Origin: Pseudomonadota bacterium
Lineage (GTDB): Bacteria > Pseudomonadota > Alphaproteobacteria > Sphingomonadales > Sphingomonadaceae
Assembly (NCBI GenBank): GCA_018240895.1
Contig: JAFEEX010000025.1
Coordinates: 1-56,018, forward strand
Reading direction: 5' to 3'
DNA: 56,018 nucleotides
How positions within the stretch are numbered: position 1 is the first letter of the stretch; each line of letters opens with the position of its first letter. The position numbers and the translations under genes were made by a program. The notes below the pieces were generated by a model, which did not search any database, had not been told where the DNA came from, and saw only the letters and a program-made list of their open reading frames with translations. Shown here piece by piece: positions 1-56,018 of this stretch.

Positions 1-31
1 CCGGAATGAATGGAAACCGCTCTAAACGATC

Positions 32-55
32 GAGTGCCGTCGAAAGGCGGCACTC
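32..55. terminator. Hairpin, possible terminator of an upstream gene
   Basis: A perfect 8-bp stem (GAGTGCCG at 32-39, CGGCACTC at 48-55) with an 8-nt loop. There is no T-run after it. A second small stem, GGTGC/GCACC at 110-124, is followed after 4 nt by TTTT. The rest of 1-225 shows no convincing gene; these hairpins may end transcription entering from the left, but that is weak. Confidence 0.25.
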
Positions 56-225
56 AACGCCTTCTACAAACGCTTTGTCTGACAATCGGTTGGTGTCAGG
101 GTTGGAGTTGGTGCCTCCTGCACCCCACTTTTGTCGAGTCATCGCGAAGCACCAACCGCAGACGTTTCCCCTTGCCTTAACCGCGCGATTGAGGGCAGTC
201 CGGGGTAGGACAACCGGAGCGCGGG

Positions 226-1389
226 ATGAGTGATGCGGCGATGCTTGGCGGGATCAGGGTCATTGATCTGACCAGCGTGGTCTTTGGCCCCTATTGCACG
301 CAGATCCTTGCCAATCTGGGCGCGGACGTGATCAAGGTGGAAAGTCCGGGATCGGGCGATGCGTTCCGCTGGTCTGGCGCGGCACCGGCGACACCGGGGA
401 TGGCGCCGGGGTTCATGGCGGTCAATCGCGGCAAGCGGTCGGTTGTGCTGGATCTCAAATCGGCTGAGGGCGCGGCGGCATTGCGCCAGCTTATTGGCGA
501 GGCCGATGTCTTCGTGGTCAACGTGCGCGGCAAGGCGCTGGAGCGGCTTGGCCTGGACTATGCGTCGGTCAAGGCGCTGCGGCCCGGCATCATCTATGTC
601 CACTGCGTCGGCTTTGGCCAGGCCGGGCCTTATGCCGATCTGCAGGCCTATGACGATGTGATCCAGGCGGCGACTGGCACCGCAACCCTGCTGCCGCGGG
701 TCGATGGCGATCCGCGTCCGCGCTATCTACCATCTCTGATCGCGGACAAGGTGGCGGGTCTGCACGCCGCCTATGCCGCGCTGGCGGCGCTGTTCCACCG
801 TGAACGCACTGGCGAGGGACAGTTGATTGAAGTGCCGATGTTTGAAGCCTTCACCAGCTTCATGATGCTGGAACACCTCGGCGGCCAGACATTTGATCCG
901 CCGATCGGCCCCGCCGGCTATGCCCGCCAGATCGATCCGCTGCGCCAGCCCTTTCCGACCAGCGACGGCCACATCAGCATTGTCCTTTACAACTTCGATG
1001 CCTGGGACCGGATATTCGCCGTGCTGGAAGACCCGGCCTTCATCACCGATCCGCGCTTTGCCGATCTGCGCGGGCGCACTGCCCATCAGGACGATCTCTA
1101 TCGCCGGATCGCGCAATTGACCCCGCGCTTTACCAGTGCCGATCTGCTGGCGCGGTGCCATGCGGTGCAGCTCCCCGCGCAGCCGGTGCGTGATCTGGGC
1201 GATGTGATCACTGACGCGCACCTTGCCGCGGTCGGCCACTTCCGCCGCCGCCAGCACCCGAGCGAGGGGGCCTATTTCGAACAGGCGGAACCGGTGCGCT
1301 TTGGCGCAGGCGAGCCGGATGAGGTTCGTGTCCCGCCAAGGCTGGGTGAACATACGGACGAAGTGCTGGGGGAACTGAATCGGCGTTGA
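226..1389 (+). CDS. CaiB/BaiF family (class III) CoA-transferase
   Basis: 387 residues, about the usual length of class III CoA-transferases, which move CoA between acyl groups through an enzyme-bound aspartyl-CoA. The N-terminus shows the family start (GIRVIDLTSVVFGPYCTQIL, then LGADVIKVE) and NRGKRSVVLDLK near residue 70. The AYDDVIQAATG segment (D143/D144) is the likely catalytic aspartate region. The ATG at 226 is preceded by GGAG. The substrate cannot be read from the sequence; formyl-, carnitine-, succinyl- and racemase-type members look alike. It is convergent with the glutathione transferase gene, about 20 nt away. Confidence 0.9.
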   Translation: MSDAAMLGGIRVIDLTSVVFGPYCTQILANLGADVIKVESPGSGDAFRWSGAAPATPGMAPGFMAVNRGKRSVVLDLKSAEGAAALRQLIGEADVFVVNVRGKALERLGLDYASVKALRPGIIYVHCVGFGQAGPYADLQAYDDVIQAATGTATLLPRVDGDPRPRYLPSLIADKVAGLHAAYAALAALFHRERTGEGQLIEVPMFEAFTSFMMLEHLGGQTFDPPIGPAGYARQIDPLRQPFPTSDGHISIVLYNFDAWDRIFAVLEDPAFITDPRFADLRGRTAHQDDLYRRIAQLTPRFTSADLLARCHAVQLPAQPVRDLGDVITDAHLAAVGHFRRRQHPSEGAYFEQAEPVRFGAGEPDEVRVPPRLGEHTDEVLGELNRR

Positions 1390-1409
1390 GGCAGCGTCTT
1401 TGCCGGTCC

Positions 1410-2033
1410 TTATTCCGCGATCCGCCCCGGTCCCTGTCGTTCCTTCGCCCGGCGGAACCCTTCACGCCCGCTCAGCCGCTCAAAATAGGCGCGCATCCCC
1501 GGGGTTACCTGATCTTCCAGGCCGATGGCCAGCGCCAGCATCACCGCATATCCCACCGAAATGTCGGCCATGGTGAAGCGCCCGGCGCAGGCGAACTGCC
1601 CGCCCATCAATGCTTCGGCATTGCGCAGGCGCGATCCGAACCATTCGGCATAGTCCTCAGCCGCCCCGGGCGCGCGGCCGGGCTGAAAGCGGGTGTAGCG
1701 CAGGTGGATCGTCTGCGGGAAAGTCAGCGTCGCCTCGCCCATGTGGAGGAAGTTGAGGTAGTCACCATAGGCTTCTTCCTGCGGGGCAACGGCCAGATCA
1801 CTTGGACCATAGCGGGTGGCAAGAAAGTGGGGGATCGCCGCGCTTTCGGTCATCAGGTGGCCGTCCGTCACCAGCGCCGGCACGGTGCCCAGCGGGTTGA
1901 TCTCCCGGTATCCTTCAACCCGGGCGCGCGGGGGAAAGGGCATTACCTCCAGCCGGTAATCCAGCCCCAGCTCCTCCAGCGCCCACAGCGCGCGGAATGA
2001 TCGGGCATCGCGGCAGTGGTACAGCGTGATCAT
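1410..2033 (-). CDS. Glutathione S-transferase family protein
   Basis: 207 residues from the ATG at 2033. The N-terminal thioredoxin-like half is clear: ITLYHCRDARSFRALWALEEL, then NPLGTVPALV with the cis-proline, and ESAAI, which contacts the glutathione gamma-glutamyl group. The C-terminal half is the helical GST domain (FTMADISVGYAV). A longer frame opens at 2066, but the 2033 start forms an ATGA overlap with the stop of the upstream membrane protein gene, as expected for translational coupling. The substrate is unknown; cytosolic conjugation or detoxification is a family-level guess. Confidence 0.88.
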   Translation of the reverse strand: MITLYHCRDARSFRALWALEELGLDYRLEVMPFPPRARVEGYREINPLGTVPALVTDGHLMTESAAIPHFLATRYGPSDLAVAPQEEAYGDYLNFLHMGEATLTFPQTIHLRYTRFQPGRAPGAAEDYAEWFGSRLRNAEALMGGQFACAGRFTMADISVGYAVMLALAIGLEDQVTPGMRAYFERLSGREGFRRAKERQGPGRIAE

Positions 2034-2671
2034 GCCGGGGCGGTCAGCGTAGTAGCGGCCGCGCACTTCTCGCTCGATTCCTTGCTCCCGCCGGTCAGCG
2101 AAACTGCCGCGATAAAGCCGCCAACCACCACCACCACGAAAGCGGCGGTGGCCAGGCCCAGATACTTGTCGATGAAAGCCTTGATCGGCGCGCCGAACAG
2201 GCGGAACAGCACGCCGACGATCATGAAGCTGATCGCCCGGCTGACCAGGCTGGCCAGCAGGAACGTGATCAGCGGCATTCCGATGAACCCGGCGGTGATG
2301 GTGATCAGCTTGAACGGGATCGGGGTGGCGCCCTTGATCATGATGATCTCTGCCCCGTATTCGCGCAGATAGCAGGCCGCCTTGGGAAAGCTTTCGGTCA
2401 GGTGTAGCAGGGCGAGCAGCTGCGCGCCGACGCTGTCATACAGGAAATGGCCGATGGCATAGCCCAGCAGCCCCCCCGCGACCGAGGCCAGCGTGGCGAT
2501 CAGGGCAAACCGCACCGCCTTTTTCGGTTCGGCCAGACACATGATCCCCAGCACCGGATGAGGCGGGATCGGGAAAAAGCTCGCCTCAACGAAGGCGAAC
2601 AGCGCCAGCCACCATTCGGCGCGCGGATCAGATGCCTTGGCCATGGTCCATTCGTAAAGGCGGCGCAGCAT
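2030..2671 (-). CDS. YqaA/DedA-family inner membrane protein
   Basis: 213 residues with several hydrophobic segments. It has the YqaA/SNARE-associated (VTT domain) layout: an N-terminal EASFFPIPPHPVLG segment, a Gly-rich helix (LASVAGGLLGYAIGHFLYD), a re-entrant loop-like stretch (GATPIPFKLITITAGFIGMPLITFL) and a C-terminal hydrophobic helix. DedA-type proteins are linked to lipid flipping and membrane-potential homeostasis; the exact role of YqaA members is not established. It is first in a two-gene unit with the glutathione transferase and is divergent from the GTA cluster. Confidence 0.85.
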   Translation of the reverse strand: MLRRLYEWTMAKASDPRAEWWLALFAFVEASFFPIPPHPVLGIMCLAEPKKAVRFALIATLASVAGGLLGYAIGHFLYDSVGAQLLALLHLTESFPKAACYLREYGAEIIMIKGATPIPFKLITITAGFIGMPLITFLLASLVSRAISFMIVGVLFRLFGAPIKAFIDKYLGLATAAFVVVVVGGFIAAVSLTGGSKESSEKCAAATTLTAPA

Positions 2672-2743
2672 GGAAACTCCCCGGGATTGTGCGGTGCCCT
2701 GCTTAGGGGCGGCACTTCATGGCGACAAGCGGCATCAGCAATT

Positions 2744-2756
2744 AACCAATATGGTT
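2744..2756. promoter_or_regulatory. Short dyad in the divergent yqaA/GTA gap
   Basis: AACCA-ATA-TGGTT, 5-bp perfect arms around 3 nt. It lies just upstream of the -35 hexamer of the GTA promoter and about 75 nt upstream of the yqaA-like start. A regulator site is possible; such short dyads also arise by chance. Confidence 0.25.
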
Positions 2757-2764
2757 CTTTGTGC

Positions 2765-2793
2765 TTGACATCGTCACGCTGTTTCGGTACATA
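2765..2793 (+). promoter_or_regulatory. Sigma-70 promoter of the GTA cluster
   Basis: TTGACA (2765-2770), a 17-nt spacer, then TACATA (2788-2793). The -35 is a perfect consensus and the -10 matches 4 of 6. It is the best promoter by eye in the window, 80 nt upstream of the terminase small subunit start and in the only large gap before the cluster. A housekeeping-type promoter here suggests the cluster can be transcribed strongly unless it is repressed. Confidence 0.65.
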
Positions 2794-2801
2794 AAGGGAA
2801 C
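2787..2801. promoter_or_regulatory. LexA (SOS)-like box overlapping the GTA promoter -10
   Basis: GTAC-N7-GAAC, spanning GTACATAAAGGGAAC. The alphaproteobacterial LexA box is GTTC-N7-GTTC, read on the other strand as GAAC-N7-GAAC. This site differs from it by one base (T for A in the first half). It covers the -10 hexamer, where a bound repressor would block RNA polymerase. Assignment to LexA rests on motif match and position only. Confidence 0.5.
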
Positions 2802-2873
2802 ATCGCGATAGACCGATTCGCCCCGTCGGGCGCATCGTCGCCGCGGCCCTTTCAGCAACCCACGGGAACACTC

Positions 2874-3374
2874 ATGGCGGACAAGCCCCCGATCCGCCGC
2901 GGCGCTTCGACGCCCGCGGCCAAGCCGTCTTTCGCCCGATGGTCGAAGACATTCCTGGCCGAATTGGCCGCAACCTCCAACGTCAGTGCCGCGGCGCGCA
3001 AGGCCGCTGTCTCCACCGCCAGCGCCTATGACGCGCGGCGCAGCAACGCCGCCTTCAACCGCGCCTGGCAGCAGGCCCTGTGCGAAGGGTATGATCACCT
3101 TGAAATGGAGCTGCTCCACCGCCTCCGCAATGGAGAGGTCAAGCCCGCCACCGGGGCCAAACGCGGCACCCGCGCCTTTGACAACGCCACCGCCTTTCGC
3201 CTGCTTTCCGCCCACCGCGAAAGCGCCGCCCGGTTCCGAGCGGTGCGCAACAATGAGGATGCCGAGGCGATCATCCAGTCGATCAACGCCAAGCTGGAGG
3301 CGATGCGCCAGCGCCGGCTGGCGCTTGCTGCGCCCAGCGAGGCCGGCAAAGCGGTGCCCGATGGCGGGTCATGA
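2874..3374 (+). CDS. GTA-type terminase small subunit (gp1-like)
   Basis: 166 residues. An Ala-rich N-terminal helix-turn-helix (FLAELAATSNVSAAARKAAVSTASAYDAR, about residues 25-55) is followed by a helical part and a basic C-terminus, the layout of small terminases that bind DNA and recruit the large subunit. In RcGTA the small subunit has lost specific DNA recognition, so random host DNA is packaged; whether that holds here is unknown. First gene of the cluster; its end overlaps the terL start by 14 nt. Confidence 0.82.
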   Translation: MADKPPIRRGASTPAAKPSFARWSKTFLAELAATSNVSAAARKAAVSTASAYDARRSNAAFNRAWQQALCEGYDHLEMELLHRLRNGEVKPATGAKRGTRAFDNATAFRLLSAHRESAARFRAVRNNEDAEAIIQSINAKLEAMRQRRLALAAPSEAGKAVPDGGS

Positions 3375-4695
3375 ATTGCTCGACCAGCTTCTCGCCCTGC
3401 CTGAGCGTGAACGCCTTGCCGAACTGCGGCTGCTCAGTCCGTCCGAACAGGCCGAGCTCAGCCACCATTGGGAATTGTGGGCGCGGCGTGACCAACTGCC
3501 GCCGCCCGGTGACTGGCGGACCTGGCTGGTCATGGCCGGGCGCGGCTTTGGCAAGACCCGCGCCGGGGCCGAATGGGTCCGCGCGCAGGCGCAGCGCCAT
3601 GCCGATGCCCGGATCGCGCTGGTCGGCGCTTCGCTGGGCGAGGTGCGGGCGGTGATGGTCGAGGGCGAAAGCGGATTGCTGTCCATCTGCCCGCCTGACC
3701 GCAGCCCGCAATTTGAACCCTCGCTGCGGCGGCTGATCTGGGCCAACGGCGCTCAGGCCACGCTCTATTCGGCGCAGGAGCCCGAATCGCTACGCGGTCC
3801 GCAGCATAGCCATGCCTGGTGTGACGAACTGGCCAAGTGGGACAACACCAGTGGCCGCGCGGCGCGCGCCTGGGATAACCTGCAGATGGGGCTGCGCCTG
3901 GGTGAATTGCCGCGGGCGCTGGTTACCACTACCCCGCGCGCGGTGCCGCTGCTCCGCCGGCTGCATGATGCGGCGGGCGGTGACATTGTCGTGACGCGCG
4001 GCTCGACCGAGGCGAATGCCGACAACCTGCCGGCCCGTTTCATCCGTGACGTGCGGCGTGAATATGGCGGGTCGGCGCTGGGCCGGCAGGAACTGGACGG
4101 GGAGCTGACCGCCGAAATCGCAGGCGCGCTGTGGACCCGCGCCTTGCTGGAGGCGGTTCGCGAGCCGGCCGCCTCCAGCCCGGCGGTGCGGACCGTGATC
4201 GGGGTTGATCCGCCCGCCTCAAGCGGGGGTGATGCCTGCGGGATCGTGGTCTGCGCCCTGGGGCAGGACGGCGTGGCGCGGGTTCTGGCCGATTGTTCGG
4301 TCGAAAAGGCCAGCCCGGAAAAATGGGCCCGCGCCGTCGCCCGCGCTGCCGAGGTGTGGAATGCTGACCGCGTGGTGGCAGAGGCCAACCAGGGCGGGGC
4401 CATGGTCGGCTCCGTCCTGCGCGCCGCCGCCCTGTCGCTGCCGCTCAAACTGGTCCACGCCGCCCAGGGCAAGGTTGCGAGGGCCGAACCGGTTGCGGCG
4501 CTCTACGAAGCGGGAAGAGTCCGCCACTGCGGCCAGTTCCCCGTGCTTGAGGATGAGCTGTGCGGGCTGGTTGTGGGCGGGAAGTATGAAGGGCCGGGAC
4601 GTTCGCCGGACCGGGCGGATGCGCTTGTCTGGGGGATGACGGAGTTGGTTCTTAAGCAGCGGGCAGCACCGAAGGTTTGGCCGAGCCTATGCTGA
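3361..4695 (+). CDS. GTA/phage terminase large subunit (gp2-like)
   Basis: 444 residues from the ATG at 3361; the frame stays open upstream, but homology to terminases begins here. The ATPase domain has Walker A MAGRGFGKTR (58-67, Lys65), a Walker B/catalytic pair in HAWCDELAKW (D155, E156) and the coupling motif VTTTPRA (188-194). The C-terminal RNase H-like nuclease has GVDPPAS (D283) and the late SPDRADALVWGM with its acidic residues. It cuts DNA and pumps it into the prohead. The frame is intact. In related clusters the portal gene follows closely; here a toxin-antitoxin cassette intervenes. Confidence 0.93.
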   Translation: MAGHELLDQLLALPERERLAELRLLSPSEQAELSHHWELWARRDQLPPPGDWRTWLVMAGRGFGKTRAGAEWVRAQAQRHADARIALVGASLGEVRAVMVEGESGLLSICPPDRSPQFEPSLRRLIWANGAQATLYSAQEPESLRGPQHSHAWCDELAKWDNTSGRAARAWDNLQMGLRLGELPRALVTTTPRAVPLLRRLHDAAGGDIVVTRGSTEANADNLPARFIRDVRREYGGSALGRQELDGELTAEIAGALWTRALLEAVREPAASSPAVRTVIGVDPPASSGGDACGIVVCALGQDGVARVLADCSVEKASPEKWARAVARAAEVWNADRVVAEANQGGAMVGSVLRAAALSLPLKLVHAAQGKVARAEPVAALYEAGRVRHCGQFPVLEDELCGLVVGGKYEGPGRSPDRADALVWGMTELVLKQRAAPKVWPSLC

Positions 4696-4716
4696 TCGCG
4701 CCTCAAGTCGCAGGAC

Positions 4717-4765
4717 ATTCATAGTTTGTTTCGAATATTGCGTTTATGAAAGAGCTGATTCATAG
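4717..4765. repeat. Direct repeat ATTCATAG x2 upstream of the antitoxin gene
   Basis: Two exact copies of ATTCATAG, at 4717-4724 and 4758-4765, 41 nt apart start to start, in the AT-rich 94-nt gap before the antitoxin. Type II antitoxins commonly autoregulate by binding repeats near their start, so these are operator candidates. No clear -35/-10 pair was found. Confidence 0.3.
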
Positions 4766-4789
4766 GGTGTCCAGCACAGGAGAACCTCG

Positions 4790-5239
4790 ATGAGCGCCAC
4801 ACCGGATGCACCCGACACCTTGTTGGTGCCGGACGAAACGGATTCCGAACTGGCTGCAACCGCAAGCCGAGAGCTGGCGCGTGCAAGCAAGGAATCGGTA
4901 AGTGTTCGTCTCGAAGACGGTACCGATTTGCTGCTCCCCAGAGCCGTAACACCCCTGCTAGTCAAAATCCTTACAGAGATTGCCCAAGGTAACGCGGTGA
5001 CCCTGATACCTTTGCACGCGGAATTGACGACGCAAGAGGCGGCCAATCTTCTTAATATATCCCGGCCCTACCTCAACAAGTTGCTTGATAATGGCACGAT
5101 TGCGCACCACAAAGTTGGCACGCATCGTCGCATCAAATTCACCGATCTGGAGAAATTTCGTACCGCTCGGGAAACCAAGCGCAATGAAAGTCTGACGGAA
5201 CTGGCGAAGCAGGCGCAGGAAGAGGGCATGGGGTATTAA
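4790..5239 (+). CDS. Excisionase-family HTH antitoxin (partner of the PIN toxin)
   Basis: 149 residues. The C-terminal half carries a MerR/excisionase-type winged HTH: LTTQEAANLLNISRPYLNKLLDNG, then VGTHRRIKFTDLEKF (about residues 83-125), followed by a charged helical tail that would bind and inhibit the toxin. The N-terminal 40 residues are acidic and probably flexible. The pairing of an excisionase-family HTH protein with a PIN protein is a recurrent type II toxin-antitoxin arrangement. RBS AGGAGA lies before the ATG. By eye, composition is more AT-rich than in the GTA genes on both sides, which suggests later acquisition. Confidence 0.8.
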   Translation: MSATPDAPDTLLVPDETDSELAATASRELARASKESVSVRLEDGTDLLLPRAVTPLLVKILTEIAQGNAVTLIPLHAELTTQEAANLLNISRPYLNKLLDNGTIAHHKVGTHRRIKFTDLEKFRTARETKRNESLTELAKQAQEEGMGY

Positions 5240-5255
5240 GCATTCTCGCTACACA

Positions 5256-5810
5256 GTGGTTTACGATGCTTGTGTGCTTTACCCAGCGCCGCTGCGTGAC
5301 CTGCTGCTTGAGCTGGCTTCCGCGTCGCTGTTCCGGGCAAAGTGGAGCGAACAGATCCATGCCGAGTGGATTGAAAGTGTCTTGCGTGACCGCCCAGACC
5401 TTGCGCGGGACAAATTGAACCGAACCGCGCACTTAATGAACGAGGCAGTCCTCGATTGCCTGGTGGACGGTCACCTGGGGCTTATCGACAGCCTTGCATT
5501 GCCAGATCCCAATGATCGTCATGTCCTTGCCGCAGCAATCCACGCTGGGGCCGACGCAATAGTTACCTTCAACCTAAAGGATTTTCCGGTCGATACTTGC
5601 GACCAATATCAACTTGAGGTGCTGCACCCTGATGATTTTATTCGCTTTCAGTTTGATTTTGACAATTCGGCCGTGATCATAGCTGCGACACGATGTCGTC
5701 AGCGCCTTCAAAATCCGCCGAAAACCGCTCAAGAATATCTCGAGACACTTACTCATCTACGATTGCCCGCGACGGTGGCGGCGCTAATGCCATTTGCTTC
5801 AGTGCTTTAG
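5256..5810 (+). CDS. PIN-domain ribonuclease toxin
   Basis: 184 residues from GTG. The PIN fold is clear: an N-terminal VYDACVLYPAPLRDLLL with the first catalytic Asp, an Asp in LPDPNDRHVLAAAI, and a late Asp in AIVTFNLKDFP. A C-terminal extension (PPKTAQEYLETLTHLRLPATVAAL) is typical of this PIN_3-like group. PIN toxins are Mg-dependent RNases that cleave RNAs when the antitoxin is lost. The GTG has no Shine-Dalgarno and would start almost on the first catalytic strand. An ATT at 5235, with AGGAAGAGGG (5217-5226) 8 nt upstream, would give a more family-like N-terminus (IKHSRYTVVYDAC) and overlap the antitoxin stop. Confidence 0.82.
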   Translation: MVYDACVLYPAPLRDLLLELASASLFRAKWSEQIHAEWIESVLRDRPDLARDKLNRTAHLMNEAVLDCLVDGHLGLIDSLALPDPNDRHVLAAAIHAGADAIVTFNLKDFPVDTCDQYQLEVLHPDDFIRFQFDFDNSAVIIAATRCRQRLQNPPKTAQEYLETLTHLRLPATVAALMPFASVL

Positions 5811-5877
5811 GAATCGTCCTCACTCGCTGCCGTCTTGGTATCGCCCTTTCAGGGGCGGACAACCGAAAGGCCCACCC

Positions 5878-7035
5878 ATGTCCTTCCTTTCCACTCTGGC
5901 CGCAGCCTTCAAGGGCGGCGCGGATCATCGCGTGCCTTTGGCGCGCACCTTTGTTTCGCCCTGGATCTATGCCGACCCCGTTACCCGTGCGCCGTTTGAC
6001 TATGCCAGTGCCGTGCGGCGGGCCTATCTGGATAATCCGGTGGCGCAGCGCAGTGTGCGGCTGGTGGCGGAGGGGATTGGCGGCGCACCGCTGGTCCCGG
6101 TCGATCCGGCGCTGGAACGGCTGGTCGGGGCGACCAGCGCCGGGCAATCGCTGCTGGAAACGTTGGCCAGCCAGTTGCTGCTGCATGGCAATGCCTATGT
6201 CCAGGTGATGAAGGATGCCGCCGGCGCGCCGGTGGAGCTTTATGCCCTGCGGCCCGAGCGGGTCAGCGTGATCGCCGGGGCCGATGGCTGGCCCAGCGCC
6301 TATGCCTACAAGGTGGGTGAGGCGAGCCTGACCATTCCGCTGCTCGATCAGGATGCATCGCCCAATGTGATCCACATCCGCGGCTTCCACCCCGGCGACG
6401 ATCATTATGGCGCGGGGTGCCTGATCGCCGCTGACCGGGCGATCGCCACGCATAATGCCGCGGCGGAGTGGAACCGGACCCTGCTGGAAAACGCCGCGCG
6501 GCCATCGGGCGCGCTGGTTTATGATCCGGGCGATGGCGCGCCGCTTGGTGCCGACCAGTTTGACCGGCTCAAGCAGGAACTGGCCAGCGCCTATTCCGGG
6601 GCGGCCAATGCCGGGCGGCCCATGCTGCTGGAAGGCGGGCTGAAATGGCAGGCGCTCAGCCTGACCCCGGCGGACATGGACTTTGCCGCGTTGAAAGCCG
6701 CCGCAGCGCGCGATGTCGCGCTGGCCTTTGGCGTGCCGCCGATGCTGCTCGGCCTGCCGGGCGATGCGACCTATGCCAATTACCGCGAGGCCAATCGCGC
6801 GCTGTGGCGGCTGACCCTGCTGCCGTTGGCCGGCAAGATCCTGTCGGCGATTGCCGAAGGGCTGGAAACCTGGTTCCCCGCCGCGCGCCTTGCGGTCGAT
6901 CTCGATCGGGTGCCCGCGCTGGCCGACGATCGGGAAAAGCTGTGGAGCCAGGTCGGCGCGGCCAGCTTCCTGTCGGACGCGGAAAAGCGGGCGCTGCTGG
7001 GCCTCGCGCCGCTTGATGAAAGGAACATTTCATGA
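5878..7035 (+). CDS. HK97-family portal protein (GTA gp3-like)
   Basis: 385 residues from the ATG at 5878; the frame opens earlier, but MSFLSTLAAAF is the expected N-terminus. Family features: SPWIYADPVTRAPFDYASAVRRAYLDNPVAQRSVRLVAEGIGG, the LLLHGNAYVQVMKD strand, VIHIRGFHPGDDHYGAG and FGVPPMLLGLPGDATYANYREANRALW. It forms the dodecameric ring at one capsid vertex through which terminase pumps DNA and to which the tail connects. It overlaps the next gene by ATGA. The native terL-portal spacing has been broken by the toxin-antitoxin cassette, which ends 67 nt upstream. Confidence 0.93.
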   Translation: MSFLSTLAAAFKGGADHRVPLARTFVSPWIYADPVTRAPFDYASAVRRAYLDNPVAQRSVRLVAEGIGGAPLVPVDPALERLVGATSAGQSLLETLASQLLLHGNAYVQVMKDAAGAPVELYALRPERVSVIAGADGWPSAYAYKVGEASLTIPLLDQDASPNVIHIRGFHPGDDHYGAGCLIAADRAIATHNAAAEWNRTLLENAARPSGALVYDPGDGAPLGADQFDRLKQELASAYSGAANAGRPMLLEGGLKWQALSLTPADMDFAALKAAAARDVALAFGVPPMLLGLPGDATYANYREANRALWRLTLLPLAGKILSAIAEGLETWFPAARLAVDLDRVPALADDREKLWSQVGAASFLSDAEKRALLGLAPLDERNIS

Positions 7036-7340
7036 ACAAAGATGAAATGATCGCCCGCCTGCTCGCCCAGGCGGCGGATGGCGGCGGCGATCTGGTGACG
7101 CTGCGCGCGATTGTTGAGGAAGCCAGCGAGCTGGGGGCGCAGCGCACCCTGGCCCGGATGGGCCTTGATGATCCCGGCGCGCTGGGCGACCTCAAGGAAC
7201 TGCGCCAGCTGCTCCAGGCCTGGCGCGATGCCAAGGCCAGCGCGTGGAAAGCGGCGGTGGCGTGGATGGTGCGCGGCGCACTGGCGCTGTTGCTGCTGGG
7301 CCTTGCCTGGCGCACCGGCACCATGGATCTGCTCAAGTGA
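7032..7340 (+). CDS. Small membrane-anchored protein between portal and protease (likely DUF6127)
   Basis: 102 residues. The N-terminal two thirds are helical (MNKDEMIARLLAQAADGG, LRAIVEEASELGAQRTLARMGLD), followed by one transmembrane segment (AWMVRGALALLLLGLAW, about 78-94). It resembles a small family I know as DUF6127 from sphingomonad GTA clusters; function unknown. Both ends are translationally coupled: ATGA with the portal and GTGA with the protease. A membrane anchor is unusual for a capsid-assembly gene; membrane docking of assembly is a guess. Confidence 0.72.
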   Translation: MNKDEMIARLLAQAADGGGDLVTLRAIVEEASELGAQRTLARMGLDDPGALGDLKELRQLLQAWRDAKASAWKAAVAWMVRGALALLLLGLAWRTGTMDLLK

Positions 7341-7774
7341 CCCCGGAAGTGACCCCGGATCAGGCCCGGGGCGGGCAAGGCGCGCTGCGCTTTGCCGGTT
7401 ATGCGGCGCTGTTCGGACGGCGCGATGCCGGGCGCGATGTGATTGCGCCGGGTGCCTTTGCGCAAACGCTGGCCGAGCGGACCGCGCCGCTGCCGCTGTT
7501 CTGGCAGCACCGCGCCGACCAGCGGATCGGCTGGATTGAACAGATCAGCGAGGACAGACGCGGTCTGCGCGTTGTCGCCACGCTGGACAATCCCGGCGGC
7601 GGCGCGGCGGCGGCGATGCGGCGCGGGGCGGTGACCGGCCTGTCATTCGGTTACCGCGCGCGGGACTATACCCTGTCGGCCGCCGGGCGGGACCTGATCG
7701 CGGTCGACCTGTTCGAGATCAGCCTGGTCACGCACCCGATGCAGCACGGCGCACGGGTGCATCTGTTTTCCTAG
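7337..7774 (+). CDS. HK97-family prohead protease (GTA gp4-like)
   Basis: 145 residues from the GTG at 7337, which overlaps the previous stop as GTGA; longer upstream starts lie inside the previous gene and lack family similarity. Core features: LRFAGYAALFGRRDAGRDVIAPGAF, FWQHRADQRIGW with the catalytic His58, and VTGLSFGYRARD with the nucleophile Ser103, then LFEISLVTHPM. It is a herpes-protease-fold serine protease that trims the capsid delta domain during maturation. It stands just before the capsid gene, as in HK97-type modules. Confidence 0.92.
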   Translation: MTPEVTPDQARGGQGALRFAGYAALFGRRDAGRDVIAPGAFAQTLAERTAPLPLFWQHRADQRIGWIEQISEDRRGLRVVATLDNPGGGAAAAMRRGAVTGLSFGYRARDYTLSAAGRDLIAVDLFEISLVTHPMQHGARVHLFS

Positions 7775-7807
7775 CCCCCCCCTTCCCGTGCCGGGGAGGT
7801 TTCCAAC

Positions 7808-8959
7808 ATGAAAGGCCTATGCATGGATATCACTGCACCCGTCGACCCGATCGACACCTCGTTCGATATCGTTGCCCGCCAGGATGCGGCTGATCAGGCG
7901 CTGGGCGCGCTGCGCTCTGACGTTGATGAAGTGAAATTCCGGCTGGAAAAGGTCAGCCGCGCCGCCGCTCGCCCGGCGATTGGCGGGGCCGATCCCGCCA
8001 GTCTTGAACTGAAGGGTTTTGTCGATGGCTATCTGCGCCAGGGGCGCGAGGCAGAGCTGAAGTCGGTGAGCGGCGCGGTCCCTGCCGATGGCGGCTATGC
8101 GGTTCCGCGTGAAATCGATGCGCTGATCGCTGCCCAGCTCAAGAACATCAGCCCGATCCGCGCAATCGCGCAGGTGGTTCAGGTGGGCACGGCGGGTTAT
8201 CGCAAGCTGGTGACATCGGGCGGGGCGGCATCGGGCTGGGTCAGCGAAACCGGTGCGCGGCCGGAAACCACTACTTCGAAGTTCAACGAAATCGCCCCGC
8301 CCTCGGGTGAGCTTTACGCCAATCCATCGGCCAGTCAGGCGATGCTGGATGATGCCGCTTTCAACCTTGAGGAGTGGCTGGCGAACGAGATCGCGGTGGA
8401 ATTTGCCCGGGCCGAGGGCGCGGCCTTCGTCAGCGGAACCGGGATCAATCAGCCCAAGGGCTTTCTTGCCGCGCCGACTGCCGCCACTGCCGATGCGGCC
8501 CGCCCCTTCGGCACGCTGCAGTTCACCGTCACCGGCAATGCCACCGGCTTTGATACCGCGCCGGAGCTCAAGCTGATCGATCTGGTCCATTCGCTGCGCG
8601 CGGGGCACCGCCAGGGCGCGGTGTTTGTAATGAACACCAAGACGCTGGCGGCGGTGCGCAAGTTCAAGGCTGCCGATGGATCGTTCCTGTGGACGCCGGG
8701 GCTGCTTGAAGGTCAGCCGGCGCGCCTGCTGGGCTATCCGGTGATCGAGGCGGAGGATATGCCCGACGTGGCGGCCAATGCCTTCCCCATCGCCTTCGGC
8801 AACTTCGCCAACGGCTATATCATTGCCGAGCGCCGCGCGACGACCATCCTGCGCGATCCCTATACCAACAAGCCCTTCGTCAATTTCTACGCCACCAAAC
8901 GGATCGGCGGGCAGGTGCTGGATAGCGACGCGATCAAGCTGTTGAAGATCTCGACCTGA
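7808..8959 (+). CDS. HK97-fold major capsid protein (GTA gp5-like)
   Basis: 383 residues from the ATG at 7808, with a strong GGGGAGG 8 nt upstream; an ATG at 7823 is an alternative. The N-terminal ~80 residues, including a helical stretch (ALGALRSDVDEVKFRLEKVSRAA), correspond to the delta/scaffold domain removed by the prohead protease. The mature HK97 shell domain follows: VPADGGYAVPREIDALI, SGWVSETGARPETTTSKFNEI, LANEIAVEFARAEGAAFVSGTG, and GFVSE-to-PFVNFYATKRIGG at the end. It forms the GTA head. Two perfect hairpins follow the stop directly. Confidence 0.95.
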   Translation: MKGLCMDITAPVDPIDTSFDIVARQDAADQALGALRSDVDEVKFRLEKVSRAAARPAIGGADPASLELKGFVDGYLRQGREAELKSVSGAVPADGGYAVPREIDALIAAQLKNISPIRAIAQVVQVGTAGYRKLVTSGGAASGWVSETGARPETTTSKFNEIAPPSGELYANPSASQAMLDDAAFNLEEWLANEIAVEFARAEGAAFVSGTGINQPKGFLAAPTAATADAARPFGTLQFTVTGNATGFDTAPELKLIDLVHSLRAGHRQGAVFVMNTKTLAAVRKFKAADGSFLWTPGLLEGQPARLLGYPVIEAEDMPDVAANAFPIAFGNFANGYIIAERRATTILRDPYTNKPFVNFYATKRIGGQVLDSDAIKLLKIST

Positions 8960-8967
8960 TCCTGATC

Positions 8968-9027
8968 GTTCCGGCGCCTCCCCCGCCGGAACCTGCGCCC
9001 GCGCCGCCCTCCTCCCGGCGCGGGCGC
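8968..9027 (+). terminator. Tandem perfect hairpins after the capsid gene
   Basis: Stem 1: GTTCCGGC (8968-8975) with GCCGGAAC (8985-8992). Stem 2: GCGCCCGCGCC (8995-9005) with GGCGCGGGCGC (9017-9027), an 11-bp perfect GC stem followed by CTTCCTTCCC rather than a T-run. The first stem begins 9 nt after the capsid stop. The likely roles are 3' protection of a capsid message and/or partial termination, which would make capsid in excess over tail proteins; the genes downstream have no other obvious promoter. Confidence 0.55.
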
Positions 9028-9058
9028 CTTCCTTCCCGATCTTATCACGGAGACCGCC

Positions 9059-9610
9059 ATGAAGCGGGCAATCGTCACCCCGGCCACGCTTGCGCCGGAT
9101 GCGCTGGCCGAACTGAAGGACTGGCTTGGCATCACCCTGGCTGGTGACGACGCGCAATTGACCGCGCTGCTTCGCGTCAGCCTTGACCTGTGCGAGCACT
9201 TTACCGGCATCATGCCCTTGCAGCAGGATTGCGAGGAAGTGCTGCCGGCCAGAGGCGGCTGGGCCGCCCTGGCCACCCGGCCGGTGCAGACGATCACCGC
9301 GGTTGTGGGCATTCCGGCAGAGGGTTCGCGCTTTGCCCTGCCAGCCGCGGCCTATGCGCTTGACCTTGATGCCGATGGTGCAGGGCGGGTGCGGGTGACC
9401 AATCCGGGTTCAGCGGGGCGCATCGCGGTGCGCTTTTCGGCGGGGCTGGCGTCAGGCTGGGCCGATCTTCCCGATGCGCTGCGCCACGGGATGCTGCGCC
9501 TTGCCGCGCACCAGTACCGCGCGCGCGAGGATGGTGCCTCCGCCCAGTCGGTGCCGCCCGCCGCGGTCGCCGCGCTGTGGCGGCCATGGCGGCGGCTGCG
9601 CCTGGCATGA
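9059..9610 (+). CDS. Head-tail connector (GTA gp6 / phiE125 gp8-like)
   Basis: 183 residues. The N-terminal LKDWLGITLAGDDAQLTALLRVSLDLCEHFTGIMPL is the helical signature of connector/adaptor proteins under the portal; a beta-rich middle and a C-terminal helical part (LPDALRHGMLRLAAHQYRARE) follow. In RcGTA the equivalent gp6 is the adaptor ring. It overlaps the next small ORF by ATGA. It is the first gene after the capsid hairpins. Confidence 0.85.
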   Translation: MKRAIVTPATLAPDALAELKDWLGITLAGDDAQLTALLRVSLDLCEHFTGIMPLQQDCEEVLPARGGWAALATRPVQTITAVVGIPAEGSRFALPAAAYALDLDADGAGRVRVTNPGSAGRIAVRFSAGLASGWADLPDALRHGMLRLAAHQYRAREDGASAQSVPPAAVAALWRPWRRLRLA

Positions 9611-9768
9611 TCGCCACCAGCAATGCCGGTGCGGTCTTTACCCGTCTGGCCCGGCGCGCACGCGATCTGGGTGAAGCCGCCGCTGCAAACCGCCTGCTTG
9701 CCCGCAATGATCCGGCACGGCGCTGGCGGCAGGCCGCCTTGCTTTGGCCCCTGTTCACGAAAGGATGA
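9607..9768 (+). CDS. Small 53-residue ORF in the gp7 (stopper) position
   Basis: 53 residues, ATGA-coupled to both neighbours (ATG at 9607 over the gp6 stop; its TGA is inside the next ATG at 9765). The sequence is Ala/Arg-rich (TRLARRARDLGEAAAANRLLARNDPARRWRQ) and mostly helical. I do not recognise a family. Its place between gp6- and gp8-like genes is that of the RcGTA gp7 stopper, but it is about half the length of a normal stopper. The double coupling makes it likely to be translated. Confidence 0.6.
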   Translation: MIATSNAGAVFTRLARRARDLGEAAAANRLLARNDPARRWRQAALLWPLFTKG

Positions 9769-10163
9769 GCGCAATGGAAATCGCCCTGCGCAGCGCGCTG
9801 ATTGATTGGCTGAAGGGCGATCCCGCCTTGGCCGGCCAGATCAACGCGATTGTCGAGGAAGCGCCCAGCCGCACCGCCCTGCCGTGGCTGGCGATTGCCG
9901 CCAGCGCCAGCAGCGACTGGTCCGCCAAGGACAGGACCGGGCGCGAGGTGCGGGTTGCGCTGGAACTGCACTGCCGCGGCGATCGGCCTGATGACGCTTC
10001 GGCATTGGTCGCCGCGATAGAAGCGCGGATCACGGCCCTGCCCGCAGGTCAGGCCAGCTTTCGCGTGGTCACCGCCACGTTCCTGCGTGCCCGCGCCGAA
10101 CAGCGCGGCGGCAACACCCGCGTCGTCCTGATCGAATACCGTTTCCGCGTGATGGCACCCTGA
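9765..10163 (+). CDS. Tail terminator, DUF3168 family (GTA gp8-like)
   Basis: 132 residues from the ATG at 9765, which overlaps the preceding stop (ATGA) and has GAAAGG upstream. DUF3168 layout: an N-terminal helix (ALRSALIDWLKGDPALAGQI), a beta strand followed by RTALPWLAI, and a helix/sheet ending in VVLIEYRFRVM. The family corresponds to the tail terminator/tail-completion protein between connector and tail tube. Annotating from 9744 would add seven residues overlapping the previous gene and is less likely. Confidence 0.85.
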   Translation: MSAMEIALRSALIDWLKGDPALAGQINAIVEEAPSRTALPWLAIAASASSDWSAKDRTGREVRVALELHCRGDRPDDASALVAAIEARITALPAGQASFRVVTATFLRARAEQRGGNTRVVLIEYRFRVMAP

Positions 10164-10216
10164 TCGCCATTACCCCCACACCACGCAAGCAGCACCACGC
10201 AATCAAGGAGCCAACC

Positions 10217-10624
10217 ATGACCGCCCAGAAAGGCAGCGCCTTCCTTCTCAAGATTTCGAACGGCGCGGTCCCGCCGGTTTACCAGACTGTCGCGGGGCTG
10301 CGCACCACACAGATGGCGATCACCGGCGATACCGTGGTGATCACCAGCAAGGACAGCGGCGGCTGGCGCGAATTGCTGTCGGGCGCGGGCGCGCGCACCG
10401 TTTCGGTCAGCGCCGCGGGGATATTCCTGGGCAGCGCTGCCGAAGCGCGAATTCGCAGCAATGCCATGGCCGGCACGATCGACGATTTCGAACTGAGCTT
10501 TGAGGATGGTGACAAGCTGCGCGGCCGGTTCCTGGTCCAGAAGCTGGACTATTCGGGCGATTTCAACGGTGAGCGCAATTATACCATTCAGCTTGAAAGC
10601 TCCGGCCCGGTGGTCAGCGCATGA
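10217..10624 (+). CDS. Major tail tube protein (GTA gp9-like, TP901-1 family)
   Basis: 135 residues, the usual size. Tail-tube signatures are visible: the start MTAQKGSAFLLKI, VAGLRTTQMAITGDTVVITSKDSGGWRELL, ARTVSVSAAGIFLGS and a C-terminal beta strand YTIQLESSG. Hexamers of this protein stack to form the short GTA tail. It follows a 53-nt gap with an AAGGAG site and overlaps the next gene by ATGA. Confidence 0.92.
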   Translation: MTAQKGSAFLLKISNGAVPPVYQTVAGLRTTQMAITGDTVVITSKDSGGWRELLSGAGARTVSVSAAGIFLGSAAEARIRSNAMAGTIDDFELSFEDGDKLRGRFLVQKLDYSGDFNGERNYTIQLESSGPVVSA

Positions 10625-10950
10625 GCAGCGATCAGGCCAACCCCTGGCGGGGCGAGGCGGTTATTGTTGTCGCCGGACAGCCGCGCTTGCTGCGCCCCAG
10701 CTTCACCGCGCTGGTTGCGGCGGAAGAAGAACTGGGCCCGCTGTTCACGCTGGTCGAACGGGCCGGGGCGGGGCAGCTGCGCCTTGCCGAAATGACTGCG
10801 CTGTTCTGGCACTGCCTGGCCGACCGCGCCGCGCTGAGCCGCGACGCCGTGGGTGAGGCGGTGATGGCGCAGGGCCTGGCCCAGGCGAGCAAGCCGCTGC
10901 GGGTGTTGCTGGCGCAGATCCTGCAAGGCTCAGCCGCGCCTGCGTCATGA
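10621..10950 (+). CDS. GTA tail assembly chaperone (gp10-like)
   Basis: 109 residues. It matches the GTA gp10 family: an N-terminal short beta part (PWRGEAVIVVAGQPRLLRPSFTALVAAEEELG), then helices with MTALFWHCLADR. These small proteins occupy the position of the lambda G/GT chaperones that guide tail tube assembly around the tape measure. Coupled by ATGA on both sides. Confidence 0.85.
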   Translation: MSSDQANPWRGEAVIVVAGQPRLLRPSFTALVAAEEELGPLFTLVERAGAGQLRLAEMTALFWHCLADRAALSRDAVGEAVMAQGLAQASKPLRVLLAQILQGSAAPAS

Positions 10951-11141
10951 GCCAGCCCCGCTTCGGCCCGGACGCGGCGCGGCTGGGCGGTCTGGCGGCG
11001 CAGATGCTGGGCTGGCGGCCTGCCGAATTCTGGCTGGCCACGCCTGCTGAACTTGCAGCGGCGCTTACCCCCCTGTCACACGCCGCAGCGCCGCTGACCC
11101 GCACCGATCTTGATCGATTGATGGAGCAAGACCATGCCTAG
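10947..11141 (+). CDS. Phage tail assembly chaperone, rcc01693/TAC type (gp10.1-like)
   Basis: 64 residues. The pattern LGWRPAEFWLATPAELAAAL, followed by LTRTDLDRLMEQ, is the short tail assembly chaperone family that sits directly before the tape measure gene in GTA clusters. It is helical throughout. Its 3' end overlaps the tape-measure start by 8 nt. Likely acts with the gp10-like protein. Confidence 0.85.
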   Translation: MSQPRFGPDAARLGGLAAQMLGWRPAEFWLATPAELAAALTPLSHAAAPLTRTDLDRLMEQDHA

Positions 11142-11727
11142 TTTCGGAGCGGGCGCGGACCCGGTCGACAGCCTGCTGATTGATGTCCGCGCGAATACCC
11201 AGGGTTTTCAGAATGACATCGCGGCGATGCGCGGCAGCTTTGACGGGACGCTGGTTGATGGTTTTGCCCGCGCCGGCACCGTTCTGGAACGCGGGCTGCT
11301 GGGCGCGATCCGCAAGGGCAGCCTTGGGTTTGAGGATCTGCGCCGGATCGCGCTGAACGTTATCGATTCGATTGCGGCACAGGCAATCGGCGGGCTGTTC
11401 GGATCGGGGGGAGGGGCCGGCGGGGGAGGCCTTGGCGGGCTGCTCAACATTGGCAGTCTGGTCGGTGCGATCTTCGGCCTGCCTGGCCGCGCCACTGGCG
11501 GGCCGGTTGCGCCCGGCCGCGGCTATCTGGTGGGGGAACGCGGGCCTGAACTGTTCGTGCCCACCAGCGCGGGCAGGGTTGAACCGGGGCTGACAGCCGC
11601 AGCCGCGCGCGACGTGAAAGTGTCCATCGCCATCACCGCGCCGCCGGGCACCAGCGCCCCGCAGGCGCTGGAACGTTCAAGCCGGCAGGTTGCCAACGCC
11701 GTGCGCCGCGCGCTGTCAGGCTTCTGA
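11134..11727 (+). CDS. Short tape-measure protein (GTA gp11-like)
   Basis: 197 residues, far shorter than phage tape measures, as expected for the stubby GTA tail. Helical N-terminal half (LIDVRANTQGFQNDIAAMRGSFDGTLVDGFARAG). A Gly-rich hydrophobic stretch in the middle (about 88-115) could insert into membrane. The C-terminal GRGYLVGERGPELFVPTSAGRVEPG is the conserved lambda-type tape-measure tail motif. It sets tail length and may help form the ejection channel. Confidence 0.86.
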   Translation: MPSFGAGADPVDSLLIDVRANTQGFQNDIAAMRGSFDGTLVDGFARAGTVLERGLLGAIRKGSLGFEDLRRIALNVIDSIAAQAIGGLFGSGGGAGGGGLGGLLNIGSLVGAIFGLPGRATGGPVAPGRGYLVGERGPELFVPTSAGRVEPGLTAAAARDVKVSIAITAPPGTSAPQALERSSRQVANAVRRALSGF

Positions 11728-11745
11728 TCCAAAAGGAACCGCACA

Positions 11746-14088
11746 ATGGCCTTCTGGCTTTGCCCGAAACGCGAAGGGCAGGACAGCGACTGGATTCAGC
11801 GCTTCGATCCGCGCTTCTGGACCGTCAACTTTCCGCGCCCGATGATGGCGGCGCTGACCGTGCCCGCGCCCGATACCCTGCGCGTCGATGCCGCTTTCCT
11901 GCGCCAGGGCGATCTCGCCGGGGTGATATGGGACAGCGTTGACAGCCTTGACCATCCCCTGCTCGCCTATGTCACAGATCGCGATTATTCGCGGACCACG
12001 CTCAGCTTTCGTTGGCGGTCAGGCGGGGTGATCGCGCTTGATGCCGCCAACGGGCCGACGCTGACGATTGAGGGCCGGGATGCGGCGGGCACTGCCCGCA
12101 CCTGGTATATCCGGCTGTGGAACTATGCGCGGGGAAGCCCGGACGATGCGCAGATCACCCTGCCGTTTTCGCAGCTGAAGGACGGTTGGCTCGTGGCGGC
12201 GGATGCCCAGCCGATCCATCCGGCGGCGATCGACCGGATGTTCATTTCGCTGGTTCCGCAAGGCTATGTTGGTGAAAGCACAGCGCCGCTGGCCAGCCCG
12301 GCCGATGGCTGGGCCGAATTGAGCGCGATCCGCTGCGAAGGACGCGGCGCGATGCTGGAAATCGGCGACGTGGTTGTCCCGCCGCATGGCCTGTGCGTGG
12401 CGACCGGCTATGACGATGCGGCGGGTCAGACGCCCGACCGGCTGGTCCGCAATGCGTTGCAGCTCGGCTATCGCGGAAGCCTGCTCCACTATGCCGGGAT
12501 GAGCCACTTCATGCGGTTGACCGCGCAGCCGGGCGGGGCCTTCGCGGTTTCATCCAGTGGTGATCCGCTGTGCGCACCGGCCAGAACGTGGCACCGCGCC
12601 TTCTTCAGCGCGGCGCTGGCGGCGGGGTTTTCACCGATCTTGTCGCTGTCCTATGAATTGCTGGCCCAGCATTGTCCCGCAGCCTGGCAGCAGCGCGCAT
12701 TTGACGGGACGCCGGCCCGCACCGGCTGGGCACCCCCGTCTGCACTGCTTTCTCCGGCCAATGCAGCGGCAATGGCCTGGCTGCAATTCGCCGCAGCCGC
12801 CTTCGCCGGATTGATGAAAGAATGCGGCGCGCCGGTGCGGTTTCAGATTGGGGAACCGTGGTGGTGGGTCATGGCCGATGGCCGGCCCTGTTTGTATGAC
12901 GATGCTGCAAAGACCGCGCTGGGCGGTAATCCGGTGCAGATCGGCACGGTCGGCGGGGCGCTGGGCCAGGCGGAAACTGCGCTGCTTGACGCCGCCGGTG
13001 CGGTGCTGGCCGGTTCGACTGCCGCCCTGCGCGATGCGGTGCGCGCCGCCGCTGCCCCGCAGGCGGCAGAAATCCTGCTGCTGGCCTTTCTGCCTGATCT
13101 GCTCGATCCCGCCCGTCCGGACCTGCGCCGCGCCAACCTGCCAGTCGGCTGGGCCGCGCCGGCCTATGACCGGTTGCAGGTGGAGGACTATGACTGGCTG
13201 ACCGGTGGGGCAGAGGCCCGGCGCAAGGCCGCCTATGCCGCGATAAATGATCGCCTTGGCTATCCGCCGGGCGATCAGGACTATCTCGCCGGTTTCGTGC
13301 TGCGGGCCGATCAGGCCGGGCAATGGCGCGCGATCGACGTCGGAATTGACGAGGCCGCCGCGCGCGGCGTGCATGATCGCTTTGTCTGGGCACTGCCGCA
13401 GATCTGCCGCGATGGCTTCACCCGCCTGCCAGCTCCATCCGATGAGGACGATATGCTGCCCTTCGATGACGTGCCCTATCCGCTCGCGCTGGGCCGCGAT
13501 GCCAGCGTGACGCCGGAATTTTCAACCAGCGTCGCCGTGACCGCATCGGGTTTTGAGCGGCGGAACAGCCTGTGGTCCGATGCGCGCCTGCGCTTTGATG
13601 TCGGCCCCGGGGTCAGGTCGGAACGGGAACTGGGCGTGCTGCTGGGCTTCTTTCGCGCGCGGCGCGGTGCAGCCCGCGGCTTTCGCCTGCGCGATCCATC
13701 TGACTGGAGCTCCAACGGAATGACCGATCCGCCCGGCGGTGCCGATCAGCTTCTTGGCACTGGCGACGGCCTGCGGGCCAGCTTTCCTTTGGTCAAACGC
13801 TATGGCGAGGGTGACGCAGAGCAGCTGCGGCGGATCACCCGGCCGCATGGAAACAGCGTGATGGTCAGCATTGACGGCGCGGCCATCGGCTCGGGCTGGA
13901 CGCTCGATCCGGGAGGGGTGATCAGGTTCGCCGCAGCCCCGACCCTCGGTGCAGTGGTGCGGGCAGGCTTCGTGTTTGACGTGCCGGTCCGCTTTGCGGA
14001 GGACAAGCTGGACATTTCTGGCACAGTATTCGCTGCGGGTGAGGCACCCAGCGTTCCAGTCATCGAAATTCGTGAGGCCGCGGCATGA
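11746..14088 (+). CDS. Distal tail protein gp12-like (DUF2460) fused to a large N-terminal domain
   Basis: 780 residues. Only about the last 210 (from PFDDVPYPLALGRDASVTPEF, with DVGPGVRSERELGVLLGFFRARRG and FRLRDPSDWS) are the DUF2460 domain that makes up RcGTA gp12. The first ~570 residues are a beta-rich N-terminal part (WIQRFDPRFWTVNFPRPMMAA, TLSFRWRS) and a central region with QIGEPWWW (about 367-374), LGQAETALLDA and LQVEDYDWLTGG, which reads like a TIM-barrel glycosidase-type tail domain. Such a domain is known in RcGTA gp15 and in non-contractile tail proteins. The frame is intact and overlaps gp13 by ATGA. Confidence 0.8.
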   Translation: MAFWLCPKREGQDSDWIQRFDPRFWTVNFPRPMMAALTVPAPDTLRVDAAFLRQGDLAGVIWDSVDSLDHPLLAYVTDRDYSRTTLSFRWRSGGVIALDAANGPTLTIEGRDAAGTARTWYIRLWNYARGSPDDAQITLPFSQLKDGWLVAADAQPIHPAAIDRMFISLVPQGYVGESTAPLASPADGWAELSAIRCEGRGAMLEIGDVVVPPHGLCVATGYDDAAGQTPDRLVRNALQLGYRGSLLHYAGMSHFMRLTAQPGGAFAVSSSGDPLCAPARTWHRAFFSAALAAGFSPILSLSYELLAQHCPAAWQQRAFDGTPARTGWAPPSALLSPANAAAMAWLQFAAAAFAGLMKECGAPVRFQIGEPWWWVMADGRPCLYDDAAKTALGGNPVQIGTVGGALGQAETALLDAAGAVLAGSTAALRDAVRAAAAPQAAEILLLAFLPDLLDPARPDLRRANLPVGWAAPAYDRLQVEDYDWLTGGAEARRKAAYAAINDRLGYPPGDQDYLAGFVLRADQAGQWRAIDVGIDEAAARGVHDRFVWALPQICRDGFTRLPAPSDEDDMLPFDDVPYPLALGRDASVTPEFSTSVAVTASGFERRNSLWSDARLRFDVGPGVRSERELGVLLGFFRARRGAARGFRLRDPSDWSSNGMTDPPGGADQLLGTGDGLRASFPLVKRYGEGDAEQLRRITRPHGNSVMVSIDGAAIGSGWTLDPGGVIRFAAAPTLGAVVRAGFVFDVPVRFAEDKLDISGTVFAAGEAPSVPVIEIREAAA

Positions 14089-14909
14089 GCCGGGTGTGGT
14101 TCAGCGATCCGCTGGAATGCGTCGCAACCTTCTGGCGCATTGCCCGGCGGGACGGCGTGACACTGGGCCTGACCACGCATGACCGTGACCTGTGGTTTGA
14201 CGGCGTGCTGCACCGCGCGACCCCCGGGATGATCCCTTCCGCTATTCGCCGCTCCGCCGACTTTGAACCCGACAGTGCGGAGGTTCAGGGCGCGCTCAGC
14301 CACGAATCGATCGCCGCTGCCGATCTGGCCATCGGCCGCTATGACGGGGCGGCGGTGCTGATCGGCGTGGTCGACTGGGAAACGCTGGAACGCGCCGTGC
14401 TCTATCGGGGATCGATCGGCACGGTAACCGAACAGGCTGGCGCGTTTACCGCAGCGCTGCAATCGCGCAAGGCAGACCTTCAGCGCGATCCGGTGCCGCG
14501 CACCAGCCCAAGCTGCCGTGCCGCGTTTTGCGGGCCGGGGTGCCGGCTGTCAGCGGCGCGGTTTACCCGTCTGGCGCGGCTGCTGACGTTCGACCCGGAG
14601 CGCAACGCGGTCTTGCTTGAGGGCGGAATCGGCCCTGCCGGCTACCATGTCGGCGGGCTGCTCCGCTGGCTGGACGGGCCTTGTGCCGGACTGACCATGG
14701 GGATCGTTGCCGAACAGGAAGGCGCGCTGGTTCTCGATACCCCGCTCGACGGCGTTCCCCCGCCCGGCACGCCGTTGATGCTGCGCGAAGGGTGCGATCG
14801 CACTCTGGCAACCTGTGCGGCCCGCTTTGGCAATGCCGCCAATTTCCAGGGTGAACCGTTCCTGCCCGGCAACGATCTGGTCACCCGCTATCCCGCCCCG
14901 GCGCAATGA
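14085..14909 (+). CDS. Tail hub protein (GTA gp13-like, DUF2163)
   Basis: 274 residues with the BR0599/DUF2163 pattern: N-terminal CVATFWRIARRDGVTLGLTTHDRDL and a C-terminal part with LRWLDGPCAGLTMGI and CDRTLATCAARFGNAANFQGEPFLPG. Cysteines cluster at C144, C149, C153, C237 and C244. The RcGTA hub has been described as holding an iron-sulfur cluster, and this cysteine set would fit that. It caps the tail and links it to the tip. ATGA-coupled to gp12 and gp14. Confidence 0.88.
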   Translation: MSRVWFSDPLECVATFWRIARRDGVTLGLTTHDRDLWFDGVLHRATPGMIPSAIRRSADFEPDSAEVQGALSHESIAAADLAIGRYDGAAVLIGVVDWETLERAVLYRGSIGTVTEQAGAFTAALQSRKADLQRDPVPRTSPSCRAAFCGPGCRLSAARFTRLARLLTFDPERNAVLLEGGIGPAGYHVGGLLRWLDGPCAGLTMGIVAEQEGALVLDTPLDGVPPPGTPLMLREGCDRTLATCAARFGNAANFQGEPFLPGNDLVTRYPAPAQ

Positions 14910-15310
14910 CCTGCCGGGCTGAACAACTCGGCGCGGCGGCGCAGCATCTGGTGGGCTGCCGGTTCCGGCTGCATGGCCGCGATCCCGCCACCGGGCTCGA
15001 TTGCATCGGGCTGCTTGCGGCATCGCTGAAAGCCTGCGGCATTCCGGCGGACCTGCCCGCCGGTTATCCGCTGCGTTTGACTGCGATCGATCCGTGGCTG
15101 CCCGATCCTGAAACGCTGGATTTTGCGGCGGTGCAGCCACCGTTTCTGCCGGGCGACGTGGTCCTGCTGATTCCCGGTCCGGCCCAGTTCCACCTGGCCA
15201 TTGCCGCGACGGACGGCGGGTGGATTCACGCCCACGCCGGACTGCGCAGGGTCGTTCATTCCCCTTGCCTGCCCGGTGGCCCCGTCATCGGCCATTGGCG
15301 GCTCAGATAA
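14906..15310 (+). CDS. NlpC/P60-type tail peptidase (GTA gp14-like)
   Basis: 134 residues. Catalytic Cys33 in GLDCIGLL, His96 in QFHLAIA and a third polar residue near IHAHAG (His108) give the NlpC/P60 triad. Domains of this kind in phage and GTA tails cut cell-wall peptides during DNA entry. There is no signal peptide, in keeping with a virion component. It overlaps the hub gene by ATGA and ends 10 nt before the tip gene. Confidence 0.9.
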   Translation: MTCRAEQLGAAAQHLVGCRFRLHGRDPATGLDCIGLLAASLKACGIPADLPAGYPLRLTAIDPWLPDPETLDFAAVQPPFLPGDVVLLIPGPAQFHLAIAATDGGWIHAHAGLRRVVHSPCLPGGPVIGHWRLR

Positions 15311-15320
15311 AGGTTCCATC

Positions 15321-17507
15321 ATGGCAACTCTGCTGTTCACCGCCGTTGGCACGCTGATCGGCGGGCCGCTGGGCGGCGCGATCGGTGCCATTGCCGGGCG
15401 TCAGATCGATAGCCTGGTGATCGGGGGCGGTGGCAACCGTGAAGGCCCGCGGCTCAGCGAGCTGTCCGTCACCACCTCAAGCTATGGAATACCGATCCCG
15501 CGCCACTTTGGCAGGATGCGCGTGGCCGGGCAGATCATCTGGGCGACCGATCTGGTTGAGCACACCGATCGCCGCAGCAATGGCAAGGGCAAACCTTCCA
15601 CCACGCAATATACCTACACCGTCTCGTTCGCGGTGGCGCTGTCCAGCCGGGCGATTGTGGATGTCGGGCGGATCTGGGCGGATGGCAAGCTGCTGCGGGG
15701 GGCATCGGGCGATCTGAAATCCGGCGGCACCTTTCGCCTGCATACCGGGCAGGCTGACCAGATGGCCGATCCCCTGCTGGCCTCCGCCGAAGGTGCAGGG
15801 CAGTGCCCGGCCCATACCGGGCTGGCCTATGCCGTGTTCGAAGACCTTCACCTCGGCGATTTCGGAAACCGGATTCCGGCGCTGACTTTTGAAGTGATTG
15901 CCGACGCCGGGCCGTTGACGCTCGACACGCTGATCAGCGATGTGGTTGAAAACACGGATGCCGCCGTCGGCCTTGATGGCGTTGCGGGCCTGTCTTGCGA
16001 AGGGCCGATTGCCGACACACTTTCTGCTCTTGATGCGCTGTTCCCGGTCGATTGCGACGCTTGCGATGAACGGCTGACGATCCGCCCCGATCGCCATCAG
16101 AGCGCGGCGATTCCCCTGCCCGAGGCAGCGACCGCGAACGAACAGGATGCCTTCGGCGGAAACGCCGGCTTTTCGCGCCAGCGCGCACCGGAAACCGAAC
16201 AGCCGATTGCAGTGCTGCGCTATTACGACGTCGATCGGGATTTTCAGCCCGGCGTGCAGCGCGCCTCCGGGCGGCCGCTGCCCGGCCAGCCGCGCACGGC
16301 AGAACTGCCGGCGGCGCTGTCTGCCGCTGCCGCCAGAAGCCTAGTCGAACAGGCCCGCAAGCGCACGCAGTGGGCGCGGCAAACCATGTCATGGCGCGTT
16401 TCGCAGCTTGATCCGGCGATTCGCCCCGGCGCGACCGTCACCGTTCCCGATCTTCCGGGCCTGTGGCGGGTCAAGGAATGGGAATGGCGTGCGCACGGTA
16501 TCGACCTGGCGCTGGTCCGTCTTGCCCCTGCCGTTGACGGGCAGTTCGCCGGTGATGCGGGGCGGGCCAATACCGCCCCGGACAATGCGGCGGCAGCAAC
16601 CGTGCTTGTCGTCTGTGAGCTGCCCTGGGACGGCAGCCCTGGCAACCAGGTGCCGTTGATCATCGCGGCGGCATCGTCATCCCTGCCAAGCTGGAGCGGT
16701 GCCAGTCTCTATGTCGATCAGGGGGATGGCGCGCTGAAGCCGCTTGGCACCAGCGGCCGGGCGAGGGCGATCATCGGCACTGCGCTTGGTACATTGCCGC
16801 CCGGTTCGCCTTTGCTGTTTGACCGCGGCGGCAGCGTAACCGTCGCTCTGGCAGGGCACGATCTGTCGTTATCCGACGCCACCATGCGGCAACTGGCCAT
16901 GGGTGCCAACCGTGCAGTGCTTGGCGCGGAAATCATCCAATTTGCCAGGGCGGTTCCACTGGGGGACGGACATTGGACGCTTTCTGGCCTGTGGCGCGGG
17001 CGCGGCGGTACGGAAGCCGCCGTTGGATCACATATGGCCGGTGAAGTATTCGTCTTGCTGGATGGGGCGGGGGTTGTGCTTGACCCGGAAACGGTCGGTT
17101 CAACTGCCGAAAGCATGATTGCCGCAATCGGTCTGGCAGATCCGGTTCCGGTCTCCACCCGGATTCTGCTGCCGGGGATCGGTGCCCGACCGCTGGCCCC
17201 GGTTCACGGACGCTGCATGGTTCTGCCTGGCGGCGATGTGGAACTGCGCTGGGTGCGCCGTGCCCGTGGTGCCTGGCTGTGGCTCGACGGGGTCGATGCG
17301 CCGATCAACGAACAGGCCGAAATCTATGAAGTGACTTTCGGTTCTTTGTCGTCGCCAGTGGCGCGTTGGGAAACGGTAGCCACCAATCTGGCGATAGCGG
17401 CGGCCGATCTGTCCGGACTTCGCGCAGCGGCTCCGACCGGCACGTTTCATATCAGGCAGCGCGGTGACCGATCCGTGTCGGAGCCGCTCGCCATTCTTCT
17501 CAATTAG
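15321..17507 (+). CDS. GTA tail tip/host-interaction protein (gp15-like), short form
   Basis: 728 residues from the ATG at 15321 (the open frame begins inside gp14). N-terminus: FTAVGTLIGGPLGGAIGAIAGRQIDSL, a Gly-rich hydrophobic stretch typical of phage tip proteins. Then LSVTTSSYGIPIPRHFGRMRVAGQIIWATDL and YTVSFAVALS, the conserved phage-tail hub-like block, and a C-terminal beta-rich part with LSGLWRGRGGTEAAVGSH. RcGTA gp15 is, from memory, about 1,300 residues with a TIM-barrel domain; I see no such domain here. It probably recognises or penetrates the recipient surface. Confidence 0.88.
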   Translation: MATLLFTAVGTLIGGPLGGAIGAIAGRQIDSLVIGGGGNREGPRLSELSVTTSSYGIPIPRHFGRMRVAGQIIWATDLVEHTDRRSNGKGKPSTTQYTYTVSFAVALSSRAIVDVGRIWADGKLLRGASGDLKSGGTFRLHTGQADQMADPLLASAEGAGQCPAHTGLAYAVFEDLHLGDFGNRIPALTFEVIADAGPLTLDTLISDVVENTDAAVGLDGVAGLSCEGPIADTLSALDALFPVDCDACDERLTIRPDRHQSAAIPLPEAATANEQDAFGGNAGFSRQRAPETEQPIAVLRYYDVDRDFQPGVQRASGRPLPGQPRTAELPAALSAAAARSLVEQARKRTQWARQTMSWRVSQLDPAIRPGATVTVPDLPGLWRVKEWEWRAHGIDLALVRLAPAVDGQFAGDAGRANTAPDNAAAATVLVVCELPWDGSPGNQVPLIIAAASSSLPSWSGASLYVDQGDGALKPLGTSGRARAIIGTALGTLPPGSPLLFDRGGSVTVALAGHDLSLSDATMRQLAMGANRAVLGAEIIQFARAVPLGDGHWTLSGLWRGRGGTEAAVGSHMAGEVFVLLDGAGVVLDPETVGSTAESMIAAIGLADPVPVSTRILLPGIGARPLAPVHGRCMVLPGGDVELRWVRRARGAWLWLDGVDAPINEQAEIYEVTFGSLSSPVARWETVATNLAIAAADLSGLRAAAPTGTFHIRQRGDRSVSEPLAILLN

Positions 17508-17521
17508 CCAGCAGGATCAAT

Positions 17522-17977
17522 ATGATGACCGAAGCAATCTTCGAAAGCCGGACCGCGCGGCTTGATCTGCCGCTGCTCTTCGCCGGGCAGGCTCAAAAAG
17601 AGATCCATGTCAACGAGGCCTTGGCACGGATCGATGCCATGCTGTGCCTGGCGGTGGAGGGCGAGGCCGCCAGGCCTCCGGCAAGTCCGTCGGACGGTCA
17701 GGCCTGGCTCATCGCCTCGTCCCCCAGTGCCGAATGGGCCGGAAGACCGGGGCAGATCGCTGCACGCCAATCCGGTAACTGGTTGTTTTTCCGCCCGCAA
17801 ACGGGAATGCAACTGCTCAACCGGGCCAATGGCCAGATGCAGCGGTTCGATGGTGCCTGGCGCATTCCGGCCCGTCCCGCGCTGCCAAGCGGAGGTGCCA
17901 CCATTGATGTCGAGGCCCGCAACGCCATTGTCGCGATTCTACAAGTGATGACGACGGCGGGCATCATCCCGGCCTGA
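17522..17977 (+). CDS. DUF2793 protein ending the GTA cluster
   Basis: 151 residues; a second in-frame ATG at 17525 is equally possible. DUF2793 pattern: TARLDLPLLFAGQAQKEIHVNEALARIDAMLCLAVEG, PSDGQAWLIASSPSAEWAGRPGQIA, NWLFFRPQTGMQLLNRANGQMQRFDG. The family is found at the 3' end of GTA and prophage tail clusters and is thought to be a tail-fibre or surface component; this is not proven. It follows gp15 by 14 nt and is the last gene of the unit. Confidence 0.82.
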   Translation: MMTEAIFESRTARLDLPLLFAGQAQKEIHVNEALARIDAMLCLAVEGEAARPPASPSDGQAWLIASSPSAEWAGRPGQIAARQSGNWLFFRPQTGMQLLNRANGQMQRFDGAWRIPARPALPSGGATIDVEARNAIVAILQVMTTAGIIPA

Positions 17978-18060
17978 CTCGATTGATTACAGAGGTGTTT
18001 TGGCGTCGATTCATGCGATTTACGTGAAATACCGCGACAAAAATACAACAGATTGGACTT

Positions 18061-18089
18061 TTGAACGCTTGCCTCGGGAACCCTATGCA
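18061..18089 (+). promoter_or_regulatory. Promoter of the ompA-like gene
   Basis: TTGAAC (18061-18066), 17-nt spacer, TATGCA (18084-18089), 54 nt upstream of the ATG. Each hexamer is about 4 of 6. The 165-nt gap between the GTA cluster and this gene contains no other clear signal and no evident terminator. Confidence 0.45.
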
Positions 18090-18142
18090 GTTAGACGAAT
18101 TGAACTCGGTGGCTCTAATCCTACAAAAAGGGGAATACCAAA

Positions 18143-19225
18143 ATGCGCAAATTGGTCATTGGGATGGCACTTGCCTCCTCGGCCCTTGCGTCGCCGGCCC
18201 TGGCTCGCGATGACTCGTGGTACGTCGAAGGCGATGCCGGCGGCATGATCGTTGAAGACATCTTCAACTTCACAGGCTCCGGCAACAACGGCGTGCTTAA
18301 CCTCAAAACCGGTTATGACTTCGGCGGGATCGTCGGTTATGATTTCGGTCCGTTTCGGCTTGAAGCGGAAGCCAGCTTCCGCCGTGCCGAGGAAAGCGGC
18401 TTTCGCGCACCTAGCGCGTCTTATGACAACGCTCACACCGGCGGCGGTGCTTCGGCGCTGAGCTTCATGCTCAACGGCCTGCTCGATTTCGGTCCCGATG
18501 ATGGCCTGCAGGGCTTCGTCGGTGCTGGTGCCGGCGTTGGCCGCGTCAAGAACGCGGTGCTGGTGACCCAACCGAACCCGTATGACATTTCGGATTCCGA
18601 TACGCGCTTTGCGTGGCAGGCTCTGGCCGGCGTGCGTATGCCGATTTCGAACAATGTCGATCTCGGCCTGAAGTATCGCTATTACAACCAGAACCACAAC
18701 AATCTGGTCAATGTGGCCGGGCAAAATGTTCGTACCCGCTTCCGTTCGCATTCGCTGATGCTGACGCTGGGTTACAACTTCGGTGCGCCGGTTGCTCCGC
18801 CGCCGCCGCCGCCGCCTCCGCCGCCGCCTCCCCCGCCTCCGCCGCCTCCGCCGCCTCCGCCGCCTCCGCCGGTGTGCGAGAAGGGCCCGTACATCGTGTT
18901 CTTCGATTGGGATAAGTCGGACGTCACGCCTGAGGCTGCGTCGATCCTGGATTCGGCGATCACGGCCTATGGCAACTGCGCCAACGTGCCGATCATGCTG
19001 GCTGGCTATGCCGACCGTTCGGGCTCGCCGAAGTACAACGTCGGTCTGTCGGATCGTCGTAACGCCTCGGTGCGCGGTTACCTGACCTCGCATGGGGTTC
19101 CGGATGGCGCGATCACCAGCCACGGCTTTGGTGAAGCCAATCCGCGCGTCCCGACTGCTGACGGCGTCCGCGAACTGCAGAACCGCCGGGTGGAAATCAC
19201 CTACGGTCCGGGTTCGGGTATGTAA
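18143..19225 (+). CDS. OmpA-family outer membrane porin with poly-proline linker
   Basis: 360 residues. Signal peptide MRKLVIGMALASSALASPALA, cleaved before RDDSW. An eight-strand beta-barrel (about 25-213, ending LTLGYNFGAPVA) is followed by an uninterrupted run of 25 prolines (219-243) and an OmpA C-terminal peptidoglycan-binding domain (IVFFDWDKSDVTPEAASIL; ADRSGSPKYNVGLSDRRNASVRGYL with the diaminopimelate-contacting Asp and Arg; NRRVEI). It tethers the outer membrane to the cell wall. RBS AAGGGG precedes the ATG, and a strong terminator follows. Confidence 0.93.
   Translation: MRKLVIGMALASSALASPALARDDSWYVEGDAGGMIVEDIFNFTGSGNNGVLNLKTGYDFGGIVGYDFGPFRLEAEASFRRAEESGFRAPSASYDNAHTGGGASALSFMLNGLLDFGPDDGLQGFVGAGAGVGRVKNAVLVTQPNPYDISDSDTRFAWQALAGVRMPISNNVDLGLKYRYYNQNHNNLVNVAGQNVRTRFRSHSLMLTLGYNFGAPVAPPPPPPPPPPPPPPPPPPPPPPPPPVCEKGPYIVFFDWDKSDVTPEAASILDSAITAYGNCANVPIMLAGYADRSGSPKYNVGLSDRRNASVRGYLTSHGVPDGAITSHGFGEANPRVPTADGVRELQNRRVEITYGPGSGM
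18797..18871 (+). repeat. CCG/CCT microsatellite coding 25 prolines
   Basis: 75 nt of uninterrupted CCG, CCT and CCC codons, largely (CCGCCT)n in the last part. It encodes the linker between barrel and peptidoglycan-binding domain of the OmpA protein. Hexanucleotide units keep the frame when copies are gained or lost, so linker length could vary between strains. Confidence 0.9.
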
Positions 19226-19250
19226 GCAGCGGTTCACCGCAAACGTTCAA

Positions 19251-19277
19251 GGGGTCGGAGCAATCCGGCCCCTTTTT
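19251..19277 (+). terminator. Rho-independent terminator of the ompA-like gene
   Basis: GGGGTCGG (19251-19258), loop AGCAAT, CCGGCCCC (19265-19272), then TTTTT. The stem is 8 bp with one G-U pair. Confidence 0.85.
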
Positions 19278-19315
19278 CGTTATGGTTCCTGCTGGATCAA
19301 TAAAAGGAGCAGGAC

Positions 19316-19837
19316 ATGATCATGCGATTCCCCATCATTGCTGTGCTGGCGCTGGGTGGATGCACAACGCTGGGCCAGATGCCCACCCAGACCGTGGCAA
19401 CGGCCGAGATGAAACTTGCCAATGGCGCGCCGGCGGGAACTGCGGCGATAACTGCCGCCGGTGACAAACTCACCTTGTCAGTCGCGGCGATCGGCCTGCC
19501 TGAAGGGCTTCACGGCTTACACCTGCATACCACCGGATCGTGCGACGCGCCGGCATTTACCTCAGCCGGTGGACACCTTAACCCGGCGGCACATCAGCAC
19601 GGCACACTCAATCCGGCAGGAAGCCACCTGGGCGATCTGCCGAATCTTTCGGTGGGGAAGGGCGGTGCCGGTGCGGTGTCGGCGCAGCTGTCAGGCCCGC
19701 GCACGGAGATTGAACCGGCGCTGTTCGATCCCGATGGGACGGCGCTGGTCATTCATGCCGGCCCTGATGACTACAAGACCGATCCCAGCGGAAACAGCGG
19801 CGCGCGGATTGCTTGCGGCGTGCTCAAACGGGTCTGA
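19316..19837 (+). CDS. sodC: Cu/Zn superoxide dismutase, lipoprotein form
   Basis: 173 residues. A short lipoprotein signal ends in the lipobox LALGGC, so the mature protein is lipid-anchored in the periplasm. Metal ligands are visible: HGLHLHTTGSCD, GGHLNPAAHQHG, SHLGDLPNL and VIHAGPDDYKTDPSGNSGARIACGV, with the disulfide cysteine pair (SC and AC) and the C-terminal catalytic Arg in GARIACG. It turns superoxide into hydrogen peroxide and oxygen. AGGAG lies 6 nt upstream of the ATG. Convergent with the MFS gene, 2 nt apart. Confidence 0.93.
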   Translation: MIMRFPIIAVLALGGCTTLGQMPTQTVATAEMKLANGAPAGTAAITAAGDKLTLSVAAIGLPEGLHGLHLHTTGSCDAPAFTSAGGHLNPAAHQHGTLNPAGSHLGDLPNLSVGKGGAGAVSAQLSGPRTEIEPALFDPDGTALVIHAGPDDYKTDPSGNSGARIACGVLKRV

Positions 19838-19839
19838 CG

Positions 19840-21441
19840 TCAGGCTGCCTCGCCCGCGCGTTCGGTCAGGCTGGCCTCGGCCTCCGGTACTGCCTTATAG
19901 GCATGGATCAGCAAGGCCAGCGCGACCGGCGCGAGCCCGATCAGCGCGAGGATACCCGTGCGCAGGTCACCAACCAGTTTCCCATTCACCTTCACCCCGG
20001 CAAGATCAGAAATCTGTCCCACCAGATAAGACCCGAACGAAAGCCCGACCAGGGTGGTGCCCAGGAAGAATGATGCAGTCGCCGTCCCGCGCATCCGCGG
20101 CAGGACCAGATCCTGCGTGGTTGCGGCTGCCGCACCCAGCGCGGTTGCGCCAAACATTCCCGCCAGAAAATTCATCGCGTAGAACACCAGGGAATTGGCC
20201 GTGGTATAGCCGATCCAGATCGGCACGACCGGCGCGATCGCGCCAAATATGATGACCAGAATTCGCCCCGCCGGGTTGCGCTTGCGCAGGGCATCGGCCG
20301 CGGCACCGCCGATGATCACGCCCAGAAACCCTGCGATTGCGCCATTTGCCCCCAACACCAGCGCCAGCTCCTGCTTGGGAAGGTGCAGCACGGTTTCCGC
20401 ATAGGGCGCAGCCCAGAAACCGATCGCATAGGCGACCAGTGACACCAGCCCATATCCCAGCGTGGTGGTCAGAAATGCCGGGGTGCCCCAGATCAGGCGA
20501 TAGGTTGCCGGATCCGTGTGACGCAGCGTACCAGCCCAGGAAAACACAGCATAGTAGCCTACTCCAACCGCAATCCATTGCTGCCGGTTCCCGGTCAGTC
20601 TGATCATGACGTAGGCAAACAGCACCACAATAGCAGCCGCGGCAAGGTTGATTGCCAGCGCTGCGGAGCCACGCTGTGCTGCACGCCACACGGTGAACGG
20701 CGGCACGATCGTTGAAAGATCGTAGAAAAAATCCGCGATCGGGTGAGGCGATCCAGGTTTGTCACCACCGTCCATGGCCCCGCGTAGCGGTTCGCGCAGG
20801 GTGGCGACCCACAGCGCAAGCAGCAGACCAGGGATACCCACCACCAGGAATGCAGCTTGCCAGCCAACAAGTCCGAACGGTCCGCCGCCCGGATAGGCCA
20901 GGTTCCACTCCTGCCCGATCCGCGCTCCGAGAAACAGCGAGACACCGCCGCCGATATAAATCCCCGATGAATAGATCGCCAACGCAGTGGCTTTCTTGCG
21001 CTTAGGAAAGTAATCGGAAATCAGTGAGTAGGCAGTTGGGCTCGCCGTTGCTTCTCCCACCCCTACGCCCGCCCGAGCCAGGGACAGCGTTAACTTATTG
21101 TGGGCGAAGCCCGACAATGCCGTCATAGCTGACCACAACGCGAGGCCTAGCGTGAGCAGCCTTACCCTGCGCCAGTTGTCCGCAAGCCGGCCCAGCGGAA
21201 TGCCGAACAAGGCATAGAATACGGCAAAAGCCGCGCCAGCCAGAAAACCGACGTCGCTATCGGTCAGTCCAAAATCCTTCTTGATGTCGACGGCAAGAAT
21301 GCTGACGATTTGGCGGTCGATGAAATTGAGAGTATAGACCAGCACCAGAACGCCAAGGACGTACCAGGCATAGGGCTGCGCTTGTTCCTGCGGCGCTAAT
21401 GAGCGCGTTTCATCGGCCAAAACTCTTCTCCCGTCGTTCAA
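19840..21441 (-). CDS. Spinster-type MFS transporter
   Basis: 533 residues with about 12 transmembrane segments. The first (WYVLGVLVLVYTLNFIDRQIVSILAVDIKKDFGL) and GIPLGRLADNWRRVRLLTLGLALWS are typical of the spinster-like MFS family common in sphingomonads. GVGVGEATASPTAYSLISDYFPKRKKATALAIYSSG is the other family block. The substrate is unknown. The frame has no ATG start: a TTG at 21441 overlaps the queC stop (TTGA), and a second TTG at 21420 has a better Shine-Dalgarno (GGGAG, 7 nt). Coupling to queC is likely either way. Confidence 0.88.
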   Translation of the reverse strand: MNDGRRVLADETRSLAPQEQAQPYAWYVLGVLVLVYTLNFIDRQIVSILAVDIKKDFGLTDSDVGFLAGAAFAVFYALFGIPLGRLADNWRRVRLLTLGLALWSAMTALSGFAHNKLTLSLARAGVGVGEATASPTAYSLISDYFPKRKKATALAIYSSGIYIGGGVSLFLGARIGQEWNLAYPGGGPFGLVGWQAAFLVVGIPGLLLALWVATLREPLRGAMDGGDKPGSPHPIADFFYDLSTIVPPFTVWRAAQRGSAALAINLAAAAIVVLFAYVMIRLTGNRQQWIAVGVGYYAVFSWAGTLRHTDPATYRLIWGTPAFLTTTLGYGLVSLVAYAIGFWAAPYAETVLHLPKQELALVLGANGAIAGFLGVIIGGAAADALRKRNPAGRILVIIFGAIAPVVPIWIGYTTANSLVFYAMNFLAGMFGATALGAAAATTQDLVLPRMRGTATASFFLGTTLVGLSFGSYLVGQISDLAGVKVNGKLVGDLRTGILALIGLAPVALALLIHAYKAVPEAEASLTERAGEAA

Positions 21442-22133
21442 TTTGCTGTGTAGCGCGTGTCGTCGCGAATGCCGGCCTTGGCAAAGCCCTCACGCCGCAA
21501 TCGGCAACTGTCGCACTGTCCGCAGGCCGTTCCGTCCGGCCGCGGATCATAGCAGGACCAACTCATCGCCGGATCCAGCCCCAGACGCGCACATTCACGC
21601 GCTATGTCCGCCTTACCGAGATGCTGAAGCGGGGCGTGGATCACGAAGCGCTCGCCTGCCGCCCCGGCCTTGGTGGCCAGTTCCGCCAGGCTTTCGAATC
21701 CGGCGATGAATTCCGGGCGACAATCGGGATAGCCCGAATAATCAAGAGCATTGACGCCGATGAAGATATCGCGCGCGCCGATCGCCTCGGCCCAGGCCAG
21801 GGTCAGCGAAAGGAACACCAGATTGCGCGCCGGAACATAGGTCACCGGAACGCCCGCGCCGACTCCATCCTTGGGCACGGCAATATCGGCAGTCAGCGCC
21901 GAACCGCCGAATTGCCGCAAATCGAGCGGCAGTACGACATGGCACACCACCCCCAGTTGCGCAGCGATCCGCTGCGCGCTGTCCAGCTCGATCCGGTGGC
22001 GCTGGTTGTAATCAATGGTCAGCGCATTGACTGCGAAACCGCGTTCCCGCGCGAGCGCCGCGGTGACCATCGAATCGAGCCCGCCAGAAAGCAGCACAAC
22101 GGCGGGCCGCGCTTCCGATCCTTCAATCTGCAT
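21438..22133 (-). CDS. queC: 7-cyano-7-deazaguanine synthase
   Basis: 231 residues from the ATG at 22133; the frame opens further upstream but similarity begins at AVVLLSGGLDS. That SGGLDS is the ATP-pyrophosphatase PP-loop. YVPARNLVFLSLTLAWAEAIGA and INALDYSGYPDCRPEFI-like residues follow, and the zinc-binding C-terminus is SCYDP then CGQCDSCRLRREGF. QueC converts 7-carboxy-7-deazaguanine to preQ0 on the way to queuosine in tRNA. queC precedes the MFS gene with a 4-nt overlap; queD/E/F are not in the window. Confidence 0.94.
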   Translation of the reverse strand: MQIEGSEARPAVVLLSGGLDSMVTAALARERGFAVNALTIDYNQRHRIELDSAQRIAAQLGVVCHVVLPLDLRQFGGSALTADIAVPKDGVGAGVPVTYVPARNLVFLSLTLAWAEAIGARDIFIGVNALDYSGYPDCRPEFIAGFESLAELATKAGAAGERFVIHAPLQHLGKADIARECARLGLDPAMSWSCYDPRPDGTACGQCDSCRLRREGFAKAGIRDDTRYTAN

Positions 22134-22174
22134 TTGTCGGTCGCTACCCCGGCCCGGGCTGCGAGGCAACCGCC

Positions 22175-22591
22175 TCAGCCGCTGCAATCGCCCACGCGCC
22201 GCGCCTCGGCCGTAAATTCGAACGGCAATCCCTGGGCAATCCCCTGACTGTCGATCTGGATCAGCCGATTGGATTCGCGCCGGATGTGGGTGCGACCATA
22301 ACCGCGCCCCCGGCAGGTGTACTGCACGGTGACCTCGCTGGCGCCGTCCTGCACGACGAAGCGCTCGCACGCATCATCCTGATGACGCAGCTGGATGAAG
22401 CGGCGTCCGTTATCGACGCACAGGCGTTGCAGATTGCTGCCTGCATCGCGGAACCGCACTTCCCAGCGGCCCGAATCGATCTGATCGAGCATACCCAGCG
22501 CCTGCCCCCCGCCATTGGCGGGGGCGGCACAGGCAACGATAGCTGCGGCCGTGGCCGCGCACATCCGGAACAAGCTGTTTACCACCGTCAT
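22175..22591 (-). CDS. Secreted small protein, DUF3617-like
   Basis: 138 residues from the ATG at 22591, preceded by AGGA. A signal peptide (MTVVNSLFRMCAATAAAIVACAAPANG) is followed by LDQIDSGRWEVRFRDAG, RLCVDNGRRFIQLRHQDDACERFVVQDGASEVTVQYTC and a C-terminal Cys, giving disulfide-capable cysteines. The pattern GxWEvr...C...Q..C..f.v.......y.C resembles DUF3617, a periplasmic family of unknown function. A much longer open frame extends upstream across the Hsp33 gene and is not used. Confidence 0.75.
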   Translation of the reverse strand: MTVVNSLFRMCAATAAAIVACAAPANGGGQALGMLDQIDSGRWEVRFRDAGSNLQRLCVDNGRRFIQLRHQDDACERFVVQDGASEVTVQYTCRGRGYGRTHIRRESNRLIQIDSQGIAQGLPFEFTAEARRVGDCSG

Positions 22592-22706
22592 GGTTCCTGC
22601 GGACCGTTGCACTTGCCAGCCGAAAATGGGGCGAGCTGCTGGCATTTCTTGTACCATCACGACGATCAGCGGCCAAGTGTGCATTTTTATCGATGAATAG
22701 AGAAAC

Positions 22707-23615
22707 TCAGCCGGGAATCTCGAACAGGCGGGAACAGAACGCGCAGTCAACCACGATAACGCCCGCTTCATTGCGCATATCGATTCGGTCTGTTTCCGGA
22801 AACTTGGCGATAACCGCCGCGTAGTGTTCCGTGCTGCAGCGGCAACCACGGCTGAGCTGCCGGCCGGTTTCGACCCGCACTTCATCCTCGTCGTGAAACA
22901 GCCGCCACACCAGGGCCTCCATCGACAGATCAGGGTCGACCAGTTCGTCGTGACGGATCGAGCCGGCCAATGCGGCGATGTGTTCCCATTCGGGATGATC
23001 AAGCCGGACATGAAGCCGCTCGCGTCCGTCTTCGCCTTCGGCCAGGTGTTGCACCAGAAATCCCCCGGCAACGCAGCCCTGACCATCGCTGCGGATCCCG
23101 ACCCGGATCAGCGTGGGCACCTGCTCGCTTTGCGCAAAATAGCTTTCGCAGGCCTGGGCGATCGAATCCCCCTCCAGCGGAACAATTCCCTGATAGCGCT
23201 GGCCAGAACTGGCCATGTCAAACGTGATCGCCAGATAACCCTGGCCGAACAGCGCATAGAGCGAGGGATTGGCGCCCAGCGCCGTCAGCCGGTCCTGATC
23301 GAAACGGACATAGCCGCGCAATTCGCCGCCGCGATAGTCGCAGACCAGCAGATCGACCACGCCGCTTTCGGTCTGGGCCTGCATGGTAAGCTGGCCGTCA
23401 TCATCCTTCAGCAGCGAACCGATCAGCGCGGTAACCACCAGCGCCTCGGCCAGAAGGTGCTTTATCGCCGCTGGATAGGCATGAGCTGACAAAATCGTGT
23501 CGAGCACCGGCCCCAGCCGGACGATCCGCCCCCGCGCATTGCGCGCCGGAATGGTGAAGGCCATGACCCGGTCATAGCCGGTTTCTCCCTCCGCGATGTG
23601 TTCGGGCGCACTCAC
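22707..23615 (-). CDS. hslO: Hsp33 redox-regulated chaperone
   Basis: 302 residues from a GTG that overlaps the argF stop (GTGA). The N-terminal substrate-binding domain ([38 protein letters not shown]) is followed by the C-terminal zinc switch: CRC ([10 protein letters not shown]) and CAFC ([12 protein letters not shown]), the four redox-sensing cysteines. Oxidation releases zinc and activates holdase activity under oxidative and heat stress. The argD-argF-hslO order is common in alphaproteobacteria. Confidence 0.95.
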
Positions 23616-24538
23616 AACTGGCCAAAGACCCAGCGCAGGACGGATTTCTGCCCGTGGATCCGGTTTTCGGCTTCGTCCCAGACCACCGATTGTCTTCCGT
23701 CAATCACCGCGTCGGTCACTTCCTCGCCGCGGTGAGCGGGCAGGCAGTGAAGAAACAGGGCATCGGGCTTCGCCAGCGCCATCAGTTCCTGGTTGACCTG
23801 GAAAGGTGTCATCGCCGCGATCCGCGCTTCGGCCCCGCTTTGCCCCATTGAAATCCAGGTGTCGGTAACCACCACGTCGGCCCCGCTTGCCGCTTCGCCG
23901 GAGTCGCGGTGGACAGTGATCCGGCTCCCGCGCGAGCGGGCGACATCGACATAGGCGGGATCGGCGTCATAGCCCTGAGGCACGCCGATGCGGACGTTGA
24001 AACCCATCAGGCCCGCTGCTTCGACAATCGAGCTGAGCACATTGTTGCCGTCCCCCAGCCAGGCCACTTCCAGGCCGGGCAGCGCCTTGCCGTGTTCGAC
24101 CACGGTCAGCAGGTCGGCAACGATCTGGCACGGGTGCGATGCGTCGGTCAGGCCGTTGATCACCGGGACACTGGCATGGGCCGCCAGTTCCTCGATCTTG
24201 GCGTGATCGTCAGTGCGAATCATGATCGCATCGGCCATCCGGCTGAGAACCCGCGCGGTATCGGCAATCGTTTCTCCCCGGCCGAGTTGAGTCGTTCCGG
24301 CTTCCAGCACGATCGCACTGCCGCCAAGCTGGCGCATCGCCATGTCAAACGACACGCGGGTCCGGGTCGAATTCTTTTCGAAGATCATCGCCAGCACATG
24401 GCCGGCAAGCGGCGCATCGGCATCGACGCGCCCCTTGGCCCAGCCGTTTCGCGCCGCCTTGCGCTGCTGCGCATCGACAATCATCGCCGCGATCGCGTCT
24501 CCCCCGGCGTCCGACAGATCAAGGAAGTGCCGGGTCAT
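23612..24538 (-). CDS. argF: Ornithine carbamoyltransferase
   Basis: 308 residues. The carbamoyl-phosphate loop STRTRVSFD, the central [13 protein letters not shown] and the C-terminal [13 protein letters not shown] (Cys in the ornithine site) are all present. It makes citrulline from ornithine and carbamoyl phosphate in arginine synthesis. ATGA overlap with argD upstream and GTGA overlap with hslO downstream show a tightly coupled operon. Confidence 0.96.
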
Positions 24539-25719
24539 TTGTCGCCCTGGAAACTTTCGGCCCCGGCGGACAGCTTGGTAAAGAATTCGTCGATATGGCT
24601 GTCATCGATTACCAGTGGCGGAACCAGCCGCAGGGTGTTGTCGCCCGCCGCCACGGTAAGCAGTTGATGATTGTCGCGCAGATGAGCCACGAAGCCGCGG
24701 CTTTCCTGCTTCATCTTGATGCCTAGCATCAATCCCTTGCCGCGCACCAGTTCAAACAGTTCAGGATAGTTGCCGATAAACTGTTCCAGCCGGCTGCGCA
24801 GCCGCTCGCTCTTGGCGCGAACCTCGGCAAGGAATTCCTCGTTGGCAACGGCATCAAGCACCGCTTCGCCCGCCGCCATGGCCAGGGGGTTGCCGCCATA
24901 GGTTGAACCATGAGTGCCGATCACCATCCCGCGTGCGGCCTTTTCGGTGGCAAGGCAGGCCCCGATCGGGAAACCGCCGCCCAGCCCCTTGGCCGTGGCA
25001 AGCACGTCAGGCTCTATCCCGTATTGCTCATAGGCATAGAGCGTGCCCGATCGGGCGACGCCGCACTGCACCTCGTCCAGCGCGAGCAGCAGGCCATGCT
25101 CATCGGCCAGCGCGCGCAGGCCCTTCATGAATTCGTCAGAGGCCGGACGGATTCCGCCCTCGCCCTGGACCGGTTCGACCAGAAAGCCCGCCGTGTTCGG
25201 GCCGATCGCCGCGCGCGCGCCCTCAAGGTCATCAAAATCAACGTATTTGAAGCCCGCCAGCAGAGGCATGAAGCCCTTGTGCATCTTTTCCTGGTTCGAC
25301 GCGCTGATCGTCGCCATCGTCCGCCCGTGGAAGGCGTTCTTGAAGGTGATGATCTCAAACCGGTGGTCATCGCCCGCGTGCTGGTGATAGGCGCGCACCG
25401 TCTTGATCGCGCATTCCACCGCTTCCGCCCCCGAATTGGTGAAGAACACCGTATCGGCAAAGCTGAGGTCGACCAGCCGCTGGGCCAGGTGCTCGCCCTG
25501 CGGGCTGCCATAAAGGTTTGAAACGTGCATCAGCGTTTCGGCCTGCTTCTGGATCGCGCCGATCAGGCCGGGGTGGGAATGGCCGAGCAGGTTGACCGCG
25601 ATGCCGGCGGCGAAATCGAGATAGCGCCGCCCATCTTCCCCGATCAGGTGACAGTGATCGCCGCGCACCGGCCGGAAACCGCAACGGGGATAGACTGGCA
25701 TCAGCGGGGTAATCGACAT
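24535..25719 (-). CDS. argD: Acetylornithine aminotransferase
   Basis: 394 residues. A class III PLP aminotransferase: [39 protein letters not shown], the Asp in [10 protein letters not shown], and the PLP lysine in [15 protein letters not shown], followed by [12 protein letters not shown]. It converts N-acetylglutamate semialdehyde to N-acetylornithine and may also serve in lysine synthesis. AAGGA lies 7 nt before the ATG. First gene of argD-argF-hslO. Confidence 0.95.
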
Positions 25720-25762
25720 TGCGCAAATCCTTCGAATCTGTCCGGCGGAACGGAAACGACAA

Positions 25763-25786
25763 ATGGCGGCCCGCCGGGGCCGCCAT
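25763..25786 (-). terminator. Hairpin between the cold-shock gene and argD
   Basis: ATGGCGGCC (25763-25771) pairs with GGCCGCCAT (25778-25786), a perfect 9-bp stem with a 6-nt loop. On the minus strand it is followed by TTGTCGTTT, moderately T-rich. It probably ends the cold-shock transcript before argD. Confidence 0.5.
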
Positions 25787-25810
25787 CTGCGTGTGTCTAG
25801 GCCGTCAATC

Positions 25811-25831
25811 CATCCCGGTCAAACCGGGATG
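25811..25831. repeat. Perfect 9-bp hairpin just 3' of the cold-shock gene
   Basis: CATCCCGGT (25811-25819) and ACCGGGATG (25823-25831) with a 3-nt loop, 16 nt beyond the stop of the cold-shock gene. There is no T-run. With the 25763-25786 stem it makes a tandem 3' structure that may protect the message. Confidence 0.5.
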
Positions 25832-25847
25832 ATCGCCGTGCGGGGCT

Positions 25848-26603
25848 TCAACCCTGCATCGGCACCAGATTGACCGCCGAATACTTGCCTCGTCGATCGA
25901 CTTCAATGTCGAATTCGAGTCGGTCACCCTCGTTGAGGCCCTGCATCCCGGAGCGTTCGACCGCGCTGATATGAACAAAGGCATCGGGCTGGCCGTCATC
26001 ACGGGTGATGAAGCCGAAGCCTTTCATCCCGTTGAAGAACTTGACCGTGCCGGTTGCCCGTTCGCCAGTCAGTTCGCGCTGCGGGGTTTCGGGGCGCTTG
26101 GCCACCGGGATGACATCGCCGACGACTTCAAGGTCGCTGGCCGAAACCTTTCCGCCGCGATCAACCAGGGTGAACTTGAGCTGCTGTCCTTCGGCCAGTC
26201 CTTCAAGCCCGGCGCGCTCAACCGCGCTGATGTGGACGAACACGTCTTCACCGCCGCCATCACGCTGGATAAAGCCGAAGCCCTTGCCGCCGTTGAAGAA
26301 TTTGACCGTGCCGGTGCCTTCGCCAACGACCTGGGCCGGCATTCCGCCGCCGCCGCCGCCGCCGCCGCGCGGGCCACCAAAGCCGCCGCCGCCACGCGGG
26401 CCGCCGCCAAAGCCGCCGCGATCACCGCCGCCGAAGCCGCCGCGACCACCGCCACCGCCGCCAAAGCGATCACCGCCACCGCCAAAACGGTCGCCTCCAC
26501 CGAAGCGGTCACCGCCCCCGCCGGCAAACGGATCGAAACTGTCTTCGCCAAAACCGTCCCGCTTGTCGCGACCCCGGCCGCGACGTCCTCTGTCAAAACC
26601 CAT
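25848..26603 (-). CDS. Two-domain cold-shock protein with Gly/Arg-rich N-terminus
   Basis: 251 residues from MGFDRGRRGRGRDKRDGF at 26603; a GTG at 26648 is less likely. The N-terminal ~95 residues are GGGGDRFGG/RGGFGGG repeats, an RGG-like RNA-binding and phase-separation-prone tract. Two cold-shock domains follow: GTGTVKFFNGGKGFGFIQRDGGGEDVFVHISAVE and ATGTVKFFNGMKGFGFITRDDGQPDAFVHISAVE, both with intact RNP1 (KGFGFI) and RNP2 (VFVHIS/AFVHIS). It binds single-stranded RNA/DNA. Double-CSD proteins are typical of alphaproteobacteria; the long Gly-rich leader is less usual. Confidence 0.9.
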   Translation of the reverse strand: MGFDRGRRGRGRDKRDGFGEDSFDPFAGGGGDRFGGGDRFGGGGDRFGGGGGGRGGFGGGDRGGFGGGPRGGGGFGGPRGGGGGGGGMPAQVVGEGTGTVKFFNGGKGFGFIQRDGGGEDVFVHISAVERAGLEGLAEGQQLKFTLVDRGGKVSASDLEVVGDVIPVAKRPETPQRELTGERATGTVKFFNGMKGFGFITRDDGQPDAFVHISAVERSGMQGLNEGDRLEFDIEVDRRGKYSAVNLVPMQG

Positions 26604-26918
26604 AAACTCGAACAAACCTTCATCGCCCCATAGAACACGACCGATCACGCGGACGATTCGTCCCGGTCACATGAAGAGCGGTATTCAAGATCCCCTCCTC
26701 TGCATTTGCCTGTTAGCGGATATTCCGCCGATTGGCGAATCGAATCCCACTGTGCGCTCTGCGCGCCATCCGGTGTGACATTTATGCCAGATATCGTGCA
26801 TAAACAGAGCGCTGGACCCGTCCGGATTGCCCTGGCTCACAGTGTGCTTGCAACGCGTCGCCGCGATTGGCAGAGAGCCGGTCCAGCCGCTTGACCGGCT
26901 TGTTGGAGTGTTCCGCCC
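26604..26918. promoter_or_regulatory. Divergent 315-nt control region with a dyad
   Basis: No gene is supported here. The region separates the cold-shock gene (minus) from the DUF442 gene (plus) and probably includes a long cold-shock 5' leader. A dyad with 7-bp arms, TTTATGC (26781-26787) and GCATAAA (26798-26804), and GATATC at its centre, is the only strong symmetric element seen. -10-like CATAAA/TTTATG sequences overlap it. The regulator is unknown. Confidence 0.35.
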
Positions 26919-27350
26919 ATGTTTCGCCGCCTGTCCGACCGGATGTTCGCCAGCCCGCAGATTTCGCTTGACGATGTTGCCCTGGCCGCAGCCCAGGGCA
27001 TTGGCCTGATCATCAACAACCGGCCAGAGGGCGAAAGCGATGATCAGGTTTCCGGCGCGGAGATAGCAGAGGCGGCGCGGGCGGCGGGATTGGACTATCT
27101 CGCAATCCCGGTGACGCACGCCGGCTTTTCCGAAGAACAGGTCAAGGCGATGGCCGCGGCCCTTGCCGCAAGCGAGCGCCCGGTGCTGGCCTATTGCCGG
27201 TCGGGTACGCGTTCGACACTGCTCTGGGCCCTGGCAGAAGCGAGCCGGGGCAAGAGCCCCCACGCGCTGAGCGCGGCGGCGGCCCAGGCGGGCTATGACC
27301 TTGGCCCGGTACGGGCATTGATGGATATGCTGGCGGCCAATGCCGATTAG
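26919..27350 (+). CDS. DUF442/TIGR01244 phosphatase-like or sulfur-transferase-like protein
   Basis: 143 residues. The N-terminus LSDRMFASPQISLDDVALAAAQGIGLIINNRPEGE and the active-site loop AYCRSGTRST (Cys-x5-Arg) are the dual-specificity-phosphatase-like signature of the DUF442 family, also found as the N-terminal domain of Blh sulfur-metabolism proteins. No beta-lactamase-type domain is attached. The substrate is unknown; sulfur handling or phosphatase activity are both possible. It overlaps the next gene by 11 nt. Confidence 0.85.
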   Translation: MFRRLSDRMFASPQISLDDVALAAAQGIGLIINNRPEGESDDQVSGAEIAEAARAAGLDYLAIPVTHAGFSEEQVKAMAAALAASERPVLAYCRSGTRSTLLWALAEASRGKSPHALSAAAAQAGYDLGPVRALMDMLAANAD

Positions 27351-27759
27351 TTCGCCCCTGATTTTTGAGTTGGCCAAGCTGGCCGTTTCGCTGGTGGCCA
27401 TTCTGCTGGTCGGCTGGATCGTTGCCCGGCTGCGGCTGGGCAGTGACGTGCGGCTGCAGGGAGAGGCTGAGGCGCGCGAGCTTGCCCGCGCCGCCCTGTG
27501 CGGATTTGAGCCGGTGGAGGTTGCGCTTGACCGGGCCGGAATCGGGGCGCTGCTGCGTGACGCCAGGGGGCAGGTGGTATTGCTGCGTCGCCATGGTGCG
27601 ATGTTTGCCGCCCGCCCGCTCGATACCCATGCTCACGCCCGGCTTGATCGCACCCGCCTGACGATCGGCACCGATGACCGGCATTTTGGCGCGGTAACGC
27701 TCGATCTTGGCGAAGAAGCGCAAATCTGGGCGAGCAGCCTGCGCCGGCTGGGGGGCTGA
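27340..27759 (+). CDS. Single-pass membrane protein of unknown function
   Basis: 139 residues. One N-terminal transmembrane helix (LAKLAVSLVAILLVGWIVARL, about 11-31) is followed by a cytoplasmic-type soluble domain (EAEARELARAALCGFEPVEVALDRAGIGALLRDARGQVVLLRRHGAMFAARPL). I do not recognise a named family. It lies between the DUF442 gene and the fatty acid hydroxylase gene in one co-directional unit, with an 11-nt overlap and a 3-nt gap, so it is probably co-expressed with them. Confidence 0.7.
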   Translation: MPISSPLIFELAKLAVSLVAILLVGWIVARLRLGSDVRLQGEAEARELARAALCGFEPVEVALDRAGIGALLRDARGQVVLLRRHGAMFAARPLDTHAHARLDRTRLTIGTDDRHFGAVTLDLGEEAQIWASSLRRLGG

Positions 27760-27762
27760 ACC

Positions 27763-28668
27763 ATGCCCGCGCTCAGCCCGGTCGATTATGCCGTCCCCTT
27801 TTTCATCCTGCTGATCCTGATTGAGATCGCCTGGGCGCGGCGGCGCTCGCCCGATGCCTACGAATCGCGTGATACGCTGGTTTCGCTGGGGCTCGGGCTG
27901 GGCAGCACGGTGGCCGGCGCACTGCTGGCCGGCGCCGTTACGGCGCTGGCCATGGGGCTTTATCGCTTTCGCCTGTTCGACATCGGCTGGCAGTGGTGGG
28001 CGTGGATCGCCTGCTTCGTGCTGGATGATTTCAACTACTACTGGGCGCATCGTACCGGGCATCGGGTCCGGTGGTTCTGGGCCAGCCATGTCAATCATCA
28101 TTCGAGCCAGCACTACAACCTGTCGACCGCGCTGCGCCAGACCTGGACCGGGTTTCCCGCGCTGTCCTTCGTCTTTCGCATCTGGCCGGCGTTGATCGGG
28201 TTCCACCCGGCGATGATCGCCACGGTCGGGGCGATCAACCTGGTTTACCAGTTCTGGATCCACACCGAGGCGATCAAGCGCCTGCCGCGCTGGTTTGAAG
28301 CGGTGATGAACACCCCTTCGCATCACCGGGTTCATCACGCGATCAACCCGGTCTATCTTGATCGCAATTATGCCGGGGTTTTCATCGTGTGGGATCGCTG
28401 GTTCGGCACTTTCGAGCCGGAGCGGGACGAGGTGAAGATCCACTATGGGATCGTCAAACAGCTTGGCAGTTTCAGCTTGTCGTGGGCTGCGTTCCACGAA
28501 TGGATTGGCATCGCCAAGGATGTCTGGAACGCGCCGTGGGGTGCCAAGCTGGGCTATGTGGTGCGCGAGCCGGGCTGGACTCACGATGGCAGCCGCGACA
28601 CTTCAGCAACGATCCGCGCGCGCTGGCAGGCGATGCAAGACCGGGAGCAGGATCAGCCCGAGAATTAG
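27763..28668 (+). CDS. Sterol desaturase/fatty acid hydroxylase family membrane enzyme
   Basis: 301 residues with several membrane helices. The diiron-binding histidine boxes are complete: HRTGH (about 96-100), HVNHH (about 109-113) and HHRVHH (about 187-192), with a further His in WIHTEAIKRLP. The family hydroxylates or desaturates membrane lipids, sterols or carotenoids using a diiron centre and oxygen. The substrate is not readable; sphingolipid or fatty acid hydroxylation is plausible in a sphingomonad, but this is inference. Confidence 0.88.
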   Translation: MPALSPVDYAVPFFILLILIEIAWARRRSPDAYESRDTLVSLGLGLGSTVAGALLAGAVTALAMGLYRFRLFDIGWQWWAWIACFVLDDFNYYWAHRTGHRVRWFWASHVNHHSSQHYNLSTALRQTWTGFPALSFVFRIWPALIGFHPAMIATVGAINLVYQFWIHTEAIKRLPRWFEAVMNTPSHHRVHHAINPVYLDRNYAGVFIVWDRWFGTFEPERDEVKIHYGIVKQLGSFSLSWAAFHEWIGIAKDVWNAPWGAKLGYVVREPGWTHDGSRDTSATIRARWQAMQDREQDQPEN

Positions 28669-28696
28669 GGTTGTTACCCTAAAACGATTCCCCTAA

Positions 28697-28723
28697 GCGC
28701 CGTTCCCATAGGGAGGGCGGCGC
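28697..28723 (+). promoter_or_regulatory. Hairpin enclosing the ribosome-binding site of the GMC oxidoreductase gene
   Basis: GCGCCG (28697-28702) pairs with CGGCGC (28718-28723), and inside it TCCC (28704-28707) can pair with GGGA (28711-28714). The Shine-Dalgarno GGGAGGG (28711-28717) lies within the structure and the ATG follows at once. Translation may therefore be limited by folding. Confidence 0.35.
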
Positions 28724-30310
28724 ATGGATCAGTTCGACATCATCGTCATCGGCGGCGGCAGCGCGGGCAGCGCGGTTGCCGGACGGCTGAGCGAGGATCC
28801 GCGTTTGCGCGTCTGCCTGCTTGAAGCCGGCGGGACGAACGACAACTTCCGCATCAAGACCCCGGGCATGATGGTTGCCCTGCCCAAGACGGCGAATTGG
28901 GCCTTTGAGACCGAGCCGATGCCGGGCCTTGGCGGACGCCGCGGCTATCAACCGCGGGGCAGGGGGCTGGGCGGATCAAGCGCGATCAACGCCATGCTTT
29001 ACGTGCGCGGTAACCGGTTTGATTATGATCAGTGGGCCGCGCTGGGCTGCACCGGCTGGTCCTATGACGAGGTGCTGCCCTGGTTCCTGCGCTGTGAGGA
29101 CAACGCGCGCGGGGCTGACGCCTTTCATGGCGCGGACGGACCACTGACGGTCAGTGATCAGCATTGGGCCTCCCCCGCCAGCCACGCCTTCGTTGAGGCC
29201 GCATCGCAGCTGCAATTGCCGCGCAACGCCGATTTCAACGGCGCAAGGCAGGATGGCTTTGGCCTCTATCAGGTGACCCAGCGCGGGGGCGAACGGTGGT
29301 CTGCGGCACGGGCTTATGTTGAACCGGTCCGCAGCCGCCCCAACCTTGCGGTGCGCACCGGGGTTCAGGTTGAGAAGATCGAGATCGTGAACGGCCGGGC
29401 CACCGGCGTCACGATTCGCCGGAGCAGCGGGCGCGAAACGCTGCGCGCCAATGCCGGGGTGGTGCTTAGCGCCGGGGCATTCGGCAGTCCGCAGATCATG
29501 ATGCTGTCAGGCGTCGGCCCGGCGGGTCATCTGGCCGAACACGCCATTCCTGTGGTCCGTGATTGTCCGGCGGTGGGCGCGGACCTGCAGGATCATTGCG
29601 ATTTCATCCTGGCCTACGATGCCCAGTCGTCCGATCTTATGGGAATGTCTCTGGCGGGCACGTGGAAGATGGGCAAGGCACTGATCGAATATATCCGCCA
29701 CCGCACCGGCACCATGACCACCCCCTTTGCCGAGGCGGGGGGATTCTGGACGCTGGACCCCGCGTCGCCCGCGCCTGATGTGCAGTATCACTTCATTCCC
29801 GGCATCGTGCAGAACCACGGACGCGACAAGGTGCGCGAACATGGCTTTTCGGTTCACGCCTGCGTGCTGCGCCCGGAAAGCCGCGGCTGGGTGCGGCTGC
29901 ACAGCGCCAATCCGCTGGCCGCGCCGGCGATCAACCCCAACTTCCTGTCGGATGATCGCGATCTGGCGCTGCTGCGCAAGGCGACCCGGCTGATGCAGCG
30001 GATTTGCGAGGCTCCGGCGCTCAAGGTCTATGGCGGGCGGGCACGCAATCCGGTCGATCTTGAAGATGACGCCGCGCTTGACGCCGCAATCCGTGCCAGC
30101 GCTGACACGATCTATCACCCGGTCGGCACCTGCCGGATGGGTGACGACGCGGCCAGCGTGGTCGATCCCGCGCTGAAGGCGCGCGGGCTGGACGGGCTGT
30201 GGATTGCCGATGCCTCAATCATGCCGCGCCTGGTTTCGGGGAACACCAATGCTCCCTCGATCATGATCGGGGAACGCGCGGCCCATTTCATCAAAACCGC
30301 GCTGGCTTGA
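28724..30310 (+). CDS. GMC-family FAD-dependent oxidoreductase (choline/alcohol dehydrogenase-like)
   Basis: 528 residues. N-terminal dinucleotide fold [22 protein letters not shown] signature 1 ([16 protein letters not shown]), signature 2 ([22 protein letters not shown]) and the C-terminal active-site HPVGTCRMG with the later [16 protein letters not shown]. It resembles AlkJ/BetA-type enzymes that oxidise alcohols to aldehydes, with FAD as cofactor. There is no signal peptide. The substrate is unknown; the convergent TonB receptor suggests, weakly, use of an imported compound. Confidence 0.92.
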
Positions 30311-30321
30311 CCAGGCGATAC

Positions 30322-30353
30322 AAAAAATGCCGGACCGCAAATGCGGCCCGGCA
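30322..30353 (-). terminator. Terminator shared by the GMC gene and the TonB receptor gene
   Basis: TGCCGGACCGCA (30328-30339) and TGCGGCCCGGCA (30342-30353) form a 12-bp stem with one imperfect pair (a G-U on the minus strand). On the minus strand it runs into six Ts (the A-run at 30322-30327), a strong terminator for the receptor gene. On the plus strand the tail is CCATTTT, weaker. Confidence 0.85.
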
Positions 30354-30378
30354 CCATTTTCCCCACGTGTCCGTTTGA

Positions 30379-32805
30379 TCAGAAATCCTTGCGCAGGGTC
30401 ACGCCGATCTTGCGCGGATTGCCGATGTTATAGCCGATCCGCGCCCGGCCGCCGCGTTCGCGGTCAAGCGACATCAGCGGTGTTTCATCAAACAGATTGG
30501 TGACATAGAGCGTGGCGGACAGGCCGTTGTCCCACTTCACCCCGGTTGACAGGTTGACCAGGTTATAGCTGGGCAGCAGATAGGAACCGAAGTTGTAGGC
30601 GCCGGTGCCATAGGTATTGGTTGCCGGGTTGTACCAGATCGATCCGGTGAAGCTGCCCGATCCCGGTTCCTGATCGCCCGGCTGGGTATAGCGGTTGCCA
30701 ACGTGCTGGAAGCTGGCCGTGGTTGTCCAGTCAAGCCCGTCAGACAGCTTCGCGGTATAGCCCACGGTTGCCGCCATCTGGAACTTGGGCACGGTCGGCA
30801 GACGGTTGCCCTTGCGCATCCCGGCAATCACGGTGACATTGTCCGCCGCGACCACGGAACTGTCGAACTTCGAATTGATATAGCTGCCGTTGAGCGAAAG
30901 CTCGAACCCGCTGAGCGGGCGGGTGCTGATTTCAACCTCGATGCCTTCGCTGTGAGCCTTGGGCACGTTGAACACCACGCGTGATGAGCAGCTGCCGGCA
31001 TCCGCCGTGACCTGCAGGTTCTTGATGTCGTTGTAGAAGGCAGAGGCGTTGACGGTGATGCCCCCAAACCGCGCCTTCATCCCGCCTTCATAGTTCCACA
31101 GCGTTTCGTCCTTGTAGCTGGGATGGTTGCCAAAGGTTTGGGCATCAACCCCGGTGGCCCCGCCAGAGCAGAGCGGGATGTTGAGCGGATCGTTCACCCC
31201 GCCCAGGCGGAAACCCTTTGACGCCTGCAGGTTCAGCGTGACATCATTGTTCACGTCATAGCTGGCGATAAAGCGCGGGCTGAACCCGTGCGATTTGGTC
31301 TTGTCCCCGCGATAGGTGTCGCTGTTGGAAAAGATCCCGCCCGAAATGAAATCGCGCCGTTCGTTGAAGCTGTAATAGCGGCCACCGGCCGTGAGCTTGA
31401 TCGGACCGGTCTTGTAGCTCGCCTCACCAAAGGCCGCGAACTGCTCGATCTTGTAAGGCAGATCGGCATTGTAAGGCGAATTCGCGGGGAAGCCGTTTGC
31501 CACCGCGGCAGACACCCCTGCGCCCAGCGCGGCATCGACATAGGCATCATAACCGGGCGTTGGCAGGCGCTGTTCGTATTTGCGGTCCACAAAGCTGTAG
31601 AACCCGCCGACAACCCACTGGAACGCGGCCTTGCCGGTTGAGGACAGCCGCACTTCCTGCGCCCATTGCCGCAGCTTGGTTGTATCGTGCAGATTGGACG
31701 GCAGATTGATTGCAGCCGGGTTCATGCCCAGCGCAATCGCGAAGGGCGATACCGAAACCGATCCCGACAGCGCCGAGGCGTCGCGGCTGACCAGAATGTC
31801 GCGATTTACATAGCTGGTTACCGTGGTCAGCATGACCGACGGAGCGAAATCGGCTTCCAGCGTCAGATCGGCCAGAGTGGTTTTGTCGCGGAATCCTTCG
31901 CGCAGCTTCAGGTACTGCGTCCGTTCGGGCATCACGTCGGCCGCGTTGATCAGCGTGTTGTAATAGAGGTTGTATTTCTCTTCACGGTTGAAGCCGTTGG
32001 TCTTGATGTCCTGATAGACAATCCGCGGGGTCAGGCGCAGCCCCTCAACCGGCTGGATCAACACGCTAAGGCGTCCGCCATAGCGTTCGCCATCGTTGAT
32101 GTTCTTGCCCGCCGCCGGGCCGATCGCGTTGATAAAGCCGGCAAAGTGTTCGCCATAGCCAACCGCGCGGATCGCAATCTTGTCGCCCACCGGCAGGTTG
32201 ATCGCGCCCTTGGCGTTATAGCCCCAGTCGCCGCCGGCCAGAACATTGGCCCCAACCTCTATCGTGCCTTCGGTCTTTTCCAGCCGCGGCTGGTTGGTGA
32301 TGTAGCGAACGGTGCCGCCAACCGATCCCGAGCCGAACAGGGTGCCCTGCGGACCGCGCAGCGTTTCGACGCGGTTGAGGTCAAACAGGTCAAAATCAGG
32401 GGTGAACAGCGACAGCGAGATCACCGATTCGTCAAGGTAAACGCCAACCTGCTCCTTCACGCCTGGCTGATCGCGCACGATCTGGCCGGCTGAAACGCCG
32501 CGCACCGACACCTGGCTCTGGCCAGGCCCAAGGTTCTGCACGGTCAATCCGGCAACGTTGCGTGACACATCTTCCAGGCTGGTCGATCCGGTCTTCTGGA
32601 TATCGGCGGCGGTCAGCGCGGCGATGGAAAACGGAACGTTCTGGATGGTCTCGTTACGCTTGGTCGCGGTGACGATGATTTCGTTGCTGCTGCCTTCCTG
32701 CGGCGCGGCATCCTGGGCAAAAGCTGGTGCAGTCACTGCCATGCCGGCGATGCCGGCCAGCAGAACGTGGCGCGTACGAATGGTGCGCGAAATGGTGGAT
32801 CGCAT
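30379..32805 (-). CDS. TonB-dependent outer membrane receptor
   Basis: 808 residues from the ATG at 32805, with AGGAGG upstream; an upstream start in the same frame lacks a signal sequence. Signal peptide ...HVLLAGIAGMAVTAPAFAQ, TonB box EIIVTATKR, plug domain (NVPFSIAALTAADIQKTGS, QVSVRGVSAGQ, VETLRGPQGTLFGSGSVGGTVRYIT) and a 22-strand barrel ending in an aromatic residue (VTLRKDF). Sphingomonad receptors of this kind import large organic substrates; the ligand here is unknown. Convergent with the GMC oxidoreductase. Confidence 0.93.
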   Translation of the reverse strand: MRSTISRTIRTRHVLLAGIAGMAVTAPAFAQDAAPQEGSSNEIIVTATKRNETIQNVPFSIAALTAADIQKTGSTSLEDVSRNVAGLTVQNLGPGQSQVSVRGVSAGQIVRDQPGVKEQVGVYLDESVISLSLFTPDFDLFDLNRVETLRGPQGTLFGSGSVGGTVRYITNQPRLEKTEGTIEVGANVLAGGDWGYNAKGAINLPVGDKIAIRAVGYGEHFAGFINAIGPAAGKNINDGERYGGRLSVLIQPVEGLRLTPRIVYQDIKTNGFNREEKYNLYYNTLINAADVMPERTQYLKLREGFRDKTTLADLTLEADFAPSVMLTTVTSYVNRDILVSRDASALSGSVSVSPFAIALGMNPAAINLPSNLHDTTKLRQWAQEVRLSSTGKAAFQWVVGGFYSFVDRKYEQRLPTPGYDAYVDAALGAGVSAAVANGFPANSPYNADLPYKIEQFAAFGEASYKTGPIKLTAGGRYYSFNERRDFISGGIFSNSDTYRGDKTKSHGFSPRFIASYDVNNDVTLNLQASKGFRLGGVNDPLNIPLCSGGATGVDAQTFGNHPSYKDETLWNYEGGMKARFGGITVNASAFYNDIKNLQVTADAGSCSSRVVFNVPKAHSEGIEVEISTRPLSGFELSLNGSYINSKFDSSVVAADNVTVIAGMRKGNRLPTVPKFQMAATVGYTAKLSDGLDWTTTASFQHVGNRYTQPGDQEPGSGSFTGSIWYNPATNTYGTGAYNFGSYLLPSYNLVNLSTGVKWDNGLSATLYVTNLFDETPLMSLDRERGGRARIGYNIGNPRKIGVTLRKDF

Positions 32806-33016
32806 GGATTTTCCTCCTGGTGTGCCAGCGCACGTCTTTGGCGGCGCTTGATGTGTGCACTGCTGGACTCTTCGAGGAGGCGGGGCAAGGCAGCCAGAGG
32901 TCATCCCGGGCGAATGTCACAGCGCTGTAGCGCGGCGGCCACAGTAACGCACCGCACGTCGCAAAAATGCAACACTCTACCGAATGGCGATGCGCCAGCG
33001 CTCTCGCTGGTGTCTG

Positions 33017-33799
33017 TCAGTGATTGCAGGCCAGCGCCGCAATCACATCGTCAAGCCGGGCCGGATCGCCCAGCGCCAGGACGTGGCCGTCGCTGCCGGC
33101 GTGAAGCGGATCGCCGTTCCAGTCGCACATCGTGCCCCCTGCGCCTTCGACCACCGGGATCAGCGCGGCAAAATCGTGCAGCCGGAGGTTCGCCTCGCAA
33201 ACGATGTCGAGCTGGCCCATCGCCAGCATGGCATAATTGTAGCAGTCCCCGCCCATGACCATGCGTTTGTGATCGGTCTTGGCGGCAAGGCCCATGAAGT
33301 GCGCGCCTTCATGATCGTCAAAATAGTGCGGCCCGGTGGTGGCCAGCGCGGCGTCAGCCAGACTGGGGCAGGGGCGCGTGCGCACTGCTGTTCCATTGAA
33401 AGTCGTCGGCTGTCCGGTCGTGCCGATCCAGCGCTCCTTCAGCACCGGCTGGTCAATCACCCCCAGCACCGGGAAACCTTCCTGCACCAGCGCGATCAGC
33501 GTGCCGAAGATCGGTCGTCCGGCCAGGAAGGCCGTGGTGCCATCAATCGGATCGAGCACCCAGGTCCGGCCCGAATTGCCGGTTTCCGCCCCGAATTCCT
33601 CTCCAAACACCGCGTCGCGGGGAAACTCCGCCTTGATCAGCCGCCGCATCGCCTCTTCCGCAGAGCGATCCGCCGCGGTCACCGGTGATCGATCCTCCTT
33701 GCGGTCGCTGCCGATCCCGGTGCGGAACAGGGGCACAATCGCCGCACGCGCGGCATCGGCAAGGCGGTTGGCAAGGGCCAGTTCGGCTTCAAGGCTCAT
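33017..33799 (-). CDS. hisN: Inositol monophosphatase family / HisN-type histidinol-phosphatase
   Basis: 260 residues from the ATG at 33799; a GTG one codon upstream also exists. Metal-binding motifs are all visible: SPVTAADRSAEEAMR, FGEEFG, WVLDPIDGTTAFLAG and LHDFAALIPVVEGAGG. The last block and FxxGRPIFGTLIAL resemble the HisN subgroup that makes histidinol from histidinol phosphate, rather than SuhB. It is a cytosolic Mg-dependent, lithium-sensitive type. Family is certain, substrate less so. Same strand as prs, which supplies PRPP for histidine synthesis. Confidence 0.8.
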   Translation of the reverse strand: MSLEAELALANRLADAARAAIVPLFRTGIGSDRKEDRSPVTAADRSAEEAMRRLIKAEFPRDAVFGEEFGAETGNSGRTWVLDPIDGTTAFLAGRPIFGTLIALVQEGFPVLGVIDQPVLKERWIGTTGQPTTFNGTAVRTRPCPSLADAALATTGPHYFDDHEGAHFMGLAAKTDHKRMVMGGDCYNYAMLAMGQLDIVCEANLRLHDFAALIPVVEGAGGTMCDWNGDPLHAGSDGHVLALGDPARLDDVIAALACNH

Positions 33800-33883
33800 C
33801 ACGATAATCCCACTGCGCGGCGGCCCCGGGGTTTGATGCCCTGGCCAAAGGTGATCAGGTTGGGGCGGGCCGTGCCCATCGCC

Positions 33884-34819
33884 TCAATCAAACAGGCTCG
33901 AAACCGAACTTTCCTCGGCGATCCGGTGGATTGCCTCGCCAATCAGCGGGGCGATGGTCAGGATACGGATCTTGTCCGATGCCAGCGCGGCCGGGGTCGG
34001 CTGGATGGTGTCAGTGATCACCAGTTCCTTCAGCGCCGACTTGCTCACCCGCTCCACCGCGCTGCCCGAAAGAACGCCGTGAGTGAGGTAGGCGGTCACG
34101 CTGGCCGCGCCTTCGTCCATCAGTGCTTGGGCGGCGTTGACCAGGGTGCCGCCCGAATCGATGATGTCATCAATCAGGATGCAGTGCTGTCCGCTGACAT
34201 CGCCGATGATGTTCATCACTTCTGACGATCCCGGCTTGTCCCGCCGCTTGTCAACGATCGCCAGGGGGGCATTGTTGAGTCGTTTGGCCAGGGCACGGGC
34301 GCGCACCACGCCGCCGACATCGGGCGATACCACCATCAGATCCTTATCGCCCGCGTGGGACAGGATATCCGCCGCCATCACCGGCGCGGCATAAAGGTTG
34401 TCGGTTGGGATATCGAAGAAGCCCTGGATCTGCCCGGCGTGAAGATCAACCGCCAGCACCCGGTCAGCCCCGGCCTTGGTGATCAGGTTGGCAACCAGCT
34501 TGGCCGAGATCGGGGTGCGCGGCCCCGGCTTGCGGTCTTGCCGGGCATAGCCGAAATAGGGCAGAACCGCAGTGATCCGCTTGGCCGAAGCGCGGCGCAG
34601 CGCATCGATGCAGATCAGCAGTTCCATCAGGTTGTCATTGGCCGGAAAGCTGGTTGATTGGACCACGAAAACGTCTTCGCCGCGAACGTTCTCATGAATT
34701 TCAACGAAGACTTCCTCGTCCGCGAACCGGCGCACGTCGGCATTGGTCAGTTGCAGCTCAAGATAGCCGGCAATCGCACGCGCCAGCGGCAGGTTTGAAT
34801 TGCCCGTCAGGATCTTCAT
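33884..34819 (-). CDS. prs: Ribose-phosphate pyrophosphokinase
   Basis: 311 residues. Class I PRPP synthetase: [42 protein letters not shown], the flexible loop [45 protein letters not shown] and the ribose-5-phosphate loop [13 protein letters not shown]. It makes PRPP from ribose 5-phosphate and ATP for nucleotides, histidine and tryptophan. Separated by about 85 nt from the hisN-like gene and 94 nt from glpX. Confidence 0.96.
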
Positions 34820-34913
34820 GAGTCGCCCTTCCCCGCGCTTGCCCAGTCTTGCCCGCCCTTAGCCAAGCATGGTGCGAATGCAAGGGACTGCGGAGCGGCA
34901 ACCGGCCCTGACC

Positions 34914-35897
34914 TCAACTCTTGTTGCGATGCTCGCCGGCCACCCAGCGGACCGTGCCCGAGCTGGCGCGCATCACCACCGAATGAGTGGTGATCAGGCC
35001 GTCGCGCAGGCGCTTGACCCCCTTCAGCAGCGAACCGTCGGTTACCCCGGTCGCGGCGAAGATGCAGTCGCCCTTGGCCAGTTCATCGCGGGTGTAGATC
35101 TTGTTCAGATCGGCGATTCCCCACTTGCGCGCGCGGGACCGTTCATCCTCGTTGCGGAACACCAGGCGGCCGTTGAACTGCCCGCCAACGCAGCGCAGCG
35201 CGGCCGCCGCCAGCACGCCCTCTGGCGCGCCGCCCTGGCCCATGTAAAGGTCAATGGTGGTATCGGGGTTGGTCACCGCGATCACCCCGGCAACGTCTCC
35301 GTCACCAATCAGCACCACACCGCAGCCCAGCGCGCGCAGTTCGGCAATCAGATCGGCGTGACGGGGGCGATCCAGCACGCAGACGATGATTTCGTGCGGC
35401 GCGACACCCTTGGCCGCGGCCACTGCCTTGACGTTGTCGGTCGCGCTCTTGGCAAGATCGATGATGCCATCGGGATAGCCGGGGCCAACCGCCAACTTGT
35501 CCATGTAAACGTCGGGGGCGTTGAGCAGGTTGCCTTCCTCGGCGCAGGCCAGCACCGCCAGCGCATTGGGTCCGGCCTTGGCGGTGATCGTCGTGCCCTC
35601 CAGCGGATCGAGCGCGATGTCGATCTTCGGGCCAGAGCCGATCGCGCTGCCGACCTTTTCGCCGATGAACAGCATCGGTGCCTCGTCGCGCTCACCCTCG
35701 CCGATTACCACGGTGCCGTCCATCGCCAGTTCGTTGAGCGCGGCCCGCATCGCTTCCACCGCCGCGGCATCGGCGGCCTTTTCATCGCCGCGCCCGATCA
35801 GCTTCGAGGCGCTGACCGCCGCCGCTTCGGTCACCCGGACCATTTCGAGGACGAGGACGCGGTCAAGCACCATGGAAGCGGGGGTGGAATTGCTCAT
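34914..35897 (-). CDS. glpX: Class II fructose-1,6-bisphosphatase
   Basis: 327 residues from the ATG at 35897; the open frame extends 77 codons upstream without family similarity. GlpX features: LVLEMVRVTEAAAVSASKLIGRGDEKAAD, VVIGEGERDEAPMLFIGE, IALDPLEGTTITAKAGPNALAVLA, DRPRHADLIAELRALG and YMGQGGAPEGVLAAAALRCVGG. It hydrolyses fructose 1,6-bisphosphate in gluconeogenesis with a divalent metal. In many sphingomonads glpX follows hom directly; here a gene on the opposite strand lies between. Confidence 0.95.
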   Translation of the reverse strand: MSNSTPASMVLDRVLVLEMVRVTEAAAVSASKLIGRGDEKAADAAAVEAMRAALNELAMDGTVVIGEGERDEAPMLFIGEKVGSAIGSGPKIDIALDPLEGTTITAKAGPNALAVLACAEEGNLLNAPDVYMDKLAVGPGYPDGIIDLAKSATDNVKAVAAAKGVAPHEIIVCVLDRPRHADLIAELRALGCGVVLIGDGDVAGVIAVTNPDTTIDLYMGQGGAPEGVLAAAALRCVGGQFNGRLVFRNEDERSRARKWGIADLNKIYTRDELAKGDCIFAATGVTDGSLLKGVKRLRDGLITTHSVVMRASSGTVRWVAGEHRNKS

Positions 35898-36047
35898 GTC
35901 TCGGACTGTCCTTTGCCGTAAGGTTGCATACCTATGTGGCGCGGCGCTTAGCCAGCCGGGGCGCGATTGTCGAGCGCGCGTTTGCGCGGACGCATTCATG
36001 CGCGGTTCAGTGCCGGTGGCTCTGTTTGCGCGTGGTGCAGGAGCGGG

Positions 36048-36521
36048 ATGGGTAGTGTGGCAATTCGGGCACTTGCCGTTCCGCTGTGCGCGGCACTGAT
36101 CCTGATCCCGGCTGCGGTCCATGCCCAAAGCAGCGATGGAGAGAGCGGGGATGACCGTGTGGCCGCCATGATCGCGGCGGCAAAGGACACCTACAGCGCC
36201 GTTCCGCCTCGCGCAAGTTGCCAGCCTGGCGATGATGATGAAATCGTGGTTTGCGCGCGAACCGACAGCAGCAAGTATAGGGTGCCGTCCACTGCCGAAA
36301 GCGACCCCAATTCGCTAGCGGCACGCCGCGCACGCGACGGTGCAATTCCCAGTGCTCCGGATCTTGTCCCCCAATATCACGGGGTCAGCGCGGCACGTGG
36401 CTGTTTCGTTCCACCCTGTCCGCCACCCCCGATCTACTACATTGATGTCAAGGCCCTGCCCGAAGCACCTGCGGGGTCAGACGCGGACAAAATCGCCAGG
36501 GGGGAGAAGGCTGCCCCCTGA
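36048..36521 (+). CDS. Small exported protein of unknown function between glpX and hom
   Basis: 157 residues from the ATG at 36048 (AGGAG 4 nt upstream). Signal peptide AIRALAVPLCAALILIPAAVHAQ. The mature part has DDEIVVCARTDSSKYRVPS, a motif I associate with sphingomonad small secreted proteins (EIVVCGR-type), and RGCFVPPCPPPPIYYIDVKALPEAP, with paired cysteines. No named function. It lies on the + strand between two minus-strand metabolic genes, 6 nt from the hom stop. Confidence 0.72.
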   Translation: MGSVAIRALAVPLCAALILIPAAVHAQSSDGESGDDRVAAMIAAAKDTYSAVPPRASCQPGDDDEIVVCARTDSSKYRVPSTAESDPNSLAARRARDGAIPSAPDLVPQYHGVSAARGCFVPPCPPPPIYYIDVKALPEAPAGSDADKIARGEKAAP

Positions 36522-36527
36522 AGCGCC

Positions 36528-37844
36528 TCAATCACCCAGGATGTGCATCACCAGCGGCGGCTCAGCCAGACTGTCAGAGCCGTTCAGCAGCCTTACAGCC
36601 TCACCCACCGCGCTTTCAGGCCCCTCGTGCGTGACCATGGCCACCATCACCGCACCCTGATCGCTTGACCGGCCCTTCTGGATCAGGCTTTCGATCGAGA
36701 CGCCCGCATCGCGAAACGCGGCGGTGATTTCTGCCAGCACCCCGGGCCGATCAGCCGCCATCAGCCGGACATAGGCCCTGCCGCTGCGGTGGCCGGCATC
36801 GGCGCGCGGCATCGGTTCAAGCTCTTCCACCGGCACGGAAAACGGCGCGGCGATTTCGCCCCGGGCAATGTCGATCAGGTCAGCCACAACCGCGCTGGCG
36901 GTTGGGCCTTCGCCTGCGCCGGCCCCCTGGAACAGCAGCCGACCGGAAAAATTCCCTTCTGCCACCACGGCATTGGTTGCGCCGTCGACATGGGCCAGCG
37001 GATGATCGAACGGCACCAGGTGCGGCTGGACCCGCTGGAATAATACCTTGCCTTGCGCGGTCGTCACCGTTTCGGCCATGCCGATCAGGCGGATGACATA
37101 GCCCAGCGAATCGGCCTGGGCGATGTCGGCGGCGCGCAGGCGGGTGATGCCGGCGGCATCGACCCCGGCAAAGTCCAGCTTTCCGCCAAATGCGATCGCC
37201 GCCAGGATTGACAGCTTGTGGGCCGCATCGGTCCCCTCGATATCGAAAGCCGGATCAGCCTCGGCATAACCCTTTGCCTGGGCCTCTGCCAGCACGTCGG
37301 CAAAGTCGCGCCCGGTATCCTCCATGGTGGAAAGGATGTAATTGCAGGTGCCGTTGAGGATGCCGTAAACCCGCTCGATCTCATTCGCGGCGGCCCCTTC
37401 GCGCAGGCCCTTGATCACCGGGATGCCGCCCGCCACCGCCGCCTCAAACTTCAGCGCGACCTTGGCCGCCTCAGCCTTGCCGGCCAGCTCCAGCCCGTGA
37501 TGGGCGATCATCGCCTTGTTGGCGGTGACCAGCGCCTTGCCCGCCTCGATCGTGGTGCGCGCGCAGGACAGCGCCGGGCCATCGGACCCGCCCACCAGTT
37601 CAACCACCACATCCACGTCATCGCGCTCGCCCATGATCACCATGTCATCTTCCCAGACATAGGGGGCAAGGTTGACGCCGCGATCCTTTGAGCGGTCCCG
37701 CGCACCGATCACCGTGATCTGGATCGGCCGACCGGCCCGGCGTGCGATCAGCGCGGCATTGGCTTCCACCAGGCGGATCACCCCGGCACCAACCGTGCCC
37801 AGCCCGGCCAGGGCGATACGCAGTGGTTTGGACGGTTCAGCCAT
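36528..37844 (-). CDS. hom: Homoserine dehydrogenase
   Basis: 438 residues. NAD(P)-binding IALAGLGTVGAGVIRLV at the start, VTANKAMIAHHGLELA and FEAAVAGGIPVIKGLREG, GILNGTCNYILSTME, then EADPAFDIEGTDAAHKLSILA with the catalytic Lys and Asp. The C-terminal ACT domain (AYVRLMAADRPGVLAEITAAFRDAGVSIESLIQ) implies feedback control by an amino acid, usually threonine. It reduces aspartate semialdehyde to homoserine for threonine, methionine and isoleucine. Confidence 0.95.
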   Translation of the reverse strand: MAEPSKPLRIALAGLGTVGAGVIRLVEANAALIARRAGRPIQITVIGARDRSKDRGVNLAPYVWEDDMVIMGERDDVDVVVELVGGSDGPALSCARTTIEAGKALVTANKAMIAHHGLELAGKAEAAKVALKFEAAVAGGIPVIKGLREGAAANEIERVYGILNGTCNYILSTMEDTGRDFADVLAEAQAKGYAEADPAFDIEGTDAAHKLSILAAIAFGGKLDFAGVDAAGITRLRAADIAQADSLGYVIRLIGMAETVTTAQGKVLFQRVQPHLVPFDHPLAHVDGATNAVVAEGNFSGRLLFQGAGAGEGPTASAVVADLIDIARGEIAAPFSVPVEELEPMPRADAGHRSGRAYVRLMAADRPGVLAEITAAFRDAGVSIESLIQKGRSSDQGAVMVAMVTHEGPESAVGEAVRLLNGSDSLAEPPLVMHILGD

Positions 37845-37927
37845 GGAATTCCCCTGTTCGCGGTGGCTCGCCCCTTAGGCAGGGCGGACACGCGCAGCAA
37901 GCATTGATGGGGCGTAACGCCGCGGCC

Positions 37928-38779
37928 CTAGCTGCGGGTCCGCTCGCATGGGCCAAGCTGGCTGATCGCGGCGCGATAATCCCGCGCGGCGGCTGCGCGA
38001 TCTTCCACAGAATCGGAAATGTTCGCCCGGGCCGGCAACTGCTGCGGAAGGAAGCAAGCCAGTCTGTACCAGGCCAGCGTATCGCGCGCGGGCAGGCCGC
38101 CACTATCGCCGACCACTTCAGAAAACGATGCGCTGAAGCGCGGCGGGCCGCCGGGGCTGCGCGCCACGGTCAGCGCCGAAGGTTCGCCGCTGGCGGTGGC
38201 CAGGAATATCTGGGTTTCACCGGCATCGGCCAGATTGCCGGGAACGTGCAGGGCCTCGCGCACGCCGGTCACCTTCTGCGGTGCGCCGGGCGCATAGAGT
38301 TCGGCCAGGATGGCCTTGATTCGCGTTTCCAGCGCGGCATCCCAGGCAAGCTGGGCATCGGGCGCCACCAGTTGCAGTTCCGCCGGCCGTCCGGCAACGG
38401 GCCGGGCGAACAGGATCACACTCTTCTTCTTGAGCGAAGGAAGCTTGCCGCGCGGATCAAGCCGCAGATCGGCAAGATAGGAAAGCTGTTCGCCAAGGCC
38501 GCGATTACCGGCGATCAGCGCCTCGGTCCGCGCCTCGATATAAACGCGCGCCCAGCCGGGCCGCACCCCCGCCGCCCGCGCTGGCTCGAGCGCAATGACT
38601 TTGCGTACCTGCGCCTTGATGACCAGCGGGGTCTGATCGGACAGATCCGCCAGATCGGCATAGGTCGGGGCGGGAAGAATCACAGCGCTTTGCCGCGAAT
38701 CAGCGGCGTGAGCAGCCCCTTGCGCCGTGAGTGCCACCGCGGCAAAGGTCCAGAAAAATGACAATCCATGCGTATTCAT
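37928..38779 (-). CDS. Secreted protein of unknown function
   Basis: 283 residues from the ATG at 38779 (AGGAG 5 nt upstream). Signal peptide MNTHGLSFFWTFAAVALTAQGAAHA. The mature part contains LVIKAQVRKVIALEPARAAGVRPGWARVYIEARTEALIAG, which looks like a small OB/beta domain, and SVILFARPVAGRPAELQLVAPDAQLAWDAALETRIKAILAEL. I do not recognise a named family. A conserved sphingomonad periplasmic protein is plausible. Upstream of hom on the same strand, 83 nt away. Confidence 0.7.
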   Translation of the reverse strand: MNTHGLSFFWTFAAVALTAQGAAHAADSRQSAVILPAPTYADLADLSDQTPLVIKAQVRKVIALEPARAAGVRPGWARVYIEARTEALIAGNRGLGEQLSYLADLRLDPRGKLPSLKKKSVILFARPVAGRPAELQLVAPDAQLAWDAALETRIKAILAELYAPGAPQKVTGVREALHVPGNLADAGETQIFLATASGEPSALTVARSPGGPPRFSASFSEVVGDSGGLPARDTLAWYRLACFLPQQLPARANISDSVEDRAAAARDYRAAISQLGPCERTRS

Positions 38780-38856
38780 TGATGCTCCTGCCTGGCGCCA
38801 TGACGGCAACCCGGATACGAAATTACGGGAATCAGCGGAACTGCGTCGCACTTTTG

Positions 38857-38884
38857 ATCTTAACAGGGGTGAATTCGGCGTTAA
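38857..38884 (-). promoter_or_regulatory. Candidate promoter of the secreted protein gene
   Basis: On the minus strand TTAACG (38884-38879), 16-nt spacer, TAAGAT (38862-38857), about 78 nt upstream of the ATG. Each hexamer is 4 of 6, so this is tentative. The gap 38780-39114 (335 nt) otherwise holds no supported gene; a CCGGGC-TACT-GCCCGG stem lies near its right end. Confidence 0.35.
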
Positions 38885-39003
38885 TGGATAAAGCGTTGCG
38901 CACCCGCTTTGTCGCGGTTAAAGCACGGAGGAAACCGGGCCACAAAAAATACAGGGCCCGCGATCTGGTTCAGCCCGTATATCGGGAGCAGGCTGGCCCC
39001 GGA

Positions 39004-39030
39004 TTGACCGACAGGGTGGAATAATAAGAA
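39004..39030 (+). promoter_or_regulatory. Candidate promoter of the tonB-exbB-exbD operon
   Basis: TTGACC (39004-39009) is 5 of 6 for a -35. The -10 is unclear: TAAGAA at 39025-39030 gives a short 15-nt spacer. The AT-rich ATAATAAGAATT run supports a start near here, about 75-85 nt upstream of the tonB-like ATG. Confidence 0.35.
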
Positions 39031-39114
39031 TTGGGGCGTGCGGATCCGTTTTGCGGGTCTGTACGTCGGGTCCGGGCTACTGCCCGGTGGGATTGTTAGG
39101 AGTGGTGTGGCTGA

Positions 39115-39777
39115 ATGTCTTACGCAGATCGTGATAGAACCGCGGAAAACGCTGTTGGCGTGGTGATTTCCACTATACTCCTGGTCTTGATTGGCTTGGG
39201 TCTGTGGATCGGGTTGCGGACCGAGGGCTTTCAGAAGATCATCAAGAGGGTGACTACTGTCGATATCAAGAAGGACGAGCCGAAGAAGGAGCCGCCGCCG
39301 CCGCCCAAGCAAAAGGCTGCTGCGCCGCCCATCGTCGCGCCGCCGGTGAAGATCAACGTCAACGTGGCGCCGCCGCCGATCACGACGGTCACGACGCCGC
39401 CGCCGGTTGCGCCGGTGGTTCCGGTCATCGCGCCGCCTGCGCCGGTTGCCGCACCGCCGCCGCCACCGCCCAAGTTTCAGCCCAAGACCCCGCAACCCAA
39501 GGGCAACCCCGGCAACTGGGCGAATTCCAACGACTATCCTTCGGGGCCGCTTCGCCGCGAAGAGCAGGGTGTCACCCGCATTCGCGTTGGTGTGGGGGCG
39601 GACGGCCGGGTCACCTCGTGCGACGTGACAGGATCGAGCGGATCGAGCGAACTCGATTCCACCACCTGCTCGCTGATCACCCGTCGTGGCCGGTTCTCTC
39701 CGGCGACCGATGGTGAAGGCAATCCGGTTTCCGGCACGTGGACAAGTTCGATTCGCTGGCAGATCCCGAAGGATTGA
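39115..39777 (+). CDS. tonB: TonB-like energy transducer
   Basis: 220 residues. One N-terminal transmembrane helix (VGVVISTILLVLIGLGLWIGL, about 14-34), then an EPKKEPPPPPKQK and Pro/Val-rich periplasmic spacer (52-125) and a C-terminal TonB domain (PSGPLRREEQGVTRIRVGVGADGRVTSCDVTGSSGSSELDSTTCSLITRRGRFSPA). It transmits proton-motive force to outer membrane receptors. The SxxxH helix motif of classical TonB is not evident. First gene of a tonB-exbB-exbD-exbD unit. Confidence 0.88.
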   Translation: MSYADRDRTAENAVGVVISTILLVLIGLGLWIGLRTEGFQKIIKRVTTVDIKKDEPKKEPPPPPKQKAAAPPIVAPPVKINVNVAPPPITTVTTPPPVAPVVPVIAPPAPVAAPPPPPPKFQPKTPQPKGNPGNWANSNDYPSGPLRREEQGVTRIRVGVGADGRVTSCDVTGSSGSSELDSTTCSLITRRGRFSPATDGEGNPVSGTWTSSIRWQIPKD

Positions 39778-39857
39778 TTTCGTTTGTGCGGCCTTGCCGG
39801 GCTGCAGATCTGGGTACTGGTTTTTTAAGACTTAAATTCTCTTGAGAGGACTATCGC

Positions 39858-40625
39858 ATGGTTTTTGAACTTCTTACCGCTGCAGCCAACGCGGCCCCGC
39901 AGAACAAGTTCGGCTTCTCCGAAATGATGTTCCCGGATGGAAAGCCCAACTGGATCGCGCTGATCGTGGCCGCCATTCTGGCGATCATGTCGTTCGGTTC
40001 GTTCTTCATCCTGTTCACCAAGTGGGCTGAGCAGAACAAGATTCTGGGCCAGTACCGCGATTTGCGCGGCAGCTTCTGGCGCGCCGGGTCTCTCAAGGAA
40101 GGCGCTGCCAAGCTCGAAAAGAACAGCGCCTGGCGCCAGGTCGTCGATGATGGCCTGTCTGCGGAAGAACAGCACAGCAAGATGGTCAACGAAACCGACG
40201 CACATGAATGGCTGCTTGGCTCGCTGGCGCGTTCGGAAGCTTCGATCAATGCCCGTCTTGCCGGCGGACTGCCGTTCCTCGCTACTGTTGGCGCGACATC
40301 GCCGTTCATCGGTCTGTTCGGTACCGTTGTCGGCATCTACCGCGCGCTGATCGCGATCGGCATTGCCGGTTCGGCTTCGATCGACAAGGTGGCCGGTCCG
40401 GTCGGTGAAGCGCTGATCATGACCGCAATCGGTCTGCTCGTCGCGGTGCCTGCGGTGCTTGCCTACAACTACCTGCAGGCTCGCAATAAGCGTATCGCCG
40501 AACTGCTTTCGGGCTTCTCGACTGACGTGCTGGCGAACATCAACTCGAAGGGCGCGGTTCGTCCGGCCGTGTCGGCTGCCCCGGCCGCCGCCAAACCGGC
40601 TGCTGCCCCCGCCGCCAAGAACTAA
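39858..40625 (+). CDS. exbB: MotA/TolQ/ExbB proton channel protein
   Basis: 255 residues. Three membrane helices: WIALIVAAILAIMSFGSFFILF (about 31-52), AGGLPFLATVGATSPFIGLFGTVVGIYRAL (about 133-165) and VGEALIMTAIGLLVAVPAVLAYNYL (about 178-203). The second and third carry the conserved Thr/Gly proton-channel motifs. The C-terminal tail is Ala/Pro-rich (AAPAAAKPAAAPAAKN). It forms the pentameric stator of the TonB motor. A 17-bp hairpin separates it from exbD. Confidence 0.92.
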   Translation: MVFELLTAAANAAPQNKFGFSEMMFPDGKPNWIALIVAAILAIMSFGSFFILFTKWAEQNKILGQYRDLRGSFWRAGSLKEGAAKLEKNSAWRQVVDDGLSAEEQHSKMVNETDAHEWLLGSLARSEASINARLAGGLPFLATVGATSPFIGLFGTVVGIYRALIAIGIAGSASIDKVAGPVGEALIMTAIGLLVAVPAVLAYNYLQARNKRIAELLSGFSTDVLANINSKGAVRPAVSAAPAAAKPAAAPAAKN

Positions 40626-40633
40626 GTCGCCAT

Positions 40634-40672
40634 GCCGCAGGCGCTGCGGGATAAGCCCGCAGCGCCTGCGGC
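40634..40672 (+). repeat. 17-bp perfect hairpin between exbB and exbD
   Basis: GCCGCAGGCGCTGCGGG (40634-40650), loop ATAAG, then its exact complement (40656-40672), beginning 9 nt after the exbB stop. No T-run follows, so it is more likely an RNA-processing or stability element than a full terminator. A second imperfect stem (GGTCCGG with CCGGACC) follows. It may set exbB above exbD, in keeping with the 5:2 motor stoichiometry. Confidence 0.6.
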
Positions 40673-40746
40673 CAGGTCCGGCCGGGCGCAGGCCCCAGGG
40701 CAACCGCCCGGACCAACCGTGAATTTCCAAGGATAGGATTTAACTC

Positions 40747-41283
40747 ATGGCGATTTCGACGGGCGGATCCGGCGGCGACGAAAGGCCGATGTCGGACATC
40801 AACACCACGCCCCTCGTGGACGTGATGCTGGTGCTCCTGATCATCTTCCTGATCGCGGTTCCGGTCGCGATCCAGACGATCCAGAAGCTGCATGTCCCGA
40901 TTATGGTTTCGCAGGAATCGAAGAACAAGGTCGAAAACCTGCTGTTGACTGTCAGCACCACTGATTCGGCTGGCCGGTCTGCGGGCGATCCCGGGTTTGA
41001 AGGTGCCTCGCTGGGCGGGGAATGCCGCATCTATTTCAACAACATCACACCGGTCGATTCGAACGAACTGCGTGACATGGCCTTCAAGCGGCTTGACTCC
41101 ATCGTCAAGCGCGCAGGCGGCCCCGAGGCGCTGCGTGACAACCCCGAAATGGTGCCCCAGGTGCACATTCGCGGCGACGTGAATGCCCCGTGGCGCTGCA
41201 TTGCGGGCGCGGTCTACAACGTGCAGATTTCGGGCTACCCGACTGTCGGCTTCATTTCGACCCCGGTTGATCCGAACGGTTGA
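40747..41283 (+). CDS. exbD: ExbD/TolR family protein, first copy
   Basis: 178 residues. Short cytoplasmic N-terminus, one transmembrane helix with the proton-carrying Asp in [29 protein letters not shown] (about 17-45), then a periplasmic domain longer than usual, with a cysteine pair (GECRIYF and WRCIAGAV). The ExbD dimer sits in the ExbB pore. Downstream of exbB by 121 nt, including a strong hairpin. Confidence 0.92.
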
Positions 41284-41321
41284 TCCGCGGTTCTGGCCAG
41301 TATTTTTAGGAGTATCGCACC

Positions 41322-41777
41322 ATGGCAATGTCAGGCGGCAAGGATGATGGCTCGCCGATGATGGAAATGAACACGACGCCGTTGATCGACGTCATGCTCG
41401 TTCTGCTCATCATGTTCATCATCACCATCCCGGTGGCAACGCACGCGGTCAATATCGACCTGCCCAACCCGTCGGCTCCGCCGCCGGACACGATTATCAA
41501 GCGTGACAAGAACAAACTGGTGATTCTGCCCGACGGTACGATCCTGTGGAACAACACCCCGATGAATCAGAGCCAGTTGATGGGCGCGCTGCAAGCGACG
41601 CTGGCGATCAAGCCTGAACCGGAACTGCAGTTCCAGCCGGATCCGCAGGCACCTTATGATACCGCTGCCAAGGTGCTGAAGATTATCAAGGGCTCGGGCG
41701 TGACTGCATTCGGTTTTGTCGGAAACGAACAATATTCTGAATTCGGCAAGGCACCGAACGCACCGAAAGCGCAGTAA
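41322..41777 (+). CDS. exbD: ExbD/TolR family protein, second copy
   Basis: 151 residues. [31 protein letters not shown] carries the membrane helix and essential Asp. The periplasmic domain (VNIDLPNPSAPPPDTI, LWNNTPMNQSQLMGALQATLAIKPEPELQFQPDPQAPYDTAAKVLKIIKGSGVTAFGFVGNEQY) is a compact ExbD fold. AGGAG precedes the start. The operon ends here at a strong terminator. Confidence 0.92.
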   Translation: MAMSGGKDDGSPMMEMNTTPLIDVMLVLLIMFIITIPVATHAVNIDLPNPSAPPPDTIIKRDKNKLVILPDGTILWNNTPMNQSQLMGALQATLAIKPEPELQFQPDPQAPYDTAAKVLKIIKGSGVTAFGFVGNEQYSEFGKAPNAPKAQ

Positions 41778-41800
41778 GCCCGATCATATCACGAATGGCC

Positions 41801-41828
41801 GGGGGCGGAGCGATCCGCCCCCTTTTTT
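41801..41828 (+). terminator. Rho-independent terminator of the tonB-exbB-exbD-exbD operon
   Basis: GGGGGCGGA (41801-41809), loop GCGA, TCCGCCCCC (41814-41822), then TTTTTT. A perfect 9-bp stem and U-run, so the third exbD downstream needs its own promoter. Confidence 0.92.
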
Positions 41829-41919
41829 GTTCGCTGCATGGGCGTCCCGCGAAGGCTGATCCCGCAGACGCCGGACTGGAAGTGGGAATGACGCAAATTC
41901 CGGGAACGCTTGATAGTAA

Positions 41920-41938
41920 AATGTTATACTATAACATT
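41920..41938. promoter_or_regulatory. Zur-like palindrome in the promoter region of the third exbD
   Basis: AATGTTATACTATAACATT, two perfect 9-bp arms around one central base. It equals the core of the proteobacterial zinc uptake regulator (Zur) box, usually written GAAATGTTATANTATAACATTTC. It overlaps likely promoter elements (TTGATA at 41910-41915 with TAACAT at 41932-41937, 16-nt spacer; TATACT inside the box), fitting repression when zinc is plentiful. The start codon is 32 nt downstream. Confidence 0.72.
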
Positions 41939-41969
41939 CGAACGTGTAGACATCGGGAAAGGAAACGTC

Positions 41970-42422
41970 ATGGCTGCAACCCTGTCCGTTCCGGACGCAC
42001 CCCTGGCAGAGATGAACACCACGCCGCTCATCGACGTTCTGCTCGTGCTGCTGATCATGTTCATCATGTCTGTCCCGGTTGCCGCCAACATTACCCCGGT
42101 TGACCTGCCAAGCCCCGATACCGCCGCAGCGCGCCCGATTCAGGCGCAGAATACCTTGTCGATCACGCCGGTCGGAACGATCCTGTGGAACGGAAACGCT
42201 GTATCGGAAGCAACCCTTGCGGTGACCCTGGCTTCGCTGGTTCACCTCAGGCCGGAACCGCTGGTGCGATTTCAGCCGAATGCCCAGGCACCCTATGGCA
42301 CTTCGGCGCGGGTACTGCACATAGTCAAGCAATCGGGCATCGCCAGCTTCGCCTTCTCGGAAAACGAGCGGTACGGACAGTTCACGAAGGCAGCGCCAGT
42401 CCGCCAAACCCTCGCCCGCTAA
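41970..42422 (+). CDS. exbD: ExbD/TolR family protein, third copy, separately controlled
   Basis: 150 residues from the ATG at 41970, with GGGAAAGGAAA upstream. MNTTPLIDVLLVLLIMFIMSVPVAANI holds the helix and essential Asp. The periplasmic part closely parallels the second copy (ITPVDLPSPD, LWNGNAVSEATLAVTLASLVHLRPEPLVRFQPNAQAPYGTSARVLHIVKQSGIASFAFSENERYGQFTKA), so it looks like a local duplicate. It lies after the operon terminator behind a Zur-like box, which suggests a zinc-starvation ExbD. Its stop overlaps the helicase stop tail to tail. Confidence 0.88.
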   Translation: MAATLSVPDAPLAEMNTTPLIDVLLVLLIMFIMSVPVAANITPVDLPSPDTAAARPIQAQNTLSITPVGTILWNGNAVSEATLAVTLASLVHLRPEPLVRFQPNAQAPYGTSARVLHIVKQSGIASFAFSENERYGQFTKAAPVRQTLAR

Positions 42423-44875
42423 TCCTCATCTTCAGCCGGCGGATCGACCCGCATCGCTGCATCGGCGAGCCCTTCGGCTTCCAGCAGCAGTTCGTCATCC
42501 GCCGCGCCTTGCGGTAACTGTTCGCGCCCGATCATCACCAGTACCGGCACCGCCAGCGGGCTCACCCGGTCCAGCATTTCATGTCGCAATGCGGTCTGTG
42601 CCCGGTCCAGCAGCCCCGCCAGCCGGCTCACATCGGTCATCCGCGCCCGCGCGTCCGCCCGGGCGGCATCGATCAGCAGGTGATCGGGTTCGTATTTGCG
42701 CAAAACGTCATAGATCAGATCGGTCGAAAAGGTCACTTGTCGCCCGGTCTTGCGTTTGCCGGGCTGCTGCCGTTCAACCAGCCCGGAAATGACCGCCACT
42801 TCGCGAAAGGCCCGGCGAAGAAGGTAGCTGCCTTCAACCCATTGAATGAATTCGTCGGCCAGAATGGTGGGAGAAAGCAGCCGTGCGGGGTCATCCACCG
42901 GGCGCAGGCCCCAAACGGCCAGGGCATAGTCGTTGGCCACGAAGCCCAATGGGGCCAGCCCCTGTTCCTCCATCCGCCGCGTCACCAGCATCCCGAGCGA
43001 CTGGTTGGCGGGCCATCCTTCAAAGGTATGAAAGACGGTATAGTGCTGCCGCTCCAGCTGAAAACTCTCAACCAGCAACGTGCCGGGCTCCGGCAAGGCA
43101 GAGCGCCAGTCCTGCACTTCCAGCCACTCGCGCACATCATCGGGAAAGCGCGCCCAGCCGGCACGATCAGCCAGCAGCGCTTGCACCCGCTGTGACAGGT
43201 GCGTGGTCAGCGGCATCCGTTGGCCCATATAGCTGGGGATCTGTCCTGTCCGCTTCGCGGCGCGAACCAGCAGTTCCCCCTCGCGCAGTGACTCGACTTC
43301 CAGATCCAGCCCGGCAAAGCGGAACGTGCTACCGGGGGCAAGGGCGGCGGCAAACCCTTCTTCTACCCGGCCGAGCGCGCGGCCATTGCGAAAGCGCACG
43401 TCAATCATTTCCGAATCGACGATGATCCCGGCATTGAGCCTATAGCGCGCCGCGTGCTCAGGGTGGGTCAGCCGCCAAAGCCCGTCGCGCCCTTCAAAGA
43501 TCCGGCGAAAGCGATCATAGGCCTTGAGCGCATAGCCGCCGGTCGCCACGAAATGCAGCACCCGGCTCCATACCGCCTCGTCCACCCAGTCATAGGCCGC
43601 GCTCGACTGAACCTCTGCCAGCAGCGCAGTGCCCGAAAACGGTCCGGCGCAGGCCCGGCCCATGACGTGCTGGGCCAGCACGTCCAGCCCGCCGGGACGG
43701 AAATCCTCACCATCACGCTGCCCCTCATCAACTGCCTGCCGCGCGGCGACCGCTTCCAGAAACTCAAAGCGATTGCCGGGCACCAGCAAGGCCCGGCTTG
43801 CGACATCAAGTCGGTGCCCGGCCCGCCCGATTCGCTGGAGCAGTCGCGACGATCCCTTGGGCGCACCCATTTGCACCACCAGGTCAACATCGCCCCAATC
43901 GACCCCCAGGTCCAGGCTGGCGGTCGCCACCAGTGCGCGCAGTTCGCCGCGCGCCATTGCCCCTTCAACCTTGCGTCGCGCCTCTCGCGACAGCGATCCG
44001 TGATGAATGCCGATCGGCAAGTGATCGGCATTGGCATCCCACAATTGCTGAAAGATCAGCTCGGCAAGAAAGCGGGTGTTGCAAAAGATCAACGTGGTGC
44101 GATTGGCACAAATCGCGTCGTAAAGCTGCGGGATGGCCCAGGTGGCGGCGTGGCCACCCCACGGCACGCGGGCATCTTGCGGCAACAGGATATCAACTTC
44201 CGGCGGCGCGCCCGGCTCACCATCAACCAGCGTAACGCTTTCCTCCCGGCCGCCGGGGGCAAGCCAGCGCCGGAAGCCCGCGGGATCCGCCAGGGTGGCT
44301 GAGAGCGCCACGCGCTGCATCGCCGGGGCCAGAGCCTGCAGCCGGGTCAATGCCAAGGCGAGCAGATCCCCGCGTTTGCCGGTGGCAAAGGCATGAACCT
44401 CATCAATCACTACCCGCTTCAGCCCGGCAAACAGCTGCTCCGCCTCAGGATAGGATAGCAGCAGCGACAAGGATTCGGGCGTGGTCAGCAGGATGTGCGG
44501 GGGGCGGGCGCGCTGGCGGGCCTTGCGATCAGACGGCGTGTCGCCGCTGCGCGTCTCGATCCGGATCGGCAGGCCAAGTTCCTCGACCGGGGCGAGCAGG
44601 TTGCGCTGCACATCATGCCCCAGCGCCTTCAGCGGCGAAACATAGAGTGTGTGCAATCCATCCGGGGGGGAGGCGCCGGCCAGGCGTGACGGGCAGAACG
44701 CGGCCAGCGTCGGCAGAAAGCCGGCCAGGGTCTTGCCTGCCCCGGTATCGGCCACCAGCAGCGCGTGACGTCCCTGTGCCGCCACCTCCAGCATCTCGCG
44801 CTGGTGACGCCGCATCGTCCAGCCGCGGCTGGCAAACCACTGATCAAGTTCAAGGGGGAGCAATGGCGCGCTCAT
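42419..44875 (-). CDS. Ligase-associated DNA damage response DEXH helicase (Lhr-like)
   Basis: 818 residues from the ATG at 44875; an upstream ATG at 44929 is possible. Superfamily 2 motifs: ADTGAGKTLAG (Walker A, Lys48), LYVSPLKALGHDVQRNL, LTTPESL, VVIDEVHAF (DEVH), ALSATLADP, then IFCNTRFLAELIFQQLW, VATASLDLGVDWGDVDLVVQMGAPKGSSRLLQRIGRAGHR. An Lhr-type C-terminal region follows. The family occurs with an ATP-dependent DNA ligase, an exonuclease and a phosphoesterase in damage-response clusters; none of those partners is adjacent here. Confidence 0.88.
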   Translation of the reverse strand: MSAPLLPLELDQWFASRGWTMRRHQREMLEVAAQGRHALLVADTGAGKTLAGFLPTLAAFCPSRLAGASPPDGLHTLYVSPLKALGHDVQRNLLAPVEELGLPIRIETRSGDTPSDRKARQRARPPHILLTTPESLSLLLSYPEAEQLFAGLKRVVIDEVHAFATGKRGDLLALALTRLQALAPAMQRVALSATLADPAGFRRWLAPGGREESVTLVDGEPGAPPEVDILLPQDARVPWGGHAATWAIPQLYDAICANRTTLIFCNTRFLAELIFQQLWDANADHLPIGIHHGSLSREARRKVEGAMARGELRALVATASLDLGVDWGDVDLVVQMGAPKGSSRLLQRIGRAGHRLDVASRALLVPGNRFEFLEAVAARQAVDEGQRDGEDFRPGGLDVLAQHVMGRACAGPFSGTALLAEVQSSAAYDWVDEAVWSRVLHFVATGGYALKAYDRFRRIFEGRDGLWRLTHPEHAARYRLNAGIIVDSEMIDVRFRNGRALGRVEEGFAAALAPGSTFRFAGLDLEVESLREGELLVRAAKRTGQIPSYMGQRMPLTTHLSQRVQALLADRAGWARFPDDVREWLEVQDWRSALPEPGTLLVESFQLERQHYTVFHTFEGWPANQSLGMLVTRRMEEQGLAPLGFVANDYALAVWGLRPVDDPARLLSPTILADEFIQWVEGSYLLRRAFREVAVISGLVERQQPGKRKTGRQVTFSTDLIYDVLRKYEPDHLLIDAARADARARMTDVSRLAGLLDRAQTALRHEMLDRVSPLAVPVLVMIGREQLPQGAADDELLLEAEGLADAAMRVDPPAEDED

Positions 44876-44995
44876 CGCGTTTCGTGGTCCCGGCGGATAC
44901 TTGCCGGACGCGGTGCTGTCATGGGCCATCGGACGGTCACGGCATGGCCATACCGCGTCGCGCTGCTTGCAGCCAGCACGGGAATTGCCCCGATC

Positions 44996-46387
44996 CTATG
45001 TGCGCGTCACGCCGGACAAGGATAGCTGGGCGTCGAGCTCTGCCAGCAGTCGCGCCAGCTTTTCGTCACTTTCACTTTCCGCCCGCGCGGTAAGCATGGC
45101 CTGGGTGTTTGAAGCGCGCAGCAACCACCAGCCATCCGGGGTGGTGACGCGCACCCCGTCCACCGTCGAAACCTGCGCGCCGCTTTGTTCAAGGCGCGCG
45201 GCCACCTCTTCCACCACCGCGAACTTGCGGCCATCGGCCACGGCAAAGCGCAGCTCTGGCGTGTTGACCGGTTGCGGCATCGCATCGCGCAGCTGGGTCA
45301 CGCTGCGCCCCAGGCGGATCGACGCGGCGATCAGGCGCAGCGCGGCATAGAGCGCATCGTCGAACCCGTACCATTGGTCCGCGAACATGATGTGGCCGGT
45401 CATCTCCCCGGCCAGCGGCGCGCCAATCGCCTTCATTTCGGATTTGATCAGGCTATGCCCGGTCTTGCTCATATGCGCCTGCCCGCCCAGCGCAGCGATC
45501 CGGTCAAACAGCACCTGCGATGCTTTCACATCCGCGATCACCGTTGATCCCGGCGCGCGGCGCAGCAGGTCTTCGGCCAGGATCATCAGCAACTGATCGC
45601 CCCACAGCACCCGCCCCTTGGCATCAACCACCACGATCCGGTCGCCGTCACCGTCCAGAGCCACTCCGAAATGGAGTGATCTGGCCGCGACCAATGCCTT
45701 CAGGTCGGCAAGATTGGCCTCAACGGTCGGGTCCGGATGGTGGTTCGGGAACCCGCCGTCAACGGAGGTGAAAAGCGCGTGATGTTCGCCGGGAAGCAGG
45801 CCTATCAACCGTTCGAGAGCGGGGCCGGCGGCGCCGTTGCCGGCGTCCCAGCCGATCCGCAGGGCACCGAGCGCCGCGGGATCAAGCCCGGCAAGGGCGC
45901 TGGTCAACCGGTCGACATAGGCGGGCAGGATCTCGCGGTTCCGGACCGTGCCGCTGCCCTCGCTCCAGTCCCCGATCGCCGCGCGTCGTCCCAGCTCCTG
46001 CAGGTCGGTCCCGCAAAACGGACGCCCCCCCAATACTATCTTGAAGCCATTGTGATCGGCGGGATTATGGCTGCCGGTTACCTGAATGCCGCCCTGCACC
46101 TGATCGATTGACGCTTCGGCGAAATAGAGCATCGGTGTAGGCCCCAGCCCGATCCGCACCACGTCTGCTCCGCCTGCGGTCAGGCCGGCGGTCAGTGCAG
46201 CCTCAAGTTCCGGTGAGGAAGTGCGGCCGTCGCGCCCGACCGCCACGCTGGTTCCACCGCTTTCGCGCAGAACGGTGGCAAAGCCGCGGCCCACGGCACA
46301 GGCATCGGCCGCGCCCAGGGTCTGGCCGACAACGCCGCGGATATCATATTCGCGCAGGATGGTGGGATCGAACCGGTGCTGCTTCAC
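44996..46387 (-). CDS. Phosphomannomutase/phosphoglucomutase (AlgC/ManB-like)
   Basis: 463 residues from a GTG that overlaps the dnaJ-like stop (GTGA). Alpha-D-phosphohexomutase motifs: ILREYDIRGVVGQTL, the phosphoserine loop QVTGSHNPADHNGFKIVL, the metal loop GVALDGDGDRIVVVD and the sugar loop KMKAIGAPLAGEMTGHIMF-type GEMTGH; C-terminal phosphate loop LLRASNTQAMLTARAES. It interconverts hexose 1- and 6-phosphates for exopolysaccharide or LPS precursors. A separate glucose-specific mutase is in the glycogen operon. Confidence 0.92.
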   Translation of the reverse strand: MKQHRFDPTILREYDIRGVVGQTLGAADACAVGRGFATVLRESGGTSVAVGRDGRTSSPELEAALTAGLTAGGADVVRIGLGPTPMLYFAEASIDQVQGGIQVTGSHNPADHNGFKIVLGGRPFCGTDLQELGRRAAIGDWSEGSGTVRNREILPAYVDRLTSALAGLDPAALGALRIGWDAGNGAAGPALERLIGLLPGEHHALFTSVDGGFPNHHPDPTVEANLADLKALVAARSLHFGVALDGDGDRIVVVDAKGRVLWGDQLLMILAEDLLRRAPGSTVIADVKASQVLFDRIAALGGQAHMSKTGHSLIKSEMKAIGAPLAGEMTGHIMFADQWYGFDDALYAALRLIAASIRLGRSVTQLRDAMPQPVNTPELRFAVADGRKFAVVEEVAARLEQSGAQVSTVDGVRVTTPDGWWLLRASNTQAMLTARAESESDEKLARLLAELDAQLSLSGVTRT

Positions 46388-46677
46388 TGCTGCTGTCCCA
46401 GCCGTTCCAGCCGGGCGAGCAGCAAATCGCGCGCGCGGGCGGCAGCGTGAACCTGATCGCTGGTGCCGCCGCGATCGGGATGGACCCTGGTAAGCAGCCG
46501 GCGATGCGCCTCGATAATCTCATCCCGCCGGGCATCGCGCCCCAGCCCCAGCAGGGCACGCGCCTGCGCCTCGTCCTGCGACCGTTCGGACAGCCGCCAC
46601 AATTCCCACGGCCAGCGTCCGGTAAATGCCTTGCTGGCCAGGGTCGCCAGCACAAGCAGGGTGATCAGGCGGCCCAC
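46384..46677 (-). CDS. Membrane-anchored DnaJ-domain protein
   Basis: 97 residues from a GTG. An N-terminal hydrophobic helix (LITLLVLATLASKAF) is followed by a J domain, EAQARALLGLGRDARRDEIIEAHRRLLTRVHPDRGGTSDQVHAAARARDLLLARL, with the HPD motif. There is no Gly-rich or zinc domain. It would recruit DnaK at the membrane; the same TIM14/DnaJ-like layout is common in alphaproteobacteria. ATPase partners are not in the window. Confidence 0.86.
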   Translation of the reverse strand: MGRLITLLVLATLASKAFTGRWPWELWRLSERSQDEAQARALLGLGRDARRDEIIEAHRRLLTRVHPDRGGTSDQVHAAARARDLLLARLERLGQQQ

Positions 46678-46685
46678 GCGCAGGT

Positions 46686-47510
46686 TCAGCCTTGCGAAGT
46701 CAGGGCCAGTTCCGGCTCTCTTGCCGCAGGCATCGGCAGGCCCAGCGCCGCGATCAGTGCGCGCAGTTCCTGCCGGGCGACCAGATGACTGGTGCCCAGC
46801 TCACCCAGATGCCCCTTGTCCAGCAGGGTAAGGCCCGAGGGGAACAGCTCGCGATAGATCACGCGTTCGGACAGGCCGCTGGCGATGCGGAAGCCGACCC
46901 GCTTGGACAGTTCGGTCAGGGCCTGGTCAAGCCGGCGCATATTGCGCGCCTCGATATGCTGGGTGCGGTTGCGCACAACCACCCAGTCCATTTCGCGCCG
47001 CTTGTCCTGAATGGTGGCCATCGCGCGTTTCTTGCGCGCTTCCCAGATCAGCTCGGCATAGAATGACAGGCGCCGGACCTTGAAGGTTTCCGCATCGACC
47101 TGGCCGATCAGATCGAAATCGACAAAGCTGTCATTCAGCGGGGTGACCAGCGTATCCGCTTCCGTCGCGGCGTGGCGGGCAAACGCATCGTCGCGGCCGG
47201 GGGTGTCAAACAGCAGAAAATCCATACCTTCGCCGATCTGCGCCGCCAGTTCGTCAAGTTCCGTGGTGGTTGCGCCGTTGAACACGGCAAAGCGCGCATT
47301 GGGCAGATCGATGGCGCGGCGCGTTTCGGTTTCCGCTCGGTTTTCCAGATAGCGGTGCAGGGTGCGCTGGCGCGGATCAAGATCGATCGCCCCAACCCGT
47401 GCCCCCTGGTAAGCCAGCGCGATGGCCACGTGAACCGCGGTGGTCGATTTGCCGGTTCCGCCCTTTTCGTTGGCGAAGACAATGCGGTGCGGTGCGGTCG
47501 GAGCGGACAC
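46686..47510 (-). CDS. mipZ: MipZ-type ParA family ATPase
   Basis: 274 residues from a GTG. Deviant Walker A with KGGTGKST (IVFANEKGGTGKSTTAVHVAIAL), AIDLDPRQRTLHRYLENR, Walker B-like DFLLFDTPGRDD and TPLNDSFVDFDLIGQVD. These match MipZ of alphaproteobacteria, which forms a gradient from ParB at the cell poles and keeps FtsZ at midcell. Lies upstream of the DnaJ-like gene with an 8-nt gap; divergent from panC. Confidence 0.9.
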   Translation of the reverse strand: MSAPTAPHRIVFANEKGGTGKSTTAVHVAIALAYQGARVGAIDLDPRQRTLHRYLENRAETETRRAIDLPNARFAVFNGATTTELDELAAQIGEGMDFLLFDTPGRDDAFARHAATEADTLVTPLNDSFVDFDLIGQVDAETFKVRRLSFYAELIWEARKKRAMATIQDKRREMDWVVVRNRTQHIEARNMRRLDQALTELSKRVGFRIASGLSERVIYRELFPSGLTLLDKGHLGELGTSHLVARQELRALIAALGLPMPAAREPELALTSQG

Positions 47511-47611
47511 GGTTTACCTTGTGATGATCTATTGAACGGGTTGCCCAGTGCCGCGATGCAGCATAGGAGCGGCACTGGCCGCCAGTGCTGTTTACAGGAG
47601 GGGGTTTGCCT

Positions 47612-48460
47612 GTGCAAACGGTGACAACGCTTGATCCACTGCGCAATGCATTGGCCGCGCTCCGCCGCGATGGACCGGTCGCGCTGGTTCCGACCATGGG
47701 GGCGCTGCATGAAGGCCATCTGGCGCTGGTTCGCGCGGCGCAGCAACAGGCCCGCCATGTGGTCGCGTCGATCTTCGTCAACCCGCGTCAGTTTGGCCCG
47801 CGTGAGGATCTGTCGCGCTATCCACGGCAGCTTGAACGCGATCGCGATTTGCTGGAAGGCGAAGGTGTCAGCCTGTTGTGGGTGCCGGACGTAGAGGCGA
47901 TGTATCCGGCCGGCTATGCCACCTCGGTCAGTGTGGCACAGGTCAGCGAGGGGCTGTGCGGCGCGGCGCGGCCCGGGCATTTTGACGGCGTGGCTACCGT
48001 GGTTGCCAAGCTGTTCAATCAGGTCCAGCCCGATATGGCCCTGTTCGGCGAAAAGGACTGGCAGCAGCTTGCGGTGATCCGGCGCATGGCGCGCGATCTT
48101 GATCTGACAGCGCCCGCCGCATCGGCCATTCACGGGGTGGCGACCGTGCGTGATGCGGATGGATTGGCGCTGTCATCGCGCAACGCCTTCCTGTCGGCCG
48201 GGCAGCGGGCCCAGGCGGCAGCTTTGCCGCGCGCGATGGACCGCGCCATCGCCGCGCTGCGCAGCGGGCAGGAACAGGCCGCGGTATTGGCTCGATTGGC
48301 TGCCGATCTTATCGATGCCGGCTTCGCATCGATCGATTATGCAGAGGTTCGTGATGCGGAAACTCTGGACTATACATTGAATTTTCAGAATAATTCCGCA
48401 CGTCTATTTGTTGCGGCGCGGATTGGTGATACGCGCCTGATCGACAACAAGCCGGTGTGA
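47612..48460 (+). CDS. panC: Pantothenate synthetase
   Basis: 282 residues from the GTG at 47612 (AGGAGG 10 nt upstream); a TTG at 47606 and an earlier ATG are alternatives. Motifs: LVPTMGALHEGHLALVRAAQ with the HxGH site, SIFVNPRQFGPREDLSRYPR, LFGEKDWQQLAVIRRMARDL and LALSSRNAFLSAGQR (KMSKS-like). It joins pantoate and beta-alanine using ATP to make vitamin B5. Its stop codon overlaps the longest open frame of the next gene, whose true start is 105 nt further on. Confidence 0.94.
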   Translation: MQTVTTLDPLRNALAALRRDGPVALVPTMGALHEGHLALVRAAQQQARHVVASIFVNPRQFGPREDLSRYPRQLERDRDLLEGEGVSLLWVPDVEAMYPAGYATSVSVAQVSEGLCGAARPGHFDGVATVVAKLFNQVQPDMALFGEKDWQQLAVIRRMARDLDLTAPAASAIHGVATVRDADGLALSSRNAFLSAGQRAQAAALPRAMDRAIAALRSGQEQAAVLARLAADLIDAGFASIDYAEVRDAETLDYTLNFQNNSARLFVAARIGDTRLIDNKPV

Positions 48461-48564
48461 CTCGCGTTGAGGATTGCCAGGCACGACAGGGCCGCGAGTT
48501 TTGGACAGGTTCACGGGCTTTTGGCCCTTCACGGGCAAGGCCTCATACGATCGAGGAGGATTTG

Positions 48565-49341
48565 ATGCGTAGATTTGTTTCCGGTTTGCTGACTATGGCG
48601 CTTGTCGCAACCACGGCAACGCCGGCGCTTTCCAAGGACAACGGCTCGTCCGGGCGTCAGGCACAGACCAAGGGCACGCGCGAGATTCCGCACTGCACCC
48701 GCAGCCTGGGGACGGTGGCGATAGTCGAGCCCGACAACCAATGGTGGCGCGAACTGAGCCTGGGCAGCCCCGAGGCGATCATCAAGATATTCGTCCAGCA
48801 ATCGGGCTGCTTCCGGCTGGTCAATCGTGGCCGCGCAATGCAGAGCCGCGCGATGGAGCGCGCCATGGCCGACAATGGCGAACTGCAAGCCGGATCGAAC
48901 CTTGGCAAGGGCCAGGTGAAGGCGGCCGACTACTTCCTTCAGCCCGATATCGTTTCGACCAACCGCAATTCGGGCGGCAATTCCATTGGCGGCGTTCTTG
49001 GCGGGATCGGCGGTTTGTTCGGCCGGGGTGCCGGGGCTGTCCTTGGCGGCATCAGCGTCAAGAAGGGTGAGGCCAACGTCACCCTGTCAGCCGTCAACGC
49101 CCGCACGACCGAGGAAGAGGCGCTGACCGAAGGCTATTACCGCAAGAGCGATCTGGGCTGGGGTGCTGGCGGCGGCCTGTTCAGCGGCGGCACCTTTGGC
49201 GGCGCAGGCGGCGGCGGCTATCAGAACACGGAAATCGGCCAGATCATCGTTCTTGCCTACCTTGATGCCTACACCAAACTGGTCAGCCAGCTTGGTGGTC
49301 TGCCGGCCAATGCCGCACAGGCGGCTCCGCAGGCACGATAG
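48565..49341 (+). CDS. CsgG/HfaB-like exported protein
   Basis: 258 residues from the ATG at 48565 (GAGGAGGA upstream); an open frame starts earlier at 48457. Signal peptide MRRFVSGLLTMALVATTATPALS with no lipobox. The mature part shows LGTVAIVEPDNQWWRELSLGSPEAIIKIFVQQSGCFRLVNRGRAMQSRAMERAMADNG, a CsgG-type core, then Gly-rich GIGGLFGRGAGAVLGGI, VTLSAVNARTTEEEALTEGYYRKSDLGWG and EIGQIIVLAYLDAYTKLVSQL. CsgG family members assemble curli or holdfast secretion pores; here the role is inferred only. Confidence 0.75.
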   Translation: MRRFVSGLLTMALVATTATPALSKDNGSSGRQAQTKGTREIPHCTRSLGTVAIVEPDNQWWRELSLGSPEAIIKIFVQQSGCFRLVNRGRAMQSRAMERAMADNGELQAGSNLGKGQVKAADYFLQPDIVSTNRNSGGNSIGGVLGGIGGLFGRGAGAVLGGISVKKGEANVTLSAVNARTTEEEALTEGYYRKSDLGWGAGGGLFSGGTFGGAGGGGYQNTEIGQIIVLAYLDAYTKLVSQLGGLPANAAQAAPQAR

Positions 49342-49351
49342 GCGTGTGACG

Positions 49352-49387
49352 AAGGGGAGGGGCCCGGGACCAGGGCTCCCTCCCTTC
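49352..49387. terminator. Convergent hairpin between csgG-like and glgX
   Basis: GAAGGGGAGGGGCCC (49352-49366) and GGGCTCCTCCCTTC (49374-49387) form a ~14-bp stem with one bulge and one G-U pair, between two converging genes. No T-run on either side, so termination would be weak or Rho-assisted. Confidence 0.45.
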
Positions 49388-49389
49388 GA

Positions 49390-54279
<4,890 letters not shown>

Positions 54280-54283
<4 letters not shown>

Positions 54284-55542
54284 CCCAGTCGGTCTATCAT
54301 CGACCGGGTAATCAGGCATACCCCGCTCTCCGTGCGGCGAAAGCGGCGGGCATCAAGTTCCGGGTCTTCGCCGACCACCAGGTTTTCGGGAATACGCACG
54401 CCCGAATCAATAATCACGCGGGACAGCCGCGCACCCCGGCCGATATTGCAATGGGGCAGGATCACTCCCTCGTTGACGCTGGAAAACGAACCCATCTTGA
54501 CCCCGGTGAACAGCAGGCTGCGCCAGGCCGTCGCACCAGAGACGATGCAATCCTGACTGATCAGCGAGCTGATGGCAGTGCCGCGCCGCCCTTCTTCATC
54601 ATGAACGAATTTGGCAGGCGATGACACGATCTGGTCGGTCCAGATCCGCCAGTCCCGATCATACATATCCAGTTTGGGCACCACGTCGGTCAGATCAAGA
54701 TTGGCGTCGAAATAGGCATCCAGCGTGCCGACATCGCGCCAGTATTCGCCAATTTCATCGGCAGCGCGGATGCAGCTGTCAGTGAATTTGTGCGCCACGG
54801 CCTTTCCGTGCTTGACGATGTAGGGGATAATGTCACCGCCGAAATCGCGCTTGGAATCCGGGTCTTCGGCATCGCGGCGCAGCTGTTCGAACAGAAAGGC
54901 CGTCTCGAACACGTAGATCCCCATGGAAGCCAGTGCCATAGCGGGGTTGCCCGGCATTGCCGGGGGATCCTTGGGCTTTTCGACGAAAGCGGTGATCACG
55001 CTGTTTTCATCCACCGCCATCACGCCGAACCCACTGGCCTCCGCCCGCGGCACCACCAGGCAACCAACGGTCACGTCCGCGCCCGAATTGACGTGCTGCT
55101 GCAGCATCAATTCGTAATCCATCTTGTAGATGTGATCGCCCGCCAGGATGACCATGTATTTGGGGGCGTGGCTTTCGATGATGTCGATGTTCTGGAACAC
55201 CGCGTCCGCCGTGCCTTCGTACCAGTGCAATTCGTCGATGCGCTGGCTGGCGGGCAGGATATCGAAGCTTTCGTTGCGTTCCGGGCGCAGGAAGTTCCAC
55301 GCACGCTGCATGTGACGGATCAGCGAGTGCGCCTTGTATTGCGTGGCGACACCGATGCGGCGGATGCCCGAATTGATCGCGTTGGACAGGGCGAAATCGA
55401 TGATCCGGCTCATTCCGCCGAAATAGACCGCCGGCTTGGCACGGCGATCAGTCAGTTCCATCAATCGCGATCCGCGCCCCCCGGCCAGGACATAAGCCAT
55501 GGCGTCGCGGGCCAGCGGGGCGTGTAGGCGTTCCTTGGTCAT
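54280..55542 (-). CDS. glgC: Glucose-1-phosphate adenylyltransferase
   Basis: 420 residues. Nucleotide-binding [56 protein letters not shown], the substrate block [28 protein letters not shown] and a C-terminal left-handed beta-helix ([39 protein letters not shown]). It makes ADP-glucose, the committed step; the enzyme family is allosterically controlled, in alphaproteobacteria often by fructose 6-phosphate and pyruvate. Confidence 0.96.
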
Positions 55543-55577
55543 CGCTTATCCTCTCCATCACTCGCCCGTTCGGCGTC

Positions 55578-56018
55578 CTATCCCTCGAATACCAGCATCA
55601 GCGTGGCGAGCGGCGGCAGCACCACCATGGCTGCACAGTCTTTCGCTGTGATAGTCCCGCCGTTACCTTGTCCGCTGCCGCCATAGACAGCGGCATCGGT
55701 GTTGATGACCTCGCGCCAGGTGCCGTCATGCGGCAGCGGCAAGCGGTAGTGATCGTGAAGCTGCGGGGTCATGTTGCTGACCACCACCACCGGCGGCGCA
55801 TCCGGCGCCTTGCGCTGCCAGGCGAAGACCGATGCTGCGGCATCGTCAACCACCAGCCACTCAAACCCGTCACCCTCGCAGTCGCGGGCGTGAAGCGCGG
55901 GCAGATCGCGGTAAGCGCGGTTAAGATCGCGCAGCAGCGCCCGGACCCCGGCGTGGGCCGGGGCATCAAGCAGATGCCAATCGAGTGCGCGCTCCTCGCT
56001 CCATTCGCGGCGCTGGGC
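55578..56018 (-). CDS. glgB: 1,4-alpha-glucan branching enzyme, 3' part
   Basis: The gene runs off the right edge; about 146 C-terminal residues are present. The reading frame stays open to the last base (REWSEERALDWHLLDAPAHAGVRALLRDLNRAYRDLPALHARDCEGDGFEWLVVDDA), then SVFAWQRKA, VVVVSNMTPQLHDHYRLPLPHDGTWREVINTDAAVYGGSG and a final beta strand. This is the C-terminal all-beta domain of bacterial GlgB, which makes alpha-1,6 branches. Internal GTG-led frames in this stretch are not separate genes. Confidence 0.93.
   Translation of the reverse strand, partial: AQRREWSEERALDWHLLDAPAHAGVRALLRDLNRAYRDLPALHARDCEGDGFEWLVVDDAAASVFAWQRKAPDAPPVVVVSNMTPQLHDHYRLPLPHDGTWREVINTDAAVYGGSGQGNGGTITAKDCAAMVVLPPLATLMLVFEG

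Follow-up and report, generated by a model that had tools for sequence, protein, structure and literature searches.

A third exbD behind the main Ton operon

We report here that in the window, i.e. the whole stretch of 56,018 nucleotides analysed in this study, a lone exbD stands behind the terminated main Ton operon and is preceded by a Zur-type box, an observation which is probably real. Zur control of this gene is a prediction well supported by cross-genome comparison. On the whole, we consider it likely that this third exbD belongs to the Zur regulon, and that its ExbD, together with an orphan TonB, would be supplied to a shared ExbB for ZnuD-type receptors.

The window is contig 22, with a G+C content of 64%, of an assembly of 3.17 Mb that comprises 104 contigs and is 89% complete. 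The main operon runs from 39115 to 41777 in the order tonB-exbB-exbD1-exbD2, and is followed by the terminator, the operator and the third exbD (Table 1). The first-pass annotation had placed a terminator at the end of this operon, which is confirmed by the stem and the six T behind it, and it had the palindrome overlapping a promoter. The latter also holds, since the palindrome overlaps the only promoter-like site between 41700 and 42480, itself a weak match to the consensus. At this locus no exbB is found 3' of the third exbD, where the next gene lies on the opposite strand, and the box is not followed by a complete second Ton system with an exbB of its own. A TTG start at 41910, whose frame would run through the box, was ruled out, because the ortholog in L200, a Novosphingobium MAG, begins at the equivalent ATG. 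Within the main operon, exbD1 (40747-41283, 178 aa) is longer than its neighbours and has a periplasmic insertion with two cysteines.

Table 1. Features of the Ton locus in the window and of the boxed orphan tonB elsewhere in the assembly
Feature	Position	Strand	Evidence
tonB, main operon	39115..39777	+	Pfam TonB_C, 2.2e-12
exbB, main operon	39858..40625	+	Pfam MotA_ExbB, 1.6e-29
exbD1, main operon, 178 aa	40747..41283	+	Pfam ExbD, 2.6e-12
exbD2, main operon	41322..41777	+	Pfam ExbD, 7.2e-23
Intrinsic terminator 3' of main operon	41801..41828	+	9-bp stem 41801-41822, 8 G-C pairs, T6 to 41828
Promoter-like site TTGATA-16-TAACAT, inferred	41910..41937	+	Consensus scan, 9/12 positions; shuffles give 0.3 on average
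Putative Zur-type operator AATGTTATACTATAACATT	41920..41938	.	Perfect 9-1-9 inverted repeat; matrix score 33.3
Third exbD, 150 aa, single gene behind operator	41970..42422	+	Pfam ExbD, 8.6e-20; ATG at 41970
Orphan tonB with box, contig 47	Box L017:5441-5463; tonB 5535-6209		Matrix score 28.6, ranked second among the Zur-type boxes found in this genome

Sequence and rarity of the operator

The core of the operator, TGTTATANNATAACA, has a single exact match in the whole assembly; the base composition of the window, with both strands counted, predicts 0.004 exact cores and 0.22 sites of no more than one mismatch for 3.17 Mb. In the window, the palindrome is the sole match with fewer than three mismatches. 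What the first-pass annotation had said of a palindrome at this place is accurate, as the 9-1-9 dyad is perfect and its core unique. It had also called the match to the Zur box exact, which is right for 18 of the 19 bases of AATGTTATACTATAACATT when compared with the 19-mer AATGTTATAWTATAACATT, as given in the portion of PMC3516566 available, and wrong for the centre, where the window has C and the consensus has A or T.

For the scoring of further sites, we used a matrix of 23 columns made from 29 boxes that in relatives lie at genes for ZnuD-like receptors, MerC and TonB, every exbD site being left out. The operator of the window scores 33.3, a value that is partly circular because the search for the training sites used the window's own core, and that lies within the leave-one-out range of those sites (21.4-34.1); the scores of the other exbD sites are free of this circularity. 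Among sites of the window that do not overlap the operator, the highest score is 3.1. The sole site with one mismatch in the assembly, AATGTTATACTGTAACA, is located on contig 47, about 75 bases 5' of an orphan tonB that no exb genes adjoin. As the exact core and the one-mismatch site of the genome adjoin exbD and tonB, both of its best sites precede parts of the Ton motor. Two further sites of this genome score 18.5-18.7 (L003 and L005), one close to a repeat protein that looks secreted and the other within AT-rich sequence.

The box before exbD and tonB genes of relatives

The matrix was then applied to upstream regions picked by ExbD homology alone, with p values taken from dinucleotide shuffles. 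Among 39 regions upstream of third exbDs, 34 have a site at p<0.05 and 30 reach a score of at least 10, against 2 of the 39 reversed copies, one of which is the window's own. Ten further third-exbD loci agree with this: all ten are at p<0.05, nine score at least 10, and none of the ten reversed copies does. These ten include L071, L086, L088, L090 and L092, five of the 44 tandem loci that are outside the set of 39 and whose third exbD was located by tblastn. Summed up with the window included, the box is present at p<0.05 before 44 of 49 third exbDs, and 39 of the 49 score at least 10. The palindrome is hence largely kept in relatives that have the third exbD, as it should be if the first-pass reading holds, except for five of the 49 without a box, three of which belong to one genus. 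As to the genomes used, 53 of 249 have at least two matches; G082, G180 and G237 were left out, and the stretch used of G230 contains no third exbD.

In 80 named loci, where the exbDs were located by tblastn, a score of at least 10 is reached by none of 146 operon exbDs, 10 of 17 third exbDs, all 7 orphan exbDs and none of 4 further copies, which leaves 7 of the 17 third exbDs below 10. An earlier motif-based count on the same loci, which missed some third exbDs, gave 0/143, 7/11 and 7/7 for operon, third and orphan copies, respectively. For tonB the picture is alike. Among 30 homologues, 14 of 17 orphan tonBs (the genome's own included) score at least 10 and none of the 13 operon tonBs does. 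Several named loci come from genomes that are also in the G set, and the relatives are not independent; the weight lies on how operon genes differ from orphan ones. Culturable environmental relatives with the box include Sphingobium fuliginis DSM 18781 (L239), at an orphan exbD, and Qipengyuania intermedia GH38 (L223), at a third exbD.

The named relatives of the third exbD are sphingomonads. The nearest named ortholog, that of L200 with 60% identity, agrees with the window in the order of its terminator, box (score 21.9) and start codon ATG. In the congeners G172 and G218 (L024 and L027) no third exbD is found within 1.5 kb after exbD2, and their orphan tonBs are also boxed, with scores of 17.5 and 20.3; a search of G111 and G218 for the core with up to one mismatch found nothing. 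In L071, L090 and L313, tblastn finds a further ExbD-like stretch 3' of the third exbD. Judged by these distributions, control by Zur of an ExbD and a TonB that are both orphans appears to be widespread but patchy among sphingomonads.

These counts also bear on the view that the dyad is an AT-rich promoter element, symmetric by chance. The dyad does overlap the sole promoter-like site, and AT-rich promoters are conspicuous in a contig of 64% G+C, which speaks for such a view; yet hardly any exact core is expected in the genome, shuffles and reversed copies of the upstream regions fail to reproduce the box, and the upstream regions of operon exbDs and operon tonBs never reach a score of 10, so that we hold this explanation to be very improbable. 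A chance palindrome was ruled out on the same grounds, namely the count in the genome, the shuffled and reversed sequences and the operon genes taken as controls.

Targets and regulator of the box

A pattern search with at most one mismatch finds the box in 113 of the 249 family genomes. Among 77 box loci, 40 lead by reading to genes for ZnuD-like receptors, MerC, tonB, exbD, CDF or small histidine-rich proteins, and the targets found by pattern include five orphan or third exbDs. The other 37 lead to different or unassigned genes, some of them siderophore-type receptors, and part of these sites may be chance ones in AT-rich genomes. Compared with Pfam, eight of nine target proteins are as read, and the ninth (L145) has no match. 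For two boxed receptors, ZnuD is the best NCBIfam model, far below the cut-off and with incomplete queries, and for one boxed receptor the best match in a PDB sequence search is likewise ZnuD.

Several kinds of target deserve a description. Boxed MerC-type membrane proteins often adjoin ctaA-like genes; those divergent from such genes occur in L170, L175, L179, L147 and L158, and one of them is confirmed by Pfam. They are candidate zinc importers where a search of 17 genomes found ZnuA in none. In L145, L169, L182 and L185, the box precedes the gene of a small protein of about 123 aa that looks secreted and is rich in histidine over part of its length, and the one that was tested matches nothing in Pfam or NCBIfam. 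Boxed CDF-type transporters are found in L141 and L189, and are perhaps Zur-activated efflux.

As for the regulator, all 17 relatives searched, three of them of the same genus, carry a second Fur-family gene in addition to Fur; this gene is divergent and, in the four loci read, lies between msrA-like and dxs-like genes. One such candidate zur of a sphingomonad is at L113:1414-1881. The second Fur-family protein of one relative scores 52 bits with the NCBIfam model for Zur and 20 with that for Fur, both below the cut-off, and its top three PDB matches comprise two zinc uptake regulators as well as the Fur-family regulator 7dh7, which we take to be the Zur of Xanthomonas. In the window's assembly we found one Fur-family gene, which fits Fur. 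Searches of this assembly returned no zur, no ZnuD-like receptor (one partial query, E<=1e-30) and no ZnuA, results for which absence and a gap are indistinguishable because the assembly is 89% complete; ZnuA was also not found in any of the 17 relatives, which leaves no znuA site to serve as the within-genome reference that the first-pass annotation had proposed.

It is therefore worth weighing whether the palindrome is the operator of another regulator, e.g. Fur or an unstudied repressor. The single Fur-family gene of the assembly, with Zur not found there, would fit this, as would those boxes of relatives that precede siderophore-type receptors or unassigned genes. Against it, the box agrees with the published Zur 19-mer at all bases except the centre (PMC3516566, seen in part) and fits the GTTA-N5-TAAC core used for Caulobacter Zur, according to the portion of PMC4176598 available. 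Also against it, boxes of relatives precede genes for ZnuD-like receptors, MerC and CDF proteins, and every relative searched has the second Fur-family gene. We thus regard another regulator as improbable and continue with Zur. The third exbD has a box of the published consensus. In the lineage this box also precedes genes of kinds that are recognised as Zur targets, and it is kept before orthologs of the third exbD. The Zur control that the first-pass annotation proposed is in this way strengthened by comparison among genomes, the same box being placed at the ZnuD-like, MerC and orphan tonB genes of relatives and at third and orphan exbDs, and not at operon exbDs.

The third ExbD protein

The product of the third exbD belongs to the ExbD/TolR family, with 71.5 bits for Pfam PF02472 at a cut-off of 25.4. 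Its membrane aspartate, D22, is invariant in 15 of 15 aligned proteins, and its best PDB sequence match is an ExbD. The NCBIfam equivalog models give 57.7 bits for TolR and 45.8 for ExbD, both far below the cut-off. The first-pass annotation had described the gene as a duplicate exbD. That it is a further exbD is borne out by Pfam; a recent duplication of exbD2 was ruled out, as the two proteins of the window share 49% identity, and the third exbD is an old paralogue. In a tree of ExbDs, the labels of third exbD and exbD2 require 4 changes against 26 in shuffles, so that third exbDs stand mostly apart; the tree is built on few columns and has long branches that meet, and is compatible with a single or a multiple origin of the third exbD.

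The longest end branch among the 78 ExbD rows is that of the window's third ExbD, and this would suit a decaying duplicate retained by chance. The frame is open, though, both the membrane aspartate and the operator are kept, and the comparison with the L200 ortholog gives dN 0.32 and dS 0.94 (NG86), i.e. a dN/dS of about 0.35, all of which makes decay most unlikely.

A cysteine pair, C-x2-C or C-x3-C, follows directly after the DLP of the periplasmic linker in 18 of 39 third ExbDs, e.g. those of L068, L075, L081 and L091. In exbD2 no pair is found at this position of the linker, with 1 of 39 carrying one at a different place. The third ExbD of the window has no cysteine at all. Where it is present, the pair is a possible zinc or disulfide site.

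A proposed model of the Ton motor in zinc shortage

With enough zinc, Zur would sit on 41920-41938 and block the overlapping promoter, and the terminator at 41801-41828 would limit readthrough from the main Ton operon. When zinc is short, Zur would leave and the alternative ExbD would be made. As no exbB accompanies the third exbD, its product would most likely join the ExbB ring of the neighbouring operon, and it is fair to suppose, as the first-pass annotation did, that an ExbD subunit would be added or swapped in zinc shortage. Since the orphan tonB carries the second-best operator, zinc shortage would supply a new ExbD together with a new TonB, and the two on the shared ExbB hub would drive ZnuD-type zinc receptors. 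Binding by Zur, repression, assembly with ExbB and zinc transport are all steps that we infer.

A simpler outcome is that the gene is controlled by Zur, and its product would just be more ExbD for more motors when many receptors are induced, and would have neither a partner nor a substrate of its own. The third ExbD keeps the membrane aspartate and the family match, which speaks for this. However, more motors in this sense fit poorly with a gene that has no exbB behind it, with third exbDs that are distant from exbD2 (49% in the window) and mostly apart from it in the tree, with a linker cysteine pair that nearly half of them have and exbD2 lacks at that place, and with the same box before an orphan tonB. 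We consider extra dosage unlikely, if the strongest among the competing explanations, and prefer a distinct ExbD that would work with the orphan TonB on the shared ExbB.

Ton motors are usually viewed as fixed sets of ExbB, ExbD and TonB. If Zur controls ExbD and TonB without ExbB, one energy hub would be retuned by a swap of two of its three parts when the metal is short. We put forward, tentatively and as something rather doubtful, a stronger version: the orphan ExbD and TonB released by Zur might displace, or mix with, the operon subunits on an unchanged ExbB ring, which would thereby be retuned for zinc receptors, and in the many lineages having the C-x2/3-C pair this pair may directly sense zinc or the redox state, giving a metal-gated motor.

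Comparison with known systems

Control of Ton motor genes by Zur or zinc is already known from A. baumannii, P. aeruginosa PA1924 and Paracoccus, as the available portions of PMC3516566, PMC4542158 and PMC5387054 tell. The first-pass annotation had held Zur control of a single motor subunit to be undescribed, which is too strong in view of PA1924 (PMC4542158) and the A. baumannii tonB1-exbB1-exbD1 (PMC3516566). A lone exbD behind a terminated Ton operon, combined with a separate Zur-boxed orphan tonB and seen across a family, was not found in the open-licence PMC literature.

The order of the main operon is shared with Sphingobium sp. SYK-6, which has a tonB1-exbB1-exbD1-exbD2 operon (PMC8599685) and further tonBs, with tonB3-6 of no clear role, and in which a second Fur paralogue is suspected of zinc or manganese control (PMC8599685, PMC7376174, both in part). 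Unlike the window, SYK-6 is described with three exbD-like genes of which the third is tolR, named exbD3, and Zur has no occurrence in the portion of PMC8599685 available. As exbD3 means tolR in the SYK-6 papers, the third exbD of the window needs another name.

In Caulobacter crescentus, as in the window, an alphaproteobacterial Zur-type operator GTTA-N5-TAAC lies in the promoter, and the regulon includes three TonB-dependent receptors (PMC4176598). No exbD or tonB target is named in the accessible text of that paper, where ExbD and ExbB each appear a single time, within a reference. Paracoccus denitrificans is a further alphaproteobacterium in which TonB and ExbD are linked to zinc limitation, with pden0725 (TonB) 2.1-fold and pden0726 (ExbD) 2.4-fold up in zinc-depleted medium (PMC5387054). 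There, the rise is modest, the two genes are adjacent, and in the accessible text they are not among the promoters listed with a Zur motif.

The extra ExbD that is tied to a predicted Zur site has a parallel in PA1922-PA1925 of P. aeruginosa (PMC4542158, PMC8456098, both in part). In this case PA1924 (exbD) is co-transcribed with the receptor gene PA1922, for which a Zur site is predicted, and is about 44-fold up in zinc depletion (PMC4542158). It lies in an operon that also holds the genes of a TonB receptor and a CobN-like protein, whereas the exbD of the window stands by itself 3' of the main Ton operon, and its genome has in addition a separate orphan tonB with the same box. Finally, TonB motor genes behind a Zur box are shared with A. 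baumannii, whose tonB1-exbB1-exbD1 has such a box and whose tonB is 4- to 5-fold up with a zinc chelator, as reported in the portion of PMC3516566 available. However, those genes make up a full second motor, exbB included, while in the window's genome only exbD and tonB are boxed, at separate loci.
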